A stretch of 32,631 nt of DNA from positions 1 through 32,631 of the IMG/VR virus record IMGVR_UViG_3300035698_009718; one strand, 5' to 3'. The notes below the pieces were generated by a model. That model ran no database searches, had not been told where the DNA came from, and saw nothing but the letters and a program-made list of their open reading frames with translations. How positions within the stretch are numbered: position 1 is the stretch's first letter; every line of letters starts with the position of its first letter. The DNA comes from a virus. Below are positions 1 to 32,631 of the stretch, one piece after another. A program made the position numbers and the translations under genes.

Positions 1-140
1 CATATACGCACACAATCGCAGGTTTTCGATAGAGGGGGGGAGGAAATCCCTATTGTGTCACACAGGCAGAATGGCGTAAGCGCAATGTTTTCAAGCATCC
101 GCAATATTAGACGAAGTGATTTTGAGGGACTGTGCCAAAA

Positions 141-168
141 TGTCTCACAATGGCTCGAAAGTGAGACA
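141..168. repeat. Inverted repeat in the leader upstream of the small terminase gene
   Basis: The arms TGTCTCAC (141-148) and GTGAGACA (161-168) are perfect 8-bp complements separated by 12 nt. A short direct repeat CAAAATGT (136-143 and 167-174) overlaps the arms. The element lies about 55 bp before the small terminase start, in a 223-bp leader with no convincing gene. There is no T-run after it, so it is unlikely to be an intrinsic terminator. It could be an operator, an mRNA structure, or part of a packaging (cos/pac) recognition site; the sequence does not decide between these. Confidence 0.5.
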
Positions 169-223
169 AAATGTAGCGTGGGAGCACGTCCCTATAGACT
201 ATTAGAAGAAAAGGAGACATATC

Positions 224-715
224 ATGGGAGCAAGAGGGCCAGCACGAATTCCGACGAGAATTCAGATATTAAAGGGTGATCCGGGGAAAAGGGCGGTAAA
301 ACGGGCAAAAACAGAGATGAAGCCGCCAATATCCGACATATCGTGCCCAGAGTGGATGGACGATATAGCGCGGGAAGAATGGGAGCGTGTGCTCAAAGTA
401 TTTGACAAGATGGAGGCAGATGGTCAGAAAGTCATCACGGCTCTTGATAGGCCAACGATGGAGGGTTATTGTTTAACGCGGTCGATTCTGTTGCGAGCCG
501 AGCAGCAATTGCAAAAAGATGGGGAAGTATTTTCTACGCCGAAAGGATACCAGATGCCGTCGCCGTATGTGGCTATCAGAAACAGGGCTTTGCAAATGCT
601 GAAAGTCTATTCGGCGGAGTTGGGATTTTCTCCGGCGAGCCGTTCTCGTGTGAGCATACTTCCCAACGGAGCGGAAGAAGACGAGTTGGAAATGATACTT
701 GGCGAAGAGAAGTAG
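224..715 (+). CDS. Phage terminase small subunit, P27 family
   Basis: This 163-residue protein is the DNA-recognition subunit of the packaging motor. It binds the phage DNA end and hands it to the large terminase. The N-terminus MGARGPARIPTRIQILKGDP, followed by KRAVKRAK, is the typical opening of P27-like small terminases (Terminase_4), with a basic segment followed by helical regions. The length fits the family. ATG 224 is preceded by AAGGAG at about 8 nt spacing, which supports this start. It is the first clear gene of a + strand late operon. Unusually, its large-subunit partner lies about 3.5 kb downstream at 4180 instead of next door. Confidence 0.88.
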   Translation: MGARGPARIPTRIQILKGDPGKRAVKRAKTEMKPPISDISCPEWMDDIAREEWERVLKVFDKMEADGQKVITALDRPTMEGYCLTRSILLRAEQQLQKDGEVFSTPKGYQMPSPYVAIRNRALQMLKVYSAELGFSPASRSRVSILPNGAEEDELEMILGEEK

Positions 716-766
716 TAATTCAGAAAACTTGTTGACATTAAGCGCTGGGAAAGTGGAGAATAACAA

Positions 767-1135
767 ATGAGCTACGATTTCAATCCGAGAGACAAATCGG
801 TAGAGAATTTTTCGATCAACGAATTTGGATATGAATGGCTAATTGATCATGGCATGGGTGCAATTTTGGATTGCGGAAACTTGCCGGACGATCTATGCCA
901 TTGGTGCTCAGAATTGGCTATTAACGCTGGGCGGTCTCCGTTGAACAATGAAGGCTATTATGTGACGGCAGAGGAAGCCAGAGCGATCAGTCTATGGGCG
1001 AGGGGGACAGCAAACCATTGTGAGATAACAGAAGACCATCGTGCGCTAACAGAAGAAAATCCGGTCTTTGGGATTTCTCGCCTGAGAAGGTTGGCGGAAT
1101 TCTGTGAGCGGAGTCGTGGGTTTTGGATATGGTAG
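767..1135 (+). CDS. Hypothetical protein
   Basis: This 122-residue, acidic and tryptophan-containing protein has no motif I can assign. It has a CHWC motif near residue 45 (DDLCHWCSEL) and a C-terminus rich in aromatic residues (GFWIW). There is no signal peptide or membrane span, so it is probably a small cytoplasmic protein. ATG 767 has a weak purine-rich SD (GTGGAG) upstream. It sits in the accessory cluster between the two terminase genes, in the same direction and closely spaced. No function is proposed. Confidence 0.6.
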   Translation: MSYDFNPRDKSVENFSINEFGYEWLIDHGMGAILDCGNLPDDLCHWCSELAINAGRSPLNNEGYYVTAEEARAISLWARGTANHCEITEDHRALTEENPVFGISRLRRLAEFCERSRGFWIW

Positions 1136-1181
1136 ATGCTCTCGCAATCAATGGAGTTCCAAAAGGGCATATAAAGAAGAA

Positions 1182-1262
1182 ATGAGTTGGCTAACAATTG
1201 TAGGTGTAACATGGGTTATAATTATGGGGAGGCTCTGCGTTTTTGTTATTAAAACGATATGA
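1182..1262 (+). CDS. Possible 26-residue membrane microprotein
   Basis: A short ORF beginning ATG AGT TGG encodes a very hydrophobic peptide (MSWLTIVGVTWVIIMGRLCV, then FVIKTI). It could form one membrane span. It fills the otherwise empty 148-bp gap between the genes at 767 and 1284. Its stop (TGA 1260-1262) is just before the SD of the next gene. The upstream AAGAAGA is only a weak ribosome-binding site. A hydrophobic reading could arise by chance from T-rich DNA, so this is tentative. Confidence 0.3.
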   Translation: MSWLTIVGVTWVIIMGRLCVFVIKTI

Positions 1263-1283
1263 ACTACGAGGGGGCATAGAAGC

Positions 1284-1985
1284 ATGGGAGCAGGCAAAGA
1301 GCAAGAAATGGCAGCTTGCGTCGTTGAATGGCTTGAGTCTCAGCATTGGGACGTTTATCAGGAAGTGCAACTAAAAAGCTATGAGAAAGTTGCGGACATT
1401 ATTGCTGTTCGAAAACCCCTCGTCTGGGGGATCGAATGCAAAACATCTCTTACGATGTCGGTAATAGAACAAGCCAGAAGAAGTGATTGTATTCAAAGAT
1501 CAATCGCGGTCCCGAGAATACGCAAACACAATAAAGGCAGGGAATTTGCATTACAAGTGTGCGCCGCTCATCAAATTGGAGTCATAGAAGTCAGAATGCC
1601 TACATTATCACAAGATGCAATCATAAGCCAGGCAGTGCTTGCCCCAATCATCAGGGCGCGGTACAAAAGTTGCAAACAAAAGGTGCTGGGCCTATTAGTA
1701 GACACGCACAAGCATTATGCAAAAGCTGGTCAATCTGGTGGCGGGCATTGGACTCCATATCAACAAACAATGTCAACAGTGCGTAATATTATTGCGGATG
1801 CCCCAGGGTGCACTCTAAAGCAGATATTTACAAAACTTTACAAGCATCACTATGCCACAGATCAGTCCGCCAAAACGTGCATAAGAAAGGCGTTGTTAGA
1901 TTGGGAAAGTTGGTGTCGGGTAGACGAGAGCGAAAAGCAGAATCGATACTTCATAGCGGAAAACATGGGAGATTCATCAAAATGA
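1284..1985 (+). CDS. PD-(D/E)XK nuclease-like protein with C-terminal helical/winged-helix-like region
   Basis: This 233-residue protein has the arrangement of a PD-(D/E)XK nuclease core near its N-terminus: an early acidic helix (KEQEM, E6/E8), then VADIIAV with D38, then GIECKTS with E51 and K53. The D-x12-E-x-K spacing and the flanking hydrophobic strands match restriction-endonuclease-like and resolvase-like folds. The C-terminal part (about 155-225) looks like a small winged-helix DNA-binding region. It would cut or bind DNA in the cytoplasm. The start has the SD GAGGGGG. It overlaps the next gene by 4 nt (ATGA). Lying near the small terminase, it could assist packaging or junction processing, but that is inference. 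An inactive member is also possible. Confidence 0.6.
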   Translation: MGAGKEQEMAACVVEWLESQHWDVYQEVQLKSYEKVADIIAVRKPLVWGIECKTSLTMSVIEQARRSDCIQRSIAVPRIRKHNKGREFALQVCAAHQIGVIEVRMPTLSQDAIISQAVLAPIIRARYKSCKQKVLGLLVDTHKHYAKAGQSGGGHWTPYQQTMSTVRNIIADAPGCTLKQIFTKLYKHHYATDQSAKTCIRKALLDWESWCRVDESEKQNRYFIAENMGDSSK

Positions 1986-2374
1986 AACAAATAGTACTTT
2001 ATGTCGCGGGGCCATATCGAGCAAATACAATCAGTCAAATACACGAAAACATTCAGCGAGCAAGAGAATTTGCAAAAGAATTGTGGAAGTTGAACAACTC
2101 CTTTTCTGATGCGCGAATATCTGTAATTTGTCCACACATGAATTCTGGCCTCTTTGATGGAATTGTTGAGGACGTGGTGTTCCTTGAGGGCGATCTTGAG
2201 ATACTAAGCCGATGTGACGCTCTTTGTGTACTTCCAAACTGGGCGAAATCGGCAGGAGCAGTCAAAGAAATCGAATATGCAGAGAAAAAGGGCATTCGAG
2301 TGTTTAATGGGGTGGCCATAAATCAGATAGCAAAGTATTTTAGATTGCACAAAATAGAGGATAGAAAGGTTTAG
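1982..2374 (+). CDS. Nucleoside 2-deoxyribosyltransferase-like protein (DUF4406-type)
   Basis: This 130-residue protein resembles small Rossmann-like nucleoside 2-deoxyribosyltransferase and DUF4406 proteins. The N-terminal strand and loop LYVAGPYRA (6-14) is the nucleotide-binding signature. The later DALCVLPNW..S.GAVKEIEYA..KGIRVF stretch carries the family's conserved glutamate after the S-x-G motif. Such enzymes cleave or exchange the N-glycosidic bond of (deoxy)nucleosides, but phage members are mostly uncharacterised. ATG 1982 overlaps the upstream stop (ATGA) and has GGGAGA at 1967-1972. A longer reading from 1808 is possible but would overlap the nuclease gene. Confident on family likeness, not on substrate. 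Confidence 0.65.
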   Translation: MKQIVLYVAGPYRANTISQIHENIQRAREFAKELWKLNNSFSDARISVICPHMNSGLFDGIVEDVVFLEGDLEILSRCDALCVLPNWAKSAGAVKEIEYAEKKGIRVFNGVAINQIAKYFRLHKIEDRKV

Positions 2375-2376
2375 TC

Positions 2377-2610
2377 ATGTTAATCACGATAAACGCTGAC
2401 AATCACACATGCGATATTGACACAAGCGATGTGTCGTTCATAGAAGTTAATGAGCAGCCATTCATCAGGGGTATGGATATTAGAGACGAGCACTATCCGT
2501 GGAAATTAGAAGTCCAACGCTATTCCAAGCCGGGAGAAGACCTGTCGTTTGAGTTTTCGACAGAAGAGGCTATGAAGGAAGCAAGAATGGCACTGAAGGC
2601 GGGGAGGTGA
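2377..2610 (+). CDS. Hypothetical protein
   Basis: This 77-residue protein starts only 2 nt after the previous stop. It has alternating hydrophobic residues (MLITINADNHTCDIDTSDVS) suggesting a small beta-rich fold, and a C-terminal helix (EEAMKEARMALKAGR). It resembles small phage proteins of unknown role, and I recognise no motif. The SD is AAAGG. It is translationally packed with its neighbours, and its stop overlaps a possible GTG start of the next reading frame. Confidence 0.6.
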   Translation: MLITINADNHTCDIDTSDVSFIEVNEQPFIRGMDIRDEHYPWKLEVQRYSKPGEDLSFEFSTEEAMKEARMALKAGR

Positions 2611-2618
2611 AGGGCATA

Positions 2619-2993
2619 ATGATTGAGAAAGATGAAGTGATCACTATTGCAGGAGTAGCCTTGATGGGCGCCTGTTTTATTGTGCTGAGTCAGATATCGG
2701 GAGAGGCGGTCGCGGTCTTGGCAAGTCTCTTTATTATTGTGTTTATTTTGCGCTTAATAAAAAGAGACCTGACCGGCATAATTAAACTACTCGCAGGATT
2801 CGTCTTTGGGATCACGCTGATTCTACTTCTGACGGGCTGTTCGTACACCCGGTACAGCGCGGACGACGGCTTTACGCGGATCACGCTACTGATAGACGAG
2901 GGAATAGAGGCAGACATTGACGAGATCGGCACGATCAAATATACGAAGTCGGCAGAGCCGGGTGTCACGGTAATAAATCAGATCAAGCCATAG
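2619..2993 (+). CDS. Small multi-span membrane protein with lipobox-like motif
   Basis: This 124-residue protein begins at ATG 2619 behind GGAGG/AAGGG. A GTG four codons earlier is an alternative start. It has hydrophobic segments at about 8-45 and 52-72. The last ends in LLLTGC, a lipoprotein-type lipobox, followed by a hydrophilic beta-rich tail (SYTRYSADDGF to the C-terminus). A short lipoprotein with this LLLTGCSYTRY-like opening is common among phage accessory proteins. If cleaved at the cysteine, the tail would be membrane-anchored and the upstream spans would act as an extended signal. The role is unknown; spanin-like or superinfection-related functions are only guesses. Confidence 0.6.
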   Translation: MIEKDEVITIAGVALMGACFIVLSQISGEAVAVLASLFIIVFILRLIKRDLTGIIKLLAGFVFGITLILLLTGCSYTRYSADDGFTRITLLIDEGIEADIDEIGTIKYTKSAEPGVTVINQIKP

Positions 2994-3005
2994 GAGCCAC
3001 GACCG

Positions 3006-3173
3006 ATGAATGAATCGACGAAAGACCCGTATCCGCTCCCAGTCCCAGTCGAAGGGGACTACGCGACGAACACCGTGACGTACAGATGCGAGGGCGGGAT
3101 ACGCAGAGTTTTTTCTACGCAAACTAACGAGGTGAAACGAGATGAGCGAACCGAACTGGATACGAATGAATGA
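3006..3173 (+). CDS. Small hypothetical protein (55 residues)
   Basis: ATG 3006 follows AGGAG (2992-2996) at about 9 nt spacing, a strong start signal. The 55-residue product (MNESTKDPYPLPVPVEGDYA...) is hydrophilic with a proline-rich beginning. The YRCEGGIRRVFS segment resembles a short beta-hairpin. The gene overlaps the next one by 32 nt in another frame. No family is recognised. The good SD and close packing make it more likely real than random. Confidence 0.5.
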   Translation: MNESTKDPYPLPVPVEGDYATNTVTYRCEGGIRRVFSTQTNEVKRDERTELDTNE

Positions 3174-3726
3174 GGACCTAATCGAGGATGTCTCAGTTTA
3201 TAAACGAGTTTACGTCGAAAAAGAGGTAAAGTTAGAATTTCCGGGCTCCCCAATCTTGCGTCCAACGGGAAAGTTTGTCGTGATGGGCGAACTCAAGTCC
3301 CGTCGTTCTGAGCTAGTGACTGATGCGATGATTGCAGGGGGCTTGTCCCACGAGGACGCGGTCACCATGATAGATAGTGTCGAGGAAGCAGGAGGGAGGC
3401 TATATTGGGAAGAGGTGCCCCTAAGACTTAATGACGACGGAATTACGGCAACATCAACAACTGGGGGATCTTTTACTGAAGGGATCGATCCAACGCATGA
3501 GATTAACAATGGTGACAGCTCGGCATTGCCGGACGAGGGAGCAGTGCCCAAGGTCGTTGTTGACGTGCTGCGTCTTATAGCGGAGCAGCTTCTCATTCTA
3601 TCTCGTGGCTACTGCGGCACCGACGGGCCTCACCCCGATACGGCGAGAAGGCGACTCCTTGCTTGCTGGAACCAGACGGATAAAGCACTACAGGACATTC
3701 AGGCTGCAAATACTACAGAGAGGTGA
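3142..3726 (+). CDS. Hypothetical protein, paralog A of the MSEPNWIR pair
   Basis: This 194-residue protein has the N-terminus MSEPNWIRMNEDLIEDVS and shares an arrangement with the next gene: the MSEPNWIR start, a Y(K/R)R(V/L)Y segment, LRPTGKF, a (D/E)DAV..(I/L)D.VE(E/D)A stretch and a later SALPD. The C-terminal part (about 135-194) is extra and predicted helical (VVVDVLRLIAEQLLIL). No catalytic motif, signal or membrane span is evident. The SD GAGGTG precedes ATG 3142. Homology with the neighbour extends into the ribosome-binding region at DNA level, which indicates tandem duplication. Confidence 0.6.
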   Translation: MSEPNWIRMNEDLIEDVSVYKRVYVEKEVKLEFPGSPILRPTGKFVVMGELKSRRSELVTDAMIAGGLSHEDAVTMIDSVEEAGGRLYWEEVPLRLNDDGITATSTTGGSFTEGIDPTHEINNGDSSALPDEGAVPKVVVDVLRLIAEQLLILSRGYCGTDGPHPDTARRRLLACWNQTDKALQDIQAANTTER

Positions 3727-3732
3727 ATCGAG

Positions 3733-4149
3733 ATGAGTGAACCGAACTGGATTCGGATTAAGGAGTATCAGATTGAGAATTTTTCGGCGTATAGGAGGTT
3801 GTACTTGAATGAGGAAATGAGGAGCGAAGCGTGTTCATCAACGACGACAGCTCACAAGCTCCGCCCCACAGGCAAATTTAGTCTGCTGGGTGTTCCTGTA
3901 GCCTTCCGAGGTGTGGTCACGATTGTCGAGGGCTTGTTGTATGACGACGCGGTTGCCCTGCTTGATAGGGTCGAGGACGCAGAAGGGGTGCCATTCTGGA
4001 ATGAAGCCGATGCCGCCAAGCGTAGAGACTCGGCATTGCCTGACGTGAAGAACCTGAACCCTGTCTCGGATAAGTGCACTGTCGGGGGACCCAGCGGGGC
4101 ACAGCCTGATGCTCCGAATTTAGACACGGGCTTCATCTCTCAGCCCTAA
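3733..4149 (+). CDS. Hypothetical protein, paralog B of the MSEPNWIR pair
   Basis: This 138-residue protein is paralogous to the upstream gene through about residue 95 (MSEPNWIR, YRRLYL, LRPTGKFSLLG, DDAVALLDRVEDAEG). It then diverges into a short proline- and glycine-containing tail lacking the helical C-terminus of copy A. The start lies 6 nt after the preceding stop with SD GAGGTGAATCGAG. Function is unknown. It directly precedes the large terminase gene. Confidence 0.6.
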   Translation: MSEPNWIRIKEYQIENFSAYRRLYLNEEMRSEACSSTTTAHKLRPTGKFSLLGVPVAFRGVVTIVEGLLYDDAVALLDRVEDAEGVPFWNEADAAKRRDSALPDVKNLNPVSDKCTVGGPSGAQPDAPNLDTGFISQP

Positions 4150-4179
4150 GAGGGGAAGTATGTACATCAAGGGAAACGA

Positions 4180-5964
4180 ATGAAAACCAAATCTCCCAAA
4201 TCTCCCAAATATTACCACGACGAATCTGCGGTAACACGGGTCGTCAATTTCTTCGAGAAGATACTAAAACATTCCGAAGGAGAGTGGGTGGACAAACCAT
4301 TCATTTTAGCTGATTGGGAGCGGAGCTTTGTACACGATGTCTTCGGCACATACCGCTTTCCGTACACTCAGTGCATCAAATGCGGTGATCTACGAGAAAT
4401 TGAATACAGCAAGAAGATACGGACAGAATTTCTCGAAGGCGGTACGGACAGGGGTGGTATTGGAAGAGCCAGATTCGTTGAAAAGTTCAACAAAAAATAT
4501 GCTACCCTCGCCACCAAACAAAAGTGCAAAAGTTGCGGCAATGGGTTATGCTACACTGAATCTCTACGCAGATACAGAACTGCCTATGTGGAAATACCCA
4601 AGAAAAATGGTAAAAGTTTTTTCTGCTCTGGAATCGCACTTTACTTGTTGGTTGGCGACAAAGAGGCTGGGGCCGAAGTGTATTGTGCGGCGGGTGATGT
4701 GAAACAGGCTGGGATCGTTTTTGATGTCAGCAAATCGATGGTATTGCAGAGCAAGCGATTGCAGAAAAAGATCAACCCCTATCGTGCTTCTCTTGTTTAT
4801 ATGAAAAATGGATTGCCGGTTGGGAAGCTTGTGGTGCTCAGTGCTGATGTGGAGACCAAGCATGGATATAAGCCTTCTGGCATTATATTCGATGAGTTGC
4901 ATACCCAACCGGGCCGTGGCTTGTGGGACACGCTTACAAAAGGCGTGGCGGCAAGACGGCAACCCTTAACGGTGGCGATTACAACGGCGGGGTATGATAG
5001 GAATTCGATCTGTTGGGAGATACACGAGAGGGCGGTCAGGGCACTGAAAAATCCTGACGAAGACCCTGATTTTTACGGAGTCCTGTACAAGGCAGACGAA
5101 AAGGACGACTGGACTGATCCGAAAATTTGGATAAAGGCGAATCCTAATTATGGCGTAACGCTTAAGCCGGGCTTCTTGGCAACTGAATGTCGTCTCGCTC
5201 AGGAAACACCGGCTTACGAAAATACTTTCCGCAGATTATTCCTCAACCAATGGACATCACAAGAGATTCGCGCAATTCCTATGGACAAATGGGATAAATG
5301 CGATGTGGAATTCGACATTGAAGAGCTTAAAGGCAGGTCATGTTACGGCGGACTTGATTTATCAACCCGATACGATCTGACGGCGTGGGTCTTGGTCTTC
5401 CCACCAATGTCAAGCAATGAGCCATACAAGGTGTTGCCTCGGTTTTTTATTCCGGATGAACAGATGGAGCTCCGCATTAAACGAGACAAAGTTCCATACG
5501 ATGCGTGGGTAAAGCAAGGTTATGTCATTGCCACGTCAGGAAGCATAATTGATTATGAATGGGTGATCGATCAGATTAGAGAAGACAATCTTTTATACGA
5601 TATTCGTCAAATCGCATTTGACAGATGGGGCGCAGCGAAAATCGAAACAGACCTATCGCACGCAAATTTTACGATGGTGGAATTTGGGCAGGGATATAAA
5701 TCGATGAATCCGCCATTTCAAGAAATACTTGCGCTGATCGTTGGAGAGAACGAAATTGCATTTGGAAAGAATCCGGTGTTGCGCTGGAACGCTGAGTCGG
5801 TCATCTCGAAACAAGACCCGGCGGGAAACATCAAGCCAGTTAAACCGGACAGGAACAAAAGCGGGAATCGCATAGATGGGTTTGTTGCGATGCTTATGGC
5901 ATTGGACAGGGCAACAAGGCACACAGAAAGCGTGTATAAAACAAGGGGGATCGTATCGGTATGA
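4180..5964 (+). CDS. Phage terminase large subunit (ATPase and nuclease)
   Basis: This 594-residue packaging motor (Terminase_1/HK97 type) pumps DNA into the prohead and cuts it. Visible motifs are a Walker A variant PKKNGKS (140-146), Walker B IIFDEL with D238/E239, a coupling segment TVAITTAGYDRNS, and the RNase H-like nuclease acidic residues D393 (GGLDLSTRYDLTAW), D481 (AFDRWGAA) and D566 (NRIDGFVAM). A cysteine cluster C65-x2-C68 ... C116-x2-C119 (plus C124) is inserted before Walker A and looks like a zinc-ribbon-type module. The start is ATG 4180 with SD AAGGGAAACGA. The end overlaps the next gene by 4 nt. Length is normal for the family. Confidence 0.95.
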   Translation: MKTKSPKSPKYYHDESAVTRVVNFFEKILKHSEGEWVDKPFILADWERSFVHDVFGTYRFPYTQCIKCGDLREIEYSKKIRTEFLEGGTDRGGIGRARFVEKFNKKYATLATKQKCKSCGNGLCYTESLRRYRTAYVEIPKKNGKSFFCSGIALYLLVGDKEAGAEVYCAAGDVKQAGIVFDVSKSMVLQSKRLQKKINPYRASLVYMKNGLPVGKLVVLSADVETKHGYKPSGIIFDELHTQPGRGLWDTLTKGVAARRQPLTVAITTAGYDRNSICWEIHERAVRALKNPDEDPDFYGVLYKADEKDDWTDPKIWIKANPNYGVTLKPGFLATECRLAQETPAYENTFRRLFLNQWTSQEIRAIPMDKWDKCDVEFDIEELKGRSCYGGLDLSTRYDLTAWVLVFPPMSSNEPYKVLPRFFIPDEQMELRIKRDKVPYDAWVKQGYVIATSGSIIDYEWVIDQIREDNLLYDIRQIAFDRWGAAKIETDLSHANFTMVEFGQGYKSMNPPFQEILALIVGENEIAFGKNPVLRWNAESVISKQDPAGNIKPVKPDRNKSGNRIDGFVAMLMALDRATRHTESVYKTRGIVSV

Positions 5965-6152
5965 GTCCTTCTAAACAACCCAGCATTAAAGAAGCCGTCA
6001 AAGAAAACATGAGGGAGCGACAAATAAAATGCGAGAAAGTCAAAAAAAGACTTGACAAGTATTGCGAGGGTATGTTTTATGGTGAAATAAGATTGTTTTT
6101 TGAAAAGGGGAAGATAGTAAATTTGAAAGAAATCAGGAACGTAAAACCATAA
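5961..6152 (+). CDS. Small basic hypothetical protein
   Basis: A 63-residue, lysine-rich protein overlaps the terL stop (ATGA), with SD AGGGGG upstream. It is mostly predicted helical (SIKEAVKENMRERQIKCEKV...) with a short hydrophobic stretch (GMFYGEIRLFF). No known domain is visible. It is probably translated by coupling to terL. Its basic charge would allow nucleic-acid contact, but there is no direct evidence of that. Confidence 0.55.
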   Translation: MSPSKQPSIKEAVKENMRERQIKCEKVKKRLDKYCEGMFYGEIRLFFEKGKIVNLKEIRNVKP

Positions 6153-6583
6153 TGGCAAAAGAGACGGCAGAGATAAAGGTATATAGCTTAGAAGTCGGAT
6201 GGTACAGCGATCACGAGATACTCGGCATCTATAGTACGTGGGAGAAGGCAGAAGCAGCGAGAGAACTCTACCGTCGCAAAAAAGGGGAACCTCTACAGAA
6301 ATGCAATGACCCATTTATTTATGCGTGGATTATAGACGGAGGTAAGGACATAAGCGGGTTTTGCGTAAAGATTGATGCTGGGGGGAATGAGACGAAGCGG
6401 TGGGAAAGCCCACGCGGAGAGGCCCGCTGGCAAGAGGGAGGCGAAAAAGCTGACTTCTATGCAAATGAGTACGAAGTAGAGGTAGAGATTATAGGGTACT
6501 CCGCTCGTAGTTACGAGGTAGCACTCAAGTCAGCCCGCGATTGGCAAGCCCTGATGAAGGCGCGGAGGCAAGGAATAACGTAA
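6152..6583 (+). CDS. Hypothetical protein (DUF7336-like N-terminus)
   Basis: This 143-residue protein begins VYSLEVGWYSDHEILGIYSTWEKAEAA. The pattern of a strand, then a (G)IYST..KAE.A helix, recalls small phage proteins of the DUF7336 type. That resemblance is from memory and weak. The rest is charged with alternating strands and a C-terminal helix (VALKSARDWQALMKAR). There is no signal peptide or membrane span. The start codon shares bases with the previous stop (TAATG), so it is translationally coupled. Function is unknown. Confidence 0.55.
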   Translation: MAKETAEIKVYSLEVGWYSDHEILGIYSTWEKAEAARELYRRKKGEPLQKCNDPFIYAWIIDGGKDISGFCVKIDAGGNETKRWESPRGEARWQEGGEKADFYANEYEVEVEIIGYSARSYEVALKSARDWQALMKARRQGIT

Positions 6584-6648
6584 TGGCAAAAAGAGAGCCG
6601 AACTCGCAAGACTGTCAGAACTGTATTCTATGGGAGAGAACAACATGA
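6583..6648 (+). CDS. Possible 21-residue CxxC microprotein
   Basis: A tiny ORF starts in the TAATG overlap with the previous stop, with AAGGA at about 8 nt upstream, and ends in an ATGA overlap with the next gene. The product contains CQNC (DCQNCILWE), and the next gene also carries a CxxC near its start (CTDC). Tight coupling on both sides supports translation. The product may be a leader or coupling peptide and not a functional protein. Confidence 0.4.
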   Translation: MAKREPNSQDCQNCILWERTT

Positions 6649-6908
6649 GCGATCGTGAAACCATCTGCACCGACTGCAAGCATCCCATGAAAAATACAGT
6701 TGCTGACCTGGGGCCTTGCGCTCTTGTTTTTCCAGAATGCGATGGGCGGGGTAATGAAAGTGTGTCCATCCCAATCGAGCATATTGATGCCGTTGTTTCT
6801 CTGGCAGGAGTGATACGCAGAGACAATATTCTCGCATTATCAAAACACGCACAAAAGAGACCAGATTCCGAGAGCGTAATGGTTAAGATCATAGATAAAG
6901 AGGGCTAA
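6645..6908 (+). CDS. Hypothetical protein with N-terminal CxxC
   Basis: This 87-residue protein is read from ATG 6645 because GGGAGA lies 8-12 nt upstream. An in-frame ATG at 6630 would add five residues and lacks a good SD. The N-terminus has CTDCKHP (C8, C11), with two later cysteines (C25 in GPCAL, C32 in PECDG) that could complete a small metal site. The rest is mixed alpha/beta without a recognised domain. It is the last gene before the intrinsic terminator, closing the terminase cluster. Confidence 0.55.
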   Translation: MSDRETICTDCKHPMKNTVADLGPCALVFPECDGRGNESVSIPIEHIDAVVSLAGVIRRDNILALSKHAQKRPDSESVMVKIIDKEG

Positions 6909-6995
6909 TCAATGACTATTCTAATCTGACAATATTTCGTCACTTAGACTGAAGTAAATTCATAGCAGCACAAAATATAGGTAGTGAAACAATCA

Positions 6996-7036
6996 CGCCA
7001 GGATTCCAGAACACCGGATTCCTGGCGTTTTTTTTT
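6996..7036 (+). terminator. Intrinsic terminator after the terminase cluster
   Basis: The stem CGCCAGGA (6996-7003) pairs with TCCTGGCG (7020-7027). After a single T-T mismatch, 3 more base pairs (TCC/GGA) close an 8-nt loop. Nine consecutive Ts follow (7028-7036). This is a strong Rho-independent terminator. It lies in the only sizeable non-coding gap of the first 7 kb (6909-7057), where no other gene and no convincing promoter were seen. Confidence 0.9.
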
Positions 7037-7057
7037 AAACTATTTGGGGTGGCAAGA

Positions 7058-7258
7058 ATGGCGAAGAGAGAGAAAATAAAGCTGTTAAAGGTTGTCGGGC
7101 GTGAAGTAATCATAAATGGTGCTGGAGTGGGTGGCGCCGGAGCAATACTATACGGGACGTGGCAGATATCTTCAATTGCGGGATGGATTGTGCTAGGTGT
7201 ATTCTTGGCTGGCGCAGCGGTATTAATGGAATCGAATAAAACGTCATTGAAGGGATAG
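7058..7258 (+). CDS. Small membrane protein
   Basis: This 66-residue protein has a basic N-terminus (MAKREKIKLLKVVGR) followed by two glycine/alanine-rich hydrophobic stretches (about 18-33 and 38-56) separated by a short turn. It is probably a two-span membrane hairpin. ATG 7058 is chosen because GGGGTGG sits just upstream; an in-frame GTG at 7049 is the alternative. It lies immediately before the portal gene. The size and hairpin layout would also fit a holin-like protein, but nothing specific shows that and no lysis genes are near. Confidence 0.6.
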   Translation: MAKREKIKLLKVVGREVIINGAGVGGAGAILYGTWQISSIAGWIVLGVFLAGAAVLMESNKTSLKG

Positions 7259-7269
7259 GAAAACGTTTA

Positions 7270-8538
7270 ATGAGTCTTTTTACACCTTTATTCTCAAAGC
7301 GTTCTTATGCCCCGGACGACGATTATTGGTATAGGCCAGTCGGGAGCGGAACAACGTCTGCTGGCGCCCGGGTAGACGCGACGACAGCACAGAACTGTGC
7401 AACTGTTCTCGCGTGTTCCCGTGTGTTGACCGAGACGATGGCATCGTTGCCGCTGTTTGTTTATCGTCAAGACGGCAAGGTGAGAGAAAAAGCAAAGCGT
7501 CACCCCCTTTATAATGTTTTGCACCATAGGGCAAATAGGCATCTGACAAGCTTTAATTGGAGAGAATTTGTACTTCTTGACCTGATATTCCGTGGGCGGC
7601 ACTTTTCGCAGATTGTTCGAACGGTCGCCACGGACCCCACGGTAGGATACGAAGGAAGCGTCAAGGAATTGTGGCCGCTTTGTTTTACAAAAATGGAGGT
7701 CAAATACGACGAGCAGGGGAATCTTCGTTATATCTATACGAAAAGCCCCGGTGAGATCGTAACCCTGTTGCCGTCTGAGGTCTTGGACATTATCGGCCCA
7801 ATGGGCGGGAAATCAATAATTGATCTTGCCAGAGAAGGAATAGGGCTTGCGCTGGCAACCGAAGAATACGGCTCGCGCTTTTTCGGAAATGATGCGCGAC
7901 CGGGGATGGTACTCGAACATCCGGGGTCACTTGGGGATAAAGGTATGGAGCACTTGCGAGATTCGTGGGAGGAGCACCATTCTGGCACCGCGAACTCCCA
8001 CAAACCTGCGATATTAGAGGAGGGAATGACGGCTCATATTATTGGAGTCTCCCCTGAGAATGCCCAATTTCTTGAGACGCGGAAATATCAGAGAGCAGAA
8101 ATCGCGGGGTGGCATAGAGTTCCTTTACACATGATCGGCGACACGGAACATGCTATTAAGGCAAATATCGAACATTTGGGAATTGAATTCTCAACACACA
8201 CGGCAAAACCGTGGGCGGTGCGCATAGAGCAGGCGTTAAAGAAGTCGTTTTTCCCGACCGAGAGGTATTACGCGGAGTTTGAACTTGCTGGCTTGATGCG
8301 GGGTGATTCGGCGGCACAAGCGACATATCTTGGAAAGGGTATTACGAGTAGCTTTTTGACGCCAAACGAGGCGCGACAGAAACTTAATCTAAATCCGATG
8401 GGTCCCGATGCTGACAAATTGCTGGCGCAGGGCGCGATGATAAGCCTTTCGAATGCCGTGAAGCAGCAACCTGCGGCGTCTGGGGCGTTGGCGAAAAAGA
8501 CACCTGATGATAATGAACAAGATTCCGATAGCGAATAG
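7270..8538 (+). CDS. Phage portal protein, HK97 family
   Basis: This 422-residue protein forms the dodecameric ring through which DNA enters and leaves the head. Family signatures are clear: the TTAQNCATVLACSRVLTETM helix near the N-terminus, ASLPLFVYRQDGKVREKAKR, the HPLYNVLHHRANRHLTSFNW segment, and the C-terminal FLTPNEARQKLNLNPMGPDADKLL region, typical of Phage_portal proteins. The length is usual for the family. SD AAGGGATAGGAAA precedes ATG 7270. The portal-protease-capsid order downstream is the standard HK97 arrangement. Confidence 0.95.
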   Translation: MSLFTPLFSKRSYAPDDDYWYRPVGSGTTSAGARVDATTAQNCATVLACSRVLTETMASLPLFVYRQDGKVREKAKRHPLYNVLHHRANRHLTSFNWREFVLLDLIFRGRHFSQIVRTVATDPTVGYEGSVKELWPLCFTKMEVKYDEQGNLRYIYTKSPGEIVTLLPSEVLDIIGPMGGKSIIDLAREGIGLALATEEYGSRFFGNDARPGMVLEHPGSLGDKGMEHLRDSWEEHHSGTANSHKPAILEEGMTAHIIGVSPENAQFLETRKYQRAEIAGWHRVPLHMIGDTEHAIKANIEHLGIEFSTHTAKPWAVRIEQALKKSFFPTERYYAEFELAGLMRGDSAAQATYLGKGITSSFLTPNEARQKLNLNPMGPDADKLLAQGAMISLSNAVKQQPAASGALAKKTPDDNEQDSDSE

Positions 8539-8570
8539 CAAGTACGCATTTTGAACAGGAGGACTAAGTA

Positions 8571-9626
8571 ATGCCAATAGAAAAAGACTACGAGAGCGAC
8601 GAAAAGCAGATAAAACATCAAGCAATCCCGATAGAGCGACGAGCGCTATCAATTTCTGACATTCGCACAAGCACAGAGGAAGATGATGAAAATGTCGGGG
8701 TGATTACGGGTTACGCCGCGGTGTTCGAGACGGAAGCCCTTGATAAGCTGGGGCGCGCAGAGAAAATTCGGCAAGGAGCTTTCAAAAAGACATTAAAGGA
8801 GCAACCGGATATCAAGGTGTTATTCAATCACGATACCAGTAAAATCCTTGCTCGCACAAGCAATGGCACCCTTGATATCGCCGAAGACAAGAGAGGATTA
8901 AAATTTACTGCGAGACTTAATTTATTGGTTTCATGGGCGAAGGACGCCTACGAGGCGATCAAATCTGGACTCATTGACCAAGTATCATTCGGATTCCAAG
9001 TGATCAAGGATGACGCCAAAATAATTTATCCAAATAAAGGCGAAGGCGGGGAAGGTCGCCGACTACGGGAACTGACTGAGATCAGACTATTTGAAATAAG
9101 CCCAGTTACCTTCCCGTTTTATCCCACAACCTCGGTAAAAGTCGATGTTGCTCTTCGTCATTTCCTTCAGCGAGCGCATGTTCCAGAAGATAAAATCGTG
9201 CGAGCTATCGGATGCTTGAGAGATAAAAACGAGGAGCCGCCACCGAAAGAAACAGATCAGGCAGTGTCGGAAGATGAAAGCGATACTGCCACCGAAAAGT
9301 CGGAGGCTGAAGCAGAAATAGAAGCGGAAGCAGAAAAAGAAGTGGGAGATGAGTCGAATACTGACGAGGAAGATGCCGAGCCGGACGTCGATACAACTGA
9401 CGACCACTCGGATTCAAATATTGCCGAGCCGAGTTCTGATTCTCACTCTGTAGAGATTGAACACGAACAATCAGATACGTCCGAGCCGGGTGGAGACATA
9501 GCCCACTCTGAAGGAGATGTAAAGAAGACCGCCTCGCGGGAGCTGTTGTCAGACGCACTATGGCGTGCGCGGCAGGCGCGCGGGCGAGAAAAACGATTTT
9601 TCAAAAAGGAGAGTGACGAACAATGA
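8571..9626 (+). CDS. HK97-type prohead protease (peptidase S78) with long acidic C-terminal extension
   Basis: A 351-residue maturation protease that trims the capsid protein's scaffolding domain. The serine protease core occupies about 20-205: GYAAVF, the catalytic histidine in LFNHD (H87), the serine in QVSFGF (S139), and the LFEISPVTFPF strand. Beyond about residue 225 lies a low-complexity acidic and serine-rich stretch (repeated EAEAE, DTTDD, SEP) ending in a basic segment (RQARGREKRFFKK). This makes the protein longer than a bare S78 protease and suggests a fused scaffold-like tail. SD AGGAGG precedes ATG 8571. The stop overlaps the capsid gene start (ATGA). Confidence 0.9.
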   Translation: MPIEKDYESDEKQIKHQAIPIERRALSISDIRTSTEEDDENVGVITGYAAVFETEALDKLGRAEKIRQGAFKKTLKEQPDIKVLFNHDTSKILARTSNGTLDIAEDKRGLKFTARLNLLVSWAKDAYEAIKSGLIDQVSFGFQVIKDDAKIIYPNKGEGGEGRRLRELTEIRLFEISPVTFPFYPTTSVKVDVALRHFLQRAHVPEDKIVRAIGCLRDKNEEPPPKETDQAVSEDESDTATEKSEAEAEIEAEAEKEVGDESNTDEEDAEPDVDTTDDHSDSNIAEPSSDSHSVEIEHEQSDTSEPGGDIAHSEGDVKKTASRELLSDALWRARQARGREKRFFKKESDEQ

Positions 9627-10951
9627 GCACAAGAAAAGCACAGCGCGCAGAGCTCGGAAGTGTACTAAGCGAAGTTGAGCAAATCACTAATGAGGCTCTA
9701 GAAGAAACACGGGAGTTGTCAAAACAGGAATATGGGCGCATAAACGACCTGTTGGAAAGAGAAGCGCAGCTCGAGTTGTTACTTAAGCAAGGCGAGCGCA
9801 TTGACAAGGCAAGGGACTTCGCCGGCGGGGCAAGGTCAACGCCAATCACTGACGGGACTGGCATCACGGCGGGAAGTTCGCCATCGTATCGGTCTGAGAA
9901 CCCCACAGAGTTTCGGGGGATGGGTGGATTTTTGCAGGCGGTTCATACCGCCCAACTCAATCCGTCTGGTATGGACAGCCGGCTCCGGGATCAACAGAAA
10001 CGGGCTACTGGTTTGTCTGAAGGGGTACCCGCCGACGGTGGCTTCCTCGTGCAGACAGACCTCTCAAGCAAGTTGCTTCAACTGACCTTCGAGACGGGTA
10101 TTCTTGCCTCGAAGTGTGATCGGCTGAAAATCAGCAATACTGCGAATGCAATGAAAATCCCTGGCGTGGATGAAACAAGCCGAGCGGATGGAAGTCGAAT
10201 GGGTGGAGTTCGGGCATATTGGAAAAATGAGGCTCAGGCCAAAGTGGCGTCACAGCCCAGTTTTCGGCAAATCGAGCTGAACCTGAACAAGCTGATCGGG
10301 CTTTGCTATACCACGGACGAATTGCTGCAAGATACTGTTGCGTTGGAGTCGTGGCTTATGTCCGCGTTCCCGAACGAATTCGGGTTCAAAATCGACGACG
10401 GAATTATCAACGGCAATGGCGGCGGGCAGCCACTTGGGATAATGAATAGCGGGGCGTTGGTTACGGTTGCAAAAGAAGCTGGTCAAGCGGCAACCACCAT
10501 TATCTATGATAACGTGTTAAAGATGTGGACTCGCATGATCGCGTCGTCTCGCAAGAACGCGGTGTGGTATATAAATCAGGACTGCGAGATGCAATTGCAC
10601 ACGATGACCATGCCGATAGGCACGGCGGGGACGGCGGTATATCTACCTCCAGGAGGCGCGTCTGATGTGCCTTACTCTAGGCTATTTGGCCGACCAGTCT
10701 TGCCGATTGAACAGTGCCAGACGCTGGGAACGACCGGGGATATTATTCTTGCCGACTTGTCGCAATATTATTTGGCGGACAAAGCTGGCATTCAGAGCGA
10801 TTCCTCGATCCACGTTAAGTTCGTAGAGGACGAGACGGCTTTCCGCTTCGTCTACAGGGCTGACGGACAACCGAAATTGGCATCCGCTATAACGCCATAC
10901 AAGGGCAATGATGATATTTCGCCGTTTGTGGCGCTCGCGGAGCGGGCATAA
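9623..10951 (+). CDS. Major capsid protein, HK97 fold
   Basis: This 442-residue shell protein has an N-terminal helical, charged segment (about 1-70, with EVEQITNEALEETRELSKQE) resembling the delta/scaffold domain, expected to be removed by the upstream protease. The remainder matches Phage_capsid: GVPADGGFLVQTDLS, the YWKNEAQAK E-loop region, KLIGLCYTTDELLQD, the GNGGGQPLGIM motif and the C-terminal FRFVYRADGQPKLASAITPYKG. It overlaps the protease gene by 4 nt, implying coupled expression. A hairpin follows at 10979. Confidence 0.95.
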   Translation: MSTRKAQRAELGSVLSEVEQITNEALEETRELSKQEYGRINDLLEREAQLELLLKQGERIDKARDFAGGARSTPITDGTGITAGSSPSYRSENPTEFRGMGGFLQAVHTAQLNPSGMDSRLRDQQKRATGLSEGVPADGGFLVQTDLSSKLLQLTFETGILASKCDRLKISNTANAMKIPGVDETSRADGSRMGGVRAYWKNEAQAKVASQPSFRQIELNLNKLIGLCYTTDELLQDTVALESWLMSAFPNEFGFKIDDGIINGNGGGQPLGIMNSGALVTVAKEAGQAATTIIYDNVLKMWTRMIASSRKNAVWYINQDCEMQLHTMTMPIGTAGTAVYLPPGGASDVPYSRLFGRPVLPIEQCQTLGTTGDIILADLSQYYLADKAGIQSDSSIHVKFVEDETAFRFVYRADGQPKLASAITPYKGNDDISPFVALAERA

Positions 10952-10978
10952 GTAGTTTTAAGTGCGTTTTACGAATAG

Positions 10979-11006
10979 CGGGGCATGACATCAATATCGT
11001 GCCCCG
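10979..11006 (+). terminator. Hairpin after the major capsid gene (weak terminator or processing site)
   Basis: CGGGGCA (10979-10985) pairs with TGCCCCG (11000-11006). It extends inward by three pairs including one G-T, leaving an 8-nt loop. The sequence after it (TAAGTTTCTGTAAATTTTA) is T-rich but without a clean run, so termination would be partial at best. Its position just after the capsid gene fits mRNA stabilisation or partial termination tuning expression. Confidence 0.6.
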
Positions 11007-11041
11007 TAAGTTTCTGTAAATTTTAGTTTGGAGGTGTACTA

Positions 11042-11506
11042 ATGAAAGGTTTTAACATAGCCGAACAAGGGCACGTTGTCAATATGCTCGCGCCTATCGA
11101 TATTGGCGGAGGTGCAAAAACATCCGACAGGGTATCTATGGAGGGTCACGCGAAGATACAGGTAGTAATCACAATGGGCGTGGTCGGGAACGATACGACC
11201 GTCACCTTTTATGAATCGACTACTGAGGCTGGCGGAAGCGAAGACGCGATTGGCACAGTATACTACTATCAGGAAACAACGGCTGATGGAGATACGCTCG
11301 CCGCCCGCACGTCCGGCGCGACAATTACGACAGGCACGAATAACAACACAACGATTGTTGTTGATATCGATGCCTCGTCGTTGACCGCTGATCATATTTA
11401 TGTTGGATTCAAGACCAGTGCTGCTGCTGCCGCTCTAATCAGCGCCGTGGGAATCCTTAGCGGTACTCGCTATCAATCTGGCATCACTGCCACTGCGATA
11501 GAATAG
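11042..11506 (+). CDS. Putative capsid-associated (decoration-like) protein
   Basis: This 154-residue protein follows the capsid gene with a strong SD (GGAGGTGTACTA). It is rich in Thr, Gly, Ala and alternating strands (KIQVVITMGVVGNDTTVTFYES, TIVVDIDASSL, YVGFKTSAAAAAL). This pattern suggests a beta-sandwich with no signal or membrane segment. Short beta-rich proteins at this position in HK97-type phages are frequently capsid decoration or head-associated proteins. No specific family can be named from sequence alone. Confidence 0.6.
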   Translation: MKGFNIAEQGHVVNMLAPIDIGGGAKTSDRVSMEGHAKIQVVITMGVVGNDTTVTFYESTTEAGGSEDAIGTVYYYQETTADGDTLAARTSGATITTGTNNNTTIVVDIDASSLTADHIYVGFKTSAAAAALISAVGILSGTRYQSGITATAIE

Positions 11507-11520
11507 TATCGACAAAGCTT

Positions 11521-11551
11521 TGGCGGCTGAGCTTTAACTGATCAACCGCCA
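11521..11551 (+). terminator. Weak hairpin between head surface genes
   Basis: TGGCGG (11521-11526) is complementary to CCGCCA (11546-11551), with a 19-nt loop and two further outward pairs possible. It is followed by a weak T-rich stretch (GACTTTCTATAA). It may be a partial terminator or RNA-stability element before the first lectin-like gene. It is less convincing than the hairpins after the two lectin-like copies. Confidence 0.4.
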
Positions 11552-11621
11552 GACTTTCTATAAGGCGGAACCACTGCCTTTGTCGGCTTGCCGGCACAAA
11601 CTACAAGTATGGAGGTTTATT

Positions 11622-12368
11622 ATGGCTGTAACGAATGTAGGTAGCAGATGGAGACATGGTTTTCTTGAGTTTTTTGACACGGTAACAAATCGCGTTATTG
11701 ATGTGGAAGCTCCCGTGAAGAAATTTGACGACTTCTTGGGTCCGGCAATTGATAACACAAATGATTGGAACGTTTCTGTTGTCGGGGCTGGAGCGGCAAC
11801 GGCGGATGCCGGTTGGATGACTATTACAACCGCCGCCGGAGATGACGACGACGTAGAAGTTGCATCCGAGCTGACATTCAACGGGACGAATTATATCGTA
11901 CTCGAAGCGCGATTGCGCAATGATGACGTTGCCAATAGTGCTGTTTGTGTCGGGTTGGTTGATGCAATCGCTTATGCCGCTGACACGTTGGCGGTAACAT
12001 ACGACAGCGATGCGTTGGTCACGACCGCTACTGACGGGGCGTGCTTCTTCCACGACAAAGACACTACGGGCGACACTTGGAGAGCGGTGTGCGTTGATTC
12101 CGATACCAACGGCGCCATTCTTGACACGACGGTCACGCCGGTTAATTCCCAAATTCAGAACTTTCGAATTAGGATTAACGCTAGCGGCTTTTGCGACTTC
12201 TGGTTTTCAACGGGCACGGCGGCGTTGGAGCATCTTGGCGAAGACATTCTTATTGGTGTTACGCCGGGCGTGTCTCTGTGCGCTTATGTCGGGTATATGA
12301 CGAGAGAAACCGCTGCAAACACGTGTGATGTAGACTTCATGCGTGTATGGGGTGGCAAGATCGATTGA
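11622..12368 (+). CDS. Lectin-like (concanavalin A-type) head surface protein, copy 1
   Basis: This 248-residue, beta-rich protein begins MAVTNVGSRWRHGFLEFFDT, continues KKFDDFLG and ends CDVDFMRVWGG. The layout of FDDFLG, an internal ARLRNDD stretch, CFFHD, a RIRINASGFCDFWF strand and a closing DVDFMRVWG recalls concanavalin-like jelly-roll proteins often encoded beside phage capsid genes. A role as a head surface or sugar-binding decoration protein is inference. ATG 11622 is preferred over an upstream in-frame start because GGAGG lies just ahead of it. The second copy follows directly, about 85% identical by manual alignment. A terminator-like hairpin follows. Confidence 0.65.
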   Translation: MAVTNVGSRWRHGFLEFFDTVTNRVIDVEAPVKKFDDFLGPAIDNTNDWNVSVVGAGAATADAGWMTITTAAGDDDDVEVASELTFNGTNYIVLEARLRNDDVANSAVCVGLVDAIAYAADTLAVTYDSDALVTTATDGACFFHDKDTTGDTWRAVCVDSDTNGAILDTTVTPVNSQIQNFRIRINASGFCDFWFSTGTAALEHLGEDILIGVTPGVSLCAYVGYMTRETAANTCDVDFMRVWGGKID

Positions 12369-12377
12369 TCGGTTTAT

Positions 12378-12406
12378 GGGGGCGGCTCGTTTCGCCCTCA
12401 CTTTTT
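12378..12406 (+). terminator. Intrinsic terminator-like hairpin after lectin-like copy 1
   Basis: GGGGGCG (12378-12384) pairs with CGCCCTC (12393-12399), including one G-T pair, with an 8-nt loop. It is followed by AC and five Ts (12402-12406). The stem plus short T-run is compatible with partial Rho-independent termination between the two duplicated genes. Confidence 0.65.
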
Positions 12407-12469
12407 ATAAGGCGGAACCACTGCCTTTGTCAGCTTGGCTGGCACAAACTACAAGTATGGAGGTTTATT

Positions 12470-13216
12470 ATGGCTGTAACGAATGTAGGTAGCAGATGGA
12501 GACATGGTTTTCTTGAGTTTTTTGACACGGTAACAAACCGTGTTATTGATGCGAAAGCTCCCGTGACGAAGTTCGACGATTTCTTGGGGCTGGCGATTGA
12601 TAGCACAAATGATTGGAACGTAGCCGCAGTCAATGGTGGGACGGCAACGGCGGATGCCGGTTGGATGATTTTGACAAGTGGTGCCGCAAATGACGACAAT
12701 GTAGAAGTCGCGTCCGAGCTGACGTTCAACGGGACTAATTCTATAGTATTTGAAGCGCGATTGCGCAATGATGACGTTGCCAATAGCGCTGTTTGTGTCG
12801 GATTAGTTGATGCAATCACCTATGGCGCTGACCAGTTGGCGATAAGTTATGCTGGTGATACGTTGGTCACAAACGCGAGTGACGGAGCTTGTTTCTTCCA
12901 TGATACAGACACTACGACCGACACTTGGAGAGCGGTGTGCGTTGATTCCGATACCAACGGCGCCATTCTTGACACGACGGTCACGCCGGTTAATTCCCAA
13001 ATTCAGAACTTTCGAATTAGGATTAACGCTAGTGGCTTTTGCGACTTCTGGTTTTCAACGGGCACGGCGGCGTTGGAGCATCTTGGCGAAGACATTCTTA
13101 TTGGCGTAACGCCGGGTACATCGCTGTGTGCTTATGTCGGGTATATCACGAGAGAAGGCTTTGTAAACACGTGTGATGTAGATTTCATGCGTGTATGGGG
13201 TGGCAGGATCGACTGA
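12470..13216 (+). CDS. Lectin-like (concanavalin A-type) head surface protein, copy 2
   Basis: This 248-residue paralog of the preceding gene has the same start (MAVTNVGSRW) and end (CDVDFMRVWGG) and an identical SD. Residues about 147-212 are identical in both copies. Differences cluster at about 28-33, 52-75 and 116-138, as expected for surface loops or strands under different selection. Like copy 1, it is probably a virion surface beta-sandwich that may bind glycans. A strong terminator follows at 13240. Confidence 0.65.
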   Translation: MAVTNVGSRWRHGFLEFFDTVTNRVIDAKAPVTKFDDFLGLAIDSTNDWNVAAVNGGTATADAGWMILTSGAANDDNVEVASELTFNGTNSIVFEARLRNDDVANSAVCVGLVDAITYGADQLAISYAGDTLVTNASDGACFFHDTDTTTDTWRAVCVDSDTNGAILDTTVTPVNSQIQNFRIRINASGFCDFWFSTGTAALEHLGEDILIGVTPGTSLCAYVGYITREGFVNTCDVDFMRVWGGRID

Positions 13217-13239
13217 TCGGTTTATGGTACCCAAGTACG

Positions 13240-13279
13240 GTTGGCGGGGTGGGAACTTTTCGCCTCGCCAACATTTTTT
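13240..13279 (+). terminator. Intrinsic terminator after lectin-like copy 2
   Basis: GTTGGCG (13240-13246) pairs with CGCCAAC (13266-13272). Three more inner pairs including one G-T are possible. After one A come six Ts (13274-13279). This is a good Rho-independent terminator, yet head and neck genes continue downstream in the same direction without an obvious promoter. Read-through or antitermination is therefore implied. Confidence 0.8.
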
Positions 13280-13302
13280 CAGTTCTGCTATAGGAGAATA
13301 CG

Positions 13303-13638
13303 ATGGGACAATACACACCGTATATTTTTGACAACTCGACAGGCACAGGCGTATTGGCTGTAAGCTTTGACCCGAATGTGAACTTCATCCTTGTTGCCGT
13401 TAAACTTCATCTTTCTACAGCCGGAGATGCCTCGGACACATTTACAATTACGGCGGACTCTACAGAGGGAGCCGCTTACGACATCTTGCTTCTAAGCCAG
13501 AGCATGAGCGCCGAGACTGATGTTTTGTGGACGCCCGACTTGCTGCCATTCAAGAAAGATGACAAACTTCTGTTTGGCATGACCCGTGCGTCTGGAGTAA
13601 CCTGGGGCTTGGAAATAGTTTACAGAGAAGAAGCTTGA
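13303..13638 (+). CDS. Conserved-looking head-region beta protein
   Basis: This 111-residue protein has SD TAGGAGAATACG. Strand-rich segments (FILVAVKLHLST, TFTITADSTEG, YDILLLSQSMSAETDVLWTP, DKLLFGMTR, WGLEIVYREE) indicate a compact beta-sandwich. The pattern of a Y-D-x-x-L-x-S-Q-x-M-S stretch and a C-terminal G-L-E-I-x-Y recurs in small phage virion proteins near capsid genes. No exact function is known. It is probably a head accessory or fibre-anchoring protein, by context. Confidence 0.6.
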   Translation: MGQYTPYIFDNSTGTGVLAVSFDPNVNFILVAVKLHLSTAGDASDTFTITADSTEGAAYDILLLSQSMSAETDVLWTPDLLPFKKDDKLLFGMTRASGVTWGLEIVYREEA

Positions 13639-13656
13639 TAACGGAGGGGTGGCGCA

Positions 13657-13944
13657 ATGACTGAATATCGTGTATCAGGCATACCGGTTATAGAGCTAAC
13701 TCCGGGCGTGTCAATTGATGGGGCGGCGATTCAAGACGACACAATACTGGATGCCTCTCCCGATTGGGGCACTGGGACTAATCAAATCAGCGCGGCTGAT
13801 CTACCAATAGCCGATGCTGGCGCATATTATGCTGGAGCCGAGGTTGAGACAGCATTGCTCGAAAACTCTTACGGTAGCAACGCACTTCTGCACGGCGATG
13901 AAGACGGGCGTAGACCAAGCTGGCGCGGGAGCGGCGGCGGGTGA
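13657..13944 (+). CDS. Head-fibre-like protein, apparently truncated by a frameshift
   Basis: This 95-residue product has DLPIADAGAYYAGAEVETALLE (split here: DLPIADAGAYYAG, then AEVETALLE), a pattern common in phage fibre and head-fibre proteins. It then ends in an atypical arginine/glycine-rich tail (RRPSWRGSGGG). The overlapping +1 frame encodes TGVDQAGAGAAAGELW, which looks like the natural continuation of such proteins. I therefore suspect a frameshift near 13890-13940, either programmed, mutational or a sequencing error. SD ACGGAGGGG precedes ATG 13657. Confidence 0.55.
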   Translation: MTEYRVSGIPVIELTPGVSIDGAAIQDDTILDASPDWGTGTNQISAADLPIADAGAYYAGAEVETALLENSYGSNALLHGDEDGRRPSWRGSGGG

Positions 13945-13993
13945 GCTTTGGGCAGATTCAAATGATGAGTATACGGTAAAACTGGGTCAGTAA
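13898..13993 (+). pseudogene. Out-of-frame continuation of the head-fibre-like gene
   Basis: In the +1 frame relative to 13657, codons read MKTGVDQAGAGAAAGELW and then ADSNDEYTVKLGQ before TAA 13991-13993. The GAGAAAGELW pattern is typical of phage virion fibre proteins. No SD precedes ATG 13898. This frame is open upstream past 13862, so a shift anywhere there would fuse it to the preceding gene. The fused product would be about 110 residues. Confidence 0.45.
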
Positions 13994-14007
13994 AGGAGTG
14001 AAGTCAA

Positions 14008-14370
14008 ATGAGTGAAAGCAGAAACACGATACAGGTCAGAATGATTAAATCTTGGCGTGGGCATCCGCGCGGCAAAGTCATCGTCACTAATGATGTGGTG
14101 GCAAAGGCTCTTGTCTTAAATGGCGATGCCGAGTTTACACGGCAGCCAGCCAAGCCGAGTGGCAGACCGCCAAAGAGAGAAGTCGCGGCTATGGCTGTTC
14201 CAGAGAGAGCTACGCACGAGCAACCAAAACCTCGCGAACGTGAGGCGGTTGTGGAAGGCGCAGAAAAGACTGACGAAGATATTAACGAAGAAAGCGAAAG
14301 TGAAAGCCATGCGAAACAAGAAAATCCCGTTAAAAAGAATAAACGCAATCGCCGGAAGAGCAATACCTAG
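14008..14370 (+). CDS. Hypothetical head-region protein with basic/acidic low-complexity tail
   Basis: This 120-residue protein has a small beta-type N-terminal module (about 5-46: IQVRMIKSWRGHPRGKVIV, then ALVLNGDAEF), reminiscent of short phage proteins that end in a KG-x-A-E-like strand. From about 47 onward it is proline- and charge-rich and disordered, with alternating acidic (TDEDINEESESES) and basic (KKNKRNRRK) runs. SD AAAGGAG precedes ATG 14008. It overlaps the following gene by 62 nt in another frame. Function is unknown. Confidence 0.55.
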   Translation: MSESRNTIQVRMIKSWRGHPRGKVIVTNDVVAKALVLNGDAEFTRQPAKPSGRPPKREVAAMAVPERATHEQPKPREREAVVEGAEKTDEDINEESESESHAKQENPVKKNKRNRRKSNT

Positions 14371-14695
14371 AGAGCGCAAGAGCTCGTCATACAGTGTACA
14401 AAAAATAACGTTTGATTGGACGAGCGATGATAGCGGGAACGCCAGCGGAACGACTCTCGGCACATATAACGGAGAGATAGTTGCGCTGTCTATAATTTTG
14501 CTGGAGACTCCGGTAAAAGGGGTGTTTAGAATCGAGATTGTGGATGATGAGGGTTTTGAAATTCTTGCGATGACCGGCGATAAGATCGCGGATACATCGT
14601 TTGGGGCTGTCTGCGAAAGTACGCTAACCCTAAACATTTCAAAGGCAATGGGAACGAGAGCCAAAACAGGTCTGCTTGCCGTATGGATACGATAA
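14309..14695 (+). CDS. Conserved-type phage head/neck beta protein
   Basis: This 128-residue protein reads VQKITFDWTSDDSGNASGTT, then LGTYNGEIVAL, a FRIEIVDDEGFEIL strand, and a closing LTLNISKAMGTRAKTGLLAVWI. The same order (K-I-T-x-D-W-x-S-D, Y-x-G-E-I, D-x-x-G-x-D/E-x-L, L-x-L-x-V/I-S) occurs in a family of small uncharacterised virion-region proteins. The long frame extends upstream to 14120. The ATG at 14309 is the last plausible start before the conserved part and implies a coupled start inside the previous gene. The SD is weak (GAAAG). Confidence 0.6.
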   Translation: MRNKKIPLKRINAIAGRAIPRERKSSSYSVQKITFDWTSDDSGNASGTTLGTYNGEIVALSIILLETPVKGVFRIEIVDDEGFEILAMTGDKIADTSFGAVCESTLTLNISKAMGTRAKTGLLAVWIR

Positions 14696-14721
14696 TAGCA
14701 AAAAGGGAGAAAGACTGCAAA

Positions 14722-14934
14722 ATGGGAAATGGAACTTGGGAAAAAGGCGTAGATGACAGATTGGCTTATCTAACAACAGTTTCAGATACTATACGCGACA
14801 AGATAGAAAATCTTCACATTGAATTGGCGCAGCTCAAAGTCAGAGCGGCTCTATGGGGGGCAGCGGCGGGGCTTATGAGTACAATAGTCGCCGGTGTAGT
14901 CATCGCCCTTGTCCTGCAAAATCTTGGGGTGTAG
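14722..14934 (+). CDS. Small coiled-coil membrane protein (XhlA-like layout)
   Basis: This 70-residue protein has an N-terminal amphipathic helix (about 5-40, VDDRLAYLTTVSDTIRDKIE) followed by a single C-terminal membrane span (about 46-66, GAAAGLMSTIVAGVVIALVL). This coiled-coil plus tail-anchor layout resembles XhlA-type phage proteins, but layout alone is not proof. ATG 14722 follows GGGAGA at a slightly long spacing; an in-frame ATG at 14683 is the alternative. Its place between head and connector genes is odd for a lysis protein. Confidence 0.55.
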   Translation: MGNGTWEKGVDDRLAYLTTVSDTIRDKIENLHIELAQLKVRAALWGAAAGLMSTIVAGVVIALVLQNLGV

Positions 14935-14944
14935 GTACTAAACA

Positions 14945-15799
14945 ATGGCATTAAACCTATATGCTACGCTTACTGACATAAAAGACTCCAATCGACTAGA
15001 CATCAGCGCGACAACCAATGACGATTTGCTTGAGGCATTACTGGAAAATGCCAGCCGTGTAATTGATGGCGATACGCATAGATTCTTTTATACAAAAACA
15101 GAAACAAAACACATGAACACGAGTCGTGGAAATGATTATCTGCTATTGCCAGAAGACTTGATAAGCATCGACGCCGACGGACTCACGGTAGACACGGAGA
15201 GTGACGGCACGTATGACGGGCAGACTTGGACTGAGGCTACAGACTTTTGGACATATCCCTATGAAGAGTATCCGAAATACAAGCTGCTAACAACAGGGTT
15301 CGGCAGTTATTCGTTTGCGAGTGAACAACGACGCGATGTGCAAATTGTCGGCATTTGGGGATATGGGGACGGGACAAGCGATCCGTGGAGCGCGACAATT
15401 ATAACGGGCACGGTGGGAGATGGCACAACGACAACGCTTGACCTAAGTCTGAGTGGCACTGTTAAGCGAGGGCACACAATCAAGTGTGGTACGGAACAGA
15501 TGTACGTCTCGGCGATCGATGAGACAAGCGGAGTAGACACGGCGACCGTTACTCGTGGTGTAAATGGAACGACGGCGGCAGCCCAGGCAGCGGCGGTGGT
15601 ATCAATTGCTCAGTATCCGTCACAGATCAAGCAAGCCTGCCTACATTTTGCCACGCGATTCTGGACAGAGCTTGCCGATACAGGTCAGATGCAAAGCGAG
15701 CGAATAGGCAGCTATTCATATTCGAAGTTTCAGCCCTCTAATTTGCGAGAGCAAGATTTGAGACTTGTGGCAATATTCAGAAGGATACCAGTCGTATGA
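14945..15799 (+). CDS. Head-tail connector protein (gp6-like adaptor), enlarged
   Basis: This 284-residue neck protein has the gp6-like start: YATLTDIKDSNRLD, then a NDDLLEALLENASRVIDGDTHR helix pair (written here in parts), followed by FFYTKTETKHM. The C-terminal helix (YPSQIKQACLHFATRFW) closes the fold. Between them lies an extra beta-rich stretch (about 155-215, TGTVGDGTTTTLDLSLSGT...) that makes it longer than usual adaptors. It would form a ring below the portal. It overlaps the next gene by 4 nt (ATGA). Confidence 0.8.
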   Translation: MALNLYATLTDIKDSNRLDISATTNDDLLEALLENASRVIDGDTHRFFYTKTETKHMNTSRGNDYLLLPEDLISIDADGLTVDTESDGTYDGQTWTEATDFWTYPYEEYPKYKLLTTGFGSYSFASEQRRDVQIVGIWGYGDGTSDPWSATIITGTVGDGTTTTLDLSLSGTVKRGHTIKCGTEQMYVSAIDETSGVDTATVTRGVNGTTAAAQAAAVVSIAQYPSQIKQACLHFATRFWTELADTGQMQSERIGSYSYSKFQPSNLREQDLRLVAIFRRIPVV

Positions 15800-16107
15800 G
15801 CATTCAGTCGTTCTTCAAAGATTCGTTGGTGTTTAGGCAACATCGCGGGAGAGATGCGCATAATGAGCCATTGACCCCTGAATTCACGGATACTGCAATA
15901 AAGGGACGGGCTATTGAGCAACAACGAAATGTGACGACTGTAGAAGGTGAAGAAGATGTTTCGACGATGACTATTTGGATATCTAATCGCACCGTCACGA
16001 ATGAGGATAAGATCACATACGAAGGCGTGGATTATTCGGTGCTAACAATGTTTCGTCCAAAGGATCGTTCAGGGAAAGTCCACCATTTAGAATTGAATTG
16101 TCAATAA
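15796..16107 (+). CDS. Head closure / head-tail joining protein (Hc1-like)
   Basis: This 103-residue protein fits SPP1 gp16-like head closure proteins: an N-terminal FFKDSLVFRQHRGRDAHNEP, a central TAIKGRAIEQQRNVTTVEG barrel strand, then VTNEDKITYEGVDYSVLTM and a terminal VHHLELNCQ. The small beta-barrel plugs the connector after packaging. It starts inside the connector stop. In related phages the next gene is a gp10-like neck protein. Here that gene is displaced to 21887 by the 5.8-kb sugar-modification cassette. Confidence 0.8.
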   Translation: MSIQSFFKDSLVFRQHRGRDAHNEPLTPEFTDTAIKGRAIEQQRNVTTVEGEEDVSTMTIWISNRTVTNEDKITYEGVDYSVLTMFRPKDRSGKVHHLELNCQ

Positions 16108-16142
16108 GTTAAAAACGACATTCTTGTTGCGAGCGGAGAAAC

Positions 16143-17570
16143 ATGGGGAAAGCTATTGTAGGCAGAAAAATTAGAAGGGGGCGCCCAGCACTACAATGCC
16201 CAAGCAGGAACTTTCCACCAAACGTAATGAAACATTCGGCTGCGCAAAGCAGACAGGGGCTTCGTGTCAAAAAGGGCAAAGGTGGCGGCGCGAATGGTCG
16301 AATAATTAGGAATAATCGTAAATTGTACGAGGTGTTACCCAATAATGCGTGGAAGGGAAGGCGCTGTTTCGTGGTTGGCGGGGGGCCTAGTTTGAGAGGT
16401 TTCGACTGGAGCCTCTTAAAAGGTGAGCTCGTAATAGTCATTAACAGAGCTTTTGAGATGTTGCCAACGGCGGCAATAAACTTCAGTATGGATTTGCGAT
16501 ACTGGAAATGGTTAGAGATCGGCATGGTTGGGCAGACCGACGAAGAGCGAACAGTCGTTAGGAAGGAATGGTTAGACTTTGGTGGGTTAAAAGTTTGGTT
16601 AAACACTAACCATTTTCCTCTTCCAGAAGAAATCTTTACGCTTCAGGCAAGCGGAGGATGGGAATTTTCAGAGGACATGGCTAAGGGGCTTGGAACCGGG
16701 TGCAATAGCGGTTTCAGTGGGACAAATCTCGCGGCGTGCTTAGGCGCAAGTCCAATATATCTTCTTGGGTTCGACATGAAAGGTAGCAGCGATGGGCAGC
16801 AAGCATGGTTTCATACAGGCTACCCACCTATCGCAATGCAGAAAGATACCGTATACAATAGATTCCGTGACTTTTTTGAGAAGATAGCCCCTAAGTTTCA
16901 GGATAGAATAATCAATCTAACCCCGGGAAGCGCCCTGAAATGTTTCAAGACTGAGAGGTTTGAGAATTTGCCAAAAATCAGAAGACCCGTTGTGGTGACA
17001 TATTACACAAAAGACACCCCATACGAAACGTTGGTCAGCAAATGGAAGGAGTCAATTCACAAATTCGGCATGGAATATGATATTGTGGGGGTTCCAAGCA
17101 AAGGGTCTTGGCAGGAAAATACTCGGTATAAGGCGACCTTTATTGAGGAAATGCTCAACAAACACAAACGACCAATTCTGTTTATCGATGTAGATGGAGA
17201 AATGTGCAAATACCCGAACTTGCTTGATGATTTGGACGCTGATGTTGCCGTGCATTTTAGAGATTATGCACAGTTCCCTTCTCATTCCAGAAAAGAGGGC
17301 AAGGAGCTATTGTCTGGGACGATATTTTTTAACGATACAGAAATCGCCAGAGAACTTATTAGTGCGTGGAAACTGCAAAACAAAAACAACACTACGGCGT
17401 GGGAGCAGAGAAACCTTCAGGTGGCACTTGAACGAGCAATGAAAGGCAAAGAGATCGATGTGCTGGAGCTTCCGGCAACCTATTGCCAGATTTTTGACCT
17501 GATGGCGGCAGCTGGCGAACCAGTGATCGAGCATTTTCAGGCAAGCAGAAGATTCAGGAATTTAAGATGA
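16143..17570 (+). CDS. Two-domain sugar-modification protein (MptE/DUF115-like plus glycosyltransferase-like)
   Basis: This 475-residue protein has a basic N-terminal extension (1-60), then a domain with RRCFVVGGGPSLRGFDWSLL (nucleotide-binding GGGPS at 79-83), ending near SPIYLLGFDMKG. This is the pattern of MptE/DUF115-like proteins found in surface-glycan and flagellin-glycosylation loci. A second domain (about 278-475) with FIDVDGEM (D349-x-D351) looks like a nucleotide-diphospho-sugar transferase. It probably transfers a sugar in the cytoplasm; donor and acceptor are unknown. SD GGAG is very close to ATG 16143, and the in-frame ATG at 16227 is an alternative. It is the first gene of the inserted cassette and overlaps the sulfotransferase by 4 nt. 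Confidence 0.65.
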   Translation: MGKAIVGRKIRRGRPALQCPSRNFPPNVMKHSAAQSRQGLRVKKGKGGGANGRIIRNNRKLYEVLPNNAWKGRRCFVVGGGPSLRGFDWSLLKGELVIVINRAFEMLPTAAINFSMDLRYWKWLEIGMVGQTDEERTVVRKEWLDFGGLKVWLNTNHFPLPEEIFTLQASGGWEFSEDMAKGLGTGCNSGFSGTNLAACLGASPIYLLGFDMKGSSDGQQAWFHTGYPPIAMQKDTVYNRFRDFFEKIAPKFQDRIINLTPGSALKCFKTERFENLPKIRRPVVVTYYTKDTPYETLVSKWKESIHKFGMEYDIVGVPSKGSWQENTRYKATFIEEMLNKHKRPILFIDVDGEMCKYPNLLDDLDADVAVHFRDYAQFPSHSRKEGKELLSGTIFFNDTEIARELISAWKLQNKNNTTAWEQRNLQVALERAMKGKEIDVLELPATYCQIFDLMAAAGEPVIEHFQASRRFRNLR

Positions 17571-18157
17571 CGACCAAAAAACTCTTTATCATAGGATTGC
17601 GAAGAAGCGGCACATCAATTTTGCGCAAGCTTTTGTTGCAACACCCGGAAGTGATGGGCATCGAGTTTGAGCCGCATCCATTATGGTTTGCCGTAGACAT
17701 GAATCATTTCAATCGATTTCGAGGTGATCCGTATGTGCAGCAAACATTAGACGTGTTTCTGAATCGGTGCCCTGAACGAAAGTGGTATGGGGCAAAGTTT
17801 GCTCTTAATCCCGGGGTAAAGGCATTAGAGTGGGTATGGTTGGCAAAGATATTTGCGGACGCCAAGTTTATTTTCATCGTTCGCGATCTAACACAGACAT
17901 GGGCAAGCTATTACAGGCAGGACAAAAGTTCTGTTCGGGGCGTTATAGATGAAGAGGCATACAAGGTGCTGGGGCGGGGTCTAATCGGGGGGTTTCAAGA
18001 GTTTTGTAAGCGAGCTCCTTCTCGTGGTGTCGTTGTTAATTATTCACGGCTTGTTGAAAATGCGGATTCAGAGTTGACTAATATCTGGTCATTGTTGGGG
18101 ATCGAGACTCACTTGGGCTTTAATGCTCAGATGAAAATTCCGAAACACTGGGGGTAA
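17567..18157 (+). CDS. Sulfotransferase family protein
   Basis: This 196-residue P-loop protein transfers sulfate from PAPS to a hydroxyl or amine. The N-terminal 5'-phosphosulfate loop is GLRRSGTSIL (10-19) directly after a hydrophobic strand (LFIIGL). The 3'-phosphate site follows the FIFIVRD strand with R106 and S114 (RDLTQTWAS). The protein is short compared with typical sulfotransferases, but both PAPS motifs are present. The acceptor is unknown; the neighbouring glycosyltransferases suggest a sugar. It starts inside the previous stop (ATGA). Confidence 0.8.
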   Translation: MTTKKLFIIGLRRSGTSILRKLLLQHPEVMGIEFEPHPLWFAVDMNHFNRFRGDPYVQQTLDVFLNRCPERKWYGAKFALNPGVKALEWVWLAKIFADAKFIFIVRDLTQTWASYYRQDKSSVRGVIDEEAYKVLGRGLIGGFQEFCKRAPSRGVVVNYSRLVENADSELTNIWSLLGIETHLGFNAQMKIPKHWG

Positions 18158-18166
18158 GGCAGACAG

Positions 18167-18835
18167 ATGAAGCACATCACCATAGTCATACCAACGAGAA
18201 ATAGATGGAACAAGCTATGCGCGACGCTCGATAGCATAGTTTTGGCGGAAGAGTCTATACGTGTTCTTATCGTTTGCGACGCGGATAAAGCGACCTATGA
18301 CAGGGCGTCAAGAATATTTCGGGATGTGCCAAATATCGAGATATTTTTAGCTGCTGGCGAGAAGCCTCGCGGAGCGACATATTGCCGAAACTTAGTGACA
18401 GGTAAAGCGGAAGACGGAGTGTTGTATGCTACGGATGACATTGTATTTAAGGAAGATACTATAGCCGTTGCGATGGCAACATTCAACGAGAATTTTGATG
18501 ATGACGATGGCGTGGTGGGGTTCAAGCAGGTGCCGTGCAACTATCATTTAACGGGGGTGGCGTTGGTTGGGAAGACGTTTCTTGAGCGATACCCCGGCAA
18601 ACGGTTGTTCTTTCCTGGTTACTTCCATTTTGCGTGTCAAGAAGTTCATTGGTTAGCCGAGAAGTTGGATAAATTCATCCATGAACCGAACGCGATTGTA
18701 ACTCATAAAACACCGAAATTTTTCCCTGAAGAGCATGACCAAACATGGAACGATGCTAGGACACATCAGGTACAGGACAAGGCGCTGAGACTGCAACGGA
18801 TCAAAGAAAGTAAAATATGGGGGGATCAAGAATGA
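18167..18835 (+). CDS. Glycosyltransferase, family 2-like
   Basis: This 222-residue GT-A fold enzyme opens with ITIVIPTRNRWNKL, the standard nucleotide-sugar binding start, followed by RVLIVCDADKATYD. The metal-binding motif is TDD at 89-91 (YATDDIVF), in place of a canonical DxD. The acceptor part includes FFPGYFHFACQEVHW. It would transfer a sugar from a nucleotide donor in the cytoplasm. It ends overlapping the small membrane protein gene (ATGA). Donor and product cannot be inferred from sequence. Confidence 0.78.
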   Translation: MKHITIVIPTRNRWNKLCATLDSIVLAEESIRVLIVCDADKATYDRASRIFRDVPNIEIFLAAGEKPRGATYCRNLVTGKAEDGVLYATDDIVFKEDTIAVAMATFNENFDDDDGVVGFKQVPCNYHLTGVALVGKTFLERYPGKRLFFPGYFHFACQEVHWLAEKLDKFIHEPNAIVTHKTPKFFPEEHDQTWNDARTHQVQDKALRLQRIKESKIWGDQE

Positions 18836-19008
18836 TACTGGTACCCGTGATCATATTCTTCGTTGTTGTTGCCTTATGGCTTAGCTCGCTTGAGCGTAGA
18901 TTCAAAGGAAACGAGCACTCAATTATGCTCGCCAACGAGAAGATTAATGAAACAATACAAATCTATGAGATTCGCAAGCTCGTTGACGAAAAGAAGAGAG
19001 CGCAATGA
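18832..19008 (+). CDS. Small single-span membrane protein in the sugar cassette
   Basis: This 58-residue protein has an N-terminal membrane span (MILVPVIIFFVVVALWLSSL) followed by a charged, helical tail (NEKINETIQIYEIRKLVDEK). ATG 18832 overlaps the previous stop, and GGGGGG lies upstream; an in-frame ATG at 18817 would add five residues. It is sandwiched by ATGA overlaps between two glycosyltransferases, so it is co-translated with them. A membrane-anchoring or scaffolding role for the enzymes is possible but unproven. Confidence 0.6.
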   Translation: MILVPVIIFFVVVALWLSSLERRFKGNEHSIMLANEKINETIQIYEIRKLVDEKKRAQ

Positions 19009-19661
19009 CAATCTCCCTATTCATGCCTGTCTACAAACGGTTCGCGTATGTTCCTGATATATTACAGGCATGGCAATCACAAGTTGACGAAATAGTGGTA
19101 TGGGATGATTCATGTGATTTGTCCAGAGAGTATCCTCAAGGCGTGACTGTGATACGATCAACGCGACCGATGGGAAGCCACATAAAATTCAAGGTGGCGC
19201 AGCTCTTAGAGAACGATGTGGCATTGATTGTAGATGATGATATTGTGCCGCATTGCGGGCTTGTGGATGCGCTTATGGCACATTATAGGCCAGACCGCGT
19301 GCTTACCGTATTCGGGCGGAAGTTAAACGCCGCCGGCTATAAAAATAAGAGCTGCCCCCTGCAACGTTCTGACAAGATTGCGGAACTTACAAAGGTTGAT
19401 TGGGGAGGGCGGCTACTCATCGGCGCGCGAGAACGTTTTATGCTCGACGTTTCTGGGTGTCTTGACACGGTGCTTGACGATTTGTATTGGAGCTTTCAAC
19501 TGAAAGTTAAATGCCCCGATGCACAGATATTCGTTGTGCCGACAGATAAATGGCACAATTCAGATGACGCAAATGATAAGCACTCATTATCAAAAACTCC
19601 AAATTATTGGGTGAAGCGAGATGAGTATGTTCGAGCAAATTATAGTAAAATATTTGCATAG
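19005..19661 (+). CDS. Glycosyltransferase (GT-A fold, family 2-like)
   Basis: This 218-residue enzyme opens with ISLFMPVYKRFAYVP, then VDEIVVWDDS and the metal-binding DDD at 77-79 (ALIVDDDIVPHCG). A second acidic region (DTVLDDLYWSFQLKV) and the late TDKWHNSDD segment complete the active site, resembling family 2 and exostosin-type (GT64) folds. It likely adds a sugar in the same pathway as the enzyme at 18167, from which it differs clearly in sequence. The ATGA overlap with the small membrane protein gene indicates coupled translation. Confidence 0.75.
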   Translation: MTISLFMPVYKRFAYVPDILQAWQSQVDEIVVWDDSCDLSREYPQGVTVIRSTRPMGSHIKFKVAQLLENDVALIVDDDIVPHCGLVDALMAHYRPDRVLTVFGRKLNAAGYKNKSCPLQRSDKIAELTKVDWGGRLLIGARERFMLDVSGCLDTVLDDLYWSFQLKVKCPDAQIFVVPTDKWHNSDDANDKHSLSKTPNYWVKRDEYVRANYSKIFA

Positions 19662-19672
19662 GAGCGAGCGTT

Positions 19673-21481
19673 ATGGAGGCTGAGGAATATTATAAAGAGC
19701 ATTGGGAGCCGCATGAAATTTGGACGCATCTTGACAGGCCAAAACACATGGCGCGGTTTGAGCACTGCGTTTCATTTTTGAATGGAAAACAATTCGCGGA
19801 TGTTGGATGCGCGAGTGGGCACTCTACGCAGATAATGAAGGGGATAAAAGACGGAGAATGGCGCGGTTTTGATTTTACAAAATCCGGCATTGACCAAGCG
19901 AAAATCAATTTCCCTGATATGCCGTTTGAATATTTGTCAAATAGCAAGGGCATGGAAGCGGTGAAGACGGAGTTTGATGGGGTTGTGTGTTCTGAGGTGC
20001 TTGAGCATGTTCCAGAGGACAAACAATTCATAAATTCTCTGTGGACGATGGTAAAGCCGGGCGGCACAATGGTGATTACCACCCCAAACAGATATGTGAA
20101 CGACCCGGGGCACTTAAGGGTATACACCATAGATATGATAGAAGAATTATACGAGGGGATCCCGCTCGCGATTCATAAAGAGGGTATTTTTTGGTACATT
20201 GTTTCGCAGAAAGTGGTGAAGCAAGAAGCAGAGAAGCAGAAAGTTGTGAAGCAGGAAGCGGGCGCAATGGATAGCAATGTGGCAAAAGAAGTGTTGCTTG
20301 AGGTTAAAGATATTCTCGACGGCGCGGAAGTTCCCTTTTTCCTAATTTGCGGCACATGTTTGGGAGCGCATAGGGATAAGGCGTTTATAAAAGGGGACGA
20401 CGACATTGATTTGGGCGTGTTGATAGAGGATCTGCACCCGGCGGCAACCACATTAGCCGATACATTTACGCAAGCGGGATTCTCTGCAAGAATTATTTGT
20501 CGCCCTTTTGAATTTGCACGTGTACTCAAATTGAAGAAGCGTGGCATTGGCATAGACGTGGCGGGATGGTGTAAGACGGGTAATGTGCGCTGGGTGTCGT
20601 CAACCATTAGAGACTATTGTTTGGTTCACCCGACAAAGCTATTTGAAGGGATGAAGCGTATCAGATTTTGTGGCAAATATTTTCATGTTCCTACGCCAGT
20701 TTCAGAATATCTAACCGCCGAATATGGAGATTGGGAAACCCCAAAGCCCAATATGCACATTAGCACGTCACGAGTGTATGATTTCAGGAAGGCACACAAC
20801 ATCGGTGGTTATGGAATTATGCACTGGCGCAAAACGAAGCGCAAACTTTATAACACGAAGGGGGCGAATATGTTAGAGCGAGATGTCCCATCTGAAAAAC
20901 TGGATGAGATTTATGGCGAGCAAGATTACTACGGCTATTTGAATAGCGAACCGTTTATGGAATGCTTCAAAGCGATTGCGACGCAAATCAAACAACTCCC
21001 GGATGTAGCGTCTATCTTGGACGTGGGATGTGGTCGGGGAATGTTGCCGAAATTTCTTCGACCGGAGCATAGATACTTGGGATTCGATGGGTCTGCAACA
21101 GCGATCGAGTCGGCGAAGAAGAGCTGGGCAGGGAGAGAGAACACGGACTTTGAGGTTGGTAGGATTGAAAACTTCCTATGTGAAAAACAGATTATCGACC
21201 CCGAAGCTTCTTTTGACCTAATCTTGTTCGGTGGCGTTCTTCATTGCCTGATTAAACAAGAGAATTGGGTCGAGTTTATCAAGATGTATTTGAATGCGTT
21301 TAACGCAGATCATTTTGTAATATACGATTTGTCGATAGCCGATACAAGCATTCTAAAAGAACACTTTGTGCTCTTGCACGAGCAGGCTCTTGATATTAAA
21401 ATCCCGAAGGTTCAGGAAGTCAAAAAGCATCGTATGTTAGAGGTCTACAAGATCAAGGGCTGTACGGTAGGAGAAGAGTGA
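19673..21481 (+). CDS. Three-domain fusion: methyltransferase - LicD-like - methyltransferase
   Basis: This 602-residue protein has an N-terminal class I SAM methyltransferase (about 35-178; motif I FADVGCASGH, CSEVLEHVPED, KPGGTMVITTP). A short 10-residue repeat linker (179-198) follows. Next comes a LicD-type phospho-ligand (nucleotidyl)transferase domain (199-395; PFFLICGTCLGAHRD, GDDDIDLGV with D242-D246), then a second SAM methyltransferase (400-602; ILDVGCGRGM). LicD enzymes attach phosphocholine or similar phospho-ligands to sugars; methyltransferases could cap them. Internal ATGs at 20267 (M199) and 20870 (M400, after AAGGGGG) coincide with domain boundaries. SD AGGAG precedes ATG 19673. 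The order is unusual. Confidence 0.8.
   Translation: MEAEEYYKEHWEPHEIWTHLDRPKHMARFEHCVSFLNGKQFADVGCASGHSTQIMKGIKDGEWRGFDFTKSGIDQAKINFPDMPFEYLSNSKGMEAVKTEFDGVVCSEVLEHVPEDKQFINSLWTMVKPGGTMVITTPNRYVNDPGHLRVYTIDMIEELYEGIPLAIHKEGIFWYIVSQKVVKQEAEKQKVVKQEAGAMDSNVAKEVLLEVKDILDGAEVPFFLICGTCLGAHRDKAFIKGDDDIDLGVLIEDLHPAATTLADTFTQAGFSARIICRPFEFARVLKLKKRGIGIDVAGWCKTGNVRWVSSTIRDYCLVHPTKLFEGMKRIRFCGKYFHVPTPVSEYLTAEYGDWETPKPNMHISTSRVYDFRKAHNIGGYGIMHWRKTKRKLYNTKGANMLERDVPSEKLDEIYGEQDYYGYLNSEPFMECFKAIATQIKQLPDVASILDVGCGRGMLPKFLRPEHRYLGFDGSATAIESAKKSWAGRENTDFEVGRIENFLCEKQIIDPEASFDLILFGGVLHCLIKQENWVEFIKMYLNAFNADHFVIYDLSIADTSILKEHFVLLHEQALDIKIPKVQEVKKHRMLEVYKIKGCTVGEE
20206..20259 (+). repeat. Direct repeat encoding the inter-domain linker
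   Basis: Two 24-nt copies start 30 nt apart (20206-20229 and 20236-20259) with three differences. They encode two tandem 10-residue units QKVVKQEAEK and QKVVKQEAGA. The repeat lies exactly at the join between the first methyltransferase and the LicD-like domain, as expected for a linker grown by slippage or recombination at a gene fusion point. Confidence 0.8.
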
Positions 21482-21921
21482 TGGAAAGCAGAGGCAAAAC
21501 TATCGTTTATATACCCGGATGCTGGGAGATGCTGCACATCGGGCATTTGAATATGCTAACCCGCGCAAAGGCGCTTGGCGACATCCTGATAGTTGGAGTC
21601 GAAGGCGATGCGTTGATAGAGGGCGAAAAAGGACATGCTCCGATAATCCCGTGCGACCAGAGGGCGCGAATGCTCGAAGCGCTGGAATGTGTAGACATCG
21701 CTATTCCATTTGATTCTTTTGATTACGCGGAGATTGTTAAACAGGTGGGCGCGGAGATATTTGTGATTGGCTCACAACACGAAGGGGATCGCTTCGATAA
21801 AGTACGATGCACAGATTGCAAAGTGGTTCAACTGCCGTACACAGACGGCATTTCGGACACAACGATTAAGGAGCGTATTTGCCACAATGCCAACAATGGT
21901 GCTGGACACAACAGAGCATGA
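21481..21921 (+). CDS. Cytidylyltransferase-like protein (TagD / glycerol-3-phosphate cytidylyltransferase type)
   Basis: This 146-residue nucleotidyltransferase activates a small phosphorylated compound with CTP. The HIGH motif is seen in MLHIGHLNML, the R-x-x-M-L region in QRARMLEALECVD, and the closing ISDTTIKERI matches the family's ISTTxIK signature. Substrate specificity (glycerol-3-phosphate, a heptose or another phospho-ligand) cannot be read. Beside a LicD-like domain, a CDP-linked ligand is attractive. ATG 21481 overlaps the previous stop (TGATG) with AGGAGAAG upstream; a GTG three bases earlier is possible. It is the last gene of the cassette. Confidence 0.82.
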   Translation: MESRGKTIVYIPGCWEMLHIGHLNMLTRAKALGDILIVGVEGDALIEGEKGHAPIIPCDQRARMLEALECVDIAIPFDSFDYAEIVKQVGAEIFVIGSQHEGDRFDKVRCTDCKVVQLPYTDGISDTTIKERICHNANNGAGHNRA

Positions 21922-22435
21922 TAAGAGTATGCGGTATTTGCTGAAACACGCCATGCCGGATAGTGTGAAAGAGGGCTTGGCGTCGGCTGGCAGAGAGCTA
22001 ATGAAAGACGCTCTTGAAAAGACCCCTACAGTCCCGATGTTTCACACGGGATTTACAAAGACGGGGAGAAAACGAAAAAAACGGCGGCACGGCAGATTGG
22101 TGAGAGGCGGATGGCTTCGTGGTAGCGGGTCTGTATTCGTTGACAACAAGTTCATTGCGAAATCTCCAAGAGTCAATAATTTGGGAACCCCAGCAATTTC
22201 TCATAGAGGCCGGATACCAAAAGATTCACATGTTGTCGTTGTCGGATTTAATACGAGATATGCCACGCGAGCGCATGAGCTACCGAGTTCTTCCGATTTT
22301 TCAACACCGGGTTCGGGTCCTAAGTTTTTGGAGTCCAAAGTTTCTGCATATAGAAAAAAATATGTGGGGATGGTCGCGCATTCGCTTCAGAGCGGTATGG
22401 CGACATCAATTCTTATAGGTAGGCATAGGGAATAA
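21887..22435 (+). CDS. HK97 gp10-like neck / tail completion protein
   Basis: This 182-residue protein fits gp10-like proteins: a helical start (YLLKHAMPDSVKEGLASAGREL), a basic middle, then the family's second half VVVVGFNTRYATRAHELPSS and GPKFLESKVSAYRKKYVG. It acts at the head-tail interface. The frame is open back to 21767, inside the cytidylyltransferase gene. The ATG at 21887 (or 21896) is chosen because AAGGAG lies upstream, at 13 nt or more. It overlaps the cassette's last gene by 35 nt, so the insertion did not disrupt it. Confidence 0.75.
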   Translation: MPTMVLDTTEHDKSMRYLLKHAMPDSVKEGLASAGRELMKDALEKTPTVPMFHTGFTKTGRKRKKRRHGRLVRGGWLRGSGSVFVDNKFIAKSPRVNNLGTPAISHRGRIPKDSHVVVVGFNTRYATRAHELPSSSDFSTPGSGPKFLESKVSAYRKKYVGMVAHSLQSGMATSILIGRHRE

Positions 22436-22437
22436 TA

Positions 22438-22848
22438 ATGGCGAACTTTTTACAAGAACTTTGTGCATGGATTGCCGCAAATACGCCAACAGGAAGTACG
22501 ACGCTGGTCGTGGGCGCAAATCTCCAAGAAGGGTGGCGTGAACTCGAAGCTCCAGACGAATGTGTCTTGGTTGCAGAATCGGCTGGAGGCAAGCCGCAGT
22601 TTATTAGCACGGACTGGGTTGACAAATCGATACAGATATTAACCCGGAGCATAACGTATGTCGAGGCGAGAGACTTGGCGTTCGAGGTTCATTCCTTGTT
22701 GCACGGACAATGTCACACGTCGCTCACATCGTTTCATGTAAACGTGATGGACGCACAAAGTGTCCCCGCGTATATGGGGACGGATGAAGAGAGGAGATTT
22801 GAATTTTCACAAAACTATATTATGCCGTATCAAAGCGCGCCGACTTGA
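22438..22848 (+). CDS. Putative tail terminator / minor capsid protein
   Basis: This 136-residue protein lies at the tail-terminator position. The pattern FLQELCAWIAANTPTG, then KSIQILTRSITYVEARDLAF and EVHSLLHGQC matches tail-end proteins that cap the tail tube (Minor_capsid/tail terminator type). SD AGGGAATAATA precedes ATG 22438. It follows the gp10-like gene and precedes the tail tube gene, the usual siphophage order. Confidence 0.75.
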   Translation: MANFLQELCAWIAANTPTGSTTLVVGANLQEGWRELEAPDECVLVAESAGGKPQFISTDWVDKSIQILTRSITYVEARDLAFEVHSLLHGQCHTSLTSFHVNVMDAQSVPAYMGTDEERRFEFSQNYIMPYQSAPT

Positions 22849-22901
22849 TAATGAGACAATTACCGGCGCGTAAAACAAAGTAATAACAGGAGGAAGGTAC
22901 G

Positions 22902-23450
22902 ATGGGATCACAATCACCGATCAAAGATTTAGGGCCGTGTGCTGTGGTGTATTCTGACACACAGACAGATGCGCCGATTGGAGAGACTTTGGGAGACACG
23001 ATCTTCAAGCATTCGTCTGACTATGCTGAGATCAAAGAAGACCGCTATGGGAACACGCTTGTAGACGCCATTTTCACTGGCTCGGCATGTTCGGTTGAAG
23101 TACCCTTCACAAGGCTGACTCTTGCCGAGTTGGTAACGTTGATGCCGGGCGCGGCGGGTTCCGGCACCACTGGTGATCAGATGATGATCAAGGATTTGAC
23201 CGGTCAGGCAATGTACGAGAATGCGTTGATGCTCACATTGAAGCCGATCATAGCCACCGTGACAAGCACAGATTCAACGGAATGGCTCACGGTATTTCGA
23301 GCGCATCAAACCGCAGACATGGAGATCACCTACAATGTCGAGGGGCAGCGCATTTACAAGGTCACATTTATGGGGTTCCGCGTACAGACAGATGGAACGC
23401 CTGCTGGCGCAGTTGCTGGCGCACTGTGGAAAGTCGGAGCAAATGTGTAA
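22902..23450 (+). CDS. Major tail tube protein
   Basis: This 182-residue protein is at the tube-protein position and of suitable size. Beta-strand segments include GPCAVVYSDTQTDAPIG, FTGSACSVEVPFTRLTLAEL, ADMEITYNVEGQRIYKVTFMG (given in part) and a C-terminal GALWKVGANV. The strand-rich layout, without membrane or signal segments, fits the tail tube fold. SD AGGAGG precedes ATG 22902. The chaperone genes follow directly. Identification rests on position plus fold pattern more than on a precise motif. Confidence 0.75.
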   Translation: MGSQSPIKDLGPCAVVYSDTQTDAPIGETLGDTIFKHSSDYAEIKEDRYGNTLVDAIFTGSACSVEVPFTRLTLAELVTLMPGAAGSGTTGDQMMIKDLTGQAMYENALMLTLKPIIATVTSTDSTEWLTVFRAHQTADMEITYNVEGQRIYKVTFMGFRVQTDGTPAGAVAGALWKVGANV

Positions 23451-23486
23451 GAACAAAATCTAAATCAAAAAAGTGAGGACGCGAGA

Positions 23487-23810
23487 ATGGCAACAGAACC
23501 AAAAAAGGGTCTAAATGTGGATGATCTATTCGAGGACATCCCGATTGTTATTGACGAGAAAAAGTACACGCTGGGAAAGATCACCGCCAGAATGATGAAA
23601 GCCTGTGTTGCGGCTGCGGAGAATACTGAGCAAGACGAGGATTCCGGAGAGATTTTGGGGCGCCAATTAGCTGTATATTTGCGCGTTGACGAATCTGAAT
23701 TTGTCGATACCGACGTGCGAAAAATACTAAAAGTAATCGAGTTTATTGGCGAACAAATCAGCGTGGACTCTTCGTCAAAAAACGTGGCGGGGGTAGAGGC
23801 GAGCAAATAG
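23487..23810 (+). CDS. Tail assembly chaperone, short form (gpG-like)
   Basis: This 107-residue, acidic, mainly helical protein (KYTLGKITARMMKACVAAAE...) sits between the tail tube and tape measure genes, the canonical place for gpG. The C-terminus reads through a slippery heptamer and ends at TAG 23808-23810. It binds the tape measure protein and assists tube polymerisation and is absent from the finished virion in the lambda model. SD GTGAGGACGCGAG precedes ATG 23487. Confidence 0.82.
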   Translation: MATEPKKGLNVDDLFEDIPIVIDEKKYTLGKITARMMKACVAAAENTEQDEDSGEILGRQLAVYLRVDESEFVDTDVRKILKVIEFIGEQISVDSSSKNVAGVEASK

Positions 23811-24157
23811 CGAGGATCGCCTCTGCATTCCCCGGTCTCTTTGATTATCGGGCGCTTCTCTCTATGGCTGGTGACGATGGAGACTTGCGTGAATTTGCAT
23901 TTTGGTTAAAGCAATCGCGAATAGTTCAGATTGATCGTCATGTAGAACAAATACAGGCGGTGCGCATCGGACAGTCAGAAGCATATTCTGAAGTAATGAC
24001 GCGATTGAATGGCGAAAGACGGAAATTGCTTATTGGCCCGGATGCTTTTTATAGAGAGCAGTGGAGCGATTTGCGGGCTTTATCGAAGCGTAATGACCGG
24101 TCTGTTTTGCTTAATAAAAGAAAGAAACGAAACAAGAGAAAGAAGAAAAAACCATGA
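23487..24157 (+). CDS. Tail assembly chaperone, frameshift fusion (gpGT-like), join(23487..23783,23783..24157)
   Basis: A -1 shift at the heptamer joins gpG to a second frame, giving about 223 residues. The junction reads KKRGGGRGEQIARIASAFPG, followed by LFDYRALLSMAGDDGDL and helical segments. The extension ends in a strongly basic tail (NKRKKRNKRKKKKP). In lambda, the T domain of gpGT binds the tube protein while the G part binds the tape measure. An independent start at ATG 23864 is possible, but it lacks an SD and would lose the conserved linker. Confidence 0.85.
23777..23826 (+). promoter_or_regulatory. Programmed -1 ribosomal frameshift signal
   Basis: The heptamer A AAA AAC (23777-23783) is in phase with the gpG frame. 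Nine nt after it a hairpin begins: 23793-23802 pairs with 23817-23826 (10 bp, with one G-T and core GAGGCGA/TCGCCTC), with a 14-nt loop that contains the zero-frame TAG. Spacing and structure match standard -1 frameshift elements. Slippage gives the long gpGT form. The downstream frame lacks a better start of its own. Confidence 0.85.
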
Positions 24158-24175
24158 TAGGAGTGACCCGCTGAC

Positions 24176-27100
24176 ATGCCTTTTCAGGGTGGTTCTATAA
24201 TATCCTATTTGAAGATCGATACAGGGAACTTCGAGACAGGGATAAAAAAAGCAAATGTGTGGCTAGACGATTCCCGCAAAACCATTAAGAAGAACTCTGC
24301 CGCGATCACGAAACTTGGACTTGTGTTTGCCGCGACAGGAGCCGCCGCTGCTGGCATGGCAGCCGTGACTGTTGTCGCATTTGCGAAGTTTGATAAGGCT
24401 ATGCGGGTGGCGACTGCCGTTAGTGAAACGTCTCAAGCGCAGTTTAGCTCCATGTCGGACGAAGCCATCGCAATGTCGAAGTCAATGAATCTTGCGGCGA
24501 CGGAAACGGCGACTGCCTACTATTTCCTCGGTTCTGCTGGCTTGAAAGCTGCGGAACAAATGCAAGCGTTCAAGCCAGTTATCACAATGGCAAAGGCTTT
24601 AACTACGGAAACTGGCTTGGCGGCAGAGGCGGTGGTCGATACCGCAAAAGGATTTCGTATTGGTTTTAGTGAAACGCAACGCATTGTTGACGTGATGTCC
24701 AAGACGGTTATAACGTCGAATCAAAAATTTTACGAGTTAAGCGAGGCTCTCTCCTATGTAGCTGGCATTGCAAACGCCACGAATAATTCCCTAGAAGACA
24801 CGACCGCAATACTTGGCGTCATGGCAGATGTCGGCATTAAGGGGAGTCGCGCTGGCACCTCTCTGCGACGTTCTCTTCTCAATCTTATGGCTCCTACAAC
24901 CAAACTTAGTAAACTGCTCAAGGCTTATGGGATCGAAGTTTATGATGTTACTACTAAAAAAATGAAGCCATTCCTCCAGCTTGTGGGCGAAATCAGTGAT
25001 CAATTGAAAGATGCTGGTGATGAAGAAAAGAACTTCGCATTTAAGGCGATGTTTGGCTATCGAGCCGTCGCTGCGCAGTTGGCAGTATTTCAAAAAGGAT
25101 CGGCTGAGTTAGCAGCATACAGAGACACGCTTTTAGATGCTGCTGGCACCACCGACGAAATCACGAGAAAGCAATTGGTGGCGTTCTCCGAACAATTAGG
25201 ACAAACGGGGAAAAACATAAAGGCGGTAGCCATCGCAATCGGGAAAGAGCTTGCTCCTACACTGGCTGGATTAAACAGTATTCTTAAAGACGGCACATCT
25301 GCAACTGAGTCCTTCGTAAAAGCACATGCTTCATTGATTGGGGACATAACATTAGCCACTGGTATTTGGGGCGGGTTCTTGGTCGCGCTAGGCGGGATAG
25401 CAATAGCGCTACCCGGACTTGCGCTGATAACCGGTACTACAAAACTGGCATTGGGTCTATTAGCCATAAAACTTGCTCTTGTCGCGGCTGGGGTCGCGGC
25501 TCTTGTTGCGATAGTTCTAAAAGCTATAGGAAATGCGCAGAATTTCAAAGATGAGGTTGAACAAGTAGAGATAAAAATTCGTAGTTTGACAACTGCGATG
25601 GCGAAATCAACTAAGCAGATTAAAGAATGGAAAGAAGGGATAGACTTCCCTCAGAAAGGACTATTGACCAAGCGTCTTGACGATACTATCGAGCGTATAG
25701 AAACTCTCAGAAAAGAGCTCGAGACTCTGAATAGCTTGAAGTGGGGTTCTGGACTTGGAAAAGAAATAGAAGCTGGACTTGGTAAGCGTGGACTTGAAGT
25801 AAAAACATTTTTAGGATTAGGATATGGAAAGCCAACCACTGAATCCTTGAATGAATTAAGAGCCGCGATTGAGAAAGAGATTGCGGCAGAAGCAGAAATG
25901 CTTGCTCTGCATAAAGAACGGTTTCTTGGGGAGAAAAATCTGGCAGAGATGACTTCTAAACAGGAAGATGCAATCAAGGGACTTCTTGATGCTGAAAAGC
26001 GTAGAGTTGCCTATGAGGTTGGAGTGCTTGATCTGCAAGAAAGCCTTGCCGAGGCGACGCTGATAGCCAATGAGGCTTTGGGGGCGTATGAGGGCGATAA
26101 CGGCGACATGGAGCTGTACAAAACTTATCTGGAGAAGGTCAAGATCGTTAAGGGGTTCGAGGCTGATATAGGGGATATAGCGAAGAAAGCAGCTCGTGAG
26201 AGAACAGATGCGATGTTGGAAGAAGGCGAGCACTGGACGGAAGTGTTGACCGAAAGATATGAGAAGCACTTGGAATTATCAAAGCAAGGCTCGGATCAGA
26301 TTCTTGCAATGCAAAAAAGAACGCGGGATGCTTCGGTGCAATTGATAGAAGACGAATTTGACCAGCAACGGAAGGCGGCAGAAAATTACCGTGACGATGC
26401 GTTAAAGCTTTTCCGTGGACTGGAAGATCAAAAGCAAGATTTCATAGATGCTACAACTAAGTTTTACGAAATGTCGCTCAGAGTGATTGACAACGCGGAA
26501 GCGGAGTCTATGGAGAAGAGCAAGCACCTATATGGAACATTTTTCGATGGTATCAAGGCTGGCTATAAAAGCATCAAAGACGAAGTAAAATCGATGGCTG
26601 ATATAGGGAAACAAGCGGTTACTGATTTATATCAAGGACTTGAGAGCGCGTTTTCGGGACTGTTCAAAGACATCATAAGCGGGTCGGTATCGGCAAGCGA
26701 GGCGTTCAAGAATTTTGGATTGGCGGTACTTGATACAATCGCTCAAATTATCGCTGAAACATTAGCCGGTATGCTCATAAGCAAGCTAATGGGCGACACG
26801 GCCGCCACAGCATCAAAGGTGGAAGCTGCTACGGTCGCCGCAGCATGGGCGCCGGCAGCGGCAGCGACTTCTTTAGCACTGGCGGGGACAAATTCTATTC
26901 CTGCTATGGCTGGCATGACAGCGGCTTATGCCCTAAGTCAAGTGCTTGCCGGTATCCCAGCGCTTGAAACGGGCACGGATTATGTGCCTTCTACTGGTTT
27001 ATATCAATTACACAAGGGCGAGGCGGTAGTCCCCGCTGAACGGAACGGAGACAAAGAAGGCGGGCGAGATACAATAATAGAAATACACAACAATTATAGC

Positions 27101-27220
27101 GACCAAGCAATTGCCGCGGCAATGTCAAAAACGGCTGGGAGAAATGTTATTATCAACACCGTTGGAAGTGACATCAAGCAGAATGGGGCATTGCGTAAAA
27201 TTGTAAAGCAGGGGAGATAA
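24176..27220 (+). CDS. Tail tape measure protein
   Basis: This 1014-residue protein sets tail length and helps DNA enter the cell. Residues about 60-330 match the TP901-type tape measure core (FDKAMRVATAVSETSQAQFS, then the SAGLKAAEQM region and KGSRAGTSLRRSLLNLM). Hydrophobic, glycine- and alanine-rich spans follow (about 390-450), then long charged coiled-coil stretches (about 480-860) and a hydrophobic, alanine-rich C-terminal part (about 870-960). Taking roughly 1.5 A per residue, the tail would be near 150 nm. SD AGGAGTGA precedes ATG 24176. It follows the chaperone as expected. Confidence 0.92.
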   Translation: MPFQGGSIISYLKIDTGNFETGIKKANVWLDDSRKTIKKNSAAITKLGLVFAATGAAAAGMAAVTVVAFAKFDKAMRVATAVSETSQAQFSSMSDEAIAMSKSMNLAATETATAYYFLGSAGLKAAEQMQAFKPVITMAKALTTETGLAAEAVVDTAKGFRIGFSETQRIVDVMSKTVITSNQKFYELSEALSYVAGIANATNNSLEDTTAILGVMADVGIKGSRAGTSLRRSLLNLMAPTTKLSKLLKAYGIEVYDVTTKKMKPFLQLVGEISDQLKDAGDEEKNFAFKAMFGYRAVAAQLAVFQKGSAELAAYRDTLLDAAGTTDEITRKQLVAFSEQLGQTGKNIKAVAIAIGKELAPTLAGLNSILKDGTSATESFVKAHASLIGDITLATGIWGGFLVALGGIAIALPGLALITGTTKLALGLLAIKLALVAAGVAALVAIVLKAIGNAQNFKDEVEQVEIKIRSLTTAMAKSTKQIKEWKEGIDFPQKGLLTKRLDDTIERIETLRKELETLNSLKWGSGLGKEIEAGLGKRGLEVKTFLGLGYGKPTTESLNELRAAIEKEIAAEAEMLALHKERFLGEKNLAEMTSKQEDAIKGLLDAEKRRVAYEVGVLDLQESLAEATLIANEALGAYEGDNGDMELYKTYLEKVKIVKGFEADIGDIAKKAARERTDAMLEEGEHWTEVLTERYEKHLELSKQGSDQILAMQKRTRDASVQLIEDEFDQQRKAAENYRDDALKLFRGLEDQKQDFIDATTKFYEMSLRVIDNAEAESMEKSKHLYGTFFDGIKAGYKSIKDEVKSMADIGKQAVTDLYQGLESAFSGLFKDIISGSVSASEAFKNFGLAVLDTIAQIIAETLAGMLISKLMGDTAATASKVEAATVAAAWAPAAAATSLALAGTNSIPAMAGMTAAYALSQVLAGIPALETGTDYVPSTGLYQLHKGEAVVPAERNGDKEGGRDTIIEIHNNYSDQAIAAAMSKTAGRNVIINTVGSDIKQNGALRKIVKQGR

Positions 27221-27223
27221 GGC

Positions 27224-27568
27224 ATGTCGGATTTTGAGCTTGCAAGAGCGGAAATTGAAGAGGTATTAGATTTTCCAACGCTTATCTCTGTGTTTGAAAA
27301 TGAGTCAGAGCAACGGCGTTCAGTTGTTTCCAAAAAAGTGATAGGCTTCAGAATAACCACTCCACGATTAACAAAAATTCAAATGCAAGCGCACCGTACT
27401 TTTTTTATTGGCAAACAAGGCGCGTTGACAGGCTTTACGTTTACCTCTCCCTTTGATGACACGGAATACACGGTGCGTTATCAACCGGGAAGCTTTACGA
27501 CTACTTATCAAGAAGCATTATTTGTTTGTTCGTTTGAATTTAAGGTTATCAATACAGACGAGGCGTAA
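27224..27568 (+). CDS. Minor tail protein (gpM-like)
   Basis: This 114-residue protein lies between the tape measure and gpL-like genes, the gpM position in lambda-type tails. The strand-rich sequence (FPTLISVFENESEQRRSVVS, VIGFRITTPRLTK, TGFTFTSPFDD, VRYQPGSFTTTY, FVCSFEFKVINT) supports a beta-sandwich tail tip protein. SD GGGGAGATAAGGC precedes ATG 27224. Identification leans on position and fold pattern. Confidence 0.72.
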   Translation: MSDFELARAEIEEVLDFPTLISVFENESEQRRSVVSKKVIGFRITTPRLTKIQMQAHRTFFIGKQGALTGFTFTSPFDDTEYTVRYQPGSFTTTYQEALFVCSFEFKVINTDEA

Positions 27569-27570
27569 CG

Positions 27571-28662
27571 ATGGCAAGAACTTTAGACGCGGATTTTATT
27601 ACGCAAAAGAACGCGGAAACAAACGCACCGATCCGACTATATCGTATATCAATTGATGGGAATGTAGCGAATGATATATTCTTGGCGGAGAATGATGCTG
27701 ACGTAGCGTATTTCAAAGATGTAGCCACCCCTCAGACATACACAAAATTCCCAATAACTATCGATAGCCTCGGCGACAATATCAAGGAAAATATAGATGC
27801 CGTAACGATAACAGTTGGAAATGCGTCCAGGGAGATGCAAGCATTTCTTGAAGCCAACGATGGGCTACGCGGCAAAAAGGTAACTATACGGCAGGTCTTT
27901 GCCGATCTTCTTGCCGATTCAGATGCCTATATTGAAGATGTATTTTATATTGATTCCCCAGAGGTGACGGGCACGGAGGTTGTTTTTCGGCTTTCTTCTA
28001 AACTCGATATTTTATCTCTTGAGCTACCCCGGCGTAGTTATTACCGTAATCATTGCTCTTGGCGATATAAAGGAGAGGGATGTTGGAACTCGGATGGCGC
28101 CGGTGGTTGGCAAGTCCCATTAGTGTTTGGCGCGACAAAAACAACATTATTTGGCGGCGGATTGATTATCAACGGCACATCGGCTATAGCAACGGGAACG
28201 CCAGCTATTGCATCCAACACGTTCAGAACACGCAATGCAAAAGGACTCGATAGATCGGCTGGCAAGTCGTTATTTATTGATATGCTCTGCACGCTCCCAA
28301 TTCAAATGACGGCGAATGGCGCAATAGAGATTGGTAGTTCGACTACAGCTTTTGATAGGTTTGAATGGCAATTCACCGATTTGACGGGGCTGGGGCTTAC
28401 GGCTGGTTGGCAGACGATTACCATTCCTTTGTCCAGTTTTGCCGAGGTAGACGGGGCTAATCTGCTTGATGTAACTAACATTGTGCGAATTAGGGTATTC
28501 CAATATGCAAACGCCATAGATTTAACTATCGCATGGAAAAATGCAAAAGTTAGTACGGCTGATTCGTGCGACAAGACATTAGTCGGGTGCGGGCTTCATA
28601 ATAACAAACCACGATTTGGAGGATTTCCAAGTGTGCCAAAACGCAATGTCGTTCGCATCTAA
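27571..28662 (+). CDS. Tail tip protein gpL-like, with inserted beta-sandwich domain
   Basis: This 363-residue protein resembles lambda gpL: an N-terminal IRLYRISIDGNVANDIFLAE region and four cysteines, C162-x8-C171 and C333-x6-C340. That spacing equals the [4Fe-4S] ligands of lambda gpL (C173-x8-C182, C205-x6-C212). The end (RFGGFPSVP) is also typical. Between the cysteine pairs, where lambda has 22 residues, there are 161, including a beta-rich domain with GWQTITIPLSSF and DVTNIVRIRVFQY, resembling carbohydrate-binding jelly rolls. It starts 2 nt after the gpM-like gene stop. It probably joins the tail tip and may bind a surface glycan through the insert. Confidence 0.82.
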   Translation: MARTLDADFITQKNAETNAPIRLYRISIDGNVANDIFLAENDADVAYFKDVATPQTYTKFPITIDSLGDNIKENIDAVTITVGNASREMQAFLEANDGLRGKKVTIRQVFADLLADSDAYIEDVFYIDSPEVTGTEVVFRLSSKLDILSLELPRRSYYRNHCSWRYKGEGCWNSDGAGGWQVPLVFGATKTTLFGGGLIINGTSAIATGTPAIASNTFRTRNAKGLDRSAGKSLFIDMLCTLPIQMTANGAIEIGSSTTAFDRFEWQFTDLTGLGLTAGWQTITIPLSSFAEVDGANLLDVTNIVRIRVFQYANAIDLTIAWKNAKVSTADSCDKTLVGCGLHNNKPRFGGFPSVPKRNVVRI

Positions 28663-29077
28663 CATGAAACGATTGGTTGCAGAATGTGTCGGAACACCAT
28701 ATCTACTTCACGGACGTTCGCCCACGGAAGGGTTCGATTGTTATGGTTTAGTCTGGTGGATATTCGCGCAAGTAGGAATTGAATTGCCCGATTTTGCGTA
28801 TAATAAGGAATGGCACAAACAGGGCGAAACTTATTTTGATCAGCACAAGAATCTACACGCGCGAGCAATTGCTAAAAGTGACGCAAAAATAGGCGACCTT
28901 GTTTTATTCAAAATGAGCCGCACAACTCCGAATCATATAGGGATCATCGTCGGCGATGGGAAAATGGCTCATTGTAATGAGCATCAGGTAGTAATCGTTT
29001 CGTATTCTCAACAGCCAATGTTTAGAAAGATTGAGGGGTTTTATCATTTGCATGAAATTGACAATCAAACAAAATAG
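28631..29077 (+). CDS. NlpC/P60 peptidase (gpK-like tail protein)
   Basis: This cell-wall peptidase domain is the counterpart of the NlpC half of lambda gpK. The catalytic cysteine is in GFDCYGLVWW (codon 28739-28741), and the histidine is in PNHIGIIVGDGKMAH. It may cut peptide cross-bridges during DNA entry or help tail tip assembly. The start is uncertain: GTG 28631 has GGAGG at suitable spacing, TTG 28616 and ATGs at 28646 and 28664 are alternatives. It overlaps the gpL-like gene end. No JAB/MPN domain of gpK is seen. The length is about 148 residues from this start. Confidence 0.82.
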   Translation: MCQNAMSFASNMKRLVAECVGTPYLLHGRSPTEGFDCYGLVWWIFAQVGIELPDFAYNKEWHKQGETYFDQHKNLHARAIAKSDAKIGDLVLFKMSRTTPNHIGIIVGDGKMAHCNEHQVVIVSYSQQPMFRKIEGFYHLHEIDNQTK

Positions 29078-32000
29078 ATTCGGGCAATCCTCAGAGATAA
29101 AACAGATTCCCTTTCTGTCCCCATTTCTTTCCGATTACATTCCACAGATATATCGCAATGAAGATTGGGACATAATATCGAGTCGGCACGGAAAAGTTTC
29201 AATTGAAGACTGCTTTAAGACCGTGCTGTCTTCGCATGATGAACTTTTGATTGCGCCAGCACTTGGCGACCCGGTCACATCGTTTTTTGCTGCATTATCG
29301 CTCGCGGAATGGATTGCTATCGGAGTCACAGTCGCTGCTGTCACGACAACAATTATTGCGCTTTCTCAATCTCAACCTGCGTTTGCCACATCTGAAACAG
29401 GCGAACTTGATTCTTCTCCCACTTACGGATGGGACGGAATTGAAAATACGCAAGATGTCGGAATCCCCGCTCCCATTGTCTATGGAACTCGGTATCTTGG
29501 CGGAAATGTGCTCAACGTGTATACCGAGACTGTAGACGATGACGATATTCTTCATTTGCTTATTGGTCTATGCGAGGGCGAAGTATTCTCCGTAGCTGGT
29601 CTCACGGTAGACACCGACGGCGTGGCAAACAATACCATTCTTTATGCTGAAGAAGAGCTGGCGGACACAGAGACCACGAACACATTGCTTGAAATACTAA
29701 AAGGCTTTAGCCCGGTAGATTGTACAGGCGTAGATACTGCCACGGGTTTTCTTGTATTAGAAGCTAAGTGCAATGAGCCAGCACACTTGCTTGAGGGAGT
29801 CGGAGGAGATAGCGCCATAGAAATATCAAGCGCTGAAAGCATCGATCATTCAGAATTCGAATATTTAGGATTCCCCGGCGCTTTTTCACTCACTTCAGAG
29901 TGGCAGCAATTTGAAATTCCGTTGGGTAGTTTTTACACTCCGTACGACGCTATTGATTGGACAAATGTTCGCAGATTCCGATGGTGGCAATATAAGGATG
30001 ATACCACGACTGAAGTTACGATAGAAGTCAGAAATATCCAGTTGCAATTTTCGGCTCTTGGTATTGATACAACTATAGGGGACAAGATTTTAATAGATGG
30101 GAATCCGCTCTCTAATTATACAGATACTGCTGTGTCTGTCCGCTTAGGATCGAATGATCAAACTGTCATCCCCGGTTTTGAAATCCTCCATAGTGTAACC
30201 GACATCAGCATAGAACTTGTCAAAGATGCGGCGTGGGAATATCAGTTGGACGGAGGGTTCTCGCCTGAACAAGGGATAGATGGATTTTCAATTGACTTTG
30301 AAATGCCAAGTGGCTGCTATAAGACGGATCACGATGATGGGCGCATAAAGGATACGCGAGTCGAGGTTGAAGTATATTACAAAAACTTATCAACTGGCGG
30401 CGATTGGACGCTTGCCGAGACTCTCATAATCGTTGCCGAGACATCCAGCACATTGCGCCGCACAGTTATAGTATCTGATTTATCTTATGCTCAATATGAC
30501 GTTCAATGTCTTAAAACAACCCCTGATTCCGATTTTTATAGAATGTCCGACATTTACATAGCAAACATCGACGAACATGTTTACGAAGACTTTAGGTATC
30601 CAAACACCGCCTTGTGCGCCATAACAATGAGGGCGAATGAACAGCTATCCGGGCAATTGCCTAACGCCGTGATTCAAGTGGCTGGCAGAACCGTTTCTCA
30701 GCCGAAATATATGCGTACTGGTGCTGAAGTGTTTTACGAAGATCGTTATTATGATGCCGTGACGTCTCAATATAAACGAAGTTCGGACGATGCCGTCTGT
30801 GTATGGGATGGCGTGACATGGATAGATAGATGGTCTGCGAATCCGTTATATTGTTTGCGAGATTTGTTGGTAAATGAGCGTTATGGCGCAGGAGAATTCA
30901 CGACCTCGTCAAATATGGATGATGATGCTTTTCATTCAGGCGCAAAGTATTGCGATACATTAGTTGATGATGAAGACGGGTCAAGCGATCAAGTGTTTAG
31001 ATTTACACAAAATATTGTGCTTGATAGTTCATCTGCTGCACCAGATAAATTCCGTATGATGCTGGGTTCTTGTATAGGTTGGCTCTTGTGGTCTAATGAT
31101 ACAGTTAAGCCCGTATTAGATAAGCCTGAGACGGCGGCACAATTATTTACTATGGGCAACATTGTGCAGGGAAGCTTTTCGCAACGGTGGCTACCAATCC
31201 GGGACCGGGTCAACACTGTTGATATCCAATATTATGATGTAAATAATTACAACGCCAGAGAATCGCTAACAGTTGAGGATTCTGATGCTTATGGGGGTGG
31301 CGATCCTATACGCACGTTGGAATTATCACTTCCCGGAGTAGTAACTGAATCAGAGGCAGCCAGAATTGGCAGACAGCAATTAAACGCTTCTAAATCATCC
31401 GCCAGAGTAATTCAATTTACGACAGCGATGAGCGCGCTTGCTTGTCAATCAGGCGATGTATTTTCTTTTGCGAATGATGTTCCGGCGTGGGGGGTTTTAT
31501 CTGGGAGGGCGACTGCGGGGACAATCTCGACAATAACACTTGATAGAACGCTGGTAATTCCAGTGGCGACTACGTATTATGTACGAATCCAGCACAATGA
31601 CGATACGATAGAAACAAAAGAAATTACAAGCGTATCTGGCACATATACTGCGGGAACTGCGATTGCAATCGATGGGACATGGACAACAAACCCTGCAAAT
31701 TACGAAGTTTATTCAGTAGGGTTGGTAACAATCTTAACAAAGCCATTCCGCGCATTGGAGATTACAAGGAAAAACAGCTATGAGGCGGAAATTGTTGGGA
31801 TTGAATATGACGCGACTGTATATTCTATTGACGGCATAAGCATAACGACACCACAATACTCAACATTGCCCAACCCACAACGAAAGCCACAGCATGTTCA
31901 GAATCTTGTGGCGACAATGTCTAGCACGTATGAGGTTATAGTTTATATTTCGTTTGAAGTTGTTGCCGCCGATCTCGAATATGCGTTTTTTAATCACGCC

Positions 32001-32631
32001 GATATCTTTCTTTCCAGTATTGATAGGTATCCGGGGTATGCAAAGATTGGAGAAGCAAAACGTGGCGAGATGTTTGAAATTCAAGGCTTGACACCAGGGG
32101 ATACATATTATGTAAAGGTTGTTGCGGTATCAAAATTTGGTATAAGCGCTAACTTCACCCCCGCTCCCAAAGTGCAGTTTGACGTTTCTTTGCCCGCTCC
32201 TCCGCCAGATGTGTCTGGGTTGGAGATCGAGGGGCAGGGAAACGATTATGAGTTTGCGGAAAGAGACGTGACATTTGCTTGGAGAGAGAATTCGACCGCC
32301 ACTGGAGTTGGGACGCAACCGTTCGGCGAAGAGCCGCTTGGAGCTGGGCAGGGGTCGCTTGATCCGTACATTAGGGGCTATGTGATTGGGTTCTGGGATA
32401 CAGACGGTGCCACGAGGAGTACACTGAGGACGCTTGAACCACGGTATACATATCCATTCACAGCGAATCAATTTGACGGCGGAGGAACACCATCGCGTAA
32501 TCTTGTTGTGTTTGTGTGGGCGGAAGATAAGTACAATCAGCTTTCTGTAAACCCAGCACGTCTTGATGTATCGAATCCTGTGCCGGACGCTGTAACGAAC
32601 GTTGTGGTTGTCTATACAGACCATAATCCCG
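29052..32631 (+). CDS. Tail tip / central fibre protein gpJ-like (partial, runs off the window)
   Basis: An open frame without stop continues to the window end (at least 1193 residues). An N-terminal region has a hydrophobic stretch (about 75-105, LSLAEWIAIGVTVAAVTTTI) like gpI/gpJ N-termini. An inserted beta domain (about 205-340) has EWQQFEIPLGSF and WTNVRRFRWWQY. Then come the Phage_tail_3-type segment (about 595-640, NPLYCLRDLLVNERYGAG), a long beta region, and fibronectin type III-like units (about 940-1040 with GLTPGDTYYVKVVAVSKFG, and another from about 1050). The protein forms the tail tip and contacts the host receptor. ATG 29052 overlaps the NlpC gene by 26 nt; its SD is weak. The true C-terminus lies beyond the window. 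Confidence 0.85.
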   Translation, partial: MKLTIKQNRFGQSSEIKQIPFLSPFLSDYIPQIYRNEDWDIISSRHGKVSIEDCFKTVLSSHDELLIAPALGDPVTSFFAALSLAEWIAIGVTVAAVTTTIIALSQSQPAFATSETGELDSSPTYGWDGIENTQDVGIPAPIVYGTRYLGGNVLNVYTETVDDDDILHLLIGLCEGEVFSVAGLTVDTDGVANNTILYAEEELADTETTNTLLEILKGFSPVDCTGVDTATGFLVLEAKCNEPAHLLEGVGGDSAIEISSAESIDHSEFEYLGFPGAFSLTSEWQQFEIPLGSFYTPYDAIDWTNVRRFRWWQYKDDTTTEVTIEVRNIQLQFSALGIDTTIGDKILIDGNPLSNYTDTAVSVRLGSNDQTVIPGFEILHSVTDISIELVKDAAWEYQLDGGFSPEQGIDGFSIDFEMPSGCYKTDHDDGRIKDTRVEVEVYYKNLSTGGDWTLAETLIIVAETSSTLRRTVIVSDLSYAQYDVQCLKTTPDSDFYRMSDIYIANIDEHVYEDFRYPNTALCAITMRANEQLSGQLPNAVIQVAGRTVSQPKYMRTGAEVFYEDRYYDAVTSQYKRSSDDAVCVWDGVTWIDRWSANPLYCLRDLLVNERYGAGEFTTSSNMDDDAFHSGAKYCDTLVDDEDGSSDQVFRFTQNIVLDSSSAAPDKFRMMLGSCIGWLLWSNDTVKPVLDKPETAAQLFTMGNIVQGSFSQRWLPIRDRVNTVDIQYYDVNNYNARESLTVEDSDAYGGGDPIRTLELSLPGVVTESEAARIGRQQLNASKSSARVIQFTTAMSALACQSGDVFSFANDVPAWGVLSGRATAGTISTITLDRTLVIPVATTYYVRIQHNDDTIETKEITSVSGTYTAGTAIAIDGTWTTNPANYEVYSVGLVTILTKPFRALEITRKNSYEAEIVGIEYDATVYSIDGISITTPQYSTLPNPQRKPQHVQNLVATMSSTYEVIVYISFEVVAADLEYAFFNHADIFLSSIDRYPGYAKIGEAKRGEMFEIQGLTPGDTYYVKVVAVSKFGISANFTPAPKVQFDVSLPAPPPDVSGLEIEGQGNDYEFAERDVTFAWRENSTATGVGTQPFGEEPLGAGQGSLDPYIRGYVIGFWDTDGATRSTLRTLEPRYTYPFTANQFDGGGTPSRNLVVFVWAEDKYNQLSVNPARLDVSNPVPDAVTNVVVVYTDHNP

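Follow-up and report, generated by a model that had tools for sequence, protein, structure and literature searches.

A seven-gene cassette in the neck operon of a tailed phage that may glycosylate the virion

The cassette and its surroundings

The window, by which we mean the whole stretch of DNA analysed (32,631 nucleotides), is a 32.6-kb linear virus record of a tailed phage, IMG/VR record IMGVR_UViG_3300035698_009718, and represents a fragment. At positions 16143-21921, between genes resembling head closure (HCP) and Neck1/gp10, lie seven co-directional, tightly packed genes that we call the cassette and number c1 to c7 (Table 1). Adjacent genes overlap by about 4 nt at the c1/c2, c3/c4, c4/c5 and c6/c7 junctions, and the last 26 nt of c7 are shared with the gp10-like reading frame, which begins at 21896. 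The start of c4 was moved from 18817 to 18832, which is probably correct because GGGGGA precedes it and it forms an ATGA overlap with the upstream stop. At 0.46-0.52, the GC3 of the cassette falls among the values of the structural genes and gives no hint that foreign DNA was inserted very recently. A pattern search of the region found promoter- and terminator-like patterns within the cassette at chance frequency only, and co-transcription with the neck genes is therefore the best reading of the block.

Table 1. Cassette genes and structural genes of the window, with the evidence for each assignment
Feature	Position	Strand	Evidence or remark
TerS	starts 224		order TerS, TerL, portal, protease, MCP
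TerL	starts 4180		terminase confirmed by family search
Portal	starts 7270		confirmed by family search
Protease	starts 8571		confirmed by family search
Major capsid protein (MCP), HK97-type	9623-10951		confirmed by family search
Two tandem decoration-like paralogues	11580-12368 and 12347-13216	+	candidate glycan acceptors
Head-tail connector (HTC), upstream flank	14945-15799	+	phrog_442 head-tail adaptor, 3.5e-11
Head-closure-like gene (HCP), immediate upstream flank	15796-16107	+	phrog_3881, 3.9e-5
c1: Maf/MptE-like domain plus GT-A (Nucleotid_trans/A064R-like) domain	16143-17570	+	founder gene of cassette
c2: sulfotransferase (Sulfotransfer_3)	17567-18157	+	1.1e-15
c3: GT2-like glycosyltransferase	18167-18835	+	PF00535 1.1e-4, below cut-off
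c4: small protein, one predicted TM segment	18832-19008	+	hydropathy 2.79 over 19 residues
c5: GT2-like glycosyltransferase	19005-19661	+	PF00535 0.0053, below cut-off
c6: methyltransferase-LicD-methyltransferase (MT-LicD-MT) fusion	19673-21481	+	Pfam; homology to L154 MT1 and LicD-MT2
c7: CTP-transferase-like enzyme (TagD/PCYT2/HldE-type)	21478-21921	+	PF01467 1.6e-15; GTG start
gp10/Neck1-like gene, downstream flank	21896-22435	+	homologous to L150 gene
Tail-terminator-like gene, downstream flank	22438-22848	+	phrog_2595, 1.4e-13
Tube-like gene	starts 22902
Tape measure gene (TMP)	starts 24176		confirmed by family search; tail-tip genes beyond

The initial annotation had placed the block between head closure and a gp10-like neck gene, and the flanks bear this out. 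The upstream gene matches phrog_3881 and is 29% identical to the HCP of a relative, L150. The downstream gene, for which family searches inside the window gave no direct match, is homologous (36%, 2.8e-23) to an L150 gene that matches phrog_5, "tail completion or Neck1".

The two decoration-like paralogues are 85.6% identical across 257 aa. Family searches of the window proteins gave no match for them; homologues lie near head genes in L060, L072, L082, L157 and L169, and in the tail-tip region in G060. Between the second paralogue and the neck genes, at 13240-13272, is a strong terminator-like hairpin with a 15-bp stem and a T run, which may lower expression of the neck genes and the cassette relative to the capsid genes. 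Elsewhere in the window, tandem duplicated ORFs at 3142-3726 and 3733-4149 both open with MSEPNWIR, the second copy being shorter and diverged.

Families and predicted folds of the cassette proteins

All seven reading frames lie where the initial annotation placed them, and the domains that it had named were recovered with Pfam; matches of c2, c6 and c7 are above the curated thresholds and those of c1, c3 and c5 are below. For c1 the match to the MptE-like family (PF01973) has an E value of 7e-5 and 23.1 bits, short of the 34.6-bit cut-off, and 7 of 11 c1 homologues match PF01973 at E values up to 0.01; c1 is not assigned to the family. The Nucleotid_trans match (E 7e-4) is just below the Pfam cut-off. 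An AlphaFold2 model of c1 built from 11 sequences has a mean pLDDT of 81 and a pTM of 0.80. The best matches of its C-domain are entries for the PBCV-1 capsid glycosyltransferase (Z 18.2-18.3, about 2.9 A over 182-184 residues; 2p73), some 3 Z units above the GT6 enzymes (next family Z 15.4), although sequence identity to the first domain of A064R (A064R-D1) is about 11%. The C-domain has the GT-A fold and a DxD motif, of which D349 and D351 are invariant in the 11 aligned sequences. Among the matches listed, mostly to the C-domain, the N-domain model resembles the Maf structure 5mu5 (Z 14.5, 194 residues, 3.5 A, 18% identity). Both halves of the c1 model point to glycosylation of structural proteins, a like fold being no proof of function. 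The sialyltransferase CstII was considered as a relative of c1 and set aside, as its sequence-profile match reached an E value of 0.2 only.

At the family level c2 is a sulfotransferase: it scores 58.9 bits against a cut-off of 27 for PF13469, and an RSGTS motif of the PAPS-binding type is present at the N-terminus, LRRSGTSILRKLL. In c6, methyltransferase domains (7e-24, two stretches) lie on either side of a LicD domain (1e-8). The LicD match (PF04991) scores 35.6 against 22.6 bits and spans 35 of 227 profile positions, and the stretch FIKGDDDIDLG holds the DDDID motif. The c6 model is of lower quality (pLDDT 68, pTM 0.38), and a fold search with it suggests two methyltransferase folds in tandem and nothing further. 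Phosphoethanolamine N-methyltransferase was the top fold match for c6 but was rejected, with an rmsd of 18-20 A and an unrelated tandem methyltransferase beside it. Matches of c7 in the PDB include 3elb, 2b7l and 1coz. It falls below the equivalog cut-offs for both glycerol-3-P cytidylyltransferase (TIGR01518; 70.8 vs 165.4 bits) and heptose-1-P adenylyltransferase (TIGR02199; 89 vs 181.5 bits), and in the RTEGIST motif it has Tyr at the position where TagD has Arg.

Among the seven proteins c4 alone has a TM-like segment, and the glycosyltransferases look soluble by hydropathy. Family searches and TM prediction across the block found no GtrA-like flippase, initiating membrane transferase or polymerase, and the membrane flippase and membrane glucosyltransferase genes by which a serotype-conversion (gtr) cassette is recognised are absent from it.

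Recurrence at the head-tail boundary

A 24.6-kb span of the window had no megablast match in the phage collection, single-protein scans of IMG/VR with c6, c1 and HTC gave no match, and c2 and c6 had no tblastn match among 50,697 phage records. Because a genome scan with c6 yielded just one match, a 48-residue LicD stretch in a Chlamydiae MAG (L147), we infer no host. Relatives were found in IMG/VR with an alignment of the c1 N-domain and its homologues from Tetraselmis viridis virus S20 and CcrColossus as query; 239 stretches encode c1 relatives, and 80 of these were kept.

A c1 homologue opens a run of glycosyltransferase, methyltransferase and related genes in 12 records (L150, L154, L156, L158, L162, L165, L166, L169, L171, L181, L214 and L218), and the runs lead, on the same strand, into homologues of the HCP, gp10, tail-terminator, tube or TMP genes of the window. 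These records correspond to about 11 lineages: L156 and L181 look like one, and the near-duplicates L151, L153 and L219 were not counted. The initial annotation had proposed seeking the same block in related phages; sets that are related but differ in content recur there, and L154 keeps most of the window's order: c1, c3, c5, MT1, LicD-MT2 and CTP-transferase, with other genes interspersed. Identity between L154 and the window's cassette genes is 32-48% where tblastn aligns, and the HCP and the whole neck-tail set follow. Identities to other relatives are given by c2 (36-37% to cassette genes of L156/L181), c3 (47-48% in L153/L154, 40% in L162) and c5 (35-36% in L156/L181). The arrangement is more than chance, as independent contigs repeat its gene content and order. 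The initial annotation had also named what would speak against it, the whole block lying elsewhere under independent promoters, and this was not seen among the relatives examined. In one record, G078, c1/c3-like genes lie downstream of the tail-tip genes.

The cassette is upstream of HCP in most relatives and downstream of it in the window. It seems to travel with the neck/tail module, because the head modules of some relatives differ from the HK97-like genes of the window: L150 has a phrog_122 decoration protein and a minor head protein, and L154 a phrog_247 MCP. L192 and L201 have HK97-like head genes plus c1-type genes ahead of TMP. The minor head protein of L165 (16852-18741) carries an internal stretch resembling an intein-type insertion that begins after NCILPETPVF and ends SSNC.

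Among 48 c1-bearing records, LicD occurs in five, the CTP-transferase in four and both in three (hypergeometric p 0.002, the records not being wholly independent). The CTP-transferase gene is directly 3' of LicD in L158, and the two are adjacent in L154 as well. This co-occurrence and adjacency support a branch that makes a CDP-alcohol and transfers the phospho-alcohol. Sulfotransferases also belong to the L156/L181 neck cassettes and occur in other c1-bearing records. Cassette content varies strongly between relatives. Among 72 ORFs of eight cassettes, a Pfam census identified methyltransferases, GT2, NDP-sugar transferases, FkbM, epimerase/dehydratase, RmlD, rhamnosyltransferase, LicD, CTP-transferase and radical SAM families, and as judged from these predicted families the eight are a modular glycan kit. 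Radical-SAM-like genes lie in or beside the neck cassettes at L169 13279-14529 and L115 17450-17770. At L150 9887-12952 (also in L151), a 1021-aa fusion combines c1-like domains with a second Nucleotid_trans domain, a methyltransferase and a GT29-like stretch, and resembles the GT-GT-MT plan of A064R.

Relatives by head genes (TerL about 50% and MCP about 50-60% identical to the window) present a different picture of the site. It is empty in L067, which has the same head type and the order HTC, head-tail adaptor/Hc1-like gene, 85-aa ORF, Neck1 and tail terminator. In L070, L092, L109 and L124, GT2 and/or methyltransferase genes occupy another slot of that operon, between genes called tail-terminator-like and tube-like from position and length, with no family match. 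No LicD was found in 48 records related via head genes.

A proposed role in virion glycosylation

We estimate a probability of roughly 60% that the cassette is expressed late and glycosylates the virion, with activities, acceptor and sugar inferred from family, fold and synteny. The c1 product would be the founder enzyme: its Maf-like half would place the first sugar, in the cytoplasm, on a virion protein, and the GT-A half, which is A064R-like, would draw on a host nucleotide sugar for the residue that follows. The chain would be lengthened by c3 and c5. A CDP-alcohol, ethanolamine-, choline- or glycerol-like, would be made by c7, and the LicD domain of c6 would move the phospho-alcohol onto the glycan, while the two methyltransferase domains of c6 may methylate the sugar or the transferred group. 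Sulfate from PAPS, added by c2, would cap the glycan, and c4 possibly tethers an enzyme to the membrane. The glycan would probably be carried by abundant surface proteins whose genes lie just upstream, either the MCP or the duplicated decoration-like proteins, and placement in the head-to-tail operon would cause the enzymes to be made together with their acceptor. The initial annotation spoke of a complete small pathway. For the neck operon, comparative and structural evidence upholds a small glycan pathway but not its completeness, as the block (within a 32.6-kb fragment) holds no genes for sugar-nucleotide synthesis; such genes, like genes for host-surface change, may lie elsewhere in the genome.

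We regard as rather unlikely a bolder version, a self-contained chlorovirus-like pathway in which the Maf-GT primes a capsid or decoration protein, the GT2 enzymes extend the chain, the LicD, CTP-transferase and methyltransferase activities add a methylated phospho-amino-alcohol toward phosphocholine-like ends, and sulfate gives a charged coat, the whole being a modular kit that many uncultured siphophages exchange at the head-tail boundary.

Virion and host surface were considered equally likely targets in the initial annotation, and the evidence now leans to the virion. In the host-surface explanation, O-antigen, capsule or teichoic acid is altered in infected or lysogenic cells, which would block superinfection or keep progeny from sticking to debris. 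LicD enzymes of characterised bacteria act on envelope glycans, which by analogy would count against the virion; a phage LicD in Flandersviridae has been interpreted in this way (PMC8008677), and one GT2 of L092 weakly matches a GtrB-like O-antigen family. The virion is favoured because the glycosyltransferases look soluble, the block is without a flippase or initiating transferase, and its placement is late and structural; further, it recurs with head/neck genes across lineages, and the folds modelled for c1 match enzymes of protein or capsid glycosylation. Maf and A064R differ in both acceptor and donor, and likeness of the modelled folds does not prove activity. On balance a role at the host surface, the main rival to the virion reading, seems unlikely.

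The block could also be a loose hotspot of glycan genes (morons) in the neck operon, with roles of their own or in turnover and no single pathway. The strong variation in content fits this idea, as do the second slot at the tail terminator/tube and the empty site in L067. We consider it improbable given that c1 recurs as first gene, LicD and the CTP-transferase are linked, the order c1-c3-c5-MT-LicD-MT-CTP-transferase is kept in L154 at so low an identity, and the cassette genes are joined by short translational overlaps. It is very improbable that the glycosyltransferases and methyltransferases alter phage DNA bases against host nucleases: the c1 domains resemble protein/glycan glycosyltransferases, base-modifying precursor enzymes were not recognised beside the cassette in the 32.6-kb fragment, and we know of no DNA role for LicD or sulfotransferases. 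In its favour, virus-encoded glycosyltransferases do act on phage DNA (noted in PMC12619734).

If virion glycosylation is the correct reading, the cassette looks like an example of a common, little-described means by which phages coat themselves with sugar. To our knowledge, a few mycobacteriophages are the only phages in which virion glycosylation has been proved. Glycan coats bear on how phage particles avoid antibodies, grazers and wasted adsorption, and the founder gene c1, with its recurrent head-tail place, is a marker by which such systems could be found at scale in uncultured phages. Should the virion be the target of the LicD-CTP-transferase-methyltransferase branch, we know of no earlier case of a phage particle decorated with a phospho-alcohol.

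The expectation that such a set would be new holds in part. Corndog already has glycosyltransferases and a methyltransferase in its structural operon (PMC4351075). What is new is the sulfating LicD/CTP-transferase set with its Maf-GT founder gene, the recurrence at the head-tail boundary in uncultured phages, and the LicD-CTP-transferase-methyltransferase linkage in such cassettes. Literature searches on phages that combined LicD with sulfotransferase, or that used DUF115, gave nothing relevant.

In Corndog an O-methyltransferase and glycosyltransferases are encoded between portal and protease; infected cells produce the enzymes, and virions lack them (PMC4351075). Virion proteins of Che8, Corndog and Myrna, of capsid or tail, are glycosylated according to Freeman et al. 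(2023), cited through PMC12363180; Che8 and Corndog are the demonstrated analogues in function. The window cassette likewise has phage-encoded glycosyltransferases, and a methyltransferase, inside a structural operon. The acceptor is proved in those phages and proposed in the window; their glycosyltransferase family and slot are different, and no LicD, CTP-transferase or sulfotransferase is reported there. In Flandersviridae gut phages a LicD/IspD insertion, read as host teichoic-acid modification, also has LicD beside a nucleotidyltransferase gene (PMC8008677), but in the replication module and with IspD, whereas the window has a TagD-like enzyme in a neck operon.

In the isolate-derived S20 (NC_020840), a comparable insert of MptE-like, glycosyltransferase and methyltransferase genes lies between the MCP and head-closure genes, ahead of the tail terminator and major tail protein. 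Its record is without functional description, no LicD, CTP-transferase or sulfotransferase is annotated, and its homologue of the c1 N-domain, a separate short gene in the annotation, shares only 27% identity. Flagellin is O-glycosylated by Maf enzymes, whose central domain resembles CstII (PMC11339370). They directly modify a self-assembling structural protein, and the modelled N-domain of c1 resembles their fold; c1 differs in having a GT-A domain instead of the Maf flanking domains and a PF01973 score below cut-off, and the nonulosonic-acid donor is a feature of Maf. A064R is a GT-GT-methyltransferase that acts on the capsid glycan of PBCV-1 (PMC7826918, PMC9614988). PBCV-1 is a eukaryotic algal virus with N-glycans, for which LicD, CTP-transferase and sulfotransferase are not considered, but soluble multi-domain glycosyltransferase/methyltransferase enzymes build the capsid glycan there, and the c1 C-domain shares the A064R-D1 fold in the model.

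Follow-up and report, generated by a model that had tools for sequence, protein, structure and literature searches.

RESULTS

The window analysed here is a linear stretch of viral DNA of 32.6 kb (IMG/VR record IMGVR_UViG_3300035698_009718, positions 1-32,631). Its plus strand carries siphovirus genes for portal, protease, major capsid protein (MCP), adaptor, head closure, gp10-like, DUF3168-like, tail protein, tape measure and tail. A 5.8-kb cassette (16143-21921) is inserted in the head-tail connector operon, between the head-closure and gp10-like genes; all cassette and flanking genes are on the plus strand. Specifically, the head-closure/head-tail connector gene (15796-16107; phrog_3881, 4e-5) is followed by a protein combining MptE-like/sialyltransferase-like and nucleotide-sugar transferase similarity (16143-17570; phrog_4603, 5e-23; PF01973 and PF03407 weak), a sulfotransferase (17567-18157; PF13469, 1e-15) and two GT2-type glycosyltransferases, one at 18167-18835 (PF00535, 1e-4) with homologs in loci L051, L056 and L136, the other at 19005-19661 with a weak match (PF00535, 5e-3). 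Then come the ORF 19673-21481, which is the subject of this study, and a cytidylyltransferase with a HIGH motif (21478-21921; CTP_transf_like, 1.6e-15), the likely maker of the CDP donor for LicD. The right flank is an HK97-gp10-like tail-completion gene (21899-22435, start uncertain) that has homologs in L051, L056, L058 and L136. With genes for glycosyltransferases and modifying enzymes placed within the structural operon, the window has the gene content of a virion-glycosylation cassette, and the ORF belongs to a glycan-decoration cassette among late structural genes. The cassette is absent at the connector-tail position of the MCP relatives L008, L010, L012 and L026, and connector, gp10 and DUF3168-type genes are adjacent there. 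A different insert, with two MptE-like proteins and one GT2-like protein, fills the connector-tail gap of another MCP relative (L021:9643-12862); this suggests that the spot often takes up glycan genes. Elsewhere in the window, two nearly identical tandem ORFs downstream of the MCP gene (11580-13216, both with LQVWRFIMAVTNVGSRWRHGFLEFFDTVTNRVID) have arisen by recent duplication and possibly encode a virion decoration protein, and a tandem duplication is also seen upstream of the terminase, where the adjacent ORFs 3142-3726 and 3733-4149 start with MSEPNWIRMNEDLIED and MSEPNWIRIKEYQIEN.

The ORF 19673-21481 has 602 codons in a single frame and an ordinary start and Shine-Dalgarno (SD) sequence, TAGGAGCGA. 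The first-pass annotation of this DNA had read it as two SAM methyltransferases around a LicD-like domain, and Pfam bears out the coordinates as well as the three domains, in the order MT1-LicD-MT2. Both MT1 (residues 1-178, 19673-20206) and MT2 (residues 400-602, 20870-21481) are class I SAM methyltransferases that occur elsewhere as separate orthologs. Matches above the Pfam cut-off span residues 38-142 of the protein for MT1 (Methyltransf_31/11/23) and residues 448-540 for MT2 (Methyltransf_25/12), and SAM-binding motif I is present in both (FADVGCASGHS and ILDVGCGRGML). The best single-domain matches of MT1 are UbiG-type O-methyltransferases. The domain between them (about residues 199-376, 20267-20800) is a nucleotidyltransferase-fold phosphotransferase of the LicD family. 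The PF04991 match begins at about residue 221 (E 1e-8) and clears the curated cut-off of 22.6 bits, with 35.6 when the full protein is scanned and 39.5 when the domain is scanned by itself. The active-site motif GTxLGxxR...DDDID is present (GTCLGAHRDKAFIKGDDDID), and G29, T30, L32, G33, R36, D44, D46 and D48 (domain numbering) are invariant across 13 sequences. The whole LicD domain matches FKRP by profile (7e-14) with DxDxD kept, and it also matches the model of the cholinephosphotransferase Mf1.

MT1 and LicD are joined by a linker (20207-20266) made of two 10-residue repeats, 179-QKVVKQEAEK-QKVVKQEAGA-198, identical at 8 of 10 residues. At the DNA level, Tandem Repeats Finder detects a period of 15 nt over 20206-20258. 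This linker takes the place of the stop of separate MT1 genes, whose products end no more than about 9 residues past the conserved core. The AlphaFold2 model (mean pLDDT 83, pTM 0.44) has three domains, of which MT1 (pLDDT about 90) and LicD are confident and MT2 is fair, and disordered linkers with pLDDT below 50 at residues 188-196 and 379-397. The model was built from an 18-row alignment in which parts of three stand-alone MT2 rows were misplaced, so its MT2 part is less certain; the low pTM means that relative domain positions are not determined by the model. A Foldseek search with the model returned methyltransferase folds and FKRP. The predicted product is thus three folded enzymes on flexible linkers. 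The structure prediction, which the first-pass annotation had proposed as a check, therefore agrees with its placing of the ATGs at 20267 (M199) and 20870 (M400) at domain boundaries, and the duplication of the linker at the first joint also stands.

Searching IMG/VR with a LicD profile yielded 80 loci, and a subsequent MT2 profile search gave L136 (IMGVR_UViG_3300025736_002212). Orthologs of MT1 are separate genes in L051, L056, L058 and L136 (42-47% identity), as are those of MT2 in L052, L053 and L135 (38-40% identity). In L058 an MT1 gene, 44% identical over the alignment, overlaps LicD by ATGGTTAA, and the cytidylyltransferase follows. L052, L053 and L135 have LicD, then MT2, then the cytidylyltransferase, and their genes overlap by 8, 26 and 8 nt, respectively. 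L051 and L056 have the same type of cassette with LicD, cytidylyltransferase and MT1. L136 is half fused: a separate MT1 gene is followed by one 383-aa LicD-MT2 protein, about 37% identical to that of the window, then by the cytidylyltransferase and by head-tail connector, gp10-like, DUF3168-like and tape-measure genes. It therefore shares with the window the order MT1, LicD, MT2, cytidylyltransferase and the siphovirus neighbourhood, and differs in having MT1 as a gene of its own. On a quick LicD tree, which gives moderate support for this placement and weak support for deep branches, the nearest row to the window is the LicD of L136. The window's cassette lacks one methyltransferase, characterised by a VDVGA-type motif, that L136 (4434-5198), L051 (5573-6382) and L056 (959-1717) have in addition; that of L136 was confirmed as a member of the FkbM family. 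Single-protein searches of phage records, viral contigs and prokaryote genomes, and the profile searches, did not find a second full MT1-LicD-MT2 protein, and the full fusion thus rests on one metagenomic contig.

M199 and M400 are two of the 17 in-frame Met codons of the ORF. M199 (20267-20269) stands at the natural start position of separate LicD genes and aligns with the LicD starts of L032 (MDKKIALENL), L057 (MNAKLAKDAL) and L136 (MSRPPLNPVIAKGIL). Its anti-SD energy of -4.8 kcal/mol is matched by 21% of internal ATGs; the SD is therefore not above chance, and we rejected it as a real start signal. M400 (20870-20872) aligns residue for residue with the MT2 starts of L052 and L135 (MLNLAQTPEELNEIHGPQDYYDYL in L052 versus M400-LERDVPSEKLDEIYGEQDYYGYL). 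The SD-like sequence that the first-pass annotation had noticed before it is GAAGGGGG (20857-20864), at a spacing of 5 nt and with an anti-SD energy of -10.8 kcal/mol. Among 162 in-frame internal ATGs just one other reaches this strength, and 34 of the 35 gene starts are weaker, only the start at 1284 being equally strong; two of these starts (near 21478 and 21899) were set approximately, which leaves the rank of M400 unaffected. In L136, the one fused homolog available for comparison, the M400 position is a Leu codon, TTG, with no SD, so the SD-bearing start, and with it internal initiation, is not conserved. Stop codons in other frames overlap both ATGs. We rejected these as proof of ancestral gene overlap, since 42% of internal ATGs have one. 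The stop at the first joint matches the MT1 stop of L058 (NG*, same place and frame), which is only suggestive.

Counts of neighbours in the 80 viral loci, which rest on local iterative profiles, show that the partners of LicD recur. Within 5 kb of LicD there is a cytidylyltransferase in 55, a glycosyltransferase in 57 and a methyltransferase in 38 of the 80; the cytidylyltransferase is adjacent or fused to LicD in 36 and a methyltransferase in 17. The methyltransferases that repeatedly adjoin LicD or are fused to it come from at least three subfamilies. Pfam confirms an MT-LicD fusion in L078 and a LicD-MT fusion in L119, as well as the methyltransferases of L076 and L100, where MT-LicD-MT is found as three adjacent genes. 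LicD-cytidylyltransferase fusions occur in L112 (Pfam-confirmed) and L071 (local profile). Since the same partners recur next to LicD, fusions join enzymes already working side by side. Several other arrangements were seen. Proteins of about 600-865 aa combining GT2 and LicD (L085:2050-4617, L091:6110-8710, L126:6173-8770, L097, L117, L120, L122) have the order GT-LicD-GT where complete and, where tape-measure genes are seen, lie a short way upstream of them. The stretch from LicD to the last glycosyltransferase is weakly cytidylyltransferase-like in local profiles; Pfam did not confirm such a domain, and it was not counted. Another packaging of the enzymes, according to local profiles, is a cytidylyltransferase-MT fusion of about 395-399 aa in L037, L044, L046, L047, L094, L095, L096 and L105, with a stand-alone LicD directly before it and several glycosyltransferases after it. 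In L057 (5507-8378) and L121 (4160-7220) LicD lies close downstream of the MCP gene, with the cytidylyltransferase next in L057, a position that hints at a virion target.

The cytidylyltransferase of the window is nearest in the PDB to ethanolamine-phosphate cytidylyltransferase (2e-19), then to glycerol-3-P cytidylyltransferase (2e-16). Its top NCBIfam models, heptose adenylyltransferase and glycerol-3-P cytidylyltransferase, are both below cut-off. We take the enzyme to be of the CTP_transf_like (HIGH) type and not of the LicC type. In the window, which is a fragment, no LicA- or LicB-like gene for a choline kinase or permease was seen among the ORFs read or the Pfam-scanned cassette genes; the gene set thus differs from the LicA, LicB, LicC, LicD set of the Lic-1 phosphocholine pathway.

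DISCUSSION

The comparison of loci indicates that ORF 19673-21481 very probably arose by fusion of three genes. Unfused orthologs are adjacent in the same order in L058, L052, L053 and L135 and have starts at the joints, and L136 is half fused; separate, half-fused and fully fused states thus exist around one gene order. The in-frame fusion of three genes proposed in the first-pass annotation is therefore upheld, including the expectation that homologs exist as separate genes starting at these sites, which holds for LicD at M199 and, to the residue, for MT2 of L052 and L135 at M400. In the ancestor, MT1, LicD and MT2 would have been separate genes, tightly spaced or overlapping, with the cytidylyltransferase next. 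The LicD-MT2 junction, seen also in L136, would be either the earlier step or an independent one, and the repetitive linker would have brought in MT1. Such a fusion would hold successive enzymes in one place and in equal amounts. It is clear that the protein is made of known parts, rather than being a new kind of system.

Because the full fusion is known from a single metagenomic contig, it is important to consider an assembly or sequencing artefact, in which two spurious indels would have merged the genes: one between LicD and MT2, where the G5 run at 20860-20864 is a candidate site, and a second at the MT1 joint. A TAG that overlaps the M400 ATG would indeed end LicD in one other frame, but an overlapping out-of-frame stop is as common as noted above. 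LicD and MT2 are fused alike in L136, which comes from another metagenome, MT1 and LicD are linked by a repeat that stays in frame, and two independent errors would be required. We regard an artefact as very improbable. The two internal ATGs are best read, from the alignments, as relic gene starts. For M400 both the exact L052/L135 start and the strong SD agree with this; at M199 only the alignment with the LicD start does so, the SD being ordinary. It has also been proposed that one mRNA gives separate domains besides the fusion. The strength of the SD makes dual products plausible for MT2 only, with M400 yielding a free MT2 of 203 aa, and hence MT2 in excess, next to the 602-aa fusion. The ATG is conserved in the separate MT2 genes of L052 and L135. 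On the other hand, the TTG without SD in L136 implies that a free MT2 is not generally needed, the SD could have survived from a recent fusion, GGG, at 27%, is no rarity among Gly codons here, and chance alone gives such strength to about 1% of internal ATGs. Internal initiation is for these reasons rather doubtful, and relic starts remain the preferred reading. Note that L136 bears on the earlier proposal in two ways: a homolog of the same order without the M400 ATG weakens the case for a start in use, but the same homolog confirms the fusion history.

LicD-type enzymes use a CDP donor, from which they pass a phosphorylated alcohol to a glycan (PMC10434233). In the cassette, the cytidylyltransferase would activate a phospho-compound X-P as CDP-X, LicD would transfer phospho-X to a glycan that the cassette glycosyltransferases have built, and MT1 and MT2 would methylate X or the glycan. 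We consider phospho-X transfer plus methylation reasonably likely. With LicD, FKRP and fukutin, the latter being CDP-ribitol transferases, the window protein has in common the GTxLGxxR...DxDxD core, the domain profile match and the CDP-donor logic through the neighbouring cytidylyltransferase. It differs from them in that LicD is flanked by two methyltransferases in one chain. The glycan would most likely be attached to a virion protein. The late structural-gene placement and the parallel with phage Corndog make the virion a better candidate than the host envelope, and we give the virion as target of the cassette about an even chance. Corndog has an O-methyltransferase, two glycosyltransferases and a GlcNAc transferase between its portal and protease genes (PMC4351075), and mycobacteriophage capsid and tail tube carry glycans, according to work cited in PMC12619734. 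In these sets, as in the window, glycosyltransferase and methyltransferase genes are inserted in the structural operon. The window adds a sulfotransferase, LicD and the cytidylyltransferase, has MT-LicD-MT as one protein, and carries its insert in the head-closure/tail-completion gap instead of the portal/protease gap of Corndog. Taken together, the fusion and the decoration of a virion glycan are, in our view, probably the best explanation of the locus.

Two other functions have to be weighed against this one. MT1 and MT2 might make choline by methylating phospho-ethanolamine or CDP-ethanolamine, with LicD transferring phosphocholine without a choline supply. The nearest PDB relative of the cytidylyltransferase, the match of LicD to the Mf1 model and the two-domain phosphoethanolamine N-methyltransferases 5wp5, 4krg and 4kri in the Foldseek top list all point this way. 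However, these structural matches have an rmsd of about 22 A and reflect the two methyltransferase domains per chain, MT1 alone is closest to O-methyltransferases as described above, and three unrelated methyltransferase subfamilies found with phage LicD fit varied substrates. We therefore consider choline synthesis unlikely. The cassette might alternatively act on the infected cell, altering its teichoic acid, LPS or capsule so as to block superinfection, and leave the virion unmodified. LicD is best known for placing phosphocholine on teichoic acid or LPS (PMC10434233), and a host-envelope role has been proposed for the LicD of Flandersviridae (PMC8008677). In these phages LicD also lies beside a nucleotidyltransferase, but it is in the replication module, is unfused, has an IspD-family partner and no methyltransferase is reported (PMC8008677). 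In the window, L051, L056, L058 and L136 the cassette is in the late head-tail connector operon, and expression is expected to coincide with virion assembly. Modification of the host surface is less probable than decoration of the virion.

The series from separate genes through a half fusion to a full fusion is unusually complete for a natural one, with a relic start still readable, and it shows how overlapping phage genes turn into multi-domain enzymes. The LicD-cytidylyltransferase-methyltransferase module, of which we found no description in the literature searched, recurs in many uncultured phages. More speculatively, and with a small chance of being right as a whole, HIGH-type cytidylyltransferase, LicD, methyltransferases and glycosyltransferases may form a widespread tailed-phage module that puts a methylated phospho-group on the phages' own virions and whose parts have become fused time and again; the fusion described here would then also give free MT2, through an internal start that has been preserved. 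Phospho-substituted methylated glycans, if present on virions, would bear on phage adsorption, on immune recognition of phages and on phage glyco-enzyme tools.
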